From Magnetospirillum molischianum DSM 120 (GTDB lineage Bacteria; Pseudomonadota; Alphaproteobacteria; Rhodospirillales; Magnetospirillaceae): a DNA stretch of 64,000 nt. The stretch lies in contig NZ_CAHP01000009.1 in NCBI RefSeq assembly GCF_000294655.1, positions 6,059 through 70,058 on the forward strand, in the 5' to 3' direction. The notes below the pieces were generated by a model. It worked only from the letters and a program-made list of their open reading frames with translations, made no database searches and was not told where the DNA came from. Both the position numbers and the translations under genes were made by a program. Every line of letters starts with the position of its first letter. Position 1 is the first letter of the stretch. Positions 1 through 64,000 of this stretch are shown piece after piece.

Positions 1-176
1 ACAGCGAGGGGGCCTTTGTCGGCAGGTCCGGACGCCGGGGGGCACGCCCGACCCTATAAAGTCGGTGCGCCGCCCCTGGGAGGACAGACGCGCACCGTGG
101 CGGTGAGGTCAGACCGCCAAACCCTTTAGTTAAAAAGGAAAAATTTCGATCGAAGCCCTAGTTGAGAAGCAAAGCT
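1..176 (-). ncRNA. Small RNA copy A of a tandem array (3' end outside window)
   Basis: Read on the minus strand, this is the third and most diverged copy of a structured element. Hairpins are visible at 99-118 (GGCGG/CCGCC stem, 10-nt loop), 64-96 (GGTGCGC/GCGCACC stem, loop containing GUCCUCCC) and 25-53 (GGTCGGG/CCGGACC stem, loop containing GCCCCCC). The same three hairpins occur in the same order in copies B and C. A terminator, if present, lies beyond base 1. The proposed 5' end near 172-176 is the conserved AGCTT block, which lies exactly 40 bp from a GAAAGGG box. No coding potential is apparent. That it is transcribed is inferred from the terminators of the sister copies. Confidence 0.55.
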
Positions 177-198
177 GATGTAAAAATCATGGGCGCGT

Positions 199-224
199 GC
201 GGATTACCGTACCCTTTCGCCGCG
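199..224 (-). promoter_or_regulatory. Conserved upstream block of small RNA copy A
   Basis: On the minus strand this block reads GAAAGGG, four bases, then GTAATCCG. The same pattern precedes copies B and C, and in all three the GAAAGGG box is exactly 40 bp from a conserved AGCTT. It is probably a promoter or activator site; I cannot assign the sigma factor or regulator. Confidence 0.45.
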
Positions 225-259
225 ATGAAGCTTTGGTAACCATTACCATTACGATGGTT

Positions 260-302
260 AAAAAAGAAAAACCCCCGCGGCCGGAGGGGACGGACGCGGG
301 GG
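260..302 (-). terminator. Intrinsic terminator of small RNA copy B
   Basis: Stem CCCCCGCG (272-279) pairs with CGCGGGGG (295-302). On the minus strand the stem is followed by a run of T with one C (260-271), which is the classic Rho-independent layout. Confidence 0.85.
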
Positions 303-474
303 AAATTCTGTCAGGTCAAACCATTGGGGGGAGACGGTCTGACTTGCGATGACGTCCAACCTTCAGGGGGAGGAAGGTTGACCGTCCAGGGCGGGGAGTT
401 CATATCCGCCACTCACCAGGGACAACAGGAGGAAAATTGAGGTCGGTTCGTTGTCTTGACTGAGGATCAAAGCT
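260..474 (-). ncRNA. Small RNA copy B of the tandem array
   Basis: On the minus strand this reads as an RNA of about 215 nt. It has an unstructured 5' part, a GGCGG/CCGCC hairpin (390-410), a perfect 8-bp stem with an 8-nt loop CUCCCCCU (357-380), a GTCA-ACC/GGT-TGAC hairpin with loop containing UCUCCCCCCAAU (315-343), and a terminator hairpin (272-302) whose loop contains GUCCCCUCC, followed by a U-rich tail. The C-rich loops resemble the anti-Shine-Dalgarno loops of alphaproteobacterial cuckoo/CcsR small RNAs, but I cannot show homology to those. There is no plausible reading frame. The strand is set by the terminator. Confidence 0.65.
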
Positions 475-500
475 TATGAAGAGAGCATTGCATCTTGCGG

Positions 501-546
501 GTTACGATGCCCTTTCTACACGATTACCCTTTCGTAATGATCGGGT
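501..546 (-). promoter_or_regulatory. Conserved upstream block of small RNA copy B, with duplicated tlyA tail
   Basis: On the minus strand this contains two GAAAGGG boxes and a GTAACCCG element, with the proximal GAAAGGG 40 bp from AGCTT. The distal part repeats the last codons of tlyA: read in frame it would give P-I-I-T-K-G-stop, as at the real tlyA end (871-890). This suggests the repeat unit was duplicated together with the tlyA 3' end. Confidence 0.5.
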
Positions 547-615
547 TTTCCATCAAAGACGTACAGACCACCCACCCCCGTAACAACGCGGTCCACCTTC
601 TCCGCCGAGGCAAAT

Positions 616-652
616 AAAAAAACCCCCACACCAGGGGGGACTGGCGCGGGGG
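616..652 (-). terminator. Intrinsic terminator of small RNA copy C
   Basis: Stem 623-634 pairs with 641-652 (CCCCC and CCAG blocks pairing with CTGG and GGGGG, with mismatches between). On the minus strand it is followed by seven T (616-622). The hexaloop is UCCCCC. Confidence 0.8.
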
Positions 653-821
653 TCTTTTGGGGTGGCCAAACCATGGGGGGACATGGATCTGGCCCTTGAT
701 CCGCGCGCCTTCCTGGGGGGACAGGGGGGGGTAAGGCGCGCTAAATGGCGGGAGTTCAAAACCGCCGAAACAGAGAGAAAAAACGGGAAGTTGGTAAGCG
801 TCTTGGCTGATGTTTGAAGCT
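616..821 (-). ncRNA. Small RNA copy C of the tandem array
   Basis: This is the copy closest to tlyA. On the minus strand it has a GGCGG/CCGCC hairpin (747-766), a GCGCGCCTT/AAGGCGCGC hairpin with a long C-rich loop (703-741), a GGCCAAACCATG-type stem with hexaloop UCCCCC (664-694), and a terminator hairpin with loop UCCCCC (623-652) followed by seven T. Predicted length is about 205 nt. Hairpin order and loop character match copies A and B, while stem sequences differ with compensating changes. That is the signature of selection on RNA structure rather than on a protein. Confidence 0.65.
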
Positions 822-844
822 GATAGAAAGATGATGCCCGGACT

Positions 845-892
845 CGGATTACGGCGCCCTTTCGGTCCGATTAACCTTTCGTAATGATCGGA
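845..892 (-). promoter_or_regulatory. Conserved upstream block of small RNA copy C, overlapping the tlyA 3' end
   Basis: GAAAGGG, four bases and GTAATCCG on the minus strand, again with GAAAGGG exactly 40 bp from AGCTT (817-821). A second GAAAGG lies inside the last codons of tlyA, so the promoter or operator of copy C overlaps the tlyA stop region. Confidence 0.45.
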
Positions 893-1653
893 CTTTCTGC
901 TCCCTCCTCTGGCTGATCCCGCCGCCCGACGATCAGAAACTCGCGATTGCCTTCCGGGCCTTGAATCGGGCTTTCCGAAATACCCTCAACCCGCCAGCCC
1001 GAACGCAACGACAGCCAGGATCGAATCCGCTCGCAGACTTCCTGATGCAATTCAGGCTCACGCACGACCCCCCCTTTCCCCACCCGGCCCTTTCCGACCT
1101 CGAATTGCGGCTTGATCAGCGCCGCAAGAACGGCACCGGGCCGGGTCAGATCCATCGCGGCGGGCAATACCGTTTCCAATCCGATGAAGCTGGCATCGCA
1201 GACCACCATATCGATCGGCTCGGGAATATCGGCCACGGTCAGGTGGCGGGCATTGGTCCGTTCCATCACAACGACGCGGGGATCGGTGCGCAGCTTCCAA
1301 GCCAATTGGCCATGACCGACATCGACAGCATAAACCCGCGCCGCTCCATGGGTCAGAAGGACATCGGTGAAGCCGCCGGTCGAAGCGCCGACATCAATGG
1401 CGGTCTTGCCGTTGGGATCGATCGCAAAGGTTTCGATCGCATGAGACAGCTTCAGCCCGCCTCGCGACACCCAGGGATGGTCCTGCCCCTTCAGCGTCAG
1501 CGGGAAATCCTCTGCCACCGGCGTGCCGGGCTTATCGACACGGCGATCACCCGAATAGACCAGCCCCGCCAGCACCAGAGCCTGGGCGCGAGACCTGCTT
1601 TCCACCAAGCCGCGATCGACCAGAAGCTGGTCTACTCGTTTACGTTCCGCCAT
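871..1653 (-). CDS. tlyA: TlyA-family S4-domain RNA 2'-O-methyltransferase
   Basis: The 260-residue product matches the TlyA/hemolysin A family, which 2'-O-methylates ribosomal RNA. An S4 RNA-binding domain occupies about residues 3-65 (RVDQLLVDRGLVESRSRAQAL). It is followed by an FtsJ-like Rossmann methyltransferase domain with the SAM loop AIDVGASTGGFTDVLL near residue 85, the DVVCDASFI-type motif, and IKPQFEVGK. In many alphaproteobacteria tlyA follows dxs; here it lies near xseB-ispA-dxs but on the opposite strand, divergent from the deacetylase-like gene. Its last codons overlap the upstream block of the adjacent small RNA. Length and motifs are intact. Confidence 0.9.
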   Translation of the reverse strand: MAERKRVDQLLVDRGLVESRSRAQALVLAGLVYSGDRRVDKPGTPVAEDFPLTLKGQDHPWVSRGGLKLSHAIETFAIDPNGKTAIDVGASTGGFTDVLLTHGAARVYAVDVGHGQLAWKLRTDPRVVVMERTNARHLTVADIPEPIDMVVCDASFIGLETVLPAAMDLTRPGAVLAALIKPQFEVGKGRVGKGGVVREPELHQEVCERIRSWLSLRSGWRVEGISESPIQGPEGNREFLIVGRRDQPEEGAESPIITKG

Positions 1654-1747
1654 TCCCCATACACTCCGTCGAAATCAGGGATGGAAATTGCGCCGTCCAT
1701 CCCGGAGAATAAACCCATAATCTTCGAACGCGGGGTGATTCGGCCGC

Positions 1748-2680
1748 ATGACCACGCTCCTGTACACTCATCCGCTCTGCCTGGAACACGACACCGGGGA
1801 CTATCATCCCGAATGTGCCGACCGCATCAAGGCAGTGATCGCCGCGCTGGAAAGCGAGGAATTTTCTATGTTGCTGCGCGATACAGCTCCGCGCGCAACC
1901 ATGGAACAAGTGATGCGCGCCCATCCGCTCGACTACATCGATCTGGTGTTGGAATCGGCACCGACCGGACCGGGGCTACATTCGCTCGATAACGACACCG
2001 TGCTGTCGGAACATTCGGGCGAGGCCGCCCTGCGTGCTGCCGGGGCCGGAGTCGCTGCCGTCGATGCCGTCGCCTCCGGGCAGGTCCACAACTGTTTCTG
2101 CGTGGTCCGCCCGCCCGGTCATCACGCCGAGATCAGTACAGCGATGGGGTTCTGCTTCTTCAACAATGCAGCCATCGCCGCCTTGCATGCGCGCGACGCC
2201 CACGGGTTCAAGCGGGTCGCCGTAGTCGATTTCGACGTCCATCACGGCAACGGAACCCAGCAGATTTTGTGGGATCAACCCGGCACGTTCTATGCCTCAA
2301 CCCACCAGGAACACGCCTACCCCGATACCGGCTCGGCCGATGAGACCGGGGGCAAGGGAATGATCGTCAACATCCCCCTGCCCGCCGGCACCGGATCGGC
2401 CGATTTCCGGATGGCGTTCGGCGACATGCTGATCCCACGCCTGCGCGCCTTTGCCCCCGATTTCGTCATCATATCCGCCGGTTTTGACGCGCATGCCTCC
2501 GACCCGCTCGCCCACCTGCGACTGACCACAGCTGATTTCGGTTGGGCAACCCGTGAGATTCTCCAAGTCGCCGAGGAGTATGCCGGACGCCGGGTGGTTT
2601 CGGTGCTGGAGGGTGGCTACGACCTGCGCGCACTCGCCGATAGCGCCCGCGAACACGTTCGCGCACTGATGGGATTTTAA
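1748..2680 (+). CDS. Histone deacetylase / acetoin-utilization family deacetylase
   Basis: The 310-residue protein belongs to the zinc-dependent deacetylase (HDAC/AcuC/acetylpolyamine amidohydrolase) superfamily. Visible signatures are RPPGHHAE (catalytic His pair, near residue 120), DFDVHHGNGTQ (metal-binding Asp and His), STHQ, and SAGFDAHASDPLA with the third metal ligand Asp. The C-terminal SVLEGGYDL is also typical. The substrate in bacteria is usually unknown; acetylated proteins or polyamines are possible. It sits upstream of xseB-ispA-dxs with a 181-bp gap that shows no clear gene. Confidence 0.88.
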   Translation: MTTLLYTHPLCLEHDTGDYHPECADRIKAVIAALESEEFSMLLRDTAPRATMEQVMRAHPLDYIDLVLESAPTGPGLHSLDNDTVLSEHSGEAALRAAGAGVAAVDAVASGQVHNCFCVVRPPGHHAEISTAMGFCFFNNAAIAALHARDAHGFKRVAVVDFDVHHGNGTQQILWDQPGTFYASTHQEHAYPDTGSADETGGKGMIVNIPLPAGTGSADFRMAFGDMLIPRLRAFAPDFVIISAGFDAHASDPLAHLRLTTADFGWATREILQVAEEYAGRRVVSVLEGGYDLRALADSAREHVRALMGF

Positions 2681-2861
2681 TCACTATTTCGCAGCGCCGT
2701 TTTTTTCGGCACTCGTGACGACTAAACCGGCCCTTCGGCGGAAAATCCGCGTGCGCACCCCCTTGCGCAGCGCTTGCCTTCGGCGAAGAGCAACCGTAAA
2801 CTTCCGCGCTTCCTCGCCCCTGGGTACCAACACCCGGAGGCAATGACCAATCTAAGGACCC

Positions 2862-3107
2862 ATGGCCGACCTGCCGCCAGACATAACCGCTCTCAGCTTC
2901 GAAGACGCCTTAGCCGAACTGGAGCGCATCGTGCGCCAGCTCGAAGAGGGGCGCGGTCGCCTGGATGACTCGATCGCTGCTTACGCACGAGGCGTAGCAC
3001 TCAAGACACATTGCGAAGCCCGGTTGGAAGAGGCGCGGACCAAGGTCGACCGCATCGTTTCCAGCCCAGATGGGGCCGTTTCCACAGAACCCGCCGACCT
3101 AGCGTGA
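2862..3107 (+). CDS. xseB: Exodeoxyribonuclease VII small subunit
   Basis: This 81-residue protein shows the XseB signature: LSFEDALAELERIVRQLEEG in the N-terminal half and a long amphipathic helix through LDDSIAAYARGVALKTHCEARLEEARTKVDRI. It partners XseA in the nuclease that degrades single-stranded DNA to oligonucleotides. The large subunit is not in this window. xseB directly precedes ispA with a 19-bp gap; xseB-ispA-dxs is a conserved operon in proteobacteria. Confidence 0.93.
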   Translation: MADLPPDITALSFEDALAELERIVRQLEEGRGRLDDSIAAYARGVALKTHCEARLEEARTKVDRIVSSPDGAVSTEPADLA

Positions 3108-3126
3108 TCCACAATCGGGTGATCCT

Positions 3127-4032
3127 TTGAGCCAGTCTTCGATTTCTCCCCGCCTCACCGAGGCCCTCACGGTCACCAGCCAGGCTGTCAATGCCGAGCT
3201 TGACCGCCTGCTGCCGCAAGCCGATGGACCTGAAAACCGCGTAATCGAGGCCATGCGCTATTCCAGCCTTGATGGCGGCAAGCGTCTGCGGCCGTTCCTG
3301 GTCATGCAGTCGGCATCGCTGTTCCGCGTCGCCGAAAGTGCGGCGATTCGCGTCGCCTGTGCGATCGAGATGATCCATTGCTACTCGCTGATCCACGACG
3401 ATCTGCCCTGCATGGATAATGACGACCTGCGCCGTGGTCGGCCGACCTGTCATCGGCATTTCGACGAATCCACCGCGCTGCTGGCCGGCGATGCGCTCCA
3501 GACCCGCGCCTTCGAAGTGTTGGCCAACCCCGCCACCCATCCCGACCCTCAGGTCCGCTGTGATCTGGTGAGCGAACTGGCTCACGCCTCTGGCGGTCTC
3601 GGCATGGTCGGCGGCCAGACAATCGATCTCCAGGCCCACACCCTTGATCTTGACGTCGCCGGCATCACCCGGTTGCAACAGATGAAGACCGGGCGGCTGT
3701 TCTCGTTCTCGTGCGAGGCGGGTGCGGTGCTGGGCAAGGGGCATGGCGAACTGCGTCTCGCCCTGCGCAATTATTCCCACGATCTCGGTCTGGCCTTCCA
3801 GATCGCGGACGACATCCTTGATGTCGAAGGCGACGCCGAGGAAGTCGGCAAACAAGTCCAAAAGGACGCCGACGCCGGCAAGGCTACCTTCGTTTCCCTT
3901 CTTGGTCTCGACCGTGCCCGGTCGCAGGCCGCAATGCTGGCAGAACAGGCCTGCCGTCACCTCGATCCCTTCGGCGAAGCGGCCGATCTGATGCGGGATG
4001 TCGCCCGCTTCGTCGTCCAGCGCCGTTCCTGA
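3127..4032 (+). CDS. ispA: Farnesyl/geranyl diphosphate synthase
   Basis: This polyprenyl synthetase condenses IPP with DMAPP and GPP. The first aspartate-rich motif is [17 protein letters not shown] and the second is DDILDVEGD; the substrate-binding GGKRLRP is near the N terminus. The 301-residue length is normal. The start is TTG at 3127, with GGTGAT upstream; the first in-frame ATG would cut off part of the N-terminal helix. It lies between xseB and dxs, so both the enzyme making DXP and a prenyl chain-elongating enzyme are co-transcribed. Confidence 0.92.
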
Positions 4033-4045
4033 GGCAATTCCGAAC

Positions 4046-5971
4046 ATGAGTTCAACTCCTCCCCGTCTCCCGAAAGCGCCCCTGCTTGACCGCATTTCCG
4101 GTCCGGAGGATTTTCGAGATTTCACCGTTGAGGAACTGATCCGGCTGACCGAAGAAGTCCGCCAGACCATGATCCATTCCGTGTCGTACACCGGCGGCCA
4201 TCTTGCCGCCGGGCTGGGTGTCGCCGAATTGACGGTCGCACTGCACTATGTCTTCGACACGCCCAACGACAAGCTGATCTGGGACGTCGGCCACCAGGCT
4301 TATCCGCACAAAATCGTGACCGGACGGCGCGACAAGATGCTGGGGCTGCGCCACGGCGGCGGGCTGTCCGGTTTCACCCGCCGGGCCGAAAGCGAGTATG
4401 ACCCGTTCGGGGCGGGTCATTCCTCGACCTCGATTTCGGCGGCGCTGGGTATGGCGGTCGGGCGCGATCTCCAGGGCACCCAAAAGAACATCATCGCCGT
4501 CATCGGCGATGGCGCGATGAGTGCCGGTCAAGCCTATGAGGCGATGAACAATGCCGGAGCCCAGGGCTCGCGGCTGGTCGTCGTCCTCAACGACAACGAT
4601 ATGTCGATTGCCCATCCGGTCGGCGCGATGAGCGCCTATCTGTCGCGGCTGATGTCGTCGCCGAAGTATCACTCGATCCGCCATCTTGCCAAGGATCTGG
4701 TGCAGTTGCTGCCCCCGCCGCTCGAACGCGCCGCCAAACGCGCCGAGGAATACGCCCGTGGCATGGTTACCGGCGGCGGAACCCTGTTCGAAGAACTGGG
4801 CTTTTTCTATATCGGCCCGGTCGATGGCCATAATTTCGAGCACCTGCTCCCGGTCCTGAAAAACGTTCGCGATTCGGACTCCAACACCCCGGTTCTGCTT
4901 CATGTGGTGACCAAGAAAGGCAAGGGCTACGCTCCTGCCGAGGCTGCCGCCGACAAGTATCACGGCGTTGGACGCTTCGACGTCGTGACGGGTCAGTTCG
5001 AAAAGCCGGTGGCCAACGCTCCGTCTTATACCTCGGTATTCGCCAAGGCTCTGCTCGCCGAGGCCGAAGCCGACGACCGCGTCGTTGCCATCACCGCGGC
5101 GATGCCCGGCGGAACCGGACTTGATCGGTTCAGCTCGCGCTTCCCCGGCCGCTGCTTCGACGTCGGTATCGCCGAACAGCATGCGGTGACCTTCGCCGCC
5201 GGTCTCGCCTGCGAAGGGCTGAAGCCGTTCTGCGCTATTTACTCCACCTTCCTGCAACGCGCTTACGACCAGTTGCAGCATGACGTGGTGTTGCAGAAAT
5301 TGCCGGTGCGTTTCGCCATCGACCGCGCCGGTCTGGTCGGTGCCGATGGGGCGACCCATGCCGGAGCCTACGACCTCGCCCTGCTCGGCTGTCAGCCCGA
5401 CATCGTTATCATGTGCCCGTCGGACGAAGCCGAATTGATGCATGCCGTCGCCACCGCCGCCTCGATCGACGATCGTCCCTCGGCATTCCGCTATCCGCGC
5501 GGCGAAGGCATGGGAATCGAATTGCCCGATCGTGGCTCTGTTCTGCCGATCGGCAAGGGTCGTATCCTGCGCGAGGGTAACCGGGTTGCGATTCTCACTC
5601 TGGGAACCCGCTTGGTCGAAGTGCTGAAAGCCGCAGACGAACTGACCGCGCTTGGTCTGTCGCCGACTGTCGCAGACGCCCGCTTCATGAAGCCGTTGGA
5701 CGAAGATCTTGTTCTGCGTCTGGCCCGCGAACACGAAGTTCTGATCACGATTGAGGAAGGCTCGATTGGCGGCTTTGGCAGCCACGTTCTGCAATTGCTG
5801 GCCAGCCAAGGCGCACTTGATCGTGGATTGAAGATTCGGCCGATGATCCTGCCTGATATCTTTATCGAGCATGATACGCAGTGGGAGCAGTACGAGAAGG
5901 TCGGATTGAACGCCAGCGGTATCGTCAAAACGGCACTATCCGCATTGGGTGATCCCAAGCTTTCCGCCTAA
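4046..5971 (+). CDS. dxs: 1-deoxy-D-xylulose-5-phosphate synthase
   Basis: This transketolase-type TPP enzyme makes DXP from pyruvate and glyceraldehyde-3-phosphate, the first step of the MEP isoprenoid pathway. The 641-residue protein shows [11 protein letters not shown], the TPP-binding [18 protein letters not shown], the [15 protein letters not shown] segment, and the transketolase C-domain with [17 protein letters not shown]. The ATG at 4046 follows the ispA stop by 13 bp and is preferred over an in-frame upstream extension that would overlap ispA. A strong terminator follows. Confidence 0.95.
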
Positions 5972-5990
5972 TTTCGGCAGCAAAATCAAA

Positions 5991-6023
5991 CGGGCAGCCT
6001 TTCCTAAGGCTGCCCGTTTTTTT
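5991..6023 (+). terminator. Intrinsic terminator after dxs
   Basis: Perfect stem CGGGCAGCCT / AGGCTGCCCG with loop TTCCTA followed by seven T. It ends the xseB-ispA-dxs transcript. Confidence 0.9.
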
Positions 6024-6095
6024 GCGCGTGTATAACACTTTTGACTCGTTGTTAGATTGGATTCACCGTGACAAGATGTGCCTTTCCCGGTATCG

Positions 6096-6111
6096 ATTGA
6101 ACTTCTTCAAT
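6096..6111. promoter_or_regulatory. Inverted repeat upstream of the ArsR-type regulator (candidate operator)
   Basis: Perfect repeat ATTGAA-CTTC-TTCAAT, about 50 bp before the regulator start and followed by an AT-rich stretch (TACCTTATATATC) that could hold a -10 element. It suits autorepression by a dimeric winged-helix protein. Confidence 0.45.
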
Positions 6112-6158
6112 TTAGTGATACCTTATATATCTCGTCTGCCAGCGAGGATTCCGTATCG

Positions 6159-6476
6159 ATGGATGTCGACAAACTTCACGAAAGCGCCCGCAAAGCTAGC
6201 GCATTGCTCAAAGCCATGAGCAATGAGCACCGTCTGATGATTCTGTGCCAATTATTGCGGGGAGAAAAATCGGTCGGAGAACTTGAACGAGTGATCGGCC
6301 TTAGCCAGTCCGCCTTATCGCAGCATCTCGCCCGTTTGCGCCGCGACAGTCTGGTCAGGACTCGCCGTCAAGCTCAAACTATTTTCTATTCCCTGGCCGG
6401 TCGCGAGGCCGGGGCTGTCATCGATACACTTTATCATCTCTATTGCGCCCCTGAAGACGCTGTTGCCGCACAATAA
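6159..6476 (+). CDS. ArsR-family regulator, SqrR/BigR-like thiol sensor
   Basis: The 105-residue winged-helix protein shows the ArsR DNA-recognition segment SQSALSQHLARLRRDSLVRTRR and a beta wing TIFYSLAG. It has exactly two cysteines, Cys30 and Cys96. Their 66-residue separation equals that of the sulfane-sulfur sensors SqrR (Cys41/Cys107) and BigR (Cys42/Cys108), in which the pair forms a persulfide-derived bridge. The metal sites of classical ArsR/SmtB (CxCxxC) are absent. The start at 6159 gives the family-typical N terminus. No sulfide-oxidation gene is adjacent, so the regulon is unknown. Confidence 0.8.
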   Translation: MDVDKLHESARKASALLKAMSNEHRLMILCQLLRGEKSVGELERVIGLSQSALSQHLARLRRDSLVRTRRQAQTIFYSLAGREAGAVIDTLYHLYCAPEDAVAAQ

Positions 6477-6492
6477 AGAGCGCGGCAATTAG

Positions 6493-6516
6493 AAAAACGG
6501 GGCGTTGCGCGCCCCG
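6493..6516 (-). terminator. Intrinsic terminator of the hisI-cobW transcript
   Basis: Stem CGGGGCG / CGCCCCG, followed on the minus strand by five T and then an AT-rich tail, just beyond the cobW-like stop codon. It sits between converging genes. Confidence 0.7.
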
Positions 6517-6532
6517 CCCTTTCCCAGGATTT

Positions 6533-7621
6533 TTATCCGGCAAGGTCGAGGGCCAGCACTCCCGACAGCAATTCCTCCACCATTTCGCGAGGAAGATCAC
6601 GGGTGATAAAAACAATCCGGGTCCGATGATCGTCATCGGGCCACCCCGGCAACGGCGCAGGCGGATGGAAGACGTGCTGGACACCATGGATCGCCAGGGG
6701 TTCCGGCACTTCGCGGGCGTTGACGATACCTTTGACCCGCAACAAATTTTCGCCCTTCGACGAAATCATCAATTCCAATGCCAACGCTAACGAAGGCCAG
6801 GATACCGGCTCGTCCGTCGTAAAGACGAACGACTGGATTCGGTCGTCATGGCGGTTGGGGTCATGACTATGATGACCGTGCCCGTGTTGGTGATGTCCTC
6901 CATGGCCGTGGCCGTGTTTGTCATGTCCGTGGCCGTGATCATGGCCATGATCGCGATAGGCTTCTTCGTTGAGCCAGCGGGCGACATCGGGAATCTTCGA
7001 ATCCCGACTGAAAAGTCCGGCATCGAGAATCGACGCGGGATCGATTTGTCCGTGATCAGCCTCAATGATCGGAGCGGCGGGATTAAGGCGGGACAAGCGC
7101 GCTTTCAGGGCCGCCAACGTCTCGGGCGAGGCCAGATCGGTCTTCGTCAGGATCAAACGGTCGGCCACCGCCGCCTGCTTGACCGCTTCAGGCTGAGTAT
7201 CCAGGGTGTGGTCGCCGCACACGCCGTCGATGGTGGCAACGATGCCATCAAGCTTGTAGCGCGAGGCGATCATCGGGTCGGTCATCAGGGTATGGATGAT
7301 CGGAGCCGGATCGGCCAGCCCGGTGGTCTCGATCACCACCCGCGAAAAATCAGGCACCTCGCCACGGGTCCGCTTGATGAACAGATCGCGCATTCCTTCG
7401 ACCAGATCGCCGCGCACCGTACAGCACAGACAACCCGATTGCAGCAACACGACCGTCTCTGCCACAGAACGGACCAACAAATGATCGAGTCCAACGGAGC
7501 CGAACTCATTGATGAGGACGGCCGTATCGGACAATTCCGGCCGCGCCAACAGATGGTTGAGCAACGTCGTTTTGCCGCTGCCCAGAAAGCCGGTCAGAAC
7601 GGTAACGGGAATCAGACTCAT
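6533..7621 (-). CDS. COG0523/CobW-family GTPase, putative zinc chaperone
   Basis: The 362-residue protein has the G3E GTPase P-loop GFLGSGKTT (residues 11-19), the family metal motif GCLCC (63-67, CxCC), the Walker B-like ETTGLADP, and NKxD-like TKTD. The C-terminal CobW_C domain is separated from the GTPase by a very His-rich stretch with more than 15 His (around residues 238-275), expected to bind metal. Co-transcription with hisI and divergence from a Zur-type regulator point to the zinc-linked COG0523 branch rather than cobalamin synthesis. The start at 7621 avoids overlap with hisI. Confidence 0.85.
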   Translation of the reverse strand: MSLIPVTVLTGFLGSGKTTLLNHLLARPELSDTAVLINEFGSVGLDHLLVRSVAETVVLLQSGCLCCTVRGDLVEGMRDLFIKRTRGEVPDFSRVVIETTGLADPAPIIHTLMTDPMIASRYKLDGIVATIDGVCGDHTLDTQPEAVKQAAVADRLILTKTDLASPETLAALKARLSRLNPAAPIIEADHGQIDPASILDAGLFSRDSKIPDVARWLNEEAYRDHGHDHGHGHDKHGHGHGGHHQHGHGHHSHDPNRHDDRIQSFVFTTDEPVSWPSLALALELMISSKGENLLRVKGIVNAREVPEPLAIHGVQHVFHPPAPLPGWPDDDHRTRIVFITRDLPREMVEELLSGVLALDLAG

Positions 7622-7640
7622 GGCGGGGGGTATCCTTGGT

Positions 7641-8042
7641 TCAGGCTCCGTAAAGCTGATCGGGCGAGACCAGCACCGGCGCAATCTCGACCAGTCCTTC
7701 GGGGCGAACGGCCGTATAGAAACAGTGCCGACGGCCGGTATGGCAGGCGACACCCTCCTGATCGACACAAAGCAGGATCGTGTCTCCGTCGCAGTCGATA
7801 CGGAAATCGACGAGACGCTGGCGCTGACCAGAGCTTTCACCCTTGCGCCACAACCGCGAGCGCGAGCGCGACCAGTAACAGACTTGGCCGGTAGCAAGCG
7901 TTTCGATCACTGCGTCACGGTTCATCCAAGCCATCATCAGCACCTCGCCGCTGTCATGCTGCTGGGCAATCGCCGCGACCAACCCATCGGAATCGAATTT
8001 CAGCAGATCAAGCGCGGCGTTGGGGTCAATGGCGGCGGACAT
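7641..8042 (-). CDS. hisI: Phosphoribosyl-AMP cyclohydrolase
   Basis: HisI opens the purine ring of PR-AMP in histidine biosynthesis and uses Zn and Mg. The 133-residue protein keeps the active-site signature: W-SRSR-LWRKGESSG, then DCDGDTILL and ACHTGRRHCFY, with the Cys, His and Asp ligands in place. The start at 8042 follows a GGGAGAG ribosome-binding site. It is the first gene of a two-gene unit with the zinc-chaperone-like GTPase, under a Zur-like operator. It could be a zinc-limitation paralogue, but its metal ligands look canonical. Confidence 0.92.
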   Translation of the reverse strand: MSAAIDPNAALDLLKFDSDGLVAAIAQQHDSGEVLMMAWMNRDAVIETLATGQVCYWSRSRSRLWRKGESSGQRQRLVDFRIDCDGDTILLCVDQEGVACHTGRRHCFYTAVRPEGLVEIAPVLVSPDQLYGA

Positions 8043-8180
8043 GAGACTCTCCCTGGGCAATATAATCCCTTGATATAGACCAGAGAAGCCGCGACGCAAA
8101 GCCCTGCGCAACGGTTCCTCCGTATCGAGGAATTGCCCCTTCGCAACCCATCCCTCCCGTGCGATCATCAAGAGGAGGAT

Positions 8181-8197
8181 ACGTTATAACATAACGA
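8181..8197. promoter_or_regulatory. zur box: Zur-like operator between hisI and zur
   Basis: The core GTTATAACATAAC (8183-8195) has GTTAT/ATAAC arms. It resembles Zur sites, whose core is often TGTTATAACA-like. It lies 18 bp before the zur start and about 140 bp before hisI, so it could control both directions. Confidence 0.6.
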
Positions 8198-8213
8198 AAC
8201 GAACGGACCAAGA

Positions 8214-8717
8214 ATGGCTTTTCCCACCGCCCGCCACGATCACTCCGCCTGCATCCAGGCCGCGCTGGACGCCGCCGAGCAGGAATGCCGCCGTCGCGGC
8301 GCACGACTGACCGATACCCGCCGGATCGTTCTCGAACTGGTGTGGGAAAGCCATCGCCCGGTCGGAGCCTATGCCTTGCTCGAAAGCCTTGGAAAACTTG
8401 GCCGGTCAGCAGCTCCGCCGACCGTTTATCGCGCTCTCGACTTCCTTTTGGCGCATGGATTGATCCATCGGGTGGCATCACGCAACGGCTTTATCGGCTG
8501 CCCCCATCCGGGCCATGCTCATGGCGGCCAGATTCTCCTGTGCACCCAATGCGGCATGGCGGCGGAACTGGACGATCCCGCACTGGACCAGGAAATCGTC
8601 AACTCCGCCGCGCGCCTGGGTTTTTCGGTCAATCGCCAGACTATCGAGGTCGAAGGGCTATGCCCCGTCTGCCGCGCCCAGAGAAACAGCGAAGAAGAAC
8701 AAAATTACGTCGCCTAA
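8214..8717 (+). CDS. zur: Fur-family zinc uptake regulator
   Basis: The 167-residue protein is a Fur-superfamily repressor of the Zur subgroup. The N-terminal winged helix contains LTDTRRIVLELVWESHRPVGAYALLE and PPTVYRALDFL. The metal-binding half has CPHPGHAHGGQILLCTQCG and a C-terminal CPVC, giving the CxxC pairs of the structural zinc site. It is divergent from hisI and a COG0523 GTPase with a Zur-type palindrome between, a classical zinc-starvation arrangement. Confidence 0.88.
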   Translation: MAFPTARHDHSACIQAALDAAEQECRRRGARLTDTRRIVLELVWESHRPVGAYALLESLGKLGRSAAPPTVYRALDFLLAHGLIHRVASRNGFIGCPHPGHAHGGQILLCTQCGMAAELDDPALDQEIVNSAARLGFSVNRQTIEVEGLCPVCRAQRNSEEEQNYVA

Positions 8718-8770
8718 GGGGAGCGGATCTCAAAATCCGCACCGAAATAAATCGGGATAGGGAACGAAGA

Positions 8771-8800
8771 AGGCCGATCCCGCTATGACGGGATCGGCCT
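8771..8800. terminator. Hairpin between convergent zur and aspS
   Basis: Perfect 12-bp stem (AGGCCGATCCCG / CGGGATCGGCCT) with a 6-nt loop. There is no strong T-run on either side, so it may act as a weak bidirectional terminator. Confidence 0.6.
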
Positions 8801-8823
8801 TATCACTGTACCCAAGCGCGGCG

Positions 8824-10623
8824 TCAGGACGCCGGTTCGGCTTCTTTTTTCGGCTTCGGCAGATCGAGCTTCAGGTGCAGCTCACGCAGACGCTCGGGCA
8901 AAACTGCCGCCGGAGCCTGCATCAACAGATCCTGAGCCTGCTGATTCATCGGGAACAGAATCACCTCACGGATGTTCGGCTCGTCGGCTAGCAACATCAC
9001 GATTCGATCGACACCCGGAGCAGCACCGCCATGCGGGGGCGCGCCGAACTTGAATGCGTTCAGCATGCCGCCGAAATGCTCTTCGACATGAGCGGCGGTA
9101 TAACCGGCGATCTCGAACGCCTTGTACATGATATCGGGGCGATGGTTACGAATCGCACCCGACGACAGTTCGATACCGTTACAGATGATGTCGTACTGAT
9201 AAGCGTTGATGGTCAGCGGATCACGGGTCTGAAGCGCCTCCATCCCACCTTGCGGCATCGAGAACGGATTGTGCGAGAATTCGATCTGGCCGGTATCCTC
9301 GTTCAGCTCGTACATCGGGAAATCGACAGTCCAGCAAAGCTTGAACACGTCTTTTTCCAGCAGATCGAGTTCGTTGCCGATCTTGGTGCGGACCAAACCG
9401 GCAAACTTGGCGGCAGCCAGCGGCTTGTCGCAGGCGAAGAACACCGCATCGCCATCCGAAAGCCCGGCGGCAACGCGGATCGCCTCGACCCGCTCGGGAT
9501 CAAGATTCTTGGCGATCGGACCTTTCGGTCCCTCGGCGGCGAACTGAATATAGCCAAGACCGCCCGCACCGTTCTCACGCGCCCACTCGTTAAGCTTGTC
9601 GAACCACGAACGCGGCTGACCGGCGGCTCCGGGGGCCGGAATGGCACGAACCACCGCGCCCTTATCGACCAGCTTGGCAAACAGGCCAAAGCCCGAGCCA
9701 CGGAACGGCTCGGTAACGTCGGCAATCAGGATCGGATTGCGCAGATCGGGCTTGTCCGAGCCATATTTCAACATCGCATCGGCATAGGCGATACGGGGGA
9801 ACGGCGCGGGAGTGACGGCGCGGCCCTGACCGAACTCGCGGAACACGCCTTCCAGAACCGGCTCAATCGCGGCGAACACGTCGTCCTGGGTGACATAGCT
9901 CATCTCGAAATCGAGCTGATAGAACTCGCCGGGACTACGGTCGGCGCGTCCAGCTTCGTCACGGAAGCAAGGAGCGATCTGGAAGTAGCGGTCGAAACCG
10001 GCAACCATCAGCATCTGCTTAAATTGCTGCGGAGCCTGCGGCAGGGCGTAGAACTTGCCGGGATGCAGCCGCGACGGCACCAGATAATCGCGCGCGCCCT
10101 CGGGGCTGCTGGCGGTCAGGATCGGAGTCTGGAATTCGGTGAAGCCCTGGTCCTGCATCGCGCGACGCAGGAAGGCAATCACCTTGGCCCGCAGCATCAT
10201 ATTGGCGTGAACGTCTTCGCGGCGCAGGTCAAGGAAGCGGTATTTCAGCCGCATGTCCTCGGGGTATTCCTGATCGCCGGCCACCTGCATCGGCAACACA
10301 TCTGCGATCGACTGGATTTCGACCTCGGCGACCTGCAATTCAATCGCGCCGGTGGGCAGACGCGGATTGACGGTCTCGGCCGAACGCAGCACCACCTTGC
10401 CGGTGACGGTAATGACGCTTTCCGGGCGCGCCCGCTCCAGCACCGAGAAAACCGGGCTGGAAATATCGGTGACACATTGTGTGATGCCGTAATGGTCGCG
10501 CAGGTCAACGAAAAGCAGATTGCCGTGATCGCGCTTGCGATGGACCCATCCCGACAGCCGGACCTGGGCGCCGGAGTCCGTGGCCTGCAACTGGCCGCAG
10601 GTGTGGGTTCTATAGACATGCAT
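8824..10623 (-). CDS. aspS: Aspartyl-tRNA synthetase
   Basis: This is a class IIb synthetase of 599 residues. The N-terminal OB anticodon-binding fold contains [22 protein letters not shown]. Motif 2 is in the region [23 protein letters not shown], the bacterial GAD insertion lies in the middle, and motif 3 is [16 protein letters not shown]. As in many alphaproteobacteria it may be non-discriminating (also charging tRNA-Asn), which I cannot decide from the sequence. It faces zur and is separated from rnd by 266 bp without a recognisable gene or tRNA. Confidence 0.95.
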
Positions 10624-10889
10624 GGTGACCGTGACTCCGTACTTTCGACAGCCTGCTGGCCCTGAACCGCGAAGAAAGGCACCCCCGCCCCGCCTTTGTC
10701 AAGGCGGTTTGGTCCGCTCGCCGATCCCGGAGCGCTTCGCCGAAGCCGCCGGGGCGACGAAGAAGGGATCGCAGCCCGGCCAAGTCGGCCGGTAAGTATA
10801 GTCCGGTCAGCCCTCAAATGGCGACAACCGCTTGAACGGGCTGCGGTTGTCCTTGCCGCTCCCTGCTGTCAGGTGTATCACTTTCCATC

Positions 10890-12089
10890 ATGCCGATGAT
10901 CTCCGATACCGAGTCGCTGGCGGCTTTCTGTCAGCGATTGAAAACCGCGTCCTTCGTCACCGTCGACACCGAATTCATGCGGGAGAAGACGTATTGGCCC
11001 ATCCTTTGCCTTGTGCAGGTGGGCGGGCCGGATGAAGCCCACGTCATCGACCCCCTTGCCCCTGGCATCGACCTCGCTCCCCTGTTCGAGTTGATGGCCG
11101 ACACCTCGGTGCTGAAGGTCTTTCACGCCGCCCGGCAGGACGTCGAAATCTTCCTCCACATCGCGGGGGCGTTGCCCAACCCGCTGTTCGATACCCAAGT
11201 CGCGGCGATGGTCTGTGGCTTTGGCGATGCCGTAAGCTATGAGACGCTGGCATCGCAACTGGCCAAAGCCCGTATCGATAAATCGCTGCGCTTCACCGAC
11301 TGGTCGATCCGCCCTCTGTCGGATAAGCAGATTCAATACGCTCTGGCCGACGTCACCCATCTGCGCGTTGCCTATGAAAAATTGGTGCGCAAGCTGGAAC
11401 GCAACGGGCGGCTGGAATGGCTGGCCGAAGAAATGGCGATCCTGGCTGATCCGGCGACCTATCGTGTCGATCCGGCCCAGGCATGGCGGCGGTTGAAGCC
11501 GCGGTCGAATTCGCCCCGCTTCCTGTCGGTGCTGAAGGAACTGGCCGCGTGGCGAGAGCACGAGGCGCAGGATCGCGACCTGCCCCGCCAGCGGGTTCTC
11601 CGCGACGAGACCCTGACCGAAATCGCCGCTCACCATCCGCGCGACACCGCCGAACTGGCCCGGATGCGCGGCATCGGCAAGGGACTGGTCGAAGGCCGGA
11701 TGGGGCAAGCGATCCTGGAAGCCGTGCGGCGCGGCCTTGACACTCCCGAAAGCGAATGCCCGGTTCCGCCTGACCGGATCGAAATCCCCAAGGGACTGGG
11801 GGCCGTGGTCGATCTGTTGAAGGTGCTGCTGAAGATGAAGTGCGATGAGCACGGCGTCGCCAGCCGCCTTGTCGCCAACTCCGCCGATATCGACGCGATC
11901 GCCTCGACCGACAACGCCGATGTTCCCGCCCTGCGTGGCTGGCGACGCGAATTGTTCGGCGAAGATGCCCTTAACCTCAAGAACGGCCGGGTCGGGCTGG
12001 GTTTCTGCAAGGACGGACGCCACCTTCGCCTGATTCCGACCGCCCCGGATGAGACGACGGAAAGCCCCCAGCCGGAACCGGCCGACTGA
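10890..12089 (+). CDS. rnd: Ribonuclease D
   Basis: This is a DEDD-type 3'-5' exoribonuclease that matures tRNA and other stable RNA. Exonuclease motifs are FVTVDTEFMRE (ExoI), FHAARQDVEIF (ExoII) and YALADVTHLRVAYEKL (ExoIII with Tyr/Asp). C-terminal HRDC domains follow. The 399-residue length is normal. ATGs at 10890 and 10896 are both possible starts. A strong terminator follows the gene. Confidence 0.92.
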   Translation: MPMISDTESLAAFCQRLKTASFVTVDTEFMREKTYWPILCLVQVGGPDEAHVIDPLAPGIDLAPLFELMADTSVLKVFHAARQDVEIFLHIAGALPNPLFDTQVAAMVCGFGDAVSYETLASQLAKARIDKSLRFTDWSIRPLSDKQIQYALADVTHLRVAYEKLVRKLERNGRLEWLAEEMAILADPATYRVDPAQAWRRLKPRSNSPRFLSVLKELAAWREHEAQDRDLPRQRVLRDETLTEIAAHHPRDTAELARMRGIGKGLVEGRMGQAILEAVRRGLDTPESECPVPPDRIEIPKGLGAVVDLLKVLLKMKCDEHGVASRLVANSADIDAIASTDNADVPALRGWRRELFGEDALNLKNGRVGLGFCKDGRHLRLIPTAPDETTESPQPEPAD

Positions 12090-12117
12090 CGCGAGGCACG
12101 CCGTTCTGGAAAAGAAC

Positions 12118-12154
12118 AAGCCCCCGGAGGATATCGACCTCCGGGGGCTTTTTT
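12118..12154 (+). terminator. Intrinsic terminator after rnd
   Basis: Stem AAGCCCCCGGAGG / CCTCCGGGGGCTT with loop ATATCGA and a run of T. The A-flank means it could also act on the convergent minus-strand gene. Confidence 0.88.
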
Positions 12155-12164
12155 ACGTTTGGGA

Positions 12165-12944
12165 TCACACGTTGAAACGTTTGACGTAACGTCCGGCGAT
12201 ATCGGCGGCACTAACCACGACCAGAACGTCGGTGGTGTTGAACTGGTGATCAATGATCGCGCCGTCGCCCACCATGCCGCCCAGGCGCAGATAGCCTTTC
12301 AGCAAGGGCGGCAACGAGGCCAGAACCCGTCGAGCGTCCCAGGTCGCCATGACCGAGGCAAAGTCAATTCTATCCCGGCTGGAGAGGGCGCGACCGCGCA
12401 AGGAAGGCGGGGCTAGGTGATTGTCACGCAGATACGCAATCTGCGGACCCAGCGCCGCCGGGTCGGTGCCGGGCAAGCTGCCACACCCGAAGAGAAGTCG
12501 GATGTCATTCTCGACCATATAGGCAGCCAGACCCTGCCACAGCATTTGCAGTGTGCCGCGATGACGCCAGCGGGCATCGACGCAAGAGCGGCCCAGTTCG
12601 AGGATTGGTCCCGACGTCGCCAGCAATGCCGACAGATCGAACTCACCCTCGGAATAGAAATGACCGATCCGAGCCGCGGCGGCGCGGTGGATCAGGCGAT
12701 AGGTTCCAACCACCTCCCCCTCGGCCAGAACCAGCAGATGATCGCAAACATCGTCGTATTCGTCGAAGTCACGATCCTGGTTGCGCATCAGGGCGGTAGG
12801 CTTTGCTCCCATTTCCTCGTAAAACACCCTGTAGCGGATGCGTTGAGCCGCTTCGATTTCGGCCCGGCTTTCTGCCAGACGAACTTCGACGGCGCCGGGA
12901 ACAGCCGGCATGAGGGCTTGGACAACCAGGTCCTGGTGGGTCAA
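12165..12944 (-). CDS. olsB: OlsB-like ornithine-acyl-[ACP] N-acyltransferase
   Basis: The 259-residue protein is a GNAT-type acyltransferase of the OlsB/hemolysin-like group. Typical parts are RLAESRAEIEAAQRIRYRVFYEEMGA near residue 21, a DEYDDVCDHLLV segment, VGTYRL, and ELGRSCVDARWRHRGTLQMLW with the acyl-ACP binding region. OlsB adds a 3-hydroxy fatty acid to ornithine, the first step to phosphate-free ornithine lipids. OlsA is not nearby, so in vivo function is inferred from family only. Confidence 0.75.
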   Translation of the reverse strand: MTHQDLVVQALMPAVPGAVEVRLAESRAEIEAAQRIRYRVFYEEMGAKPTALMRNQDRDFDEYDDVCDHLLVLAEGEVVGTYRLIHRAAAARIGHFYSEGEFDLSALLATSGPILELGRSCVDARWRHRGTLQMLWQGLAAYMVENDIRLLFGCGSLPGTDPAALGPQIAYLRDNHLAPPSLRGRALSSRDRIDFASVMATWDARRVLASLPPLLKGYLRLGGMVGDGAIIDHQFNTTDVLVVVSAADIAGRYVKRFNV

Positions 12945-13201
12945 GACGCACCTCGGTTGATGAATTGTTGATGAATAAATGAATCTGAAACGAGAACCGG
13001 AAACAACATTGCCGCACGAGACCGACGCCTCAAGAAATCCTGAGGCTTATTACAGTTGCCTCGACAGTTCAGCTATCGCCGATGTCCACGGGATGACATA
13101 TATCTTGAAGACTTGTTCAATCGTGGTGAATTAATTATTACACACGGTGTCCGGCACTCGAACCGCAGCCAACCCGGCACCGAATGACAGGGGGACAGAT
13201 A

Positions 13202-13567
13202 ATGGCGGAGACACGGATAGCCTTCGTCGAGGGGTTTCAGTTCTCGTTCCACCAGGAAGAATCGGCAAAACCGACTCGGCGGGTTAATTCTCGCTGGGAG
13301 GTGCGGGATTGGGCCTGTCAGGTCGAGTATGAAGGAGAGTGGTGCCGCTTTACGCTGCACGAGTTCAACGACGGAATGTTCGAACCGTCGGCAATCCAGG
13401 GAGTGTTCAGCGACTTTGCCGGAGCGGCCGCCGCCGAAGTTACAATTCGTTGGTTACAACGTCGTATCGAAGAAAAAGACGCCCGCAATCGCCACCAACG
13501 CGACTTGTTTCTGGGCGGAATCGCGGTTATCACGGCTTTGGTCCTGGCAGCGGTCTCGCTACGCTAA
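13202..13567 (+). CDS. Small tail-anchored protein of unknown function
   Basis: The 121-residue protein has a soluble N-terminal part rich in aromatic and charged residues (WEVRDWACQVEYEGEWCRFTLHEF), a charged helix (RWLQRRIEEKDARNRHQRD), and one C-terminal membrane segment, LFLGGIAVITALVLAAVSL. The layout is that of a tail-anchored inner-membrane protein with the body in the cytoplasm. The start at 13202 is chosen because of the G-rich ribosome-binding site GGGGGA at 13190-13195. I do not recognise the family. Confidence 0.7.
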   Translation: MAETRIAFVEGFQFSFHQEESAKPTRRVNSRWEVRDWACQVEYEGEWCRFTLHEFNDGMFEPSAIQGVFSDFAGAAAAEVTIRWLQRRIEEKDARNRHQRDLFLGGIAVITALVLAAVSLR

Positions 13568-13620
13568 GACGGTATCCCCATATCGCGATGATATCTGGAT
13601 GAATGGAGGCGCGTGCGGCC

Positions 13621-14253
13621 ATGTTTGACAGACGCAACAAGACGGAAATGGTGGCGGCGAACGAGGCTCTGCCCGGTCGCACCGAGGCGATGAAGGTGCC
13701 TGACCGGCATCTGGTGCTGGGAACCCCCCTACTTCCGCCCTTTCCCACCGGAATCGAAACAGCGATCTTTGCCCTGGGCTGCTTCTGGGGAGCGGAACGC
13801 CTGTTCTGGAAACAACCGGGCGTGTACTCGACCTCGGTCGGCTATTCCGGGGGATATACCGCCAACCCAACTTACGAAGAGGTCTGCACCGGACGCACCG
13901 GCCATGCGGAGGTGGTTCTGGTCGCATTCGATCCAGCGCTCATCAGCTATGGCACCCTGCTTCGCCTGTTCTGGGAAGCGCACGACCCAACGGCGGGAAT
14001 GCGCCAGGGCAACGATATCGGCACCCAATACCGTTCAATGGTCCTCACCGTATCGCCGGAACAGGAGCGTCAGGCTCAAGCCTCGCTTGAGACCTATCAG
14101 GCGGCGCTGCGTCAGGCCGGTCACGGCACGATCTCGACCGAAATCGCCTCTGCCGGACCGTTTTTTTGGGCGGAACCCGAACATCAGCAATATCTGGCCC
14201 GTAATCCTAACGGCTATTGCGGATTAGGCGGAACTGGCGTCCGCCTTTGCTAA
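13621..14253 (+). CDS. msrA: Peptide methionine sulfoxide reductase A
   Basis: MsrA reduces methionine-S-sulfoxide in proteins. The catalytic motif [11 protein letters not shown] holds the nucleophilic Cys (about residue 54 from this start), followed by the family segments [37 protein letters not shown] and [18 protein letters not shown] with the resolving Cys. An N-terminal extension of about 45 residues before the core is common in alphaproteobacteria. The start at 13621 fits the upstream GGAGG better than the ATG at 13603. Confidence 0.92.
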
Positions 14254-14364
14254 AAGGGGGACTGAGATACCGTCCTCTTCGGTTGCAAGCGGCCTTTATC
14301 TATGTTTAGGTTTTAAGTGTAGCCTTCCGGGTTTGAAAGCGCGGCTTTGGGGGACTTACAGAAA

Positions 14365-14424
14365 ATGCTCAAATCTCGTTTAGCCCCCCTCCGCCGCCAC
14401 CTGACCGACGACGGGTGCAGATGA
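14365..14424 (+). CDS. Possible 19-codon leader ORF overlapping the ParA-like gene
   Basis: An ATG preceded by GGGGGAC opens a 19-codon frame whose TGA overlaps the next ATG as ATGA. Such overlap allows translational coupling. The peptide (MLKSRLAPLRRHLTDDGCR) is basic and unrecognised. It may be fortuitous; only the spacing and the ribosome-binding site support it. Confidence 0.25.
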   Translation: MLKSRLAPLRRHLTDDGCR

Positions 14425-15512
14425 GGCCTTACATCGTCGCATTGTTCAATCAAAAGGGCGGTATCTCCAAAACCACCACCAGCACCAACCTTGCCGTCTG
14501 TCTGGCTGCATTCGGAAAAACGGTGCTGGTCGTTGACCTTGATTCCCAAGGGGATTCAACCAAAAGCCTGGGGATCGACTCTAAGATCCGCGAGGGCGTA
14601 TTCGACCTGTTCATTAACAATGTTCCGGTCGAAAGCGTGATCAGATCCACCCCCTATGACGGCGTATGGGTGTTGCCTTCGACCTATAGCCTGGCTGGAA
14701 TCGAGGTCAAACTATCCGAGCTTCAAAATTCACAACGGACCCTGAACGCTATTCTGGCGAATGCCAATCTCGATTGCGATTATGTCGTGATCGATTGCCC
14801 GCCGGCACTGGGGATTCTGCCGATCAATGCCCTGGCCGCCGCCCATGCGGTCATCATTCCGGTAACGGCAACGCCCTATGCCAATGACGGGCTGTTACGG
14901 ACACTCCCCTCGATCAAATACGTCCAGGAGGGTCTGAACAAATCCCTGCTACTCCAGGGCGTTCTGTTCACGATCCATGACCGCAACAAAACCGCTAGGC
15001 GGATCAGCGACCTGATCCGCTCGCGCCTGGGCGGCACCGTCTATCGCAGTCAGATTCCCCGCGACAACATGGTGATCGAGGCAGCCACCGCCGGACTGCC
15101 GGTTTGTATCTATGCGCCCCGCTCCGCCGCCGCGCAGGCCCACCTCGATTTCACCGAGGAATTCCTCAACCGCCACGCATCGATCGTCGCCAAAGCAGGG
15201 GAAACCATCGCCCCCCATCCTGCCCACGATGTCGCCCTCGACCGCCTGCTGCGCTGGCGCGGTGAAATCGCCTCGGCTGCCGGTCCCGCCACCAACGCGG
15301 CCGGATTGCGCCAGCAGAAAAGTCAGCTCGACCGGCTATTATACGGCGATCGCCCCCTGATCGAACGCTGGCATCTCGGGATCATCCATTTCTTCATCGA
15401 CAACCGATTGTCGTTGGCCATGTTCCTGCTACTGGTCTTGGCCGGAGTGATCGCTCTCCTCGGAGCCAGCCTCGAAGGGTTGCGCCGCCTGTCCGATATC
15501 GTCGGGCTGTAG
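14421..15512 (+). CDS. ParA/Soj-family ATPase with C-terminal transmembrane helix
   Basis: The 363-residue protein begins with the deviant Walker A motif NQKGGISKTTTSTNLA, followed by VVDLDSQGDSTKSLG and VVIDCPPALGILPINAL, typical of ParA/MinD ATPases. After the ATPase core (about 260 residues) there is a linker and a hydrophobic segment near residues 330-351 (LSLAMFLLLVLAGVIALLGASL), which would anchor it in the membrane. No parB, parS or MinC/E partner is adjacent. Starts at 14415 (GTG) or 14421 (ATG) are possible. Plasmid-type partitioning seems unlikely; membrane positioning or secretion-linked roles are possible. Confidence 0.8.
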   Translation: MRPYIVALFNQKGGISKTTTSTNLAVCLAAFGKTVLVVDLDSQGDSTKSLGIDSKIREGVFDLFINNVPVESVIRSTPYDGVWVLPSTYSLAGIEVKLSELQNSQRTLNAILANANLDCDYVVIDCPPALGILPINALAAAHAVIIPVTATPYANDGLLRTLPSIKYVQEGLNKSLLLQGVLFTIHDRNKTARRISDLIRSRLGGTVYRSQIPRDNMVIEAATAGLPVCIYAPRSAAAQAHLDFTEEFLNRHASIVAKAGETIAPHPAHDVALDRLLRWRGEIASAAGPATNAAGLRQQKSQLDRLLYGDRPLIERWHLGIIHFFIDNRLSLAMFLLLVLAGVIALLGASLEGLRRLSDIVGL

Positions 15513-15731
15513 CCGGCCACACGCAATTCGGGACCATCTCTGTCCCACCCCCCTCAATCCGCCCATACCGTCCCCCTTGCATCGAAAAGGTGGCGAGGCC
15601 ACGGACGCTTTCGCCATCAAGTTCTTATAGTCTATAGATTATATGGTTTTATGTTGACGCGCACATTCTGCGAGAGCTAGTGTTTTTTACGAAGATTATA
15701 CATTTTTAATTTGTATTTTATGGAGCCACCC
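15513..15731 (+). promoter_or_regulatory. AT-rich leader of the sulfonate-transport operon
   Basis: This stretch has no gene. Bases 15620-15730 are far more AT-rich than their surroundings and contain TTATAGTCTATAGATTATA and TTGACG (near 15654), which could be promoter or activator sites. A ribosome-binding site GGAG lies at 15722-15725. Confidence 0.4.
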
Positions 15732-16724
15732 ATGTCCTTCGCCAACAGATTGGGCCGCGCCCTTCGTTCCGGCCTGCTGGCCCTGACCGCCATCGGCCTG
15801 TCCACCAGCATTGCCCTGGCCGCAGATAAGGTCGATGAAGTCAGAATAGACTACGCCTATTACAATCCGGTCAGTCTGGTTCTGAAAGACAAAGGCTGGC
15901 TGGAACAGGATCTGGCCAAGGATGGGATCAAGGTCCGCTGGGTTCTGTCGCTGGGATCGAATAAGGCGCTGGAATATCTGAACGCGAAAAGTCTCGATTT
16001 TGGATCGTCGGCTGGGTCCGCCGCCCTGCTCGCCCGAATCAACGGTAATCCGGTGAAGTCGGTTTATGTCTATTCCCGACCGGAATGGACCGCGTTGGTG
16101 ACCCAAGGCGGATCTTCAATCCAAACCGTCGCCGACCTCAAAGGCAAACGGATCGCCGCGACTCGCGGCACCGATCCGCACGTCTTTCTGATCCGGTCCC
16201 TCGCCGAAGCCGGTTTGACGGAAAAGGACGTCAAGGTGGTGCTGCTCCAACATCAAGACGGTCGTCTGGCTCTGGCCAAAGGCGACGTCGATGCCTGGGC
16301 CGCCCTTGATCCGCTGTTTGCCCAAGCTGAATTGGAAGACGGTGCCCGCATCTTCCACCGCAACCCGGAAATCAATACCTGGGGCGTCCTCAACACCCGC
16401 GAAGCCTTTGCCACAGAACATCCCGAATTGGTGCAAAAAGTCATCGAGGCCTATGAAAAGGCCCGCGCGTTCTCGATCGCCAATCCGGCCGAACTGAAGA
16501 AAATCATCGTCGAGCAAGCCAAGCTGACCGACGCCGTTGCCGCGCGTCAGTTGGAGCGAACCGATCTCTCCACCGCCGCGATCGGCGACCGCCAGCGTAA
16601 GACGATCGAAGCCGCCGGTCTGGCCCTGCAACATGCAGGCGTGATCGCGACGGACGTCGATGTTCCCGCTGTCACCTCAGCTTTGGTCGAGCCGTCGTTC
16701 AGCGTCAAACTAGGCGTAAAATAG
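15732..16724 (+). CDS. ssuA: Periplasmic sulfonate-type ABC substrate-binding protein
   Basis: The 330-residue protein has a cleavable signal peptide (LLALTAIGLSTSIALA, cut before ADK), then the two-lobed SsuA/TauA fold: IDYAYYNPVSLVLKDKGWLEQDL, GSNKALEYLNAKSLDFG, DLKGKRIAATRGTDPHVFL and GDVDAWAALDPLFAQAEL. The family binds alkanesulfonates, taurine or sulfate esters. It heads a six-gene run continuing through permease, ATPase, OsmC, a PLP enzyme and an Fe-S protein. No SsuD/TauD desulfonating oxygenase is present, so the ligand is uncertain. Confidence 0.82.
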   Translation: MSFANRLGRALRSGLLALTAIGLSTSIALAADKVDEVRIDYAYYNPVSLVLKDKGWLEQDLAKDGIKVRWVLSLGSNKALEYLNAKSLDFGSSAGSAALLARINGNPVKSVYVYSRPEWTALVTQGGSSIQTVADLKGKRIAATRGTDPHVFLIRSLAEAGLTEKDVKVVLLQHQDGRLALAKGDVDAWAALDPLFAQAELEDGARIFHRNPEINTWGVLNTREAFATEHPELVQKVIEAYEKARAFSIANPAELKKIIVEQAKLTDAVAARQLERTDLSTAAIGDRQRKTIEAAGLALQHAGVIATDVDVPAVTSALVEPSFSVKLGVK

Positions 16725-16726
16725 CG

Positions 16727-17575
16727 ATGACGACCGAGGCGATACACGCCGGAGCCCGCACCACCGCCGTCGCGACAGAAACGGCGCGGGCTCCATCCGG
16801 GCGGCAGACAGCGACCGCCCGGACCCTGATCGGCCTTATCCTGCCGGTCGGGTTGGCCCTGATCTGGGAAGCTCTGGTCGCCCTCAACTGGGCCGATGGA
16901 CGGCTACTACCAACACCATCGAAGGTGATCGCCACATTGGTGGCGCTGGCCCAAACCGGCGATCTCGACAACCACATCCTGGCGACGTTGCAGCGGGTTG
17001 CACTCGGCTTTTCCTTCGGCGTCGTCGCCGGAACCCTGTTCGGCGCAATCAGTGGCTATTGGACCACGGCGCGTCAGGTGATCGACCCAACGCTTCAGGC
17101 ATTGCGCAACATCCCTTCAATTGCCTGGGTGCCGCTATTCATCCTGTGGTTCGGTATCTTCGAAACCTCAAAAGTGATTCTGATCGCGGTCGGCGTGTTC
17201 TTTCCGATCTATCTCAGCCTGTCGGGAGCGATCCTGAGCGTTGACCGCAAATTGGTCGAGGTTGGTCGCATTTTCCGTTTCAGCCACCGCGAGATGATCA
17301 CTCGGATCCTGTTGCCCGCGACGCTGCCGACCTATGTCATCGCGTTACGATCCGGCCTGGGTCTGGGGTGGATGTTCGTGGTGGCGGCAGAATTCATGGG
17401 AGCGGAACAAGGGTTGGGATTCCTGCTGATCGACGGCCAACAGACCGGACGGCCCGCGGTCATCCTGGCGTCGATCACCGCCTTCGCCATTCTGGGAAAG
17501 CTGACCGATTGGCTGCTGGCCTCGGCGTCGGCCCGCTTCCTGACATGGCAGGATTCCTTCAAACCGACGGAGTAG
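16727..17575 (+). CDS. ssuC: Sulfonate-type ABC transporter permease
   Basis: The 282-residue inner-membrane protein has six predicted hydrophobic segments and the BPD-transporter EAA-loop region (VEVGRIFRFSHREMITRILLPATLP). N-terminal residues 1-25 are cytoplasmic and polar. It begins two bases after the binding-protein stop, so it is in the same transcript. The sequence matches the SsuC/TauC group. Confidence 0.88.
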   Translation: MTTEAIHAGARTTAVATETARAPSGRQTATARTLIGLILPVGLALIWEALVALNWADGRLLPTPSKVIATLVALAQTGDLDNHILATLQRVALGFSFGVVAGTLFGAISGYWTTARQVIDPTLQALRNIPSIAWVPLFILWFGIFETSKVILIAVGVFFPIYLSLSGAILSVDRKLVEVGRIFRFSHREMITRILLPATLPTYVIALRSGLGLGWMFVVAAEFMGAEQGLGFLLIDGQQTGRPAVILASITAFAILGKLTDWLLASASARFLTWQDSFKPTE

Positions 17576-17579
17576 ACCG

Positions 17580-18350
17580 ATGTTGACCATCACCACCGTC
17601 GATAAGCGCTATCCCAACGGCACCCTGGCCTTATCCGGTCTTGATCTTACCGTCCGGGAAGGCGAGATCGTCGCCATCCTCGGCGGCTCCGGCTGCGGCA
17701 AAAGTACGCTGTTGCGGCTGATTTCCGGCCTCGATACGCCGTCACGGGGACGCCTCGCGCTGGAAGGAACGCCGATCTTGGCACCTCGCCCCGAAATCGG
17801 CGTGGTGTTCCAGGAGCCTCGACTGATGCCGTGGCTGACGATCGGCCAAAACGTCGCGTTCGGCATCCGTCATCTGCCGACCGAGGAGCGTGAAACCCGT
17901 GTTTCCGAAGCACTGGAGCGAGTTGGGTTGGCAGCTCACCAGTCTCACTGGCCACGCGAATTGTCGGGCGGACAGGCTCAACGCGTCGCCCTGGCCCGCG
18001 CACTGGTCGGACGACCCAAGGTTCTGCTGCTCGACGAACCGTTCTCGGCACTGGACGCTTTGACCCGAAGCGATCTCCAGGAGCATCTTCTCGATCTGTG
18101 GGCCTATGATCGTCCGACCCTGATCCTGGTGACCCACGACATCGAGGAAGCCCTGTTCCTGGCCGACCGCATCGTGGTGATGCAGCCCGATCCCGGCCGC
18201 GTCAGGGTTGAGGTAACCCCACCATTGGCCCGGCCACGGGACCGGCTCGACACTGAATTTCTCGATTGGAAGAACCGCCTGCTCGGCGAACTGGGCCATG
18301 CCAGCCGCCGTCCCAGCAGCGATGAGGCCTTTCCAGCCGTGGCAATTTGA
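17580..18350 (+). CDS. ssuB: Sulfonate-type ABC transporter ATPase
   Basis: The 256-residue nucleotide-binding subunit has Walker A GGSGCGKSTLL, Q-loop QEPRLMPWLT, signature LSGGQAQRVALARAL, Walker B VLLLDEPFSALD and the H-loop THDIEEAL. The EPRLMPWLT Q-loop is typical of SsuB/TauB/nitrate-type importers. It is separated from the permease by four bases. Confidence 0.9.
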   Translation: MLTITTVDKRYPNGTLALSGLDLTVREGEIVAILGGSGCGKSTLLRLISGLDTPSRGRLALEGTPILAPRPEIGVVFQEPRLMPWLTIGQNVAFGIRHLPTEERETRVSEALERVGLAAHQSHWPRELSGGQAQRVALARALVGRPKVLLLDEPFSALDALTRSDLQEHLLDLWAYDRPTLILVTHDIEEALFLADRIVVMQPDPGRVRVEVTPPLARPRDRLDTEFLDWKNRLLGELGHASRRPSSDEAFPAVAI

Positions 18351-18384
18351 CTCTCTCCCCTCCCCCCTCGTCCCCGGAGAAAGA

Positions 18385-18897
18385 ATGAACGCCGAAGATC
18401 TTCGCACCCTTCAGGCTCCGTTGAAGGAAGCCTATAAGACCACCCCCGGCTCTGCCCTGGTCACCCTGTCGTCGCGGGGCGATCTCGACGCCGACGATGT
18501 TGTCTGCCGCGTTGAAACCGGGCGTACCCTGGTCGCCGCCGGACTCCATCCGGCCACCGGCGGCACCGGTGCCTTCGCCTGTTCCGGCAATATGCTGCTG
18601 GATGCACTGGCCGCCTGTGCCGGTGTCACGTTGAAAGCGGTCGCTACAGCGATTGGCTTTGAACTGAAAAGCGGCAGCATCACCGTCGAGGGCGATCTCG
18701 ATTTCCGTGGCACCCTGGGCGTGGCGAAGGATGCCCCAGTCGGTTTTGCCGCAATCCGCATCGGCTTTTCGCTCGACACGACCGAGCCGCCCGAGCGGAT
18801 CGATCAGTTGATCCGGCTGACCGAGCGTTATTGCGTCGTGTTCCAGACCTTGGCCCATCCGCCGATCTTGTCATTGAAGAGCGATCATCATGAGTGA
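18385..18897 (+). CDS. OsmC/Ohr-family protein
   Basis: The 170-residue protein matches the OsmC fold. The two conserved cysteines are in LDALAACAGVTLKAVA and ERYCVVFQTL; the family uses them to reduce hydroperoxides. Two further cysteines (DDVVCRVE and AFACSGN) are present. Its place between a sulfonate-type transporter and a PLP-dependent sulfur enzyme suggests a role with thiol or persulfide intermediates rather than general peroxide defence, which is inference. The stop overlaps the next start (ATGAGTGA). Confidence 0.8.
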   Translation: MNAEDLRTLQAPLKEAYKTTPGSALVTLSSRGDLDADDVVCRVETGRTLVAAGLHPATGGTGAFACSGNMLLDALAACAGVTLKAVATAIGFELKSGSITVEGDLDFRGTLGVAKDAPVGFAAIRIGFSLDTTEPPERIDQLIRLTERYCVVFQTLAHPPILSLKSDHHE

Positions 18898-20053
18898 ATC
18901 CTTCCTGCGACCGGAAACCCTCGCCGCCCATGCAATGGGTGCAATCGACGCCCGGACCGGAGCGATCATCCCTCCGATCCACCCCTCGACCACCTACGAA
19001 CGCGATGCCGATCTTCGCTATTCGCGCGGTCACTGTTATTCGAGAGGCGATAACCCCACCGACGAATCCGCCGCCGCGACCCTGACCGCATTGGAAGGCG
19101 GCACGCAGACCCTGTTGTTCGCCTCGGGGATGGCGGCAGCGACAGCGGTGTTCCAGGCGCTGGAGCCGGGCGATCACGTCCTGGCCCCTCAGGTGATGTA
19201 TTGGGCCTTGCGGTCATGGCTGAGTGGATTCGCCACGCGCTGGGGTCTTGAGATCGAACTGGTCGATACCAGCGACCTCAATGCGGTCAAAGCGGCGCTG
19301 CGTCCGGGAAAGACCCGGCTCCTCTGGGTCGAAAGCCCGGCTAATCCGCTCTGGTCGGTGAGCGATATCGCCGCCCTGGCCGACCTCGCCCGTCGTGTCG
19401 GAGCCAGGCTTGCTGTCGATTCCACCGTTGCCACCCCGGTTCTGACCCGTCCGCTGTCGCTGGGGGCCGACATCGTGATGCATTCGGCCACCAAATATCT
19501 GAATGGTCATTCCGACGTCGTGGCCGGAACCCTGACCACTGCCCGCCAAGACGAATTCTGGGCGCGGATCAAAGCCGTTCAGGTCCAGGGCGGCGGCATT
19601 CTCGGGCCGTTCGAGGCATGGCTTCTGCAACGCGGCTTGCGCACGCTCTATCCCCGCGTCCGCTGGCAATCGGCCTCGGCGCTGACCCTGGCCGAACGGC
19701 TGGCGGTCCATCCCGGCGTGCTTGAGGTGCTTTATCCCGGTCTCCCCGGCTTTCCCGGCCACGATCTGGCGCGCCGACAGATGGAGGGCGGCTTCGGCGC
19801 AATGCTGTCGGTGCGGATCAGGGGGGGACGCGAGGCAGCGATTGCGACCGCCGCCAATGTTCATCTGTGGCGAAGGGCAACCTCGCTGGGCGGGGTCGAA
19901 AGCCTGATCGAGCATCGCGCCAGCATCGAAGGCCCGACATCGCCTGTTCCCGACGATCTGTTGCGTCTGTCGGTCGGCATCGAATCGGTCGAGGATTTAT
20001 GGACCGATTTCGATGTCGCGCTGACGGCCGCTTCTGCGGCGCAAGGAGAGTAG
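18890..20053 (+). CDS. PLP-dependent Cys/Met metabolism enzyme (cystathionine lyase/synthase family)
   Basis: The 387-residue enzyme shows the family signatures: YSRGDNPTDESAAATLTALEGG, LFASGMAAATAVF, the PLP-binding lysine in HSATKYLNGHSDVVAG, and the C-terminal SLGGVESLIEHRAS. This group includes cystathionine beta-lyase, cystathionine gamma-synthase and methionine gamma-lyase; the sequence alone does not separate them. In this operon it may release or fix sulfur from an imported organosulfur compound. It overlaps osmC by eight bases. Confidence 0.85.
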   Translation: MSESFLRPETLAAHAMGAIDARTGAIIPPIHPSTTYERDADLRYSRGHCYSRGDNPTDESAAATLTALEGGTQTLLFASGMAAATAVFQALEPGDHVLAPQVMYWALRSWLSGFATRWGLEIELVDTSDLNAVKAALRPGKTRLLWVESPANPLWSVSDIAALADLARRVGARLAVDSTVATPVLTRPLSLGADIVMHSATKYLNGHSDVVAGTLTTARQDEFWARIKAVQVQGGGILGPFEAWLLQRGLRTLYPRVRWQSASALTLAERLAVHPGVLEVLYPGLPGFPGHDLARRQMEGGFGAMLSVRIRGGREAAIATAANVHLWRRATSLGGVESLIEHRASIEGPTSPVPDDLLRLSVGIESVEDLWTDFDVALTAASAAQGE

Positions 20054-20055
20054 AT

Positions 20056-20928
20056 ATGTCGGCCGCCGCAAAGAAACAGAAGATCGCTCCGATATCCGAG
20101 GCTCAGGCACTGAAGGACTCGATCCGGGCCGAGGCAATCGCCCTGGGAGCCGATCTGGTCGGCTTCGCCCCGGTCGGGCGCTGGGCCGAAATCGGCGAGG
20201 TTCCGCCCGATTATCGCCCCGAAGCGATCTACGCCAAGGCCCAATCGGTAGTGGTGATCGGAGTTCCGATGGTACTTCCGATCATCGAATCAACGCCGTC
20301 GATCAATTATCAGGAAATGTACGACACCTCGAACCGCCTGCTGGACGAGATCAGTTTCCGCATCGCCAACTGGCTCAACCGGACCGGCCACCCGACCCTG
20401 TGCATGCCGCGCGACGGCTATGCCAGCCTTGAAGCGCTGCTCGACAACCCGTTCGGATCGTTCAGCCACACCTACGCCGCCAAATATGCCGGTCTGGGCA
20501 CGGTGGGGATGTCGCGGAATCTGATGGTGCCGGATTACGGCCCCCGTGTCCGTCTCAACTCGATCATCACTTCGGCCGAACTGCCCCCCGACCCGATGCA
20601 GCCCGAGGAATTGTGCACCAAGTGCCGGATCTGCGAGAAAGCTTGTCCGACCGGCGCGATTAAGGCCCGGCCCGATATGATCCTGGGCGATCTCGACAAG
20701 GATGAATGCACCCGCCACCATATCCTGCTGCGCGATGAGGGGCACTGGCCGTGCGGTATCTGCGCCAAGGTGTGCCCCGAGGGAGCCGACCGCAAATTCT
20801 TCGAATGCCTCAGTCCGAAGCGCTATCTCGACGAACCCGCCGCCCTGGAGAAGAACCCAGACGATCCGCGCTACAAACGGCTGGTCCATCTGCGCCGCCA
20901 CGGTTCGAAGGGCAATCGGCTGTCCTGA
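20056..20928 (+). CDS. QueG-like 4Fe-4S protein lacking the HEAT domain
   Basis: The 290-residue protein resembles the catalytic part of epoxyqueuosine reductase QueG and reductive dehalogenases. It has an N-terminal domain with VVVIGVPM and a YAAKYAGLGTVGMSRNLMVPDYGPRVRLNSI segment (the GLG-GK-like motif), then a cluster motif CTKCRICEKACP and a second motif CGICAKVCP. True QueG has a C-terminal HEAT-repeat tRNA-binding region; this protein ends soon after the clusters. It lies two bases after the PLP enzyme, so a role in the same sulfur pathway, perhaps corrinoid-dependent, is plausible but unproven. Confidence 0.65.
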   Translation: MSAAAKKQKIAPISEAQALKDSIRAEAIALGADLVGFAPVGRWAEIGEVPPDYRPEAIYAKAQSVVVIGVPMVLPIIESTPSINYQEMYDTSNRLLDEISFRIANWLNRTGHPTLCMPRDGYASLEALLDNPFGSFSHTYAAKYAGLGTVGMSRNLMVPDYGPRVRLNSIITSAELPPDPMQPEELCTKCRICEKACPTGAIKARPDMILGDLDKDECTRHHILLRDEGHWPCGICAKVCPEGADRKFFECLSPKRYLDEPAALEKNPDDPRYKRLVHLRRHGSKGNRLS

Positions 20929-20969
20929 TTCCGCCAAAACGGTTAAGGTCGTTCGTTGCTTGGCGGACG

Positions 20970-22223
20970 ATGGGGGAACGGTTGGAAACGAAAGCGGAGC
21001 CCGCCGACGCGGTGGTGATCGGCGGCGGGCCAGCCGGTTTGATGGCTGCCGAAACACTGGCCGCGCAAGGCTTCTCGGTTGCGCTATACGATGCGATGCC
21101 GTCACCGGGTCGCAAGTTCCTGCTGGCGGGCAAGGGAGGGCTGAACCTCACCCACACCGAGCCGATGGAACGCTTCGTCGAACGCTATGGCGCGCAGGCC
21201 GACCGCTTCGGCCCGCTGCTGGCGGCATTCGGTCCGGCAGAGCTGCGCGCCTGGGCCGAAGAATTGGGGATCGAAACCTTCGTCGGCAGTTCCGGCCGGG
21301 TATTTCCCGCCGGGATGAAGGCGGCTCCGTTGCTGCGGGCATGGCTGCGCCGGTTGAAAGCATCGGGAATCGCCCTTCATGTCCGTCATCGTTGGCAAGG
21401 CTGGGACGAAACCGGCGCGCTTGCCTTCTCAACGCCTGCGGGGGTGATCAAGGTTCGAGCATCGGCGGTTGTGCTGGCGCTGGGTGGCGCGTCATGGCCG
21501 CAACTCGGCTCGGACGGGGCCTGGGTCGGGCGATTGACCGAACGTGGCCTCACTGTCGCGACACTGCGCCCGGCCAATTGTGGCTTCGATCTCGATTGGA
21601 GTCCGACCTTCGCCGAACGCTGCGCCGGAACCCGGCTGTCCACGGTTGAACTGAGCTTTGACGGCGTAGTCCGACGCGGCGAGCTGACCCTGACTGCGAC
21701 CGGGATCGAGGGCGGACTGGTCTACGCTCTTGCCGCGCCGTTGCGCGATGCGATCGAGCGTGACGGGATCGCCCTTCCGACCCTCGACTTGATGCCGGAT
21801 TGGAGCCGCGAGCGGATCGAAGCGGCGTTGCGAAGGCCACGCGGATCGCGCTCATTCTCGACTTTTCTGCGCAAAGCCCTTCCGCTTGACGCCAACGCGG
21901 TGATGGTGCTGCGCGAAATCCTTCCATCCACCAGCCTCGGCGATCCCGTCGCCCTGGCTGCCGCGATCAAGGGAGGCACCCTGCGGTTATTACGTCCGCG
22001 CCCCCTGGCCGAAGCGATCTCGACGGCGGGAGGACTGAGCTTCGACGAGGTGGATGAGCATCTGATGCTGCGCCGCCTGCCTGGACAGTTCGTCGCCGGA
22101 GAAATGCTGGATTGGGAAGCGCCGACCGGGGGCTATCTGCTCACCGGCTGTTTCGCCAGCGGCCGCGTCGCTGGATTGGGAGCCGCCGATTGGCTGCATG
22201 CCCTAAGAAAAGAAGCGAAATAA
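20970..22223 (+). CDS. HI0933/YhiN-type FAD flavoprotein
   Basis: The 417-residue protein begins with the FAD dinucleotide fold VVIGGGPAGLMAAETLAAQGFSVALYDA, then the family motif GRKFLLAGKGGLNLTH. The end is DWEAPTGGYLLTGCFASGRVAGLGAADWL. It belongs to the HI0933-like flavoproteins (TIGR03862-type), whose reaction is mostly unknown. The start at 20970 follows GGCGGA and avoids the overlap with the Fe-S gene. It is transcribed in the same direction as the sulfur operon, 41 bp downstream, and may be part of it. Confidence 0.8.
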   Translation: MGERLETKAEPADAVVIGGGPAGLMAAETLAAQGFSVALYDAMPSPGRKFLLAGKGGLNLTHTEPMERFVERYGAQADRFGPLLAAFGPAELRAWAEELGIETFVGSSGRVFPAGMKAAPLLRAWLRRLKASGIALHVRHRWQGWDETGALAFSTPAGVIKVRASAVVLALGGASWPQLGSDGAWVGRLTERGLTVATLRPANCGFDLDWSPTFAERCAGTRLSTVELSFDGVVRRGELTLTATGIEGGLVYALAAPLRDAIERDGIALPTLDLMPDWSRERIEAALRRPRGSRSFSTFLRKALPLDANAVMVLREILPSTSLGDPVALAAAIKGGTLRLLRPRPLAEAISTAGGLSFDEVDEHLMLRRLPGQFVAGEMLDWEAPTGGYLLTGCFASGRVAGLGAADWLHALRKEAK

Positions 22224-22242
22224 AATGGAGACTAAAAACTGA

Positions 22243-22278
22243 CCCATCCCCGGACGGCAAAAGCCGCCCGGAGATGGG
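22243..22278 (-). terminator. Hairpin between the flavoprotein gene and paaK
   Basis: Interrupted stem CCCATC-CCGG-CGGC / GCCG-CCGG-GATGGG with loop AAAA. On the minus strand a five-T run follows a few bases later, which fits a terminator for paaK. Confidence 0.5.
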
Positions 22279-22323
22279 GGCCGGGGCGCGTGCACGGCGA
22301 GGTCCCCCCGAACCCGCCGAAAG

Positions 22324-23643
22324 CTACGCCCCTTCCTTGCGCAGATCCCGTACCCGCACCGCCTTGCCTTCCGAGCGGGGCAATTGCCCAGGCAGACGAA
22401 CCAAAGCCTCACACGACACGCCGATCGTCGATTTGATGTGATGGCGAACCTGATTAGCGAGACGAGCACGATCCTCTTCGCTTGACGGAGAATCGGTTTC
22501 GACCTCGACGGTCAGGTGGTCAAGCCAGCCCTGGCGGGACAGAATCAACTGGTAATGTGGCGCAATCCCCGGCAAACCGAGCAAAATCGACTCGATCTGA
22601 CTAGGGTAGACATTAACACCACGGATAATCAACATGTCGTCATTGCGGCCGGTGACCCGCAAAATCCGCAAATGAGTACGACCGCAAGAACAGGGTTCCT
22701 CGGTAATCATCGAGATGTCGCGGGTGCGGTAGCGCACCATTGGCAACGCTTGTTTGGTCAGGGTCGTGATAACCAGTTCACCGGGTTGCCCCATCGGCAC
22801 CGGCTCCAGCGTTTCGGGATTGATCACCTCGAACAGAAAATGATCTTCCCACCCGTGCATGCCGTTGCGCTGGCTGCACTCCATCGCCACACCCGGCCCC
22901 ATCACCTCGGACAGGCCATAAGAGTCGATTGAACGAATGCCAAGCCGACGGTCAAGCTCGCCTCGCATCGTCTCGGACCACGGTTCGGCACCGAATACGC
23001 CAATCCGCAACGAGCCCGACGCCAGATCGACCCCCATCCGTTCGGCGGTTTCAACCAGATTGAGGGCATAAGACGGAGTTGCGTTCAGGATTGTCGCGCC
23101 GAAATCGCAGATCAGCCGGATCTGCTTTTCGGTTTGACCGCCCGACATCGGGACAACGGTGCAGCCCAGCCGCTCGGCCCCGTAATGGAAGCCCAAACCG
23201 CCGGTGAACAGACCATACCCCAGGGCATTATGCATCACGTCGCCGGGCCGCCCTCCGGCACAGGCCAGCGAACGAGCAATCAGACCGGCCCAGGTCTCCA
23301 GATCATCGGCGGTATAGCCGACAACGGTCGGACGGCCGGTAGTGCCGGAACTGGCATGCAACCGCACAACCTGCTCGCGCGGGACCGCGAATAGTCCAAA
23401 AGGATAATTGTCGCGCAGGTCGGTTTTGACGGTGAACGGAAAGCGGGTGATGTCCTCCAACGAGGTCAGATCCTCGGGCCGTACTCCGGCACGGTCGAAC
23501 GCCTGACGATGATGGGGAACGCAGGTATACGCGCGGCCAAGCGTTTCCTTCAGCCGTTCAAGCTGCAATCGACGCAGGGCCGAGCGGTCAAGACGCTCGA
23601 TTTCCGGCGCAAAATAGAACGGCGCGGCACCGACTGCCGACAT
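22324..23643 (-). CDS. paaK: Phenylacetate-CoA ligase
   Basis: This 439-residue AMP-forming ligase converts phenylacetate, CoA and ATP to phenylacetyl-CoA. Markers are the adenylation loop HASSGTTGRPTVVGYT, GYGLFTGGLGFHYGAERLGCTVVPMSGG, SYGLSEVMGPGVAMEC, and the PaaK C-terminal domain with MLIIRGVNVYPSQIE. It lies downstream on the minus strand of a DmsC-like membrane protein and prpE. No paaABCDE or paaG is visible, so aerobic Paa degradation is not encoded here; anaerobic phenylacetate or indolepyruvate metabolism is an alternative. Confidence 0.92.
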   Translation of the reverse strand: MSAVGAAPFYFAPEIERLDRSALRRLQLERLKETLGRAYTCVPHHRQAFDRAGVRPEDLTSLEDITRFPFTVKTDLRDNYPFGLFAVPREQVVRLHASSGTTGRPTVVGYTADDLETWAGLIARSLACAGGRPGDVMHNALGYGLFTGGLGFHYGAERLGCTVVPMSGGQTEKQIRLICDFGATILNATPSYALNLVETAERMGVDLASGSLRIGVFGAEPWSETMRGELDRRLGIRSIDSYGLSEVMGPGVAMECSQRNGMHGWEDHFLFEVINPETLEPVPMGQPGELVITTLTKQALPMVRYRTRDISMITEEPCSCGRTHLRILRVTGRNDDMLIIRGVNVYPSQIESILLGLPGIAPHYQLILSRQGWLDHLTVEVETDSPSSEEDRARLANQVRHHIKSTIGVSCEALVRLPGQLPRSEGKAVRVRDLRKEGA

Positions 23644-23819
23644 TCCCGACTCTCCCTAGCGACTAATGCCGGAGGCACCTGACGCCACCCGGTCCGAAGG
23701 GGAAGACATCCCTCGATTCGGCTGCAAAAACAAGCTCGAATCTTACACCACAGTATAATTTCAGTCACCCCTGCTCGCCTCCCCGCCGAAGAGAACCGAC
23801 GACGGAACCAATGCAGCAT

Positions 23820-24605
23820 CTAATGGGTGTATGTTGCACGCATCAGGATAACCAGCCGGAGCGCCCACCCCCCGATCACCACGGCCAAACCAGCCGCCGC
23901 CAGCGCCGACGAGGCCAAAGCGGGCACCACACCCGCAACCATCGTCAAGACCAGAGGAACGACATTGCCGCCCAGGGCGAAGGGAGTCGAAAAAGCCAGC
24001 AGCACTGAAGCCGTCGCCACCGGAGCGGACTCTCCAGTCAAACGACGGCGATAGGCCATCCACACCAGCAACCGCGCCGCCACCAGGGCGATCAACAACC
24101 CGGCCGTCCAGTCAGGAGTCGCCTCGGATAGGATCAGCGGCGCCAGAAGCAGCAACAGGCCACTTCCCTCGGCGAATGCACTGGTCAATAGCAGCGGCAG
24201 ATGCAACGGCGCGGACCAGGCCGGAACCGCACGAACGGACTCGATTTGGCGGCCCTGGGCGTAGAGCAGCACCACCGACGGCAGCCACAAAAGGCGAACG
24301 AGATCGGGCCAGCCCAGTACGGCACCGCTTAATGGAAACAGCGCGCCCCCCGCCACGGCGGCGACCCAACGCCACGCCCCGTCAGCGCCGGACAGAGCCG
24401 GCCGCAACCACAGTGCCAGCAAGCCGCCCCCGACCAGCATCAGACCGGGAATCACTCCCCCGGCCCCGACCTCCAGACCAGCGTAGCCGCCCAGCGACAG
24501 AACGGTGAGCAACCCGGCTCCCGACCCGGACAGCACCAATCCAGCCGCCGCGATCGTATCGGTCTGTACCGGACCCGGCATCGTGGCATCCCTCGGCTCA
24601 GTCAT
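23820..24605 (-). CDS. DmsC-family membrane anchor-like protein (PadD-like?)
   Basis: The 261-residue protein has about eight hydrophobic segments. Features reminiscent of the DmsC anchor family are the first-helix GSGAGLLTVLSL, a basic-aromatic loop WLRPALSGADGAWRW before a helix, and LLYAQGRQIESVRAVPAWSAPLHLPLLLTSAFAEGSGLLL. Such anchors carry quinol electrons to molybdopterin enzymes. No catalytic DmsA or Fe-S DmsB subunit is in the window. The neighbour paaK invites comparison with PadD, the proposed membrane subunit of phenylacetyl-CoA:acceptor oxidoreductase. The start at 24605 follows GGAAAGACACGGAA. Confidence 0.55.
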   Translation of the reverse strand: MTEPRDATMPGPVQTDTIAAAGLVLSGSGAGLLTVLSLGGYAGLEVGAGGVIPGLMLVGGGLLALWLRPALSGADGAWRWVAAVAGGALFPLSGAVLGWPDLVRLLWLPSVVLLYAQGRQIESVRAVPAWSAPLHLPLLLTSAFAEGSGLLLLLAPLILSEATPDWTAGLLIALVAARLLVWMAYRRRLTGESAPVATASVLLAFSTPFALGGNVVPLVLTMVAGVVPALASSALAAAGLAVVIGGWALRLVILMRATYTH

Positions 24606-24636
24606 TTCCGTGTCTTTCCTGTCGTCGTCCCGCCAT

Positions 24637-24666
24637 AAAAAACCGGGGGCGCGCACGCCCCCGGTT
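24637..24666 (-). terminator. Intrinsic terminator after prpE
   Basis: Stem AACCGGGGGCG / CGCCCCCGGTT, followed on the minus strand by six T and ATGG. It separates prpE from the membrane-protein gene, though read-through is possible. Confidence 0.85.
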
Positions 24667-24686
24667 CAATGCCAAACACGTCGGAC

Positions 24687-26603
24687 TTACTGGCCCGCTT
24701 CTTTGCGCGCCTTGGCATAGCCGACGCTTTCCAGGGATTCTTCGATCTCGTCAAGGATCGCCGGATCGTCAATCGTCGCCGGCATCTTGAAGTCCTGGTT
24801 GTCGGCGATCTTCTGCATCGTTCCACGCAGAATTTTACCCGAGCGGGTCTTGGGCAGACGGGCAACCACGGTGCAGGTCTTGAAAGCGGCGACCGGCCCG
24901 ATACGCTCACGCACCAATTGGACGACTTCCTTGATGACCTGCTCGTGGCTCTTGGAGACACCCGCCTTAAGGCAGACGAACCCAAGCGGCAATTGCCCCT
25001 TCAACTGGTCGGCGACACCGATCACGGCGCATTCGGCGACATCTGGATGGCTGGCCAGCACCTCTTCCATCGCGCCGGTTGACAGGCGGTGACCGGCGAC
25101 GTTGATGATGTCGTCAGTGCGGGCCATGACATAGGCATAGCCGTCTTCGTCGATATAACCGGCGTCGGCGGTCTTATAGTAACCGGGGAATTCGGAGTAA
25201 TAGCTGTCGTGGCAACGCTGATCGGCGTTCCACAGGGTGACCAGCGCACCCGGAGGCAACGGCAACCGCACCACCAACGAACCGACCTTGCCCGGTTCGC
25301 ACGGCTGGTGGCTCTCGTCCAGCACTTCCAGGCCCCAGCCCGGCACCGGCTTGGTCGGCGAACCCGGCTTGACCGGGAACTGATGCAGCCCCATGCAATT
25401 GGCGGCAATCGCCCAACCTGTTTCGGTCTGCCACCAATGGTCGATCACAGGCACCTTCAGATTGGACGAGGCCCAGTTGATCGTATCGGGGTCAGAGCGT
25501 TCACCGGCAAGAAACAGAGTACGCAGCGAGGACAGGTCATACTGCTGCAACAGCTTCGCGTCGGGATCTTCGCGCTTGATGGCGCGGAAAGCCGTTGGTG
25601 CGGTAAACAAGGCCGACACCTTGTACTCGGCGATCATCCGCCAGAACGCACCGGCGTCTGGAGTCCCGACCGGCTTGCCTTCGTACACCACGGTGGTGGC
25701 ACCGTGCAGCAGCGGAGCATAGCAGATGTAGGAATGGCCGACGACCCAACCAACATCCGAGGCGGCCCAGAACACTTCGCCCGGCTTGATGTCGTAGATC
25801 GCGCTCATCGTCCATTTCAGCGCCACCATGTGGCCGCCATTGTCGCGGACGACGCCCTTGGGCTGACCCGTGGTGCCCGAGGTATAAAGGATATAAAGCG
25901 GATCGGTCGCCTTCACCGTCACGCAGGCATGCGGCTCTGACGCGGCGGTCAGTTCGGTCCAGTCGAGATCGACCCCGGCTTTCATGTCGGCCACAGCCTG
26001 CGGGCGCTGATAGATCACGGTATGGCCCGGCTTGTGCGCAGACAGGTCGATCGCCTGATCCAGCATCGGCTTGTAGGGCAGAACCCGGCTGCCTTCGATC
26101 CCGCACGAAGCGGACAGGATGACTTTGGGCGCGGCGTCGTTGATCCGGGTCGCCAATTCGCTGGGAGCGAACCCACCGAACACCACCGTATGAATCGCGC
26201 CCAGACGCGCCGCCGCCAGCATGCCGATCACCGCCTCGGGGATCATCGGCATATAGAGCAGTACCCGGTCGCCCTTGGTCACGCCCAGCCCGGCTAGGCC
26301 GCCCGCCAGTCGCGACACCTGATCCTGCAATTCCGTATAGGTGATGATGCGCTTGGTCCCGCTGACCGGGCTGTCATAGATGATCGCCGCCTGGTCCCCG
26401 CGTCCGTCGGCGACATGGCGATCAACGGCATTGTAACAGGTGTTGGTCTCCGCTCCGACGAACCAGCGATAGAACGGCGCATGGGTGTCGTCGAGAACCT
26501 TGTCCCAGGGCTTGTCCCAGTGAATGCCCTGCGCCGCCTCACCCCAAAAAGCCACGGGATCCTTCAGCGACGTTTCAAAGGCCTGTTGATACGGATTAGT
26601 CAT
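24687..26603 (-). CDS. prpE: Propionyl-CoA synthetase
   Basis: The 638-residue acyl-CoA synthetase is of the PrpE type. It has the adenylation P-loop LYTSGTTGQPKGVVRDNGGH, the motif ASDVGWVVGHSYICYAPLL, WWQTETGWA, and the C-terminal lysine region [19 protein letters not shown], which is regulated by acetylation in related enzymes. The VRDNGGH stretch separates PrpE from Acs, which has HTSGGY (as in the gene at 41326). Propionate activation feeds the methylcitrate or methylmalonyl route. The ATG at 26603 is preferred over a long in-frame upstream extension. Confidence 0.88.
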   Translation of the reverse strand: MTNPYQQAFETSLKDPVAFWGEAAQGIHWDKPWDKVLDDTHAPFYRWFVGAETNTCYNAVDRHVADGRGDQAAIIYDSPVSGTKRIITYTELQDQVSRLAGGLAGLGVTKGDRVLLYMPMIPEAVIGMLAAARLGAIHTVVFGGFAPSELATRINDAAPKVILSASCGIEGSRVLPYKPMLDQAIDLSAHKPGHTVIYQRPQAVADMKAGVDLDWTELTAASEPHACVTVKATDPLYILYTSGTTGQPKGVVRDNGGHMVALKWTMSAIYDIKPGEVFWAASDVGWVVGHSYICYAPLLHGATTVVYEGKPVGTPDAGAFWRMIAEYKVSALFTAPTAFRAIKREDPDAKLLQQYDLSSLRTLFLAGERSDPDTINWASSNLKVPVIDHWWQTETGWAIAANCMGLHQFPVKPGSPTKPVPGWGLEVLDESHQPCEPGKVGSLVVRLPLPPGALVTLWNADQRCHDSYYSEFPGYYKTADAGYIDEDGYAYVMARTDDIINVAGHRLSTGAMEEVLASHPDVAECAVIGVADQLKGQLPLGFVCLKAGVSKSHEQVIKEVVQLVRERIGPVAAFKTCTVVARLPKTRSGKILRGTMQKIADNQDFKMPATIDDPAILDEIEESLESVGYAKARKEAGQ

Positions 26604-26884
26604 AATCGGACGTGTTCCTCTCTGTTTTCTACCAGTCGGCGTCTTTTTTCCTCGGTCATGGAGACGCCTTCCCCCTCTGGGCGAGTGGGTAAGATGCCGC
26701 AAACCGGGCGGTTTTGCAAAAGTCGGGTTTGGAGGGCAAAAATCCGCGAAGATACGCCGCTCCGACCTCAATAGCCGAGAGACAAGCCCATCGGCCAACC
26801 CAACCCCTTAGGGTGGGCATGGAAAAGCGGACCGCCTGCCCGATCCGGCCGAGCCGGTTGATGCGGGCGGTCCAGCCCCTCCGT

Positions 26885-27058
26885 TTAGTGAATCAGGGAG
26901 TCGATACGGGTCATCTCATCCTTGATGAGAAGTTTCCTGCGTTTCAGGTCGTGAAGATGAGCATTGTCGGGAATAGGGCGCCTGACTTCCAACTCGATCG
27001 CGGATTCAAGCGCGGCATGCTTAGCCTTCAGGGACTCGATACGGTTTAGAACGCTCAT
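26885..27058 (-). CDS. DUF465/YdcH-family small protein
   Basis: This 57-residue protein begins MSVLNRIESLKAKHAALE and contains DNAHLHDLKRRKLLIKDEM, the pattern of the DUF465 family (YdcH). Members are short helical hairpins of unknown function, frequent as single-copy genes in alphaproteobacteria. It is acidic-basic alternating and predicted coiled coil. On the minus strand it is followed by a GC-rich hairpin (26830-26874) with a short T-run, a likely terminator. The region 26604-26884 upstream of prpE has no other gene. Confidence 0.85.
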   Translation of the reverse strand: MSVLNRIESLKAKHAALESAIELEVRRPIPDNAHLHDLKRRKLLIKDEMTRIDSLIH

Positions 27059-27197
27059 CAAAGCCCTCCCTTCACGATGGGTAACCGGGAAAGCTTATGC
27101 TCCACGCAAGGCGGTTGTCAGCAGGGAAATTGCCCTAATCGCTCATGCGGGCTAATCTTATTCACCAAGCCACAGGAAAGACCCCACCCATGCAGGA

Positions 27198-27788
27198 TTG
27201 TCAGCCTTGACCCTCCCCCCTCCCCGACTGATCGTGGGATTAAGTGGCGCGTCCGGCACCATATATGGAATTCGAATCCTCGAAATGCTGCGACGGATAG
27301 GAGTAGAATCCCATCTTGTGATGAGCCGCGCCGCAGAGATCACCCTTGGCTACGAAAGCGAGCTGACGGCCGATCAGGTCCGGGCGTTGGCGACCTATGC
27401 CCATCCCGTTGATAACATCGCCGCCCCACCGGCCTCGGGTTCGTTCCGCACCTTGGGAATGATCGTCGCCCCCTGTTCGATCCGAACGATGAGCGAGATC
27501 GCCAGCGGCGTCACCACCTCGCTACTGACGCGCGCCGCCGACGTCACGTTGAAGGAACGCCGACGTCTGGTCCTGATGGTACGCGAGACACCGCTGCATG
27601 CCGGTCATCTGCGAACGATGCTGAACCTGACTGAAATGGGGGCGGTCATCGCTCCGCCAGTGCCGGGATTCTACGCCCGACCGCAAAGCCTGGACGATCT
27701 GGTCGAACATACCGCCGGACGGGCGCTCGACCTGTTCGGGCTGGATTGCGGCACACTGCGCCGTTGGGGCGAACCGAACGGAGAGTGA
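27198..27788 (+). CDS. ubiX: Flavin prenyltransferase UbiX
   Basis: The 196-residue flavoprotein joins dimethylallyl phosphate to FMN, making the prenylated flavin cofactor of UbiD decarboxylases. Motifs are VGLSGASGTIYGIRILEML (FMN site) and IVAPCSIRTMSEIASGVTTSLLTRAADV. The start appears to be TTG at 27198 (or TTG at 27207); an out-of-frame ATG seven codons long precedes it. The partner ubiD is not in this window. Confidence 0.9.
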   Translation: MSALTLPPPRLIVGLSGASGTIYGIRILEMLRRIGVESHLVMSRAAEITLGYESELTADQVRALATYAHPVDNIAAPPASGSFRTLGMIVAPCSIRTMSEIASGVTTSLLTRAADVTLKERRRLVLMVRETPLHAGHLRTMLNLTEMGAVIAPPVPGFYARPQSLDDLVEHTAGRALDLFGLDCGTLRRWGEPNGE

Positions 27789-27836
27789 TGCGCCCGAACC
27801 ACACACCGTTTACCCAAGTGCCGAGGAGTTTTTTCG

Positions 27837-27908
27837 CTCCGGCGATGAATTCTCGCCGGAGCACCCCCATATAGAAAAAGGTCGTGCACGCTCAATCGGG
27901 AGCGTGCC
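27837..27908. other. Two tandem hairpins in the ubiX-antitoxin spacer
   Basis: GCTCCGGCGA...TCGCCGGAGC (27837-27863) and GCACGCTC-AATCGG-GAGCGTGC (27885-27908) are strong inverted repeats without T-runs. They could be an untranslated leader structure of the following gene. Confidence 0.4.
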
Positions 27909-27910
27909 TG

Positions 27911-27927
27911 CAATTCGGAGCGAATTG
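27911..27927. promoter_or_regulatory. Perfect inverted repeat overlapping the antitoxin ribosome-binding site
   Basis: CAATTCG-GAG-CGAATTG ends five bases before the ATG at 27933 and places the GGAG ribosome-binding site in its centre. It is suited to autorepression at DNA level or to RNA hairpin control of translation. Confidence 0.5.
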
Positions 27928-27932
27928 GTTCA

Positions 27933-28307
27933 ATGTTCGAGACAAAAGAACAATTGGCCCAAGGCGTAGCAAGCATCTTTCGGATTCTCGATCACTGGCG
28001 GCTGTCAGAAACCGAACTGCGCGGCATTCTTGGCTATCCCTTCGGCACCCAATTAAGCGATTGGCGGGCGGGAGAATTGGGCGGCATCACCTTGGATGTC
28101 ATCAAGCGCCTGGGCACAATTGCCTCGATTTTCAAGAAATTGCAGAGCACCCCCGAGGCAGGCACGACGTGGCTGCACCAGCCCATCCCCCTGTTCGGCA
28201 ATCGGACGCCGCTGGCACGTATGGCATCGGGCGACCTTGCCGATCTGATCGCCGTTGACGATTACCTTAAATTACGGTCGGGCGTGGATACGTCAAATCC
28301 GATCTGA
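27933..28307 (+). CDS. Orphan MbcA/ParS/Xre-type antitoxin-like protein
   Basis: The 124-residue protein has an N-terminal helical HTH-like part (LAQGVASIFRILDHWRLSETELRGILGYPFGTQLSDWRAG) and a C-terminal region PIPLFGNRTPLARMASGDLADLIAVDDYLK. The latter resembles the DUF2384 toxin-binding domain (W or F...PL..M..G...L..V..YL). Such antitoxins pair with RES-domain NAD-degrading toxins. No RES gene is adjacent: the next gene encodes an Rmf-like protein. It may be a solitary regulator. Confidence 0.65.
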   Translation: MFETKEQLAQGVASIFRILDHWRLSETELRGILGYPFGTQLSDWRAGELGGITLDVIKRLGTIASIFKKLQSTPEAGTTWLHQPIPLFGNRTPLARMASGDLADLIAVDDYLKLRSGVDTSNPI

Positions 28308-28352
28308 CATCTGGACTTTTCCTTGAAATCGGTTCTGCGTGGGGGGAACGTC

Positions 28353-28565
28353 ATGACCAAAAGCACCCCGTTTCAACTCAGCCGCATCTATGCTAGCGGT
28401 TGGCGGGCTGGCGGAAACTGCACCGCCGACGATCCTGGCGAGATCGAAGTGGCAGGCGAACGGTTGAATCCCCATCTGGCGCAGGACGAAAGAGAGCGCT
28501 GGAGTCAGGGCTTCAAGGACGCAGCCCTCAACCATATCGGTCCTTCCGCCAAAGCCCGTAAATAA
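28353..28565 (+). CDS. Rmf/CrpP-like small protein
   Basis: The 70-residue protein has the pattern RIYASGWRAGGN ... LNPHLAQDERERWSQGFKDA, which is reminiscent of ribosome modulation factor (A..RGY.AG...CPY...R..W..GW..A) and CrpP-type proteins. Rmf dimerises ribosomes in stationary phase; for this divergent member the function is unproven. The start at 28353 has a very G-rich ribosome-binding site (GGGGGGAA at 28341). Confidence 0.55.
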   Translation: MTKSTPFQLSRIYASGWRAGGNCTADDPGEIEVAGERLNPHLAQDERERWSQGFKDAALNHIGPSAKARK

Positions 28566-28623
28566 CCTCTCTTAAATTCGGTGTTGCGCGCTGTAATTCC
28601 GACAGCGCGCGCGGGGGAAATCG

Positions 28624-29487
28624 ATGCTGTCTTTGCAGATTCACCACCGCACCACCTATCGCTACCGCTATCCGGTCGTCCTCGGGCCGCATCGGCTGAT
28701 GCTCAGGCCGCGAGAAAGCTACGATTTGCGCCTGCTCTCGATCGACCTGTCCGCCACGCCGGAAGCGTCGATAACGTGGGCCGAGGATGTGTTCGGCAAT
28801 GCCGTGGCGATGGCAAATTTTCACACCCCCGTCGCCTCTCTGTGCATTGAATCCCGTCTGAAGATCGAACTACACGCGGTTCCCTTTCCGATCTTCGCCA
28901 TCGCAGCCCAGGCAATTTCCTATCCCTTTCTCTACACAGACCAGGATTGGATCGATCTTGGCGCATTGGCGACGATGCAATCCTCCGATCCAAGTGGACG
29001 GGTAGCGACCTGGGCGCGGGGATTTATCCACAGCAAACCGACCGATACGCTCTCATTGTTAAAGGATCTCTGCTCGGGCGTTTCCGCCTGGGTCACCTAT
29101 CGCAGCCGCGATGACGAAGGCACGCAAACGCCGGTGCAAACCCTGGAACTCGGCAGCGGGGCTTGCCGCGATTTTGCCGTCCTGTTCGTCGAAGCGGCGC
29201 GCTGTTTGGGATTCGGGGCGCGAATCGTCTCGGGCTATCTGTTTGACCCGGATGGCTGCCTGGTCGGATCGTCTGGAACCGGATCGACTCACGCCTGGGC
29301 AGAAGTCTATGTCCCCGGCGCGGGCTGGATTACCTTTGACCCAACCAATCGCGGCGTCGGCGGGCATAACCTGATCCCGGTCGCGGTGGCGCGTGAAATC
29401 TCGCAGGTCGCGCCGGTGGTGGGCAGTTATCAAGGCTCTCCCGACGCCTTTATCGGGATGAGTGTCGATGTCCGTGTCACCACCTGA
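28624..29487 (+). CDS. Transglutaminase-like cysteine protease family protein
   Basis: The 287-residue protein has the N-terminal beta-rich domain typical of this group (LQIHHRTTYRYRYPVVLGPHRLMLRPRES) and a transglutaminase core. The catalytic Cys is in GSGACRDFAVLFVEAAR, the His in STHAWAEVYVPGAGW and the Asp in TFDPTN. Such proteins often occur beside circularly permuted ATP-grasp and alpha-E genes, which are absent here. It is probably cytoplasmic; the substrate is unknown. The ATG follows GGGGGAAA. Confidence 0.82.
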   Translation: MLSLQIHHRTTYRYRYPVVLGPHRLMLRPRESYDLRLLSIDLSATPEASITWAEDVFGNAVAMANFHTPVASLCIESRLKIELHAVPFPIFAIAAQAISYPFLYTDQDWIDLGALATMQSSDPSGRVATWARGFIHSKPTDTLSLLKDLCSGVSAWVTYRSRDDEGTQTPVQTLELGSGACRDFAVLFVEAARCLGFGARIVSGYLFDPDGCLVGSSGTGSTHAWAEVYVPGAGWITFDPTNRGVGGHNLIPVAVAREISQVAPVVGSYQGSPDAFIGMSVDVRVTT

Positions 29488-29515
29488 GCGGCAACACGGA
29501 CATCGCAACGGATGG

Positions 29516-29767
29516 TCAGGACCGGAGCGGGTTCCCATCCCCGGTCCATTCATAGACCTCCTGCGGCTTTGAAGCGCAGCAGCACGATGCGCCGGCCTTG
29601 GCGCATCCGCCGCTCGGCTCTGTCCGCCGCACCTTTCCCTTGGCCACCCATTGATCGAGAACCTGCCGGGCCGCTTCGGGTGACGATTCGAAGTGAAGCG
29701 CAATATCGCCCAGCGACACCTGCCCGCTCTCGGTCAGGTAGTCGCGCACAGACCTCATGGTCAGCAT
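29516..29767 (-). CDS. feoC: FeoC-like iron-sulfur winged-helix regulator
   Basis: The 83-residue protein has an N-terminal winged helix (VRDYLTESGQVSLGDIALHFESSPEAARQVLDQWVAKGKVRR) followed by a Cys-rich loop (Cys in GGCAKAGASCCCASK), the Fe-S binding part of FeoC. It starts 12 bp after feoB on the same strand. Its role in regulating FeoB stability or Fe-dependent transport is known from enterobacteria and is inferred here. Confidence 0.82.
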   Translation of the reverse strand: MLTMRSVRDYLTESGQVSLGDIALHFESSPEAARQVLDQWVAKGKVRRTEPSGGCAKAGASCCCASKPQEVYEWTGDGNPLRS

Positions 29768-29779
29768 GAGACTCTCTCC

Positions 29780-32107
29780 TTATTCGGCCGGAGCCATGGT
29801 CAGGCGACGGACGTGCCGCCGTCCGACCAGCCACATCAGGGAGATTCCGGTTGCGATTATCACCCCGCAGGCGGCCAGCCAGCCGGAGGCGGTAACCGGA
29901 TCGCGGGAAAAGGTCGCCGCCTGATAGAACGCAACCGCAGAGACATAGCCCAGCGACGTTGTCCAAACCGCGGCAAAGGCAGTCCAGGCCCCACCGGCTT
30001 CGTGACGGATCGCCCCGGCGGCGGCAACGCAGGGAGTATAGAGCAGGATCAGCAGCATGTAGGCAAAGGCTCCGGCCACGCCGTCGAAGCGGGAAACCAT
30101 CGCCCCGAACACGCTGCCCGTCACCTTCAGTTCCGTGGCGGCGGCCTCGGAATCACCGACATAGGAGATGTTGAGCCCCAGAGGATCAGCCAGGGAATCC
30201 GCGATCTTGGCCAGCTTGTGCGGAATGGTCATCACCGCGCCCTCAAGCTTCTCAGCCAAAGTGGGGGCCGGAGCGGTGGATACGGGAGCCTCTGCCGCAC
30301 CGTCGATTTGCGAATATAGCGCGTTCAGCGTGCCGACAATCGCCTCCTTGGCGAAAATACCAGTGAACAGGCCCACCGCAGCCGGCCAATTCTCATCGTT
30401 CAGACCAATCGGATGGAAGATCGGGGTAATCACCTGACTGGCCGATGCCAGAACAGAATCGCGAGTGTTTTCCTTACCGAAGCTGCCGTCGGTTCCCATC
30501 GTGTTGAAGAAGCTGAGAATCATCACCATCGGCACGATGATCCGGCCAGCGCGGAAGATGAATTCGCGCAGGCGCTGCCACGCCTGGGTCACAACCCCGC
30601 GCAGGGTGGGCATGTGATAGGGCGGTAGTTCCATTACAAAGCGGGTCGGCTCACCCGGAAGGAGTGTGGTTTTCAACAGCAGGCCGGTCATCACCGCGAA
30701 TCCCAGGCCGAGAAGATACAGACCGAACACAACGTTCTGCCCACTCTCGGGAAAGAACGCTGCGGCGAACAGAGCGAAGACCGGCAAGCGGGCACCGCAT
30801 GACATGAACGGCGCCATCATGATCGTCAGGATACGGTCGCGCCGACTTTCCAATGTACGAGTCGCCATGATCGCCGGCACGTTGCAACCGAACCCGACGA
30901 TCAGCGGCACGAACGACTTCCCAGGCAGACCGATCGAGCGCATCGCCCGGTCCATGACGAAGGCGGCGCGGGCCATGTAGCCCGAATCTTCCAGGAACGA
31001 CAGGAACAGGAACAGGCAGGCGATGACCGGAACAAAAGTCGCCACCGTCTGGATGCCGCTGCCCAGCCCCTTGGCGAGAGCAATCACCAGATCGGGTGTA
31101 CCAAACGCCGCCAACCCCTCGGACACTTCATCGACCAGGATCGCGCCAAACGACTGATCGAAGAAATCGATGAAAGCGCCACCGACATTAATGGTGAACA
31201 GGAACATCAGATACATTGCGAACAGGAATACCGGAACGCCGAGATAGCGGTTCAGCACCACCTGATCGATCCGTGCCGACAGAGTCTTCGACATCCGCCG
31301 CTTGCGTTTGACCGCCGCCGCCATGACCTCCGCAACGAACGAGAATCGTCCATCGGCGATGATAATGTCCGCTTCGTCACCGCAAGCGTCCTCAATCGCG
31401 GTACGATGGCCGATCACCTCGCCGTCAAACTTGCCCGCCGCCAAGGATTCGGCGAAGGCATCGCCTTCGATCAACTTCAGTGCCGCCCAAGAGGGATCGA
31501 CGTTGCGTGCAGCGGCGGCCTCGGTCAGCGCTTTCGCCAATTCGGCCACCGCCTGCGCCACGGCCGCCCCCTGTGTCGGACGGGCATCGGGAATCCGCTT
31601 GCGCTCAATCGCCCGTGCAATCGTCCCCTTCAGATCGGCAAGTCCTTTCTGGCGGCTGGCGATCAGCGGCACCACCGGGCAATCCAGCATACGGGACAGT
31701 TCCGCCAGATCGATTGTGATGCCGTAACGCTCGGCGATATCCATCATATTGACCGCAACCACGACCGGCACCCGCATCTCCAGCAACTGGGCGGTCAGAT
31801 AAAGGTTCCGTTCGAGATTGCAGCCATCGACGATATTGACGACCAGTTCGGGTTCGCCGGAAAGAATGTAATCGCGGGCAACCCGCTCATCCTCTGACCC
31901 CTGGGTCACGCCGCCGACCATATAGACACCGGGAAGATCGACCAGCGTATAGCTGACACCGTCGAAACGATACGATCCCACCTTTTTCTCAACCGTCACG
32001 CCCGGCCAGTTACCGACTTTCTGGGTCGAACCAGTCAGGGCATTGAACAAGGTGGTCTTGCCGCAATTGGGATTACCGGCGATGGCGATCATGTGATCCA
32101 TGCTCAT
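29780..32107 (-). CDS. feoB: Ferrous iron transporter FeoB
   Basis: The 775-residue protein has an N-terminal G domain with P-loop GNPNCGKTT (residues 11-19), G3 DLPG, and NMMD (G4), followed by a helical GDI-like region and a membrane domain with two Gate regions (the first with PVIACLFLFLSFLEDSGYMARAAF and SFVPLIVGFGCNVPAIMATRT). It takes up Fe(II) under low oxygen. It overlaps feoA by four bases and is followed by feoC. Iron supply fits the many Fe-S proteins in this region. Confidence 0.95.
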   Translation of the reverse strand: MSMDHMIAIAGNPNCGKTTLFNALTGSTQKVGNWPGVTVEKKVGSYRFDGVSYTLVDLPGVYMVGGVTQGSEDERVARDYILSGEPELVVNIVDGCNLERNLYLTAQLLEMRVPVVVAVNMMDIAERYGITIDLAELSRMLDCPVVPLIASRQKGLADLKGTIARAIERKRIPDARPTQGAAVAQAVAELAKALTEAAAARNVDPSWAALKLIEGDAFAESLAAGKFDGEVIGHRTAIEDACGDEADIIIADGRFSFVAEVMAAAVKRKRRMSKTLSARIDQVVLNRYLGVPVFLFAMYLMFLFTINVGGAFIDFFDQSFGAILVDEVSEGLAAFGTPDLVIALAKGLGSGIQTVATFVPVIACLFLFLSFLEDSGYMARAAFVMDRAMRSIGLPGKSFVPLIVGFGCNVPAIMATRTLESRRDRILTIMMAPFMSCGARLPVFALFAAAFFPESGQNVVFGLYLLGLGFAVMTGLLLKTTLLPGEPTRFVMELPPYHMPTLRGVVTQAWQRLREFIFRAGRIIVPMVMILSFFNTMGTDGSFGKENTRDSVLASASQVITPIFHPIGLNDENWPAAVGLFTGIFAKEAIVGTLNALYSQIDGAAEAPVSTAPAPTLAEKLEGAVMTIPHKLAKIADSLADPLGLNISYVGDSEAAATELKVTGSVFGAMVSRFDGVAGAFAYMLLILLYTPCVAAAGAIRHEAGGAWTAFAAVWTTSLGYVSAVAFYQAATFSRDPVTASGWLAACGVIIATGISLMWLVGRRHVRRLTMAPAE

Positions 32108-32337
32108 ACCCTCTCGACCTTAAGAATTGCCGCCTCATTTCGACGCAGGGTCAGGGTGAAGTCCCGCACGGAAATTTCGACAGGATCCCCAAGCGGTGCA
32201 ACCCGAGTCACCTGAAACGCCACACCAGGGGTCAGCCCCATCGCCAGAAGACGCTGGCGGTAATCACGATCACCCTTCGCAAAGCCGGTGATCCGAGCGG
32301 CATCGCCCGGTTTCAGATCCTGGACGCTGATGTCCAT
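32104..32337 (-). CDS. feoA: FeoA ferrous iron transport protein
   Basis: FeoA is a small SH3-like protein required for FeoB function. This one shows LKPGDAARITGFAKGDRDYRQRLLAMGLTPG, V-PLGDPVEISVRDFTLTLRRNEA, typical of the family. The start at 32337 has GGGAG at the right distance; an ATG at 32352 would add five residues. It overlaps feoB (ATGA) and is first in the feoABC operon. Confidence 0.9.
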   Translation of the reverse strand: MDISVQDLKPGDAARITGFAKGDRDYRQRLLAMGLTPGVAFQVTRVAPLGDPVEISVRDFTLTLRRNEAAILKVERV

Positions 32338-32373
32338 CTTACGAACTCCCATGGTCGGCGGCGGGCGCCAAAA

Positions 32374-32389
32374 TGCAAATGATGTTGCA
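32374..32389. promoter_or_regulatory. Inverted repeat upstream of feoA (Fur-like site?)
   Basis: TGCAA-ATGATG-TTGCA lies between feoA and the divergent cytochrome gene. It resembles Fur boxes in being AT-rich with TGCAA arms around an ATGAT core, but is not a canonical 19-bp box. A second near-perfect palindrome (TTGCG.GTGC / GCACTCGCAA) lies at about 32448-32468. Confidence 0.35.
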
Positions 32390-32540
32390 AGTCACACTCA
32401 ATATGCCGCGAAGGGTATTCCGCAAATTTGGCAGGGTCAAGCTGGTTGCGGGTGCGCCGCACTCGCAAATATTTCCCGATATCGACAGTCGATGCCGACC
32501 GAGCGATGATGGAGACGAGTCAGAACAGAAGGGGGGATCT

Positions 32541-32981
32541 ATGCGCGCGAAAGCAATTGGACTTGCCGCCATGGCGCTGACAGCGATGCCGCTCGCGGCG
32601 TGGGCCGACGACCCGCGCGAGCTGGTGACGATGCCGCCGGAGATCCGGGAAAGCATGCTGATGAACATGCAGGATCATCTGGTTGCCCTTGACACGGTGG
32701 TATCCCACATCGCGTCCGAGCGGTTCACCGAAGCCGCGCTCATCGCAGACCAACGACTGCGGTTTAGCAATATAGAGGGAGAGGAGGCAATCACCGACTG
32801 GTTCCCACCAGCGATGATAGAAGCCAAAGATGCCCTGCGTGCCGCAGCAACTCGCTTTGCGGTCGCGGCAAGAAAAGCCGATCAGACCCGCGACTACGCC
32901 AGCATGCGCAACGTCGTCTGGGCGATCAGCGACATCACTGCCGCCTGCTCCGGCTGTCACGGTCATTACCGGGTAAGATAA
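32541..32981 (+). CDS. Secreted class II c-type cytochrome (cytochrome c'-like)
   Basis: The 146-residue protein has a cleavable signal peptide (IGLAAMALTAMPLAAWA, cut before DDPREL). It is predicted mostly helical, with a single C-terminal heme motif CSGCH (residues 136-140) placed as in four-helix-bundle cytochromes c'. No clear distal ligand can be named. The start at 32541 has a G-rich ribosome-binding site (GGGGGGA). It is divergent from feoABC, so it may share iron or oxygen control. Confidence 0.7.
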   Translation: MRAKAIGLAAMALTAMPLAAWADDPRELVTMPPEIRESMLMNMQDHLVALDTVVSHIASERFTEAALIADQRLRFSNIEGEEAITDWFPPAMIEAKDALRAAATRFAVAARKADQTRDYASMRNVVWAISDITAACSGCHGHYRVR

Positions 32982-32990
32982 ACAGCCCCC

Positions 32991-33028
32991 CTACCCCAGC
33001 CAGAAGCCCGTGGCTCCGGCTGGGGTAG
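32991..33028. terminator. Hairpin between convergent cytochrome gene and polA
   Basis: Stem CTACCCCAGCC / GGCTGGGGTAG with a 16-nt loop. There is no long T-run; probably a bidirectional terminator. Confidence 0.6.
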
Positions 33029-33046
33029 AATATAGAGAGAGGCGCG

Positions 33047-35848
33047 TCAGTGGGCCTCGTCCCAACTGGCGGCGGCGGCGGCCTCGACCAGCAGCGGCAC
33101 CGACAGGGTAGCGGCTCCTTCCATCACCCGCCGAACGATGGCGATGGTAGCCTCGGCCTCGGCTTCGGGCGCTTCGAGAACCAGTTCGTCATGAACCTGG
33201 AGCAACAGCTGCGCCGCCAACCCAGCCTCGGCCAGCGCGGCGGGAAGCCGGATCATCGCCCGTTTGATGATATCGGCGGCTCCCCCCTGAATCGGCCCAT
33301 TGATTGCGGCACGTTCGGCAAAAGCGCGAACGGCGGCGTTCTTGTCCTTGATCCCAGGCGTAAAGACCTTGCGGCCGAACGGGGTGCGAACAAAACCAAA
33401 GGCACGCGCCTCTTCCTTGGTCTGCTCCATGAAGGCGCGGATTTCAGGATAACGGCCGAAATAAGCATCGATATAAGCCTTGGCCTCGCCCTGGGGGATG
33501 CTCAATTGCGCCGCCAGACCGAATGGACTGATCCCATAGATGATGCCGAAATTGATCGCCTTGGCACGGCGACGCAGAGAGGAATCGACCTCCTCCAGCG
33601 GCACCCCGAACACCTGCGACGCGGTGATGGCGTGGATATCGCGACCCTCGGCAAAGGCGGTGCGCAGCCCCTCGATCCCGGCGACATGGGCGACCAGCCG
33701 CAGTTCGATCTGGGAATAATCGGCCGAAATCAGGCAAAAGCCCGGCTTGGCGATAAAGGCGCGGCGGATCTTGCGCCCCTCCTCGGTTCGAATCGGGATG
33801 TTCTGGAGGTTAGGATCGGACGAGGACAACCGGCCGGTGGTGGTCGCCGCCAGGGAGAAGCTGGTATGAACCCGCCCCGTCGCCGGATTGATCTGAGCGA
33901 CCAGGGCATCTGTATACGTGCTCTTCAACTTGGCAAGCTGACGCCAGTCGAGCAGGCGCGCCGGAAGCGGATGCAACGGAGCCAAATCTTCCAGAATGTC
34001 GGCACCCGTCGCCCATTGGCCGCTCTTGGTCTTCTTGCCACCGGGCAGATTCAGGGTCTCAAACAGCACCTTGCCCAATTGCTGGGGCGAGCCAAGATTG
34101 AAGGGCTCGCCACCGTTCAGAGCGATCACCTCCGCTTCGAGAGCGGCGAGACGACGGCCGAAATCTTCTGACAACGATTGCAGGAAAGGACGATCGACCT
34201 GGAGGCCAGCCCGCTCCATCGCGACGATCACCGGAACCAGCGGCCGTTCCAGCGTCTCGTAGACCTCAACCATTTTCTCAGCAAGCAGACGCGGCTTCAG
34301 AAACTGGTGGAGGCGTAACGTGACGTCGGCATCCTCGGCGGCATAATCCCGTGCTTTTTCAAGGGGAACCCGGTCGAAGGTAATCTGAGACCTCCCGGTT
34401 CCGCACACTTCGGAGAAGCTGATATTGGTGTGACCGAGATGCAATCGCGCCAGTTCGTCCAGCCCATGGCCGTGACTGGCCCCGTCCAGGACATAAGACA
34501 ACAGCATGGTGTCGTCGATCGGAGTGACGGAAACACCAAGACTGGCAAACACCTGCATGTCGTATTTGATGTTATGGCCGACCTTGAGAACCGACGGGTC
34601 GGACAGCAAGGGGGTCAGCCGCTCCAAAGTCTGCTCGACCGGAATCGGCTTCGGCCCACTGTTGCCGTTGTCCGCGCTGTCGCCGAAATCGAGGCTGCCC
34701 TGCGCTGCGGGAGCCGTGTGGATCACCGGGATATAGCAGGCCCGCCCCGGCGCAACCGCCAGCGACACGCCAACCAGACGGGCGCGCATCGAATCGAGTG
34801 AATCCGTCTCGGTGTCGAAACCGACGATCCCGGCCTCAATCGCCTCGGCGATCCAGCGGTCAAGGGCGTCCAGGCTAAGGACCAGTTCATAGCCATCGCG
34901 ACTCAATCCCCCCGCCGGAGCGGCGACCGGCGCTTCCGTCACCGCAGCCGCAGCCACAGCCGCGCGCGGCGGAGCCTTGAGATTGAGACGGTTGATCAGG
35001 GACCGGAACCCCTGCTCGGCCAGGAAGGCGGCAAGACGCTCGGGCACCAACGGCCGAACCGCCAGCGCCGCCAGCGGCTCGGGCAAATCCATGTCGTCAC
35101 GCAGCCGCACCAGATCGCGCGACAAGCGCGCCATCGCAGCATTGTCGAGCAGAGTCTGGCGGCGCTTGGGCTGCTTGATCTCGGCGGCACGAGTCAGCAA
35201 GGACTCGAGATCGCCATACTCTTCAATAAGTTGAGCGGCTGTCTTGACACCAATCCCCGGAACGCCGGGCACATTGTCGGCGGCATCGCCGCACAGCGCC
35301 TGAACATCGACCACCCGATCCGGCGCGACCCCGAATTTCTCGAAGACTTCGGCTACGCCGATGGTCCGATTCTTCATCGGATCGAACATCGAAACATGCT
35401 CGCCGACAAGCTGCATCAGATCCTTATCAGACGACACGATCGTCACTTGCGCGCCCTCGGCCGTCGCGGCACAGGCATAAGCGGCGATTAGATCGTCTGC
35501 CTCGAATCCTTCCATCTCGATGCAAGCGACATCGAACGCCCGCACCGCCTCACGCACCAACGGGAATTGCGGCACCAATTCCTCGGGCGGCGGCGGACGC
35601 TGCGCTTTGTACCCCGGATAAAGATCAGTGCGGAACGTCTTGCGGGAACTATCGAAAATCACCGCGATGTGATCGGCACGGCTATCGTTCAGCAACTTCA
35701 ACAGCATCGTGGTGAAGCCGTAAACGGCATTGACCGGCGTTCCGTCGCCGCGCGTCATCGGCGGCAGGCCATGGAAGGCGCGGAAGATGAAGCCGGAGCC
35801 GTCGATCAGAACGACATGGCGAAGACTGTCGGCAGAGGGTTCGCTCAC
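33047..35848 (-). CDS. polA: DNA polymerase I
   Basis: The protein of about 933 residues has three parts. A 5'-3' exonuclease (LIDGSGFIFRAFHGLPP, QLVGEHVSMFDP, DNVPGVPGIG) is followed by a 3'-5' exonuclease with an intact first motif (VGFDTETDSLD) and YAAEDADVT, then the family A polymerase domain (SADYSQIELRLVAHVAG, FGIIYGISPFGLA, LLQVHDELVLE). It works in Okazaki fragment maturation and repair. A GTG start at 35848 is preferred because it lies five bases after the stop of the upstream zinc-ribbon gene; a longer frame would overlap that gene. Confidence 0.95.
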   Translation of the reverse strand: MSEPSADSLRHVVLIDGSGFIFRAFHGLPPMTRGDGTPVNAVYGFTTMLLKLLNDSRADHIAVIFDSSRKTFRTDLYPGYKAQRPPPPEELVPQFPLVREAVRAFDVACIEMEGFEADDLIAAYACAATAEGAQVTIVSSDKDLMQLVGEHVSMFDPMKNRTIGVAEVFEKFGVAPDRVVDVQALCGDAADNVPGVPGIGVKTAAQLIEEYGDLESLLTRAAEIKQPKRRQTLLDNAAMARLSRDLVRLRDDMDLPEPLAALAVRPLVPERLAAFLAEQGFRSLINRLNLKAPPRAAVAAAAVTEAPVAAPAGGLSRDGYELVLSLDALDRWIAEAIEAGIVGFDTETDSLDSMRARLVGVSLAVAPGRACYIPVIHTAPAAQGSLDFGDSADNGNSGPKPIPVEQTLERLTPLLSDPSVLKVGHNIKYDMQVFASLGVSVTPIDDTMLLSYVLDGASHGHGLDELARLHLGHTNISFSEVCGTGRSQITFDRVPLEKARDYAAEDADVTLRLHQFLKPRLLAEKMVEVYETLERPLVPVIVAMERAGLQVDRPFLQSLSEDFGRRLAALEAEVIALNGGEPFNLGSPQQLGKVLFETLNLPGGKKTKSGQWATGADILEDLAPLHPLPARLLDWRQLAKLKSTYTDALVAQINPATGRVHTSFSLAATTTGRLSSSDPNLQNIPIRTEEGRKIRRAFIAKPGFCLISADYSQIELRLVAHVAGIEGLRTAFAEGRDIHAITASQVFGVPLEEVDSSLRRRAKAINFGIIYGISPFGLAAQLSIPQGEAKAYIDAYFGRYPEIRAFMEQTKEEARAFGFVRTPFGRKVFTPGIKDKNAAVRAFAERAAINGPIQGGAADIIKRAMIRLPAALAEAGLAAQLLLQVHDELVLEAPEAEAEATIAIVRRVMEGAATLSVPLLVEAAAAASWDEAH

Positions 35849-35853
35849 TGTGC

Positions 35854-36054
35854 TCAATGCCCCCGGCCGTGCGAAGCGCCAGCGGCCAGGATGAATTCCC
35901 GCGAGCAATAGGGGCAGACCGCGCTGCCGCCTTCGGGAATGTCGAGGAAGACGCGGGGATGGCCCAGGCCAGAGGAGACATCGCCGTCACAGGCGACAGG
36001 AGTGGAGGAAACGGTCACGGCCTCGGTCAACGAGGTGGATTCACGGGCAAGCAT
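35854..36054 (-). CDS. CHCC zinc-finger domain protein
   Basis: The 66-residue protein has the zf-CHCC pattern: Cys22, His32, Cys47 and Cys50 in ACDGDVSSGLGHPRVFL and AVCPYCSREF. The fold is related to mitochondrial complex I subunit NDUFS6. In alphaproteobacteria such proteins are often genomically separate from nuo genes; the role is unclear. It is directly upstream of polA on the same strand (5 bp gap), so the two are probably co-transcribed. Confidence 0.85.
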   Translation of the reverse strand: MLARESTSLTEAVTVSSTPVACDGDVSSGLGHPRVFLDIPEGGSAVCPYCSREFILAAGASHGRGH

Positions 36055-36118
36055 GGCAGGAGACCCCGATATCGGTCGGTGGACAGGAACCTAGCCCGGA
36101 TGATACCCATTGACGGCC

Positions 36119-37084
36119 ATGGTTCAAACAAACTCTCACTCTGCCGCACCTGCCCCCGCCCTGCCCGACGCTGCTTTGGCCGCCGAGGGGTTGGTCAAGG
36201 TCTATCGCGACGGCAAACGGGCTCTAGACAGCATCTCCCTGTCGGTGCCGCGCGGTTCGTTCTTCGGACTGCTTGGCCCCAACGGCGCGGGCAAGAGCAC
36301 CTTCATCAACATCCTGGCCGGTCTGGTGCTGAAAAGCGCGGGAACGGTACGGGTATGGGATCGCGACATCGACCGCGATCCGCGCGGGGCCAAGGCCGCG
36401 ATCGGCGTGGTGCCACAGGAACTGAACCTCGACGCCTTCTTCACCCCGCGTGAATTGCTCGACGTCCAGGCCGGAATGTACGGCGTGCCAAAGTCCGAAC
36501 GGCGGACGATGGAGATTCTGGATATTGTTGGATTGGCCGACAAGGCGGATTCCTATGCCCGCACCTTGTCGGGCGGGATGCGCCGCCGCCTGTTGGTGGC
36601 CAAGGCGATGGTCCACAATCCACCGATCCTGGTTCTGGACGAACCCACCGCCGGCGTGGATATCGAACTGCGCCAACATCTATGGGAAGCGGTGCGTGGG
36701 ATGAACGAGCGGGGTACCACGATCCTGCTTACCACTCATTACCTCGAAGAAGCCGAGCAATTGTGCGACCGCATCGCGATCATCAATCAGGGACGGCTGG
36801 CGGCGCTCGACACCACCGCCAACCTGCTGAAACGGATCGACGGCAAGGCGTTGCTGATCACGCTCGACCGCGACATTGATGCAGTTCCGCCCGAACTGAC
36901 ACCGTTCGCCCCGGAATTGCGCCCCGGACGCAAGATCGTGATTCGCTACCGCCCCTCAGCGGTTCCAGTCGGACGCATTCTTGACGCCATCGCCGCCGCC
37001 GGATTGAAAATCGCGGACCTGTCAACCGAGGAAACCGACCTCGAAGATATCTTCCTGCAACTGACTTCGTCGAGGCTGACCTGA
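36119..37084 (+). CDS. Orphan ABC transporter ATP-binding protein (ABC-2/YadG-like)
   Basis: The 321-residue protein has Walker A LLGPNGAGKSTF, Q-loop VVPQELNLDAFFTPRE, signature LSGGMRRRLLVAKAM, Walker B ILVLDEPTAGVD and TTHYLEEAEQL. It resembles YadG/NodI-type exporters whose permease (ABC-2) usually follows. Here the next gene is glgA, so no permease partner is adjacent. The C-terminal 80 residues carry the DUF4162-like extension ending DIFLQLTSSRLT. The ATG at 36119 is used; a TTG nine bases upstream is possible. Confidence 0.85.
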   Translation: MVQTNSHSAAPAPALPDAALAAEGLVKVYRDGKRALDSISLSVPRGSFFGLLGPNGAGKSTFINILAGLVLKSAGTVRVWDRDIDRDPRGAKAAIGVVPQELNLDAFFTPRELLDVQAGMYGVPKSERRTMEILDIVGLADKADSYARTLSGGMRRRLLVAKAMVHNPPILVLDEPTAGVDIELRQHLWEAVRGMNERGTTILLTTHYLEEAEQLCDRIAIINQGRLAALDTTANLLKRIDGKALLITLDRDIDAVPPELTPFAPELRPGRKIVIRYRPSAVPVGRILDAIAAAGLKIADLSTEETDLEDIFLQLTSSRLT

Positions 37085-37189
37085 CGGCGGAAACAGAAAG
37101 ACTCGGGTAACCACGCACTCGACCCTGTACGCGATCCGGGCTAGGGTGTGGCCTGGAGGGATCAAACACCCTCCATAAGGGAGGCGGCA

Positions 37190-38665
37190 ATGCGGGTACT
37201 GTTCACGTCTTCGGAAGTCTTTCCCCTGGCTAAAACGGGCGGGCTGGCCGATGTCTCTTCCGCCCTGCCGCTGGCGCTGGCTGAGGCTGGACGCGATGTC
37301 CGGGTTCTGATGCCCGGCTATCCGGCGGCAATGGCGGGACTCGTCGATCGGCACGAACTGAGCCGGCTTGGCGATCCACTGGGAGTCGGCGGGGAAACCA
37401 TCCTGATCGAAGGCCGTCTGAACGGCTCGCATCTGAAAGTATGGCTGCTCGACTGCCCCGTCCTGTACGACCGCGACGGCGGCCCCTATCAGGATTCCCA
37501 GGGCCGCGACTGGCCAGACAACGGACTTCGCTTCGGCCTGCTGTCCTGGGCGGCGGCTCTGCTGTCAACCGATGCCAGCCCGGTCGCCTGGCGGCCTCAT
37601 ATCCTGCATTGCAACGACTGGCAGACCGGATTGGCACCCGCTTGGTTGGCGGCATGGGGACCGGCTAATCGCGCCGGAACCGTGTTCACCATCCACAACA
37701 TCGCCTATCAGGGCCGCTTCGCCCCCGATCTGGTCGCCCGCCTGAGCCTGCCCCCCGAGATGTACGACATCAACGGGTTCGAATATTACGACAATCTGTC
37801 GTTCCTGAAGGCCGGGTTGTTCTATAGCGACCGCTTGACCACGGTCAGCCCACGCTATGCCCGCGAAATTCAAACCCCGGCCTTTGGTTATGGGATGGAA
37901 GGATTGCTGGCCTCCCGCGCCGCCGATTTGACCGGCATCCTCAACGGTGCCGATTATCAGGTCTGGGATACAGGGACCGACCCTCATATCGCCCATCCCT
38001 TCCCGCGCGGCGACGCAACGGGCAAAGCCGCCAACAAAGCGGCATTACTGGAGGAACTGGGGCTTGCCATCCGCCCCGGCGCGCCCCTGCTGGTGGTAGT
38101 TACCCGCCTGACCGAGCAAAAGGGAATGGACCTGCTGCTGGCGGTTCTGCCCGCGATCCTCGGCCTCGGCGCTCAGGTCGCGGTGCTGGGGACCGGCGAC
38201 CACGATCTGGAAGAGGCGTTCAAGGCCGCTGCCGCCGCGCATCCCGATCAGATGGCGGTGCGAATCGGCTATTCCGAGCAAATGGCGCACCGGCTGATGG
38301 CTGGCGGCGACATGCTGCTGATCCCCTCGCGCTTCGAACCGTGCGGACTGACCCAGTTCTACGCTTTCCGCTACGGCACCGTTCCAATCGGCCACGTCAC
38401 CGGCGGACTGGCCGATACCCTGATCGATACCGGCTACGATACCCTGATGACCGGAACCGCCAACGCCTTTGTCTTCGAACATTCCAACGCGGGCGCGTTC
38501 CAGTGGGCAATCGAACGGGCCGTCGCGCTCTTCGCCGATACCGAGCGCTGGCAGCGGATCGTCGAAGCCGGTCTGGCTCAGGATTTCAGTTGGGGCCGCT
38601 CGGCTGAACGCTATCAGGCTCTCTATACCGAGCTGATCACAGCACGGAAGGTTAATCCGGCATGA
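37190..38665 (+). CDS. glgA: Glycogen synthase (ADP-glucose)
   Basis: This GT5 enzyme transfers glucose from ADP-glucose to glycogen. The 491-residue protein has the N-terminal KTGG motif (SEVFPLAKTGGLADV), HCNDWQTGL, VFTIHNIAYQG, and C-domain RLTEQKGMDLLL and PSRFEPCGLTQFYAFRYGTVPIGHVTGGLADTL. The start follows GGGAGG. It overlaps glk by four bases, pairing glucose phosphorylation with polymer storage. No glgB, C or X is in this window. Confidence 0.93.
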   Translation: MRVLFTSSEVFPLAKTGGLADVSSALPLALAEAGRDVRVLMPGYPAAMAGLVDRHELSRLGDPLGVGGETILIEGRLNGSHLKVWLLDCPVLYDRDGGPYQDSQGRDWPDNGLRFGLLSWAAALLSTDASPVAWRPHILHCNDWQTGLAPAWLAAWGPANRAGTVFTIHNIAYQGRFAPDLVARLSLPPEMYDINGFEYYDNLSFLKAGLFYSDRLTTVSPRYAREIQTPAFGYGMEGLLASRAADLTGILNGADYQVWDTGTDPHIAHPFPRGDATGKAANKAALLEELGLAIRPGAPLLVVVTRLTEQKGMDLLLAVLPAILGLGAQVAVLGTGDHDLEEAFKAAAAAHPDQMAVRIGYSEQMAHRLMAGGDMLLIPSRFEPCGLTQFYAFRYGTVPIGHVTGGLADTLIDTGYDTLMTGTANAFVFEHSNAGAFQWAIERAVALFADTERWQRIVEAGLAQDFSWGRSAERYQALYTELITARKVNPA

Positions 38666-39624
38666 CGTCCGAGGTCTCTCTGGTTGCCGATATCGGCGGA
38701 ACCCATGTTCGTTTTGCCCTGGTCAGCGAAGATGGCGTCGTCCGCCCTGAAACCTATCGCTGCGCCGATTACCCCGGCCCGGCCGAAGCGGCCAAGGCCT
38801 ATCTGGCCGAACATAGCGGCGGCACGGCCCCCGTCAGGGGTGCTTTTGCCGTCGCCTCGGTTCTGGGCAACGACCGGGTTGAGCTGACAAACTCGCCCTG
38901 GGCCTTTTCGGTTGAAGAGACCAGCCGTGACCTCGGCCTCGCCCGGCTAGAGATGATCAACGATTTCACCGCAATCGCCCTGGCGGTGCCGCATCTGGAA
39001 CCAGACCATCTGATGACGATCGGCGGCGGAACCGCGCGCGACCGCCACACCATCGCAGTATTAGGGCCAGGAACCGGGCTGGGCGTGTCGGCGCTAGTGC
39101 CCTGCGGGTCGTCGTGGTATCCGCTCGAAGCCGAAGGCGGTCACGTCACCATGGCCGCCGCCAACGCCCGCGAGGCCGCAATCTTGGAGTGGCTGCGGCA
39201 ACGATTCGACCATGTTTCCGCCGAGCGCCTCCTGTCGGGTCAGGGACTGGTCAACCTCTATCAGGCATTGTCGGCGCTGTCGGGCCATCAGGCGGTGTAC
39301 AGCACCCCGGATGTCATCACCAGCCACGGCCTCGACGGTTCGTGCCCAATTTGCCGTGAAACCGTCGAGACCTTTTTCGCGATGCTGGGAACCGTCGCCG
39401 GCAATCTGGCTCTGACTGTTGGTGCTCTGGGCGGAGTCTATCTGGCTGGGGGCATCCTGCCCCGAATGGCCCAGCAGTTCCGCCGGTCGGGCTTCCGCGC
39501 CCGTTTCGAGGCGCATGGCCGTTTCCAGCCCTATCTTGCGGCGGTTCCGACCAGCCTGATCGTCCACCCATTGCCGGCGTTCGTCGGTCTGGCCGCCCTG
39601 GTCCGCTCTGGCGACAAGAGCTGA
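38662..39624 (+). CDS. glk: Glucokinase
   Basis: The 320-residue ASKHA-fold kinase has VADIGGTHVRFALVSEDG (phosphate 1), LEMINDFTAIALAV, GPGTGLGVSALVPC and EAEGGHVTMAA, as in bacterial Glk. It phosphorylates glucose to glucose-6-phosphate with ATP. It overlaps glgA (ATGA) and is probably translationally coupled, with a convergent DUF4337 gene after it. Confidence 0.93.
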   Translation: MTSEVSLVADIGGTHVRFALVSEDGVVRPETYRCADYPGPAEAAKAYLAEHSGGTAPVRGAFAVASVLGNDRVELTNSPWAFSVEETSRDLGLARLEMINDFTAIALAVPHLEPDHLMTIGGGTARDRHTIAVLGPGTGLGVSALVPCGSSWYPLEAEGGHVTMAAANAREAAILEWLRQRFDHVSAERLLSGQGLVNLYQALSALSGHQAVYSTPDVITSHGLDGSCPICRETVETFFAMLGTVAGNLALTVGALGGVYLAGGILPRMAQQFRRSGFRARFEAHGRFQPYLAAVPTSLIVHPLPAFVGLAALVRSGDKS

Positions 39625-39645
39625 ACCACAGCGACCGCCGCGACC

Positions 39646-40251
39646 TTACAAGTGGATCAAGGTCGGCGCTAACCAGCCCAGCAGCGCAAAGCCCAGGCCG
39701 ACCGCACCAAGCCCTCCCGCAGCGAACGCCAGGGCAATGGCTCCGGTCACCGCCGCCGCCGAGCACAGCACGATCGCAATCTGCAACGCGGCAGCGCCAT
39801 ATTCGTAAAGGTGATAGGACGCCAACGCGGTTCGATGCACTTCTTCCGCCGCCTTGGCGCGGGCGGCAAGTTCTTTTCGGCCTTCGTTGGTTTCCGGCTC
39901 GCTGCGATAGCGCTGTGCCGTCGCCCGCCAATCGGTAACCTTCTTCTCCAGCGCTTGAACCGCTGGTTCGGGCAGACCCGTAACGGCAACGGCTTCCAAC
40001 GCGTCGGCGGCCGTTTCCATCGTCGTCATGCGTATGGTCTTGGCCTGGAAGAAGGCCCACAGGTTCGAGGCTTCGATATTCGCGGAAATAGAATTGTTCT
40101 GCGCACTTTTCCCTGCAGCTTCAACAATCGCCAGTAACGCGGCGAGAATGCTGATTGCCACAGCGATCTTACGATTGAGCGAGACCTTCTCTGGATCGTG
40201 ACCGGCGTGAGCGGCTTCGTGTATTGTTTCTTGAGTTTCGTGGACTTCCAT
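39646..40251 (-). CDS. DUF4337 membrane protein
   Basis: The 201-residue protein begins with an acidic/His-rich segment, then NRKIAVAISILAALLAIVEAAGKSAQNNSISANIEASNLWAFFQAKTIRMT, the hallmark of DUF4337. It carries an N-terminal membrane helix and two C-terminal ones (LQIAIVLCSAAAVTGAIALAFAAGG and VGLGFALLGWLAPTLI), with a charged soluble loop between. Function is unknown. It converges on glk. Confidence 0.82.
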   Translation of the reverse strand: MEVHETQETIHEAAHAGHDPEKVSLNRKIAVAISILAALLAIVEAAGKSAQNNSISANIEASNLWAFFQAKTIRMTTMETAADALEAVAVTGLPEPAVQALEKKVTDWRATAQRYRSEPETNEGRKELAARAKAAEEVHRTALASYHLYEYGAAALQIAIVLCSAAAVTGAIALAFAAGGLGAVGLGFALLGWLAPTLIHL

Positions 40252-40366
40252 GGCTGACCTTTTCTTTCAGATCCGCTACCGTAAAATCTCGGCAATCGCA
40301 ATCGATCGCCGCGCCCCCCCCTGTAAGCGGTAGGCGGGGGTCTTTAGGAATCCTTGAGCCTAACCC

Positions 40367-40395
40367 ATTCCCGATGCGTTTCCTTCATCGGGAAT
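40367..40395 (+). other. Perfect 10-bp hairpin upstream of the YciI gene
   Basis: ATTCCCGATG and CATCGGGAAT flank a 9-nt loop, 50 bp before the YciI start. It could be a leader structure or binding site. The 193-bp spacer 40252-40444 also holds a C-run/G-run hairpin near 40313-40341, and no gene. Confidence 0.35.
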
Positions 40396-40444
40396 TAGTA
40401 TTAAAGTCTCTTAGTTCATTTCCGTTTTCCGGAGAACTCATACT

Positions 40445-40720
40445 ATGTTCGTCGTTCGCTGTCAGGACAAGCCCGACCATCAACATGTCAGGCTGGACAA
40501 TCGCTCGGACCACCTCGCCTTTCTCAATGCCCATCTCGAAACGCTGGTCCTGGCCGGTCCGTTGTTGAGCGACGACCGCCAGACGATGATCGGCAGCCTT
40601 CTGGTGTTCAACATCGCCGACCGTGCCGCGCTTGACGCTGTTCTGGCCGCCGACCCCTATGCCAAGGCCGGTCTATTCGAATCGGTCACCGTCACCCCCT
40701 TCAAGAAAGTTCTGCCCTGA
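40445..40720 (+). CDS. YciI-family protein
   Basis: This 91-residue ferredoxin-like-fold protein has the family segments HLAFLNAHLETLVLAGPLLSDD, GSLLVFNIADRAALDAVLAADPYAKAGLFESVTVTPFKKV. Members are small dimers, some enzymatic, mostly of unknown role. The stop shares its A with the next start (TGATG), so it is coupled to the EVE-domain gene. Confidence 0.88.
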   Translation: MFVVRCQDKPDHQHVRLDNRSDHLAFLNAHLETLVLAGPLLSDDRQTMIGSLLVFNIADRAALDAVLAADPYAKAGLFESVTVTPFKKVLP

Positions 40721-41133
40721 TGGCATGGTGGCTGGTCAAGTCCGAGCCGGAAACGTGGTCTTGGGACGACCATGTTCGTGTCGGAACCCAGGCCTGGGAC
40801 GGTGTTCGCAACGCCCAGGCCGCCAGCTACTTAAAGTCCATGACTGTTGGCGACATGGCTTTTTTCTACCATTCGGTCAAAGAGCGGCGAATCGTCGGGC
40901 TGGTTAAGGTGACCGCTCCGGCCCACCCGGACCCAACCGATCCGACCGGGCGCTGGGTTGCCGTCGATTTCACCGCGATCAAAGCGGTGGCGCGGCCGGT
41001 CGATCTGGCTACGATCAAGGCCGTCCCGGAATTGGCGCACCTTGCCCTGGTTCGGCAATCACGCCTGTCTGTCAGCCCGGTTGATGACGAGGCAGCCCGC
41101 CTTATTCTCGCCATGGCTGATGAACCTATTTAA
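40720..41133 (+). CDS. EVE-domain protein (THYN1-like)
   Basis: The 137-residue protein begins MAWWLVKSEPETWSWDDHV and contains GVRNAQAASYLKSMTVGDMAFFYHSVKERRIVGLVKV, matching the EVE/PUA-like domain that in related proteins recognises modified cytosines in DNA or RNA. The role in bacteria is not established. It lies immediately downstream of yciI. Confidence 0.88.
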   Translation: MAWWLVKSEPETWSWDDHVRVGTQAWDGVRNAQAASYLKSMTVGDMAFFYHSVKERRIVGLVKVTAPAHPDPTDPTGRWVAVDFTAIKAVARPVDLATIKAVPELAHLALVRQSRLSVSPVDDEAARLILAMADEPI

Positions 41134-41325
41134 ACTTATCTTTTTTCCCGCGAAAACAAGGTCGAACCAAGTCAATTGGGCAGGGTGGCAACATACCCCC
41201 CAGTCATGCTTGTTTCGCATGGCAGACTCGCACATAATCCAGCCACATAAGAGACGAGGAAACGCCCCGCGCCGGCACCCCACCAGGCGCGGGCCACAAA
41301 CAGAAAAAAGGGAGACTGCCCCGCG

Positions 41326-43260
41326 ATGACCGACGTCTATTCCATTCCCGCCGAGATCGCAAAGTCCGCCTGGATCGATCAAAAGAAATATACCGAATGG
41401 TATGAACGTTCGATCAAAGATCCCGAGGGCTTTTGGGCCGAGCAGGGTAAGCGCCTTGACTGGATTAAGCCATATACTCAGGTCAAGGACGTCTCTTTTA
41501 CCGGCGACGTACATATCCGCTGGTTCCAGGACGGCACTTTGAACGTTGCCGCCAATTGCCTTGATCGCCACCTCGCCACCCGAGGCGACCAGACCGCGAT
41601 CATCTGGGAAGGCGACGATCCCGCCGAATCCGCTCATATCACCTATCGCGACCTGCACGAACGGGTCTGCCGCCTCGCCAACGCCATGACCGATCTGGGC
41701 GTCAAGAAGGGCGAGCGCGTCACCATCTATCTGCCGATGATTCCCGAAGCCGCGGTCGCCATGCTGGCTTGCGCCCGTATCGGCGCAATCCATTCAGTGG
41801 TGTTCGGCGGATTCTCGCCGGATTCGCTGGCCGGACGCATCCAGGATTGCGATTCGTCGCTGCTGATCACTGCCGACGAAGGTCTGCGCGGCGGCCGCAA
41901 GGTGCCGCTGAAAGCCAATGCCGACAAGGCGTTGGAGAGCTGCGGATCGGTCAAGAACGTGATCGTGGTCAAGCGCACCGGCGGCACTGTCGCGATGGAA
42001 GCGGGACGCGACCATTGGTATCAGGATCTGGTCGAGAAAGCGGCCCCCACCCATGTCCCGGCAGAGATCGACGCCGAAGACCCGCTGTTCATCCTCTACA
42101 CCTCCGGTTCGACCGGCAAGCCGAAGGGCGTCCTGCACACGTCGGGCGGTTATCTGCTTTATGCCGCGATCACGCACCAATACGTGTTCGACTATCACGA
42201 CGGCGAGGTCTATTGGTGCACCGCTGACGTCGGTTGGGTCACCGGCCATTCCTACATCGTCTACGGTCCGCTGGCCAACGGTGCCACCACCCTGATGTTC
42301 GAAGGCGTGCCGAACTACCCGACCGTCTCCCGCTTCTGGGATGTGATCGACAAGCACAAGGTCAACATCTTCTACACCGCCCCCACCGCGATCCGCGCCC
42401 TGATGCGCGAGGGCGAAGCTCCGGTCAAGCGCACCAGCCGCGCCAGCCTGCGTCTGCTGGGATCGGTCGGCGAACCGATCAACCCCGAAGCCTGGACCTG
42501 GTACCACCGTGTCGTTGGCGACGATCGTTGCCCGATTGTCGATACTTGGTGGCAGACCGAGACCGGCGGCATCCTGATCACCCCACTCCCCGGTGCGACG
42601 GCACTGAAGCCGGGCTCGGCCACCCTGCCCTTCTTCGGTGTCAAGCCGGTGATGGTCGATGCCGAGGGCAAGATCTTGGAAGGCGCGGTCGAAGGCAATC
42701 TGTGCATCGCCGAATCCTGGCCGGGCCAGATGCGCACGGTCTATGGCGATCACGAGCGCTTCGTCCAGACTTACTTCTCCACCTATAAGGGGATGTACTT
42801 CACTGGTGACGGTGCGCGGCGCGACGAGGATGGCTATTACTGGATCACCGGCCGGGTCGATGACGTTATCAACGTGTCCGGTCACCGCATGGGCACCGCC
42901 GAGGTTGAATCCGCCCTGGTCGCCCATCCAAAGGTCGCCGAGGCCGCCGTCGTCGGCTATCCCCACGAGATCAAGGGACAGGGCATTTACGCCTATGTCA
43001 CCCTGGTCGCCGACGAGGAACCGACCGAGGAACTGCGCAAGGAACTGGTCAATTGGGTCCGCAAGGAAATCGGTCCGATCGCCAGCCCCGACCTGATCCA
43101 ATGGTCACCGGGCCTGCCCAAGACCCGCTCGGGCAAGATCATGCGCCGCATTCTGCGTAAGATCGCCGAGAACCAGCATGACACGCTGGGCGATACCTCG
43201 ACCCTGGCCGACCCCACCGTTGTTGAGGATCTGATCGACAATCGGATGAATCGCGTCTAA
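41326..43260 (+). CDS. acs: Acetyl-CoA synthetase
   Basis: The 644-residue AMP-forming ligase shows [64 protein letters not shown] and the regulatory lysine region [20 protein letters not shown]. It scavenges acetate into acetyl-CoA. The preceding 192-bp spacer (41134-41325) shows no gene. A strong GC palindrome follows. Confidence 0.95.
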
Positions 43261-43286
43261 GTCAGTACCTGAGTAAGGACGGGTAA

Positions 43287-43310
43287 GGCCCGCGAAGCGC
43301 TTCGCGGGCC
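43287..43310. terminator. Perfect 24-bp palindrome after acs
   Basis: GGCCCGCGAAGC directly followed by its complement GCTTCGCGGGCC. The T-run after it is weak (TCATCCTT). Probably terminator-like, but a palindrome without loop could also be a binding site. Confidence 0.65.
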
Positions 43311-43334
43311 TCATCCTTGGGCAGGGGGATGAGG

Positions 43335-44144
43335 ATGGTAACGGCGTTGCTGGCGGCTGCGGGGGGCCTGGCCAGCCTGTATCTTCTGATGTTGCTGGCT
43401 CTGGGACTGTTCCAGCGAGACATGATCTATCGGCCCGATCCCACCCGCACCGATCCCGCCGATATTGGCCTGAGCGAAATGCTGCCGGTGCCAGTTCGCG
43501 TCCATGACGGGCGGCTGATCACCTCATGGTATGCTCCACCGCTTCACCCCCACGCTCCCACCTTGGTCATGTTTCACGGCAATGCCGGAACCAACGCCAA
43601 ACGCGCCCACAAGGCCCGCTTTCTGCTTGATGCCGGATTCGGCGTATTCATGGTCGAATATCGCGGCTATGGCGGCAACAGCGGACAGCCCAGCGAAGCA
43701 GACCTGACCGCCGATGCCCGCGCCGTGCTGGAGTGGTTGGCCGGTCGCGGTGTTGGATCGGGACGTCTGGTTCTGTGCGGAGAATCGATTGGATCAGGCG
43801 TCGCCATGGCGATGACCCGAGAGATTGAACCACTGGCGGTGATTCTGGAATGTCCCTTCACCGCCCTGGCCGACCTTGCCCCGCCTTACGTCCCGACCGT
43901 GCTGGCCCGATGGCTGATGCGGGATCATTTCGACAATCTGACCAAGATCGCCGCGCTGAAGGCACCATTGCTGATTATCCACGGAGAACAGGACGACCTG
44001 ACCCCGCCCGCGATGGCCCGGACCCTGGTCGCCGCCGCCGGATCGGCCGACAAGGGGGCGGTGTTCCTCCCCCTCGCCCATCACAACGATTTATGGGAAC
44101 ACGGTGCGGAACGACCGATCCTCGATTTCCTGCGCCGCCTATAG
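43335..44144 (+). CDS. Alpha/beta hydrolase, BEM46/ABHD13-like
   Basis: The 269-residue protein starts with a hydrophobic membrane anchor (ALLAAAGGLASLYLLMLLALGL), followed by an alpha/beta hydrolase core: FHGNAGTNAKRAHKARFLLDAGFGVFMVEYRGYGGNSGQPSE, nucleophile elbow GESIGSG, and HGEQDDLTPPAMA plus LAHHNDLW for the Asp and His. It is the type often annotated as serine aminopeptidase or BEM46-like hydrolase; the substrate is unknown. The ATG at 43335 is best spaced from GGGGG. Confidence 0.85.
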   Translation: MVTALLAAAGGLASLYLLMLLALGLFQRDMIYRPDPTRTDPADIGLSEMLPVPVRVHDGRLITSWYAPPLHPHAPTLVMFHGNAGTNAKRAHKARFLLDAGFGVFMVEYRGYGGNSGQPSEADLTADARAVLEWLAGRGVGSGRLVLCGESIGSGVAMAMTREIEPLAVILECPFTALADLAPPYVPTVLARWLMRDHFDNLTKIAALKAPLLIIHGEQDDLTPPAMARTLVAAAGSADKGAVFLPLAHHNDLWEHGAERPILDFLRRL

Positions 44145-44168
44145 CCCATCGGGCCGATCGCTCCCCGA

Positions 44169-44204
44169 CACTCCCACCGGGCCGGAAAGACCCCGATGGG
44201 AGTG
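44169..44204. terminator. Hairpin between convergent hydrolase gene and korB
   Basis: CACTCCCA and TGGGAGTG arms, with further CGGG/CCCG pairing inside. No T-run; weak terminator candidate. Confidence 0.4.
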
Positions 44205-44224
44205 GGTGGAACCAACGAGAAACG

Positions 44225-45052
44225 CTATACCGCGAACTCGGCATCAAGATCGGCGATAGAGCATTCCGTCGAACGTGGCTTGACGAACGAGTCGCGATTG
44301 CCTCGGTACAGCACGCCCATATTGAAGCCATCGTCGGTCATCAGCCGCCGAGCCGCCTGAGCCGGATCGGACGTGGCGGGGAAGCCGGATTGCCGCACCA
44401 CGTTTTTCCAGTCGCGCTGTTCTTCGCGGAAGGTAATGCACGGTGACATCACGACGACGAAAGAAAAACCAGGATGACGGATCGCTTCGGCGATCAGTGC
44501 CGCCGTGCCGTTGGTATCACCGGAAAAAGCCCGCGCGATAAAATTGGCCCCGGAGGCCAAGGCAATGGCAAGAGGATGGAACGGAGTAACGCCGGTTCCA
44601 CCGGGCGGAGCCATCGCCGAAGCATCCCAATCGGCCTCGGTCGTGGGTGAAGGCTGGCCCTTGGTCATGCCATAGACCCGGTTATCCATCACCACATAGG
44701 TCATATCGACATTCCGGCGGCAGGCATGGATGAAGTGGTTGCCGCCGATCGAAAAACCATCGCCGTCGCCACCCGCGACCAGCACGGTCAGATCGGGCCG
44801 GGCCAGCTTCAGCCCCGCCCCCACCGCCAGGGCGCGACCATGGATCGAGTGGAAACCATAGGTGTTGGTGTAGGCCGGAATGCGTGACGAGCAACCGATC
44901 CCCGACACAACCGACGTCTGATGCGGAGCCAGTTCCAGATCGGCAAAAGCTTTGGCAATCGAGGACAGGACGCCGTAATCGCCGCATCCGGGACACCAGA
45001 CCGGCTTGACGTCGGACCGGAAATCCTTCGCGCTAAAAGTGGGAGCATTCAT
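44225..45052 (-). CDS. korB: 2-oxoacid:ferredoxin oxidoreductase beta subunit (2-oxoglutarate type)
   Basis: The 275-residue TPP subunit has VWCPGCGDYGVLSSIAKAF, GIGCSSR, HSIHGRALAVGAGLKLARPDLTV, GGDGDGFSIGGNHFIHACRRNVD and MDNRVYGMTKGQPSPTT. It decarboxylates a 2-oxoacid with ferredoxin, or runs in reverse to fix CO2. The layout (fused alpha next to beta) is that of KorAB or related enzymes; 2-oxoglutarate as substrate is inferred. It starts three bases after korA. Confidence 0.85.
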   Translation of the reverse strand: MNAPTFSAKDFRSDVKPVWCPGCGDYGVLSSIAKAFADLELAPHQTSVVSGIGCSSRIPAYTNTYGFHSIHGRALAVGAGLKLARPDLTVLVAGGDGDGFSIGGNHFIHACRRNVDMTYVVMDNRVYGMTKGQPSPTTEADWDASAMAPPGGTGVTPFHPLAIALASGANFIARAFSGDTNGTAALIAEAIRHPGFSFVVVMSPCITFREEQRDWKNVVRQSGFPATSDPAQAARRLMTDDGFNMGVLYRGNRDSFVKPRSTECSIADLDAEFAV

Positions 45053-45055
45053 GAC

Positions 45056-46789
45056 TTACTTCCCCATCGCAAGAAGGCGGGCATGGATCTCGCCTGGGCG
45101 GATCGGCAACGGACCGGGACGGCTCAACAGGTCGGGCCGGGCGGGCAGATCGTACTCGCCGCGCAGATAGCGGTTGAACTGGCCGAGATGGCTTTGTTCC
45201 ACCACCAGAATCCGGCGCACCCCGTCAAGGGCACGAGCCATCTCCTCGGGCCGGATGGGATAAAGCAGACGCGGCGCGATCAGGCGGGCGTTGACGCCAT
45301 CGGCACGGGCACGGTGAACGGCCTCACGCGCGGCACCGGTGCACGACCCCCAGGTGATGACAGCGATCTCACCCTCGCCTTCGATCGTCGCCCAATGCGG
45401 CCCGTAATCATGCAAGACCAACTTACGCAGACGCTTGTCAAGCTGACGGAAGTGGTCGGACGCCTGCGACGACGGCGTACCGGATTCGGCATGTTCGAGT
45501 CCGTCGGCGGTATACTGACAGCCAGGAGTACCGGGAACCGGCATTGGCGACACACCCGTATTGGTAAGGGCGTAGCGCTTGAACGTCTCGCCCTCTTCTG
45601 GCGTGCGGGCGATCTCGCGATTGGCGAAAAACGGGCTGGCTGCCGCCGGATCGATCACGGCGCGGCTTTGCCCCAGAGACTGATCTGACAGCACGATACA
45701 GGGGGCCTGCATCGCCTCGGCCAGATGGACCGCCCACTGAGTGGTAAACAGACAATCGCCGATCGATTGCGGCGCGACCACCAGATGCGGCGCATCGCCA
45801 TGCAAGCCGTAAAGGGCGATGTTAAGATCGGATTGCTCGGACTTGGTGGGGATGCCGGTCGAAGGGCCGCCACGCTGAACGTCAAGCACCACCACGGGGG
45901 TCTCGGACGACACAGCCAGCCCCAGCCCTTCGGTCATCAAAGCCAGACCTGGACCCGCGGTAGCGGTAATCGAGGCATCGCCGCCGAACGAAGCGCCGAT
46001 ACACATGTTGATCGATGCGAGTTCGTCCTCGGCCTGAACAAAGACACCGCCAATCTTGGGCAGAGCGGCGCTGAGATACTCCAACGATTCAGTGGCGGGC
46101 GTGATCGGATAGGCGGCACAGAAACGGATGCCACCCCGGATCGCGCCCAACCCGGCGGCATGATTGCCCGAGATGGTCCACCGTCCCCCATGACGGGGCA
46201 AGGCGGGATGAAGCTTGCGACAGTTCGCCACCAGGGAATCGCCGGTTTCGGCACCATGGCGCACCGCCGCCAGCGAGGCTTCGAACGCGTCGGCGTGCTT
46301 TTTCTTCAGAGACTTACCCAGCACTTCCGCTACCGGCTCGACACCCAACCCGATCAGCGCAGCGACAACGCCAAGTGCAATCATGTTGGGTCGGCCGCCA
46401 GGAATCGTTTGGGCCAGATCCTTCATCGGCAGATCGACGATACGGGCACCCGAACGCGTGAGAACTTCGGGCACCTCGCCTGCGGCAGGGTCGGCCAGAA
46501 TGAGGCTTTCGCCATTCAACGGCAGTTCGGCGGCAAAGCGGGCGACATTCAACCAGTCAATCGCCAGCAGGATCTGGAACGTGTCGTCTACGGAAGTGAT
46601 CGGCTCGGCCGACAGGCGCAACAGCGCCGCTGCCTCACCACCGCGAATTTGCGGGCCGGAGGAACGGCTGAACAGCGCGTAGTAACCGGCCTGAGCTGCG
46701 GCATCCACCAACATGTTGGCAGCTGTCATCACCCCGGCACCACCGCTGCCGCACAAGGCGATCGAGACTGAACCTGAACTGATCGTCAT
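45056..46789 (-). CDS. korA: 2-oxoacid:ferredoxin oxidoreductase alpha subunit with fused gamma domain
   Basis: The 577-residue protein joins an N-terminal gamma domain (IALCGSGGAGVMTAANMLVDAA, SSGPQIRGGEAAALLRLS) to an alpha (pyrimidine) domain with CAAYPITPATESLEYLSAALP, QAEDELASINMCIGASFGG and QRGGPSTGIPTKSEQSDL. This order is found in KorA-type enzymes. With korB it forms the whole enzyme, lacking its own ferredoxin-like delta subunit, so the divergent ferredoxin gene at 47217 is the likely partner. Confidence 0.87.
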   Translation of the reverse strand: MTISSGSVSIALCGSGGAGVMTAANMLVDAAAQAGYYALFSRSSGPQIRGGEAAALLRLSAEPITSVDDTFQILLAIDWLNVARFAAELPLNGESLILADPAAGEVPEVLTRSGARIVDLPMKDLAQTIPGGRPNMIALGVVAALIGLGVEPVAEVLGKSLKKKHADAFEASLAAVRHGAETGDSLVANCRKLHPALPRHGGRWTISGNHAAGLGAIRGGIRFCAAYPITPATESLEYLSAALPKIGGVFVQAEDELASINMCIGASFGGDASITATAGPGLALMTEGLGLAVSSETPVVVLDVQRGGPSTGIPTKSEQSDLNIALYGLHGDAPHLVVAPQSIGDCLFTTQWAVHLAEAMQAPCIVLSDQSLGQSRAVIDPAAASPFFANREIARTPEEGETFKRYALTNTGVSPMPVPGTPGCQYTADGLEHAESGTPSSQASDHFRQLDKRLRKLVLHDYGPHWATIEGEGEIAVITWGSCTGAAREAVHRARADGVNARLIAPRLLYPIRPEEMARALDGVRRILVVEQSHLGQFNRYLRGEYDLPARPDLLSRPGPLPIRPGEIHARLLAMGK

Positions 46790-47216
46790 ATGGTTACGTC
46801 CCCTCGGAATCTTGGCCCCCCGGTTCCGATCACTGTTCCGAAGGTCCTGGCCACGTCGTTACGTCTGGCATCGCGCCGCGCGGGCAAACCGGCGCGACTC
46901 GCCCCGTCTCTGCTCACCAGGACGAATCCGCCCCTCTGCCTCTTCTGACCTGGAGGCCATAAGCTCGGCGATAATGTCGCCGGAACAGGTGGGGGGCCGG
47001 GCGAAAGCTCGGGGTCGGCTATAATAGCTGGGGTATTCACACTGAGCGAGCGGGATTTGCGCCAATTACGCAAAGGAAAACCCCAAAGGGAATCCGGTTG
47101 CATTGGCCACGTCCAAACCGATATACGCCGAAGGGACCGGCGTCGCTCTATGGCGCGCGCCATCCGCCCTTCGCACACACAGCGGGAGGGCTTCGACGAG
47201 AAGAGAGGAACGCAAG
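46790..47216. promoter_or_regulatory. Divergent promoter region of korAB and the ferredoxin gene
   Basis: No convincing gene in 427 bp. It contains an inverted repeat TTTGCG-N7-CGCAAA (47056-47074), a candidate binding site for an FNR-like or other dimeric regulator, located between the two divergent units. The ferredoxin start is preceded by AGAGAGGAA. Confidence 0.4.
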
Positions 47217-47456
47217 ATGTCCCTGAAGATCAATGACGATTGCACCAGCTGCGATGCCTGCGTCTCGGCCTGTCCTAACGACGCCATTTCCTCCGGCGAC
47301 GTGATCTACGTCATCGCAGCCGACCGCTGCACCGAATGCGTCGGAGCCGAAGATAGCCCTCAGTGCCAGTTGGTCTGTCCCGCCGACGCCATCATCGCCG
47401 GTGTCGCCGAAAGCAAGGATGCGCTGATGGCCAAGTACCAATCTCTGCACGGCTGA
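47217..47456 (+). CDS. 2[4Fe-4S] ferredoxin (YfhL/Alvin type)
   Basis: The 79-residue protein has the first cluster motif CTSCDACVSACP and the second CTECVGAEDSPQC...VCP, in which a longer loop separates the second and third Cys. This insertion is typical of the Alvin-type ferredoxins. It can carry low-potential electrons for KorAB or NifJ. The start at 47217 follows a good ribosome-binding site. It is divergent from korAB and ends at a strong terminator. Confidence 0.9.
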   Translation: MSLKINDDCTSCDACVSACPNDAISSGDVIYVIAADRCTECVGAEDSPQCQLVCPADAIIAGVAESKDALMAKYQSLHG

Positions 47457-47474
47457 CCTCCGCCGGTCGAACAA

Positions 47475-47505
47475 CCCCGCCGAAGCGATTCGGCGGGGTT
47501 TGTTT
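47475..47505 (+). terminator. Intrinsic terminator after the ferredoxin gene
   Basis: Stem CCCCGCCGAA / TTCGGCGGGG followed by TTTGTTT. Confidence 0.85.
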
Positions 47506-47527
47506 ATGGGCAGAGGGACAGAATCAT

Positions 47528-47701
47528 CTACTCGGATACGGGAGGCGCATTCTTCGTATCGGGTCCGGTGGTCGAGGCGGCTTCGGTCTCGGGAGATTGC
47601 GGGGAGGGTTCGGACCGGGCACGGCTTTGCGCCTTGCGCCGGGCTAGATTGGCCCGCAACGCCTCAGCCTGACGGGCCTCACGATTGGCCGACGCACTCA
47701 T
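47528..47701 (-). CDS. 57-residue hydrophilic protein coupled to the hemerythrin-REC gene
   Basis: The start ATG at 47701 overlaps the stop of the hemerythrin-response regulator gene (ATGA), which indicates translational coupling. The protein is basic in the first half (NREARQAEALRANLARRKAQSRAR) and Pro/Ser/Thr/Glu-rich in the second, without membrane segments. I do not recognise the family. An earlier in-frame ATG would extend it into the upstream gene. Confidence 0.55.
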   Translation of the reverse strand: MSASANREARQAEALRANLARRKAQSRARSEPSPQSPETEAASTTGPDTKNAPPVSE

Positions 47702-48567
47702 GACCGTCTCCTGCTCTGCAAGATCAACTGAGCGATACATTCCAGCAGAGTACCGGCAGCGATCGGCTTGCGCATAAAATCGTCGGCTCCGGCAGCCAAG
47801 GCGACGTCACGCCGCTCCGGCCCTTCATAGGCTGACAGCATCAGCACCGGCAAGGCCGACGACACACCCCCCGAGGTTCGTATCCAGCGCACCAGATCAA
47901 GGCCGCTTTCGTCGCCGATATGCCAGTCCGAGATCACCAGCCCGAAACCACCCGCGTTCAGCGCTGCCCGCGCCTCGTCAATGCCGGCGACAATCGTCAC
48001 ACCGCCGATTCCGACGGCCCACAGGATGGTCGAGAGAATTTCGCGGAAGTTCAGATTGTCATCGACCACCAGAACGCGCAACCGCCGCCAATCTACCGAA
48101 GAGTCTTCGTCCGACGAAAGACTGTCTCCGCCCAGCGGCCTTACGCCGCCCGCATCCAGGGCTTCACGGTGCCCGACCAGACTGGTGCGATACCCCATGT
48201 CCGAAGTGCAGATATGGTCGATCAGCCAGCGATTGAGAAAGGTCAGGCAATCGCGGGCGCGAACGCTGGTCTGATCGGCTTCATACCGGCGCTGGAGCCG
48301 CTCGACCTGCTCGACAAACCCGACATGGGTCTGCCGATGCTGATCGAGCAGCGGAAAACGGCACGCCCGCATCATCCGTTCCTCGCGGTCGAAATGACTC
48401 GAGGCGTATTCCTCCAGCGCCCGGAGAACACTGCCGACAGCGGCGTATTCCTCGGCATCCCCAATCGAGCGTTGAAGATGATTGATGAGGCCGATCAGGA
48501 TGCGGTGATCCGCATCCAGGATCGGAACCCCGACACTCATCATCTCGCTCCAGTGGATGCCGCTCAT
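47698..48567 (-). CDS. Bacteriohemerythrin fused to a response-regulator receiver domain
   Basis: Residues 1-130 form a hemerythrin domain with the full diiron set: His21, His58, Glu62, His77, His81, His118 and Asp123 (DADH, HFDREE, HRQTH, HICTSD). A CheY-like receiver follows from about residue 162 (VLVVDDNLNFREIL, phospho-acceptor Asp in LVISDWHIGDESG, Lys in DDFMRKP). No output domain is present. O2 or NO binding at the diiron site could be linked to phosphorelay or chemotaxis; that is inference. Confidence 0.88.
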   Translation of the reverse strand: MSGIHWSEMMSVGVPILDADHRILIGLINHLQRSIGDAEEYAAVGSVLRALEEYASSHFDREERMMRACRFPLLDQHRQTHVGFVEQVERLQRRYEADQTSVRARDCLTFLNRWLIDHICTSDMGYRTSLVGHREALDAGGVRPLGGDSLSSDEDSSVDWRRLRVLVVDDNLNFREILSTILWAVGIGGVTIVAGIDEARAALNAGGFGLVISDWHIGDESGLDLVRWIRTSGGVSSALPVLMLSAYEGPERRDVALAAGADDFMRKPIAAGTLLECIAQLILQSRRRS

Positions 48568-48587
48568 GTGCTAAATATCAACCCACC

Positions 48588-50429
48588 CTAGCGTTCCACC
48601 TGAGAAACATCGCGAACCGCGCCGCGTGCCGCGCTGGTGGTCATCGCGGCATAGGCCCGAAGCGCGGGGGAAACCTGGCGGTCGCGATTGACCGGCTTCC
48701 AAGCCCCCTTGCCTTTGCCCGCCCGCCGGGTTTCGAGTTCAGAATCGTCAACGCGGACAGCAATACAGCGATTGGGAATATCGATATCGATTATATCGCC
48801 TGACTGGACCAGTCCGATAGCGCCGCCTTCGGCCGCTTCGGGTGAAACGTGCCCGATCGACAGACCCGAGGTGCCGCCAGAGAAGCGGCCATCGGTGATC
48901 AAGGCACAGACCTTGCCCAGTCCCATGCTCTTCAGGTAGCTGGTGGGATAGAGCATTTCCTGCATGCCGGGGCCGCCCTTCGGACCTTCATAACGAACGA
49001 TCACGACGTCGCCGGACTTGACCTCGCCGCCGAGAATCTTGGCGACGGCCTCTTCCTGGCTTTCGCAAATCACCGCCGGGCCGGAGAAGGTCAGGTTCTT
49101 TTCGTCAACCCCAGCGGTTTTGACGATGCACCCATCGACCGCGAGGTTGCCGAACAGCACCGCCAACCCGCCATCTTTCGAGAAAGCGTGCTCGGCCGAA
49201 CGGATCACGCCTTTGGCGCGGTCGGTATCAAGCGAAGCCCAGCGGCGGTTCTGTCCGAAAGCCTGAGTGGTGCGGAAGCCTCCGGGCGCGGCGCGATACA
49301 GCGTATGAACGGCGCGGTCGTCGCTGCGCAAAATATCCCACTGGTCGATCGCCTCGCCCAGAGTGGCCGTGTGAACCGTCGGGCCATCGCGATGGATCAG
49401 CCCGGCGCGGTCAAGCTCGCCCAGAATGCCAAAAATGCCGCCAGCGCGATGAACATCTTCGATATGAACATCGGGAACGTTGGGGGCGACCTTGCACAGA
49501 CAGGGTACACGACGACTCAGCCGGTCGATGTCGGCCATACCGAAATCGACCTCGGCCTCTTGGGCCGCCGCTAACAAATGAAGAACAGTGTTGGTTGATC
49601 CGCCCATCGCGATATCGAGCGTCATCGCGTTCTCGAACGCCGCCTTGGTGGCAATCGAGCGCGGCAAAACGCTGGCATCGTCCTGTTCGTACCAGCGCTT
49701 GCACAGATCGACGATGCGGCGGCCGGATTCGAGGAACAGATCCTTGCGGTCGGCATGGGTGGCGACAACGGTGCCATTGCCGGGCAGGCCAAGCCCCAGC
49801 GCCTCGATCAGACAGTTCATCGAATTGGCGGTGAACATCCCCGAACAGGAACCGCAGGTCGGGCAGCTTCCACGCTCGTAGGCCAGCGCATCCTCGTCCG
49901 AGACCGAACTGTCCGCTCCCTTGATCATCGCGTCGATCAGATCGACGGCATGGGTCTTGCCGCCCACCGTCACCTTGCCCGCCTCCATCGGCCCTCCCGA
50001 GACGAAGATGGTCGGGATGTTGAGGCGCAGACTGGCCATCATCATGCCGGGAGTAATCTTGTCGCAGTTCGAGATGCAGACCAGCGCATCGGCACAATGT
50101 GCATTGGCCATATACTCGACCGAATCGGCGATCAGATCGCGCGACGGCAGCGAGTACAGCATCCCGGAATGCCCCATCGCGATGCCATCATCAATGGCGA
50201 TGGTATCGAATTCCTTGGCGACACCACCGGCCTTTTCGATCTCGCGCGCCACCATCTGTCCCAAATCCTTCAGATGGACGTGACCGGGCACGAACTGGGT
50301 GAAGGAATTGACCACGGCGATGATCGGCTTACCGAAATCCTCGTCGGTCATCCCGGTGGCCCGCCACAGGCCACGGGCACCCGACATATTGCGGCCATGG
50401 GTGGAGGTACGGGAACGATAGGGAGGCAT
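48588..50429 (-). CDS. ilvD: Dihydroxy-acid dehydratase
   Basis: The 613-residue enzyme makes the 2-oxoacid precursors of valine, leucine and isoleucine. Cluster-binding cysteines lie in [11 protein letters not shown] and [16 protein letters not shown], and [23 protein letters not shown] is the C-terminal signature. The Fe-S cluster is oxygen-labile. It is the E. coli-type long IlvD. Confidence 0.95.
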
Positions 50430-50492
50430 GGCGGTACGATCCTTTCACGGAGCCGGACGGCTCGCGTCCGGATTTTTAAGTCTAAATCTGGC

Positions 50493-50840
50493 TCAGGCGC
50501 GCAGTTCTTCGGGATTGTCTATACCCAGGCGTCGAGCCTCGGCGTCGAACGCCTCTCGGTACAGCGGGAAGGCGCGGGTCTTGGTGATTGCCTCGCCCGT
50601 GCGGGCATGCGTAAAGGTCTCGCGCTTCAGCAACGGGTGAGCCGCCGTGTCGGGGCAAGCATCGCCCTCGGCGATCAGCGCCTTCAATTGCGCGGTCAGA
50701 CCGGCGACATGACAGGCTTCGAGATCGGCGTCGGCGTGCATCTCCTCAAGCTCGACACGCAGGGTCTCGACCTCTTGGCGCAGGGCGGCAAGTTCCGCCC
50801 GCAGTTCGGCGCGTTCGATGGCGGCTTCCATATCGTCCAT
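50493..50840 (-). CDS. Coiled-coil protein of unknown function
   Basis: The 115-residue protein starts with a long heptad-rich helix (residues 3-35, with AELRAELAALRQEVETLRVELEEM) and continues with LTAQLKALIAEGD and a C-terminal part rich in charged and aromatic residues (FTHARTGEAITKTRAFPLYREAFDAEARRLG). It begins four bases after the HAD gene stop and has GGAG upstream, so it is in that operon. No family recognised. Confidence 0.55.
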   Translation of the reverse strand: MDDMEAAIERAELRAELAALRQEVETLRVELEEMHADADLEACHVAGLTAQLKALIAEGDACPDTAAHPLLKRETFTHARTGEAITKTRAFPLYREAFDAEARRLGIDNPEELRA

Positions 50841-50844
50841 AATC

Positions 50845-51534
50845 TTAAGCTCCAAGTATGTCGGCAAGGTTATCCAAGGACGCGAGCACAACGTCCGGGC
50901 CACAGGGAAGCCGCTCTTGCGGCACCCCTGCCCGGTTGATCCAGACAACCTTAAATCCGAATGACGCGGCACCGGCCACATCCCAACCGTTGCCGGAAAC
51001 GAAACAAATCTCTGCCGGCGTGCAGCCGAACCGTTCGACCGCCAGCGCATAAACCGAGGGATGCGGCTTGAAGCGACCAACGGACTCGACCGATAGAACC
51101 GCATCCAACCGATCCGTCAAACCGGCTGCGCCAATTCCAGCGGTCAACATCGTAACCGAGCCGTTCGATAAAATCGCGGTCTTCAGCTCGGCGGCGCGCA
51201 GCCGGTCCAGCATGGCGGGCACCTCGGGATACGGACAAGGGGCCATCCATGCCTGCATCATCCGCGCACGAAGCGCGGGATCGTCCAACCCGAAGCTCGA
51301 CAGGGCGTAGTCAAGCGCATCACTGGTCACCGTCCAGAAATCGGCGTGCTGCCCCATCAGGGTCCGCAACCAGCTATACTCAAGCTGCTTGCGTCGCCAC
51401 AAATCCATCAGCGGCGCAGTCTTATCACCCAGGGCCGCCGCGAATTCCGTCGAAAGATCGCCCAAATTCATCACGGTGCCGTAAGCGTCGAAAACGCAGG
51501 CCCGGACAGAGGCTAAGGACGGATGAGCGGTCAC
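50845..51534 (-). CDS. HAD-superfamily hydrolase, haloacid dehalogenase type II
   Basis: The 229-residue protein shows the four HAD motifs: VFDAYGTVMNL (nucleophile Asp), ILSNGSV (Ser/Thr), FKPHPSVY (Lys) and FVSGNGWDVAGAASFGF (Asp pair). The W at ATRG-type positions and the overall order resemble L-2-haloacid dehalogenases, though real substrates are often phosphorylated metabolites. It overlaps the transglycosylase gene by four bases. Confidence 0.85.
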   Translation of the reverse strand: MTAHPSLASVRACVFDAYGTVMNLGDLSTEFAAALGDKTAPLMDLWRRKQLEYSWLRTLMGQHADFWTVTSDALDYALSSFGLDDPALRARMMQAWMAPCPYPEVPAMLDRLRAAELKTAILSNGSVTMLTAGIGAAGLTDRLDAVLSVESVGRFKPHPSVYALAVERFGCTPAEICFVSGNGWDVAGAASFGFKVVWINRAGVPQERLPCGPDVVLASLDNLADILGA

Positions 51535-53507
51535 TGCGATTCCTCCGGAGACATGCTCCGCGACCAGCGCTTCAGATCGGCTTCGAGGGATGGACCGGCA
51601 GGTTTGCCCAGACGACGGCGATAGACGGCGACGCTTTCCATCACGCGCTGAACGTAATTACGGGTCTCGCCGAACGGGATCATCTCGATCCAGTCGATAA
51701 CGTCGATGTTCGGATCGCGCGGATCTCCGTTTTCCCGAATCCAACGCCGCGCCCGTCCCGGCCCGGCATTATAGGACGCCAGCGCCAGCATGTACGATCC
51801 ATCGAATGAATCGATCAGATTTTCAAGATAGGCCGACCCCAACCGAATGTTGATCGAAGGATCGTTCAACAGGTCGGGATGGAACTTGACGTTGTTGGCC
51901 CGCGCGACCCGCGCTGCCGTGGTGGGAAGAAGCTGCATCAGCCCACGCGCCCCAGCCTGAGATACCACTTCAGGCATGAAGCCGCTTTCTTGACGGATCA
52001 ACGCCAGAACCAGAGCCTTTTCCGGCGTACCGTCCTCGGCGACGAAGCGCGGCACCGGCCACCCCGCCTCGACCAGGGTAACGCCGTCACGATCGGAACG
52101 CCGCGCCACCAGCAGAGCCAGATCGTTGCGGCCCTCGCGGCTGGCCAGCCGCGCCACCAGAACCCGCTCCCCCGGTGTCTGAACGATGTCGTTGAGGCGG
52201 ATGAAGACCGAACGCAGCAGGTCGTCCTCGTCCAGATCAAGCAATATCCGCGCCCCCGCGACGATATCGCGGCTGTTGAAGCGGGCGACGTCTTCGGCGG
52301 TCGGCTGAGGATCGTCAGGCAACGGCCAGTGATGCTCGCCCATCCTCGACCCCGCCAACTGACCGTAATAAGTGGTGGGATAGCGGGCGGCACGAGTGAA
52401 CCAGTCCCGCGCGCGGGGATCGCCGACGCTTTCATATCCGCGCCCGGCCCAATAAGCCGCCCTGGCCCGAGCCATCGGATGGCTGGCCCATTCGTGCAGA
52501 CGGATGAAGTGATCCAATGCGGTCACGCGGTCGTCGAGGAAGCGCAAAGCAACCCAACCGGCCAGGAACTCGGCATCGACATAAGCCGAACCGCCTTCCA
52601 GCCCATGATCGGCAGCAGCCTGATAGGCCCGCGACACCAGCCCTTTCTGCAAAGCCCGGCGGGCCAGGATCGCTCGCTCCTGCCACCACAAATCGGGCCG
52701 GACCTTGTTCCGCGACGGATGTGTCAGCAGATCAAGGGCGTCTTCATCCATGTCGTGCTGACGCCGCCAGCGCACTCTTTCGTAGATCAGGCCAGGATCG
52801 TCGCGCAACGAGGGCGGCACCGCCGCCAGCAACGGTTCCGGCTCGCCTTTCCCCGATTGCAGCGCCAGACGGGCATTGGCAACGGCGCGGTGAGCGGGAT
52901 CGACCTTGGACAACATCCGCTGCACCGATGTGTCCTGCCGGTCCCACAGCAGGCGGTCGAGACGACGCCAGTGATCCTCGGGTCGCAATTTCTCGCCAAA
53001 CGCCATCAGGAACTGCCGCTCCTGCTGGGGACCGAAACTTTGCTCGACCCAGGTTTGACGGATCACCTTCAGCGCCGTGTCGGCGCGGCCAGCGGCCTGA
53101 AGCGCCCGAGCATAGGCCATGCCGCCATCGGCGGTGGTGGGAGGATGGGAATCGAACCAGCGGATCACCTCGGCTCCGGGCGTGGCGGCGGTGATGGCCG
53201 CCTCGGCCCGGCGGGTGATCTGCGACAAGAGCGGCCAGTCGGGATTCGCGGCCACGAACGTCGATAGGCTGCGGAAATCCGCATCCGTCCCGCCCGAAGC
53301 GTAATCGACCCAGGTGACCAGACGAGTCAGCACCGGATCGCGCGCCTGACGCGCCAGCCGGAGGGCTTCGTCGAGATGGTCTTTTTTAGCCGCAGCCACC
53401 GCCTGACGGGCGACGGCGCGTTCGCTCGGCGAAATTTCGGCCGCCGAGAGAGGCAGACCGACGGCGAGGCCGACGGAAATCAGCAGGGCGGCAAAAGAGG
53501 AGTTCAC
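51531..53507 (-). CDS. slt: Soluble lytic murein transglycosylase
   Basis: The 658-residue protein has a signal peptide (FAALLISVGLAVGLPLSA), a long helical superhelical domain, and a C-terminal SLT domain with catalytic Glu in ALIRQESGFMPEVVSQAGARGLMQLLP and ASYNAGPGRARRW. It cleaves peptidoglycan glycan strands to 1,6-anhydro products during wall recycling or remodelling. It is the first gene of a three-gene unit with the HAD and coiled-coil genes. Confidence 0.9.
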   Translation of the reverse strand: MNSSFAALLISVGLAVGLPLSAAEISPSERAVARQAVAAAKKDHLDEALRLARQARDPVLTRLVTWVDYASGGTDADFRSLSTFVAANPDWPLLSQITRRAEAAITAATPGAEVIRWFDSHPPTTADGGMAYARALQAAGRADTALKVIRQTWVEQSFGPQQERQFLMAFGEKLRPEDHWRRLDRLLWDRQDTSVQRMLSKVDPAHRAVANARLALQSGKGEPEPLLAAVPPSLRDDPGLIYERVRWRRQHDMDEDALDLLTHPSRNKVRPDLWWQERAILARRALQKGLVSRAYQAAADHGLEGGSAYVDAEFLAGWVALRFLDDRVTALDHFIRLHEWASHPMARARAAYWAGRGYESVGDPRARDWFTRAARYPTTYYGQLAGSRMGEHHWPLPDDPQPTAEDVARFNSRDIVAGARILLDLDEDDLLRSVFIRLNDIVQTPGERVLVARLASREGRNDLALLVARRSDRDGVTLVEAGWPVPRFVAEDGTPEKALVLALIRQESGFMPEVVSQAGARGLMQLLPTTAARVARANNVKFHPDLLNDPSINIRLGSAYLENLIDSFDGSYMLALASYNAGPGRARRWIRENGDPRDPNIDVIDWIEMIPFGETRNYVQRVMESVAVYRRRLGKPAGPSLEADLKRWSRSMSPEESQ

Positions 53508-53813
53508 GGCAAACCTTGACCAGACGTTCCGTTAGGGGGCGTATTCTAAGGGCGCGACGCACAAGGTTTCAAGCCGAAGCACCCACTCTCTCGTCACAGA
53601 GAGCGGTGCGTTACGCGGCGATGCCTTTCCGTATGGTTGAGACCCTCCCTTCCGGCAGGGGGTGCTTCCGCAACATTATTGCGAATTGGATGGGGTTTAG
53701 GTAAGGGACTTGCTTTGTTGCAAGCGCGTTGTCTATTCTGCCGACCCTTGCGTACCTCGCCTACACGATGGCGGTTGCGCGCGGACAGGCAGAGCAAACA
53801 AACGGGACAAGAA
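53508..53813 (+). promoter_or_regulatory. Leader/promoter region of nifJ
   Basis: No gene is evident in 306 bp. It contains an inverted repeat CGCAA-CATTA-TTGCG (53669-53683) and a CTCTCT/AGAGAG pair near 53588-53605. No clear -24/-12 sigma-54 promoter was seen. The nifJ start is preceded by GGGACAAGAA. Confidence 0.4.
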
Positions 53814-56800
53814 ATGACAGAGAGGGCTTTGATCACGGTCGACGGCAACGAGGCTTGCGCGTCGGTAGCTTACCGGGTCAGCGAGGTGGCGGCGATCTAT
53901 CCGATTACGCCATCCTCGACGATGGGCGAGTTGTCCGACCAATGGGCAGCGGAGGGCCGAAAAAACATCTGGGGCCAGATCCCGGAAGTGGCCGAGATGG
54001 AGCACGAGGGTGGTGCTGCCGGCGCAGTCCACGGCGCGTTGCAGGCGGGCGCTCTGGCGACCACCTTCACCGCCAGTCAGGGCCTGCTCCTGATGATCCC
54101 GAACATGTATAAGATCGCAGGCGAACTGACGAGCTTCTGCATGCACGTCACTGCCCGTACCCTTGCAACCCACGCCCTGTCGATCTTTGGCGATCATTCC
54201 GACGTGATGGCCTGCCGCCAGACCGGGTTTGCGATGCTGGCGTCCGGCTCGGTGCAGGAAGCTCACGATCTTGCCGCGATCGCCCATGCCTCGACCCTGC
54301 TGTCGCGGGTTCCGTTCCTGCATTATTTCGATGGTTTCCGCACCTCGCACGAAGTGTCGAAGATCGAGGAACTGACCGACGACGACTTGATGGGCCTGAT
54401 GGACGCCCAGGCGATCGCCGATTACCGCGCCCACGCCCTGTCGCCCGATCATCCGACCATCCGCGGCACGTCGCAGAATCCCGACACCTTCTTCCAGATG
54501 CAGGAAGCCCGCAACGGCTGGTACACCGCCTGTCCCGGCATCGTCCAGGCGCAGATGGACCGCTTTTCCGCCTTGACCGGCCGCTCCTATCACCTGTTCG
54601 ATTATTTTGGCCATCCCGAGGCCGAGCGGGTGATCGTGCTGATGGGTTCGGGGGCCGAGACCGCCCATGAAACCGTCACCGCGCTCGCCGCCAAGGGCGA
54701 GAAAGTTGGCGTGCTGAAGGTCCGGCTGTTCCGTCCCTTCTCCGTCGATTCTTTTGTTTCGGCGCTGCCGCCCTCGACCCGCGCGATCGCCGTGCTCGAC
54801 CGCACCAAGGAATTGGGCGCGATCGGCGAGCCGCTTTATCTCGACGTCGTTGCCGCCCTGCACGAAGCGAAAGCCTCGGGCCTGCGCGCCACTGGTGCCG
54901 CCGACCCGGTCGTGATCGGCGGCCGCTATGGTCTGGCGTCGAAGGAATTCACTCCCGCCATGGTCAAGGCGGTGTTCGACGAACTCGCCAAGGCGACGCC
55001 GAAGCCGCACTTTACCGTCGGCATCAACGATGACGTCACCCATCTCTCGCTGCCGCTCGATCCCGACTTCCGCATCGACCAGCCCCGCGTCAAGCGGGCG
55101 GTGTTCTTCGGCCTGGGCGCCGACGGCACGGTCGGGGCGAACAAGAACTCGATCAAGATCATTGCCGAGAACGCCGGATTCCAGGGCCAGGGCTATTTCG
55201 TCTACGATTCGAAGAAGTCAGGCGCGATCACGATCTCCCACCTGCGCTTCAGCCCCGACCCGATCCAGTCGGCCTATCTGCTCGACCAGGCCGATTTCGT
55301 CGCCTGCCATCACTTCGTCTTCCTCGACAAGTATGACGTGCTGACCTATGCCGCGCCGGGCGCGACCTTCCTGCTCAACTCGCCCTATGACAAGGACGAG
55401 GTGTGGGACCACCTCCCCCGCGAGGTCCAGGAAGAAATCATCGCCAAGAAGCTCAAGCTGCATGTGATCGATGCTCGTAAGGTGGCTTTGGCCGCTGGCA
55501 TGGGCAATCGCATCAACACCATCATGCAGACCTGCTTCTTCGCCCTGTCGGGTGTTCTGCCGCGCGACGAAGCGATCGCCCACATCAAAGAGGCGATCGA
55601 AAAGACCTATGGCCGCAAGTCGGAAAAGCTGGTCGCCAAGAACTTCGCCGCGGTCGATGGCACCCTGGAAAACCTCCAGACCGTCATCATCCCCGAACAC
55701 GTCACCGCCAACCGCACCCGTCCGCCGCTGGTACCCAACGATTCGCCTGATTTCGTCAAGCGCGTCACCGCGATGATGCTGGCGAATCAGGGCGACCTTC
55801 TGCCGGTATCGTGCTTCCCGGTCGATGGTGTGTGGCCGACCGGCACCGCCCGGTTCGAGCGGCGCAACATCGCCGCCGAAATCCCGGTGTGGGACGAAGC
55901 CCCCTGCATCCAGTGCAACAAGTGCGCGATGGTCTGCCCCCATGCCGCGATCCGCGCCAAGGTGGTCGAACCCGAGGCGCTGGCCAACGCTCCGGCCAGC
56001 CTGAAGCACGCCGATTATCGCGGCAGCGAGTTCAAGGGGCAGACCTATCTGCTTCAGGTCGCTCCCGAGGATTGCACCGGCTGCACCCTCTGTGTCCAGG
56101 TCTGCCCCGGCAAGGATAAGAAGGATCCGTCCCGCCGTGCCCTGCGCATGGAAGACAAAATTCCGCTGCTTGAAGCCGAAGTGGCGAATTGGGATTACTT
56201 CTTGACCCTGCCCGAGGTCGATAAGGCCAAGCTGGGCGCTCCCACCGTCAAAACCGCCCAGTTGCTTCAGCCGTTGTTCGAATTCTCGGGCGCCTGCCTG
56301 GGCTGTGGCGAAACTCCGTATCTGAAGCTGATGTCCCAGTTGTGGGGCGACCGGCTGATGATCGCCAACGCCACCGGCTGCTCGTCGATCTATGGCGGCA
56401 ACCTGCCCACCACCCCCTACACTCAGAACGCGGCCGGACGTGGCCCGGCCTGGGCCAACTCGCTGTTCGAGGACAATGCCGAATTCGGCTTTGGCTTCCG
56501 CCTCGCTCTCGACAGCCACAAGGAACATGCCAAGCTGCTGCTCTCCGCCCTGGCGGCGGAAGGCAAGCTGCCCGAGCGGCTGGTCACCGAGATCGCCCAC
56601 GCTGTTCAGGACACCGAAGTCGCCGTCGATGCCCAGCGCGCCCGTATCGAAGATCTGCGCCGCATCCTGGCCGGACTCGACGATTCCAAGGCCCGCCGTC
56701 TGGAACAGGTCGCCGATTATCTGGCCGAAAAGGTGGTCTGGATCGTCGGTGGCGACGGATGGGCTTATGACATCGGCTATGGCGGCCTTGACCACATCTT

Positions 56801-57404
56801 CGCCTCGGGTCGCAACATCAACATCCTGGTGATGGATACCGAAGTGTATTCCAACACGGGCGGCCAGCAGTCCAAGGCCACCCCGATCGGGGCCTCGGCC
56901 AAGTTCGCCACCGCCGGAAAGTCGCTGCCGAAGAAAGATCTCGGGATGATGGCGATGGCCTATGGAGACGTTTACGTCGCCAATGTCGCCTTCGGTGCCC
57001 GCGATGTGCAGACCGTTCGTGCCTTCCAGGATGCCGTCGCTTACCCCGGCGTCTCCCTGATTGTCGCCTACTCTCACTGCATCGCCCACGGCTACGACCT
57101 GTCGCATGGTCTCGACCAACAGAAGATGGCGGTAGAGACCGGATACTGGCCGCTGTACCGCTGGGATCCGCGCAAGTTCGGCAGCGACGAAAACCCGCTG
57201 ACCCTCGACTCGAAGGATCCGTCTTCGAACCTCGCCGACTTCATGAAGGCCGAGGCCCGGTTCCAGATGGTCGAGCGTGCCGACCCCGAGCGTTACAAGG
57301 GGCTGGTCCACAGCGCCGAAGACGCGATCCGGCGTCGCTTCGCCCTGCTGCGCCGCTTTGCCGGCCTGCCCGAAGTGCCGACCAGTCGCGACGCCGCCGA
57401 GTAA
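53814..57404 (+). CDS. nifJ: Pyruvate:ferredoxin (flavodoxin) oxidoreductase
   Basis: This single-chain enzyme of 1196 residues oxidises pyruvate to acetyl-CoA and CO2 with ferredoxin or flavodoxin. The N-terminal alpha domain has AAIYPITPSSTMGELSDQWAAEG, then gamma (FFGLGADGTVGANKNSIK), a 2[4Fe-4S] domain (CIQCNKCAMVCP, CTGCTLCVQVCP), and a C-terminal TPP beta domain (CLGCGETPYLKL, GWAYDIGYGGLDHIFASG, TEVYSNTGGQQSKATP). Domains are in the family order. The start at 53814 follows an SD-like GGGACAAG. A strong terminator ends it. Confidence 0.95.
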   Translation: MTERALITVDGNEACASVAYRVSEVAAIYPITPSSTMGELSDQWAAEGRKNIWGQIPEVAEMEHEGGAAGAVHGALQAGALATTFTASQGLLLMIPNMYKIAGELTSFCMHVTARTLATHALSIFGDHSDVMACRQTGFAMLASGSVQEAHDLAAIAHASTLLSRVPFLHYFDGFRTSHEVSKIEELTDDDLMGLMDAQAIADYRAHALSPDHPTIRGTSQNPDTFFQMQEARNGWYTACPGIVQAQMDRFSALTGRSYHLFDYFGHPEAERVIVLMGSGAETAHETVTALAAKGEKVGVLKVRLFRPFSVDSFVSALPPSTRAIAVLDRTKELGAIGEPLYLDVVAALHEAKASGLRATGAADPVVIGGRYGLASKEFTPAMVKAVFDELAKATPKPHFTVGINDDVTHLSLPLDPDFRIDQPRVKRAVFFGLGADGTVGANKNSIKIIAENAGFQGQGYFVYDSKKSGAITISHLRFSPDPIQSAYLLDQADFVACHHFVFLDKYDVLTYAAPGATFLLNSPYDKDEVWDHLPREVQEEIIAKKLKLHVIDARKVALAAGMGNRINTIMQTCFFALSGVLPRDEAIAHIKEAIEKTYGRKSEKLVAKNFAAVDGTLENLQTVIIPEHVTANRTRPPLVPNDSPDFVKRVTAMMLANQGDLLPVSCFPVDGVWPTGTARFERRNIAAEIPVWDEAPCIQCNKCAMVCPHAAIRAKVVEPEALANAPASLKHADYRGSEFKGQTYLLQVAPEDCTGCTLCVQVCPGKDKKDPSRRALRMEDKIPLLEAEVANWDYFLTLPEVDKAKLGAPTVKTAQLLQPLFEFSGACLGCGETPYLKLMSQLWGDRLMIANATGCSSIYGGNLPTTPYTQNAAGRGPAWANSLFEDNAEFGFGFRLALDSHKEHAKLLLSALAAEGKLPERLVTEIAHAVQDTEVAVDAQRARIEDLRRILAGLDDSKARRLEQVADYLAEKVVWIVGGDGWAYDIGYGGLDHIFASGRNINILVMDTEVYSNTGGQQSKATPIGASAKFATAGKSLPKKDLGMMAMAYGDVYVANVAFGARDVQTVRAFQDAVAYPGVSLIVAYSHCIAHGYDLSHGLDQQKMAVETGYWPLYRWDPRKFGSDENPLTLDSKDPSSNLADFMKAEARFQMVERADPERYKGLVHSAEDAIRRRFALLRRFAGLPEVPTSRDAAE

Positions 57405-57439
57405 TCGGCTAAGGCATGTGAGCCTTAAATAAACGGAAA

Positions 57440-57472
57440 CCCCCTCTTCCATCGATGGAAGAGGGGGTTTTT
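57440..57472 (+). terminator. Intrinsic terminator after nifJ
   Basis: Stem CCCCCTCTTCCAT / ATGGAAGAGGGGG with a very short loop, followed by five T. Confidence 0.9.
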
Positions 57473-57501
57473 GTTTGGCCTAGTCAAAGTCAGAAGGATC
57501 T

Positions 57502-58167
57502 TTAGCCCTCGGCATACCAGCGAACGAAGAACGTCTCGTCGCCTTCTTCACGGACAGCCATCGTCGGACAGCCATCGGTATCGATCAGCCCCATCTCGGA
57601 TAGCCACCGTACCACCTTGCGGAAATGAGCGACGTTGTGAAGGTTGGCACCGCCTTCCATCCAGTTCTGTTCAAGGAAGGCGAGCACGGCGGGATGACCC
57701 AGTTCGGCCTCCCAGAGAATGCCGAGCAGCGAACAGAGTCCTTCCTCAACATCGCGTTCGGGCAGGAATAGGCTTTGCACCGCGTCCGCCTCGTCCTTAC
57801 GGCCGGTTTCCGGTCCGGCTCCCAGACCGAAATCGTAGACCTTGCGCCGGGCAGGAGCGGCAAGCTGATAGTGGCCGATCTCATGCACCAGCACGCTGGG
57901 CTCGATCCGAATCGCGACCGAGGTGCCATCCCAAGTGAAGTGATCGGCTGGCGACATATCAAGAATGCCAAAGCCGAAGCGACGGCACAGATCGACTGCT
58001 TGCGACAGTTGATCAGGATCGGTCGAGAGGGTGAGCAGATCGCCCTCGGGCCGCAGCGCGGTGACGCGGGCGAATACCGAACGGGCAAGCGGGTCGTCCA
58101 CCAGGGCGCGATCAAAATCGGCGGCGAGGCGGTCGAGGGTGGCGTGGTCTAGGGGCGTGAGAATCAT
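57502..58167 (-). CDS. HEIGH-motif putative metalloprotein, EpmC-like
   Basis: The 221-residue protein has a zinc-type HEIGHYQLAAPARRKVYDFG segment (about residues 93-112), resembling the HE-AHW--AG--RR---DYG pattern of the elongation factor P hydroxylase EpmC (YfcM). No signal peptide or membrane helix is visible. The N-terminal half (LRPEGDLLTLSTDPDQL) has no recognised domain. EpmC acts on beta-lysylated EF-P; epmA/B and efp are not in this window, so function is tentative. It converges on nifJ. Confidence 0.5.
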   Translation of the reverse strand: MILTPLDHATLDRLAADFDRALVDDPLARSVFARVTALRPEGDLLTLSTDPDQLSQAVDLCRRFGFGILDMSPADHFTWDGTSVAIRIEPSVLVHEIGHYQLAAPARRKVYDFGLGAGPETGRKDEADAVQSLFLPERDVEEGLCSLLGILWEAELGHPAVLAFLEQNWMEGGANLHNVAHFRKVVRWLSEMGLIDTDGCPTMAVREEGDETFFVRWYAEG

Positions 58168-58240
58168 AGCGGGCTTTTACCCGAAGCTCTTGTCGCGATC
58201 CAGCCGTAAGACTGGTGGCAGAATCGACTTTGGAACGTCG

Positions 58241-58266
58241 CCCCCCTTGACCGGAGTCGGGGGGGA
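58241..58266. other. GC-rich hairpin upstream of murA
   Basis: CCCCCC-TTGAC-CGGA-GTC-GGGGGG, 55 bp before the murA start. The function is unknown; it could be a leader structure. Confidence 0.3.
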
Positions 58267-58320
58267 GGTCTAAACGGGGCGTCTCGCTCACCCCGCTTTC
58301 GTCAAGGAACAGATTCGATC

Positions 58321-59619
58321 ATGGACAGGATCCGCATTATCGGCGGCACGCCGCTTCGGGGAGCGATCACCATTGGCGGCGCGAAAAACGCCGCGTTGAC
58401 GCTGATGCCGGCCTGTCTGCTGACCGAAGAGACGTTATCTCTGTCGAATCTGCCCCATTTGGTCGATATCACCACGATGGCGAATCTGCTGGCCCAGCAT
58501 GGGGTCGAGATGCTGCTGAACGGCGCTTCGGCGGATGGCGGCCATACCGGCCGGGTCCTGGATCTGACCGCAGCGACGATCAGCAACACCACCGCACCCT
58601 ACGATCTGGTCCGCAAGATGCGGGCAAGCGTGCTCGTTCTCGGGCCTCTGCTGGCGCGTGTGGGGCAGGCGCGGGTCTCGCTGCCGGGCGGTTGCGCCAT
58701 CGGCACCCGTCCGGTCGATCTGCACCTGAAAGCGCTGGAGCAGATGGGGGCCAAGATCGCGCTGGAGGGCGGCTATATCGTCGCCAGCGTGAACGGACGC
58801 CTGAAGGGGGCCGACATCGTTTTCCCCCAGGTTACCGTCGGCGGCACCGAAAACATCATGATGGCCGCGACCCTGGCAGAGGGCGAGACGGTGATCTCGA
58901 ACGCCGCGCGCGAGCCGGAAGTCGCCGATCTGGCGCATTGCTTGGTGGCGATGGGGGCGAAGATCGACGGGATCGGCACCAGTATCCTGCGGATACAGGG
59001 AGTCGATCGACTGCACGGAGCGAACTACTCGGTGGTGCCTGACCGGATCGAGACCGGGTCCTACGCCATCGCCGCCGCGATCACACGAGGCGACATCGAA
59101 CTGATCGGCGCGCGTCCAGATCTGATGGATGCGGTAACCAAAGTGCTGATCGAGGCGGGCGTCCTGGTCGAATTGACCCCGCGCGGGATGAGAATCGCGG
59201 CCGAAGGGCGCGAAATTCGTGGCGTCGATATCATGACCGAACCTTATCCCGGCTTTCCCACCGACATGCAGGCCCAGTTGATGGCGCTGATGGCGACCGC
59301 CTCGGGCGCGTCGATGATGACGGAAACGATTTTCGAAAACCGCTTCATGCATGTCCCTGAAATGACTCGGATGGGGGCGCGCATCAACGTCCATGGCGCG
59401 TCGGCAATCGTGCGAGGCGTGCCCCGCCTGTCGGGAGCCGAGGTGATGGCGACCGATCTGCGCGCCTCGATCTCGCTGATCCTGGCGGCGTTGGCCGCCG
59501 AGGGCGAAACCATCGTCAACCGGGTCTATCACCTTGACCGGGGCTATGAGCGGGTCGAAGAGAAGCTTGCCGCCTGCGGTGCGCGGATCGAACGGCTGAA
59601 AGGGTCCGCCGCCGAATAG
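58321..59619 (+). CDS. murA: UDP-N-acetylglucosamine 1-carboxyvinyltransferase
   Basis: The 432-residue enzyme transfers enolpyruvate from PEP to UDP-GlcNAc, the first step of peptidoglycan synthesis. It has GGAKNAAL near the start, the active-site Cys in [17 protein letters not shown] (fosfomycin target), and [13 protein letters not shown]. Its Lys and Arg contacts are in GAKNA and RMGA. Length is usual. Confidence 0.95.
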
Positions 59620-59639
59620 GGCAAAAAGGCTTCCTCCAT

Positions 59640-59675
59640 GGACAGGCGGATGATACTGACCTGTCCCTTTTTTCT
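59640..59675 (+). terminator. Intrinsic terminator after murA
   Basis: Stem GGACAGG / CCTGTCC, 13-nt loop, C and then six T. Confidence 0.8.
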
Positions 59676-59732
59676 TAAAATATATCCAAGGAGGGGTTGC
59701 GGGAACCAGGATGGCTCGGGCATCGTCCGGGC

Positions 59733-60653
59733 ATGGTCCCCTCCCCTCCCCCCGCTTCTTCCGCCCGCACCCGCGAAGGCGTCTTTTTCGCTCTGGCCTG
59801 CTATGGCTCGTGGGGAATGTTCCCTGCGTTCTGGAAAATGGTGGCAACCGTACCACCCGCCGAGGTGCTCGCCCACCGTATCTTGTGGTCGTTGCTGTTC
59901 GTCGTCTTCCTGATCTGGCGCGAACGACGCTTCGACGAATTGCGGCTTCTCGTGAATTCCAAACGCCGCCTTTTGGTGCTGACCGCCTCGACTCTGTGCA
60001 TCAGCATCAACTGGCTGGTGTTCATTGCAGCGGTGTCCGGCGGCAACGTGCTGGAAGCCAGCATGGGGTATTTTCTCAACCCCCTGATCAACGTCGCCTT
60101 GGGCGTCCTGGTCCTGAAAGAACGACTGCGGCCGCTGCAATGGCTGGCGGTCGCCCTGGCAGTCGTCGGCGTGGCCGAACCGATGCTGATCGCCGGAGAT
60201 CAACCGCCCTGGCTGGCAATCCTGCTGGCGGTCTCGTTCGGCATCTATGGACTGCTGCGCAAGCAACTCCCCGCAGTGGCACCGCTGACCGGACTGACGA
60301 TCGAGACCGGGTTGATGGCACCGCTGGCGCTGGCCTACCTGATCTGGCGGGGAATGTCGGGAGACCCATTGTTCGGCGGTTCGCCCGAATTGGCGGCGGC
60401 ACTGATCGCGGGCGGTCCCGTCACCGCCCTCCCCCTGCTGTGGTTCGCCGCCGCCGCGATGCGACTGCGCTATGCCACGCTGGGCTTCTTCCAGTACGTC
60501 GCCCCGACCGGCCATTTTCTGCTGGCGGTGTTGGCTTTTGGCGAGGTTCCCGGACCGCACACAATGGTCACTTTTGCCTGCATCTGGGCCTCGATCGCAC
60601 TGTATTCACTCGAAAGCTGGCGTCACCACACCCGCAGCGCGACAGAGGCATGA
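59733..60653 (+). CDS. rarD: RarD/EamA-family transporter
   Basis: The 306-residue protein has about ten membrane helices and the RarD-type segments FALACYGSWGMFPAFWKMV, AHRILWSLLFVVFL and ASMGYFLNPLINVALGVLVLKERL, with GFFQYVAPTGHFLLAV in the second repeat. RarD has been linked to chloramphenicol sensitivity, but substrate is unknown. The start at 59733 gives the usual N terminus. Its 3' end touches the first NrdR box. Confidence 0.85.
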   Translation: MVPSPPPASSARTREGVFFALACYGSWGMFPAFWKMVATVPPAEVLAHRILWSLLFVVFLIWRERRFDELRLLVNSKRRLLVLTASTLCISINWLVFIAAVSGGNVLEASMGYFLNPLINVALGVLVLKERLRPLQWLAVALAVVGVAEPMLIAGDQPPWLAILLAVSFGIYGLLRKQLPAVAPLTGLTIETGLMAPLALAYLIWRGMSGDPLFGGSPELAAALIAGGPVTALPLLWFAAAAMRLRYATLGFFQYVAPTGHFLLAVLAFGEVPGPHTMVTFACIWASIALYSLESWRHHTRSATEA

Positions 60654-60699
60654 CCCTATATATTGTGTAAAAACCTGTTGATAACCTAGATATTGACCG
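60653..60699. promoter_or_regulatory. nrdR box: Pair of NrdR boxes upstream of nrdJ
   Basis: Box 1 ACCCTATATATTGTGT (60653-60668) and box 2 ACCTAGATATTGACCG (60684-60699) both match the NrdR consensus, roughly ACACNATATATTGTGT. Their starts lie 31 bp apart, the three-turn spacing required for cooperative NrdR binding. They precede nrdJ by about 75 bp. NrdR itself is not in this window. Confidence 0.8.
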
Positions 60700-60774
60700 A
60701 CGCGGCCGATCCGGCATAGGATGGCCTCCGCCGGGGCTTTTCCCCGTCCCCCCCTACCACACGAAGGAAAAGCC

Positions 60775-63700
60775 ATGCGGGTCCAGCGACACTTCACCCG
60801 AGTCGGCCAGTCAGCCTATGCCGGGATCGAGTTCCGCACGGCATCAAGCGAGATCCGCAATCCCGATGGATCGGTGGTGTTCTCCGCCACCAACATCGAA
60901 ATTCCCGCTGCGTGGTCGCAAGTGGCAAGCGACGTTCTCGCCCAGAAATATTTCCGCAAGGCTGGAGTTCCGGCCGCCACCCGTCCGGTTGTCGAACCGG
61001 GGGTGCCGGAATGGCTGTCCCGCTCCGAACCCGATCCCATCGCCCTGGCGGCGTTGCCCGAAGCCAGCCGCTTCGTTGGCGAATCCTCGGCCCGGCAGGT
61101 CTTCGACCGGCTGGCCGGAACCTGGACCTACTGGGGCTGGAAAGGCGGCTATTTCGATAGCGAGGACGATGCGCTGGCCTTCCGCGACGAACTCGCCCAT
61201 ATGCTGGCCCGACAGATGGCCGCGCCGAACTCACCGCAATGGTTCAACACCGGGTTGCATTGGGCCTATGGCATCGACGGACCCGGCCAGGGTCATTCCT
61301 ATGTCGATTACCGAACCGGCGAATTGATCAAATCCAACTCGGCCTACGAACATCCGCAGCCCCACGCCTGTTTCATTCAGTCGATCGAAGACGATCTGGT
61401 CAACGACGGCGGGATCATGGATCTGTGGGTGCGCGAGGCCCGGCTGTTCAAGTACGGTTCCGGCACCGGCACCAACTTCTCGCGTCTGCGTGGCGAGGGC
61501 GAAAAGCTGTCGGGCGGTGGGCGCTCGTCGGGACTGATGAGCTTCCTCAAGATCGGCGACCGCGCCGCCGGGGCAATCAAATCGGGCGGAACCACCCGCC
61601 GCGCCGCCAAGATGGTCGTCGTCGATGTCGATCATCCCGACGTCGAATCCTTTATCGCCTGGAAAGTGCGTGAAGAGCAGAAGGTGGCGGCGCTAGTCAC
61701 CGGCTCGCGCCTTGCCGCCCGCCATCTGACCGAAGTGATGGAAGCCTGCCGCGCCGACGGTGCCGTCAAAGACGACGCCCGCTTCGACCCAAAGCGCAAC
61801 ACCAAGCTGAAGACGGCGATCCTCTCTGCCCGCCGCTCGGAAATCCCCGAGAATTACATCCAGCGGGTGATCCAGTTCGCCCGTCAGGGCTATTCCAAGA
61901 TGGATTTCCCGGTGATGGACACCGACTGGGATTCCGAAGCCTATCTGACCGTTTCCGGCCAGAATTCGAACAATTCGGTACGGGTCGATAACGCATTCCT
62001 GACGGCTGTCACCGAAGACGCCGACTGGGCTTTGACCCACCGCACCACCGGCAAGGTGATCCGCTCGCTGAAAGCCCGCGATCTGTGGGAACAGATCGGC
62101 GAAGCCGCCTGGGCCTGCGCCGATCCCGGCATCCAGTTCGACACCACCATCAACGAGTGGCACACCTGCCCGGAATCGGGGCGGATCAACGCGTCGAATC
62201 CGTGTTCGGAATACATGTTCCTCGACGATACCGCCTGCAATCTGGCCTCGCTCAACCTGTTGTGCTTCCGCGACCCGGACGGCAAGTTCGACATTGAGGG
62301 CTTCCGCCACGCGGTGCGACTGTGGACGATGGTGCTGGAAGTTTCGGTGCTGATGGCTCAGTTCCCCAGCGACCGCATCGCCGAACTATCCTATCGCTTC
62401 CGTACCCTGGGCCTTGGCTACGCCAATGTCGGCGGCTTGCTGATGGCCAACGGTATCCCTTATGACAGCGAGCATGGCCGCGCCCTGATCGCCGCGATCA
62501 CCGCGCTGATGACTGGCGAATCCTACGCGACATCTGCCGATATGGCCGAAGCGCTGGGGGCGTTCGCCGACTTCCCGCTCAATCGCGAATCGATGCTGCG
62601 GGTGATCCGCAACCATCGCCGGGCCGCCCATGGCCTGGGCAGCGGCTATGAAGGGCTGTCGGTGCCGCCGGTACCGCTCGACGCCGCCAATTGCCCCGAC
62701 GCCACCCTGGTCGCGGCCGCTCGGCGGGCCTGGGATGTCGCCCTCGACAAGGGCCAGCGGTTTGGCTTCCGCAACGCTCAGGTCTCGGTGATCGCGCCGA
62801 CCGGAACGATTGGCCTGGTGATGGATTGCGACACCACCGGCATCGAGCCCGATTTTGCCCTGGTCAAGTTCAAGAAGCTGGCTGGCGGCGGGTATTTCAA
62901 GATCATCAACCGGATGGTGCCCGAGGCTCTGCGCACGCTTGGCTACGGGGAGAGCGACATTGCGGAGATCGTTCGCCATGCCGTCGGCCACGCGACGCTG
63001 AAGAATGCGCCTTTCATCAATCACGAGACCCTGGCCGCCAAGGGCTTCGATGCCGCGACTCTGGCAACGCTGGAATCCAAGCTTGAATCCGCTTTCGACA
63101 TCAAATTCGTCTTCAACAAGTTCGGTCTCGGCGAACAATTCTGCATCCAATCGCTTGGCATTCCCTCAGCAAAGCTGAACGATCCCGGCTTCGACCTGCT
63201 GGGCTGGCTGGGGTTCCCGCGCGAGCAGATCGAGGCCGCGAACCTGCACGTCACTGGCGCGATGACTCTGGAAGGCGCGCCGTTCCTCACGCCCGAACAT
63301 CTGGCGGTGTTCGATTGTGCCAGCCCCTGCGGCCGGACCGGCACCCGCCTGCTGTCGGTCGATGCCCATATCCGAATGATGGCTGCGGCGCAGTCCTTCA
63401 TTACCGGCGCGATCTCCAAAACGATCAATATGCCCAACTCGGCAACCGTCGAGGACTGCAAGGAAGCCTATCTGCTGTCGTGGCGGCTGGGGGTCAAGGC
63501 CAACGCCCTGTATCGCGACGGCTCGAAACTGAGCCAACCGCTCCAGGCCGCCCTGCTCGACGATGCTGGAGAACTGGCCGACTCCATCGCCGATGCTCCG
63601 GCGGCGACGCGGGCCGGGATCGTTGCCGAAAAGATGGTCGAACGTCTGGCCAGCCGCCGTTCCAAACTGCCCGACCGTCGCAAGGGCTATACTCAGAAAG

Positions 63701-64000
63701 CGATCGTTGGCGGTCACAAAGTCTATCTGCGGACCGGCGAGTACGAGGATGGGCGTCTCGGTGAAATCTTCATCGATATGCACAAGGAAGGCGCCGCTTT
63801 CCGGGCAATGATGAACAATTTCGCCATTTCGATCTCGGTCGGTCTTCAGTATGGCGTTCCGCTCGAAGAATTCGTCGAAGCCTTCACCTTCACCCGTTTT
63901 GAGCCTTCGGGAATGGTCGAAGGCAACGAGACGATCAAGATGTCGTCGTCGATCCTCGATTATATCTTCCGCGAACTGGCGATCTCGTACCTGGGCCGTA
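60775..64000 (+). CDS. nrdJ: Vitamin B12-dependent class II ribonucleotide reductase (3' end outside window)
   Basis: An open frame from the ATG at 60775 runs without stop to the window end, giving about 1075 residues of an expected 1200 or so. Markers are [31 protein letters not shown] (redox Cys), [14 protein letters not shown], the [21 protein letters not shown] motif and [24 protein letters not shown]. It makes deoxyribonucleotides with adenosylcobalamin and needs no oxygen. The C-terminal redox/zinc part lies beyond the edge. Transcription is probably under NrdR. No B12 riboswitch is seen before it. Confidence 0.93.

Follow-up and report, generated by a model that had tools for sequence, protein, structure and literature searches.

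A conserved tandem array of C-rich-loop small RNA genes beside an OmpR-type two-component system in Magnetospirillum

The first 892 nucleotides of a 64,000-nucleotide (nt) stretch of the Magnetospirillum molischianum DSM 120 genome (hereafter referred to as the window) carry, on the minus strand, three small RNA (sRNA) units in the order C, B and A. Here we report that this array is real and conserved and that, judged from sequence, it most likely forms a set of anti-Shine-Dalgarno-type sRNAs under the control of the two-component system next to it. We put at about three in four the probability that the units are three separate trans-acting sRNA genes, derived by tandem expansion from one ancestral gene, activated by the neighbouring response regulator and blocking ribosome-binding sites with their loops. 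Sequence comparison establishes the gene structure, the promoters, the terminators, the orthologues, the covariation and the sharing of the promoter with operons of degP, response-regulator and histidine-kinase genes. A literature search of partial coverage found no description of this C-rich-loop RNA family, which is apparently undescribed so far in Magnetospirillum-type bacteria.

Reading and folding the minus strand revealed, in all three units, the hairpin order described in the initial annotation: a GGCGG/CCGCC hairpin (SL1), a long stem with a C-rich loop (SL2) and a stem with a UCCCCCC-type loop (SL3). The C-loop terminators that it had placed in units B and C are both complete within the window (Table 1). 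The terminator of unit A, whose loop is not C-rich, spans two Ns directly to the left of window position 1 (L006). Every unit has its own promoter, that of unit C overlapping the 3′ end of tlyA, and the array lies between tlyA and genes for an OmpR-type response regulator and a histidine kinase just past the left edge of the window (L006), ending 56 nt before the regulator. This regulator scores 261.5 bits with TIGR01387 (CzcR/CopR heavy-metal regulators), below the cut-off of 279.2, and is by the TIGR01387 rule a relative, not a member. R2, a covariance model of the RNA, scores unit C at 59.5 bits (616-769), unit B at 59.7 bits (265-413) and unit A at 42.4 bits with flanking sequence (L006:3035-3180; 21.0 bits for the part within the window). 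Unit C has orthologues in the genomes G176 and G185, and unit B in G176. A further R2 match at 12114-12276 (21.5 bits) appears to be a terminator only. Elsewhere in the window, at 6078-8717, open reading frames (ORFs) resembling ArsR, a His-rich COG0523-type GTPase and Fur are clustered, an arrangement that, by eye in the ORF list, resembles a zinc-response cluster.

Table 1. Features of the sRNA array, in window coordinates
Feature	Position	Strand	Remarks
Promoter of unit C	817-884	-	TTAC, TAAT, AAAG, TAAT 11 bp apart; -10 CATCAT at 831-836; exact pattern match, conserved columns
sRNA C, ~209 nt	616-824	-	Fold with hairpins and terminator; 5′ end assumed from -10 position
C SL1, GGCGG-UUUUGAACUC-CCGCC	747-766	-	
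C SL2, C-rich loop on long stem	703-741	-	Stem ends differ, pairing intact in G185, G176
C SL3, UCCCCC loop	664-694	-	
C terminator hairpin, UCCCCCC loop and U-tail	616-654	-	
Promoter of unit B	470-537	-	TTAC, TAAT, AAAG, TAAC; -10 AATGCT at 484-489; exact pattern match
sRNA B, ~211 nt	267-477	-	Fold; 5′ end assumed
B SL1, GGCGG-AUAUGAACUCC-CCGCC	390-410	-	
B SL2, CUCCCCCU loop	357-380	-	
B SL3, CUCCCCCCA loop	315-343	-	
B terminator, UCCCCUC loop, U-rich tail	261-302	-	
Promoter of unit A	172-239	-	TTAC, TCAT, AAAG, TAAT; -10 CATGAT at 186-191; exact pattern match
sRNA A, ~200 nt in total	1-179	-	Terminator extends ~25 nt past window start, then response-regulator gene
A SL1, GGCGG-UCUGACCUCA-CCGCC	99-118	-	
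A SL2, GUCCUCCC in loop region	64-96	-	
A SL3, GCCCCCCG loop	24-55	-	
tlyA, upstream neighbour of array	871-1653	-	TIGR00478 236.6 bits, cut-off 185.8

The pattern already noticed within the array, stems that differ while their pairing is kept, is supported by orthologues from the genus. We compared 11 of the 14 single-copy genus orthologues, aligned by sequence alone (alignment A3), one of which supplied the structure; a 27-sequence alignment (A2), in which SL2 and SL3 were misaligned and only 16 pairs remained, was dropped. Of 40 pairs, 13 changed on both sides, a number reached by none of 500 shuffles (mean 7.7) and compared with 4 to 9 for slid partners. Cells with a two-sided change numbered 26 (shuffle mean 11.0) and the covariation score was 0.217 (shuffles 0.137), each reached in 0 of 500 shuffles, and 87.8% of cells were paired as against 39-49% with slid partners. 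The two SL2 helices had only 63% and 75% of their cells paired, and the count of further pair types in these orthologues was no better than in shuffles (88 of 500 reached the observed value). A model derived from this alignment also matches two divergent units that had been kept out of it, at 101.6 and 94.3 bits. Covariation thus supports the hairpins. The loops are constant by comparison: in unit C from three species, the C-rich loops, already noted to stay C-rich within the array, are identical while the stems vary, with 7 two-sided changes, 14 one-sided changes that keep the pair and 2 broken pairs, summed over the species pairs. Among 38 long units, 141 of 178 minimum-free-energy hairpins of at least 4 bp have C-rich or CUCC-type loops (CTCC, CCCC or CTCA); CCTCC occurs in 21 units, at least two C6 runs in 31 and GAACTCC in 32.

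In the 64-kb window, no Rfam family matched at its gathering threshold. The best sub-threshold match is ar14 (RF02344; gathering threshold 58.8 bits), with 37.9 bits for unit C (E 2.8e-5) and 35.5 bits for unit B (E 9.6e-5), and it recurs in the loci of 11 of 18 relatives at 25.7-43.3 bits, all below 58.8. The available part of one account (PMC10746234) describes NfeR1, the ar14 founder, as carrying the same CCUCCUCCC motif in each of three hairpins and, in its promoter, sites for LsrB and NtrC, an activator site lying at -72 to -60. As far as that account goes, the window RNAs resemble ar14, NfeR1 and the cuckoo RNAs in their several stem-loops, anti-Shine-Dalgarno-type loops, freely varying stems and dependence on an activator, which here is predicted; SL2, SL3 and the terminator form an ar14-like series of C-rich-loop hairpins with variable stems, the last being the terminator. 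It nevertheless seems unlikely that the units are simply true ar14/cuckoo members, that is, RNAs with CCUCCUCCC loops controlled by an LsrB-type regulator or by RpoH. SL1 and often another 5′ hairpin are extra relative to ar14, giving up to five hairpins, the loops carry C-runs and GAACUCC, and the genes adjoin a CzcR-like two-component system and have a promoter in common with degP operons. CCUCCUCCC is present in 0 of the 38 long units (the long class only); since the scores also stay below the gathering threshold, we rejected ar14 membership. The initial annotation had left the choice between a distinct family and a diverged relative of cuckoo/CcsR, a description that gains support from the other genomes carrying the element and from the covariation.

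Other known systems resemble the array in part. Like the window RNAs, 6C RNA (RF01066), from Actinobacteria, has CCCCCC-loop hairpins, but its model has two hairpins, its scores stay below the gathering threshold of 47 (best 42.3 bits, L041; 31.0 bits in the window) and we know of no two-component neighbour for it. CpxQ and MicA/RybB are sRNA outputs of envelope-stress regulators, as is proposed for the window RNAs; they act by Hfq-dependent seed pairing and are not known to form a C-loop RNA array. CcsR1-4 of Rhodobacter sphaeroides likewise stand side by side as homologous sRNAs, four in number, in an alphaproteobacterium. According to the part of PMC10253847 available, RNase E releases them from a single transcript that is driven by RpoHI/RpoHII and includes ccaF1 (DUF1127), whereas each unit of the window has its own promoter and terminator. 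The available part of a M. gryphiswaldense transcriptome study names one sRNA, BjrC80, from Rfam (PMC9549626).

A GAAAGGG box at a fixed distance from AGCTT had been noted in each unit. The spacing is indeed constant in all three (42 nt from start to start); outside the array, conservation lies in elements 11 bp apart and does not extend to GAAAGGG itself. A spacing pattern with 20 specified bases, TTACNAAA-N24-GTAAYCCG-N23-AGCTT, found three sites in the window at up to three mismatches, all exact, and none in 100 dinucleotide shuffles; at the same stringency, the whole genome (G000; 3.8 Mb in 61 contigs) contains 7 sites and its reversed control 0. At up to two mismatches, 248 genomes of the order yielded 20 sites, all in 4 genomes of the same genus, and the reversed control gave 5 single matches in 5 other genomes. 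Column statistics over 66 promoters, in whose selection some of the promoter letters served, put the four elements at positions 1, 12, 23 and 34, the hexamer [CT]ATNNT following at 49-54, with A25 (65 promoters), A50 (65) and T54 (64) consistent among the unselected columns. Four elements 11 bp apart followed by a -10 element are the layout of PhoB-type promoters, and in the 66 promoters the last direct repeat lies ~11 bp upstream of the -10 element, the spacing that marks OmpR/PhoB-type promoters. The GAAAGGG/AGCTT spacing is, by this layout, part of a PhoB-like, regulator-type promoter. An earlier choice of CATAAG as the -10 element was dropped once the hexamer at 49-54 proved common to degP promoters, and none of the readings as an RpoH, sigma-54 or ECF promoter, judged by eye, agrees with the conserved columns.

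A promoter model (R1) that incorporated 20 of the 21 pattern-found sites detected 12 strong sites and one weak site (E 0.2) in G000, 7 of the 12 having been in the model, and 13 sites in G185 and 16, one of them weak, in G176. One G000 site (C1:20-106, L215), at a contig edge, is a copy of the C23:382 promoter that differs by small insertions. As this copy is probably an assembly duplicate, we count 11 distinct sRNA genes, eight of them outside the array. All 11 strong promoters lead into an RNA ending at a terminator; having been trained on sRNA promoters, R1 might overlook weaker sites in front of protein genes. The genes fall into three classes. In G000 the long class comprises A, B, C, one gene on C20 and two on C23. 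The short class (C10 and C14; ~75-80 nt) has a conserved 5′ CUGAGCCUCAGCCACUC and GUCCUCC, and the middle class (C12 and two genes on C14; ~110 nt) contains GAACUCCCCGCC. Short-class loci lie under the common promoter (L007:1079-1220; L009, minus strand, 1543-1410) with CUGAGCCUCAGCCACUC strongly conserved, and G176 has five short-class sites, two of them nearly identical. Middle-class RNAs, also under the common promoter, show an SL1 with GAACUCCCCGC and a terminator loop CACACCCU (L214, L172, L216-L219, L221-L223).

The gene next to the regulator recurs widely in relatives. R2 matched 41 of 297 genomes of the order, 37 of them in the family and 18 family genomes being without a match; among the 37, 34 matches adjoin the regulator by coordinates, one (G253) is on another contig and two are weak (G224, G234). 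Regulator matches at E 1e-60 or better, paralogues included, are present in 51 of 55 family genomes, and a C-loop RNA lies directly before the orthologous OmpR-type regulator in 31 of 34 family loci inspected upstream. In the best 30 of these (85-100% regulator identity; the 27 outside the array genomes were parsed separately), promoter, C-loop RNA and terminator stand directly upstream in 30 of 30. The same order precedes the regulator of G240, which R2 missed. G253 has another ORF before the regulator, its RNA lying on the other contig with its own promoter. In G252 and G254 the place of the RNA is taken by a Do-protease gene, whose 3′ end lies 107 and 91 nt, respectively, before the regulator; the partial Do-protease proteins score 159.6 and 175.2 bits with TIGR02037. 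Outside G000, G176 and G185, R1 gave one strong match next to the regulator in each of 14 genus genomes, that of G164 having been among the sites of the model. Arrays occur in G176, with the same three units, and in G185, with C and A. Thus, both proposed checks of the element, its occurrence in other genomes and covarying pairs, turned out positive, in the R2 genomes and the 11 aligned units, respectively. Weak R2 matches (E 8e-4 to 0.007) in G115, G093, G242 and G224 show, by eye, little beyond a terminator and were not counted as members. C-rich-loop hairpins also precede a terminator in G036 (L177, minus strand) and G234 (L180); these may be cousins and were likewise not counted.

This constant position also fits an RNA that acts in cis, as 5′ leader or attenuator for the operon of the response regulator, with the extra copies as decayed duplicates: the regulator-adjacent copy ends at a strong terminator 33-120 nt before the regulator start in 30 of 30 loci. 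We consider this reading quite unlikely. Eight of the 11 G000 copies lie elsewhere with promoter and terminator intact, which weakens it, and downstream of C and B come more sRNA promoters. Moreover, a -10-like TA[AT]GGT lies between the terminator and the regulator start in 28 of 30 loci, 32-37 nt before the start in 25 of the 28, and may be the regulator's own -10 element; in 17 of the 30 loci, a copy of the hexamer is present farther upstream as well.

Beyond the family, the sRNA promoter is found in front of degP, and this suggests which protein activates it. R1 matched 13 of 71 non-family loci (Roseibium, Pannonibacter, Hyphomicrobiales and others, with L169 and L130 additional), with E values from 2.6e-8 to 0.03. 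These matches lie ~1.7-1.9 kb upstream of the same regulator and are separated from it by a degP-like ORF. Four of four degP-like ORFs tested exceed the TIGR02037 cut-off, the one of L169 lying elsewhere in its locus. A degP-like ORF precedes the regulator in 46 of the 71 non-family loci. In 19 of these 46 a strict form of the promoter motif stands before degP, compared with 0.13% of mononucleotide shuffles; it is absent in 27 of 46, and reverse-strand matches number 3 of 46. Around the Do proteases of G185 and G102, and around the two full-length ones of G000, which lie on other contigs, no promoter motif was found. Because the promoter is common to operons of degP, response-regulator and histidine-kinase genes, and 45 of 46 sRNA promoters are nearer to the degP than to the pstS profile, the neighbouring response regulator is the likely activator of the sRNA promoters. 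The simplest reading of these comparisons would be that the promoter is the regulator's own site, retained in degP operons and sRNA genes.

Two other activators can be considered. A LysR-type activator resembling LsrB would find a T-N11-A (T2, A14) at the left end of the promoter near -65, which is where the NfeR1 promoter has its LsrB site in the part of PMC10746234 available. It is an improbable driver, for in other taxa this site also precedes degP in operons that contain this regulator, two more elements hold the 11-bp phase and pstS promoters have the same layout. Least probable is that PhoB drives the promoters, placing the sRNAs in the phosphate-starvation regulon: pstS promoters, presumed pho boxes, do have the same four-element 11-bp layout in 16 of 17 genus genomes (L272-L288; the seventeenth, with a wrong start, was left out), the pstS promoter of G164 is a second, weaker R1 match (21.5 bits, E 5.7e-4) and the box of unit A is very similar to it. 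The pstS promoters differ, however, at position 2, which is C or A, at positions 23-24, which are mostly TC, and in a -10 element lying one base nearer. T2 occurs in 45 of the 46 sRNA sites and in none of the 16 pstS sites, A25 in 46 of 46 and 5 of 16, respectively. At unselected positions, the degP profile describes 45 of 46 sRNA promoters better than that of pstS does, even though the pstS sites come from the same genus.

With the neighbouring regulator as activator, we infer expression of the RNAs, an envelope signal, and action in trans by pairing, which would work as follows. An ancestral sRNA gene directly upstream of the OmpR/CzcR-like regulator and histidine-kinase genes would have expanded in tandem to C, B and A. 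The kinase would sense a cell-envelope signal; envelope stress is suggested by degP as a periplasmic quality-control protease and by Sinorhizobium meliloti, in which degP1, SMc02366 and SMc02367 rise at acid pH in the parts of two studies available (PMC2651895, PMC4941405). In S. meliloti, as in the promoter-sharing operons, the two-component genes SMc02366 (ragA) and SMc02367 lie downstream of degP1; unlike for the window array, no sRNA is named there in the available parts of these studies. The phosphorylated regulator would bind the four elements 11 bp apart, which end 11 bp upstream of the -10 element, and recruit RNA polymerase, and the sRNAs would accumulate, ending at their C-loop terminators. 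By analogy with ar14, the C-rich loops probably pair with G-rich ribosome-binding sites: the single-stranded UCCCCCC, GAACUCC and GUCCUCC would block translation, and several loops per RNA and 11 genes in G000 could give a greater dose and a wider choice of targets.

The pairing of loops with ribosome-binding sites is the weakest step of this proposed mechanism. The best partner of UCCCCCC is GGGGGGA, not GGAGG, and among 63 ATG-started ORFs of at least 200 aa in the window, a mechanical list of which many are not genes, GGGGGG occurs within the 20 nt upstream in 0 and GGGGG in 2. Among the matches listed in three genomes, GGGGGGA before ATG outnumbers the reversed control (56 versus 19, 60 versus 10 and 68 versus 10), an excess that is expected anyway from G-rich ribosome-binding sites. 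A lead is bchP (TIGR02023 516 bits, cut-off 343; L230), a candidate target with GGGGGGAAAGACGATG in all three M. fulvum-clade genomes among the matches listed, the G185 copy by matched letters only. The ribosome-binding site of bchP at L230:316-1503 (G000 C1) and in L235 (G176 C2) is GGGGGGA, complementary to UCCCCCC loops. At L006:2984-3040, GGGGGGAAGG lies between the unit A terminator and the regulator start in the three M. fulvum-clade genomes, and is a possible feedback site for the sRNAs.

In Alphaproteobacteria, these comparisons give a testable link between C-rich-loop sRNAs and a two-component system associated with degP. They provide a covariance model for the RNA and a definition of its promoter, and point to particular genomes for RNA sequencing. 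They also reveal a natural series: the position before the regulator is occupied by degP in some relatives and by a single sRNA gene in most, and there are 11 or more such genes in the clade of M. fulvum, formerly Phaeospirillum. Tentatively, a C-rich-loop sRNA of the Magnetospirillum group may have taken over the degP promoter of an envelope-stress regulator, whose detectable regulon would now be RNA only, and may then have radiated in the M. fulvum clade to 11 or more genes of three structural classes, an anti-Shine-Dalgarno RNA bank that perhaps controls photosynthesis genes such as bchP; the retention of degP at the RNA's place in two family genomes (G252 and G254) makes the takeover more probable. 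The series opens the question of how and why a stress regulator exchanges a protease for RNAs and then multiplies them.
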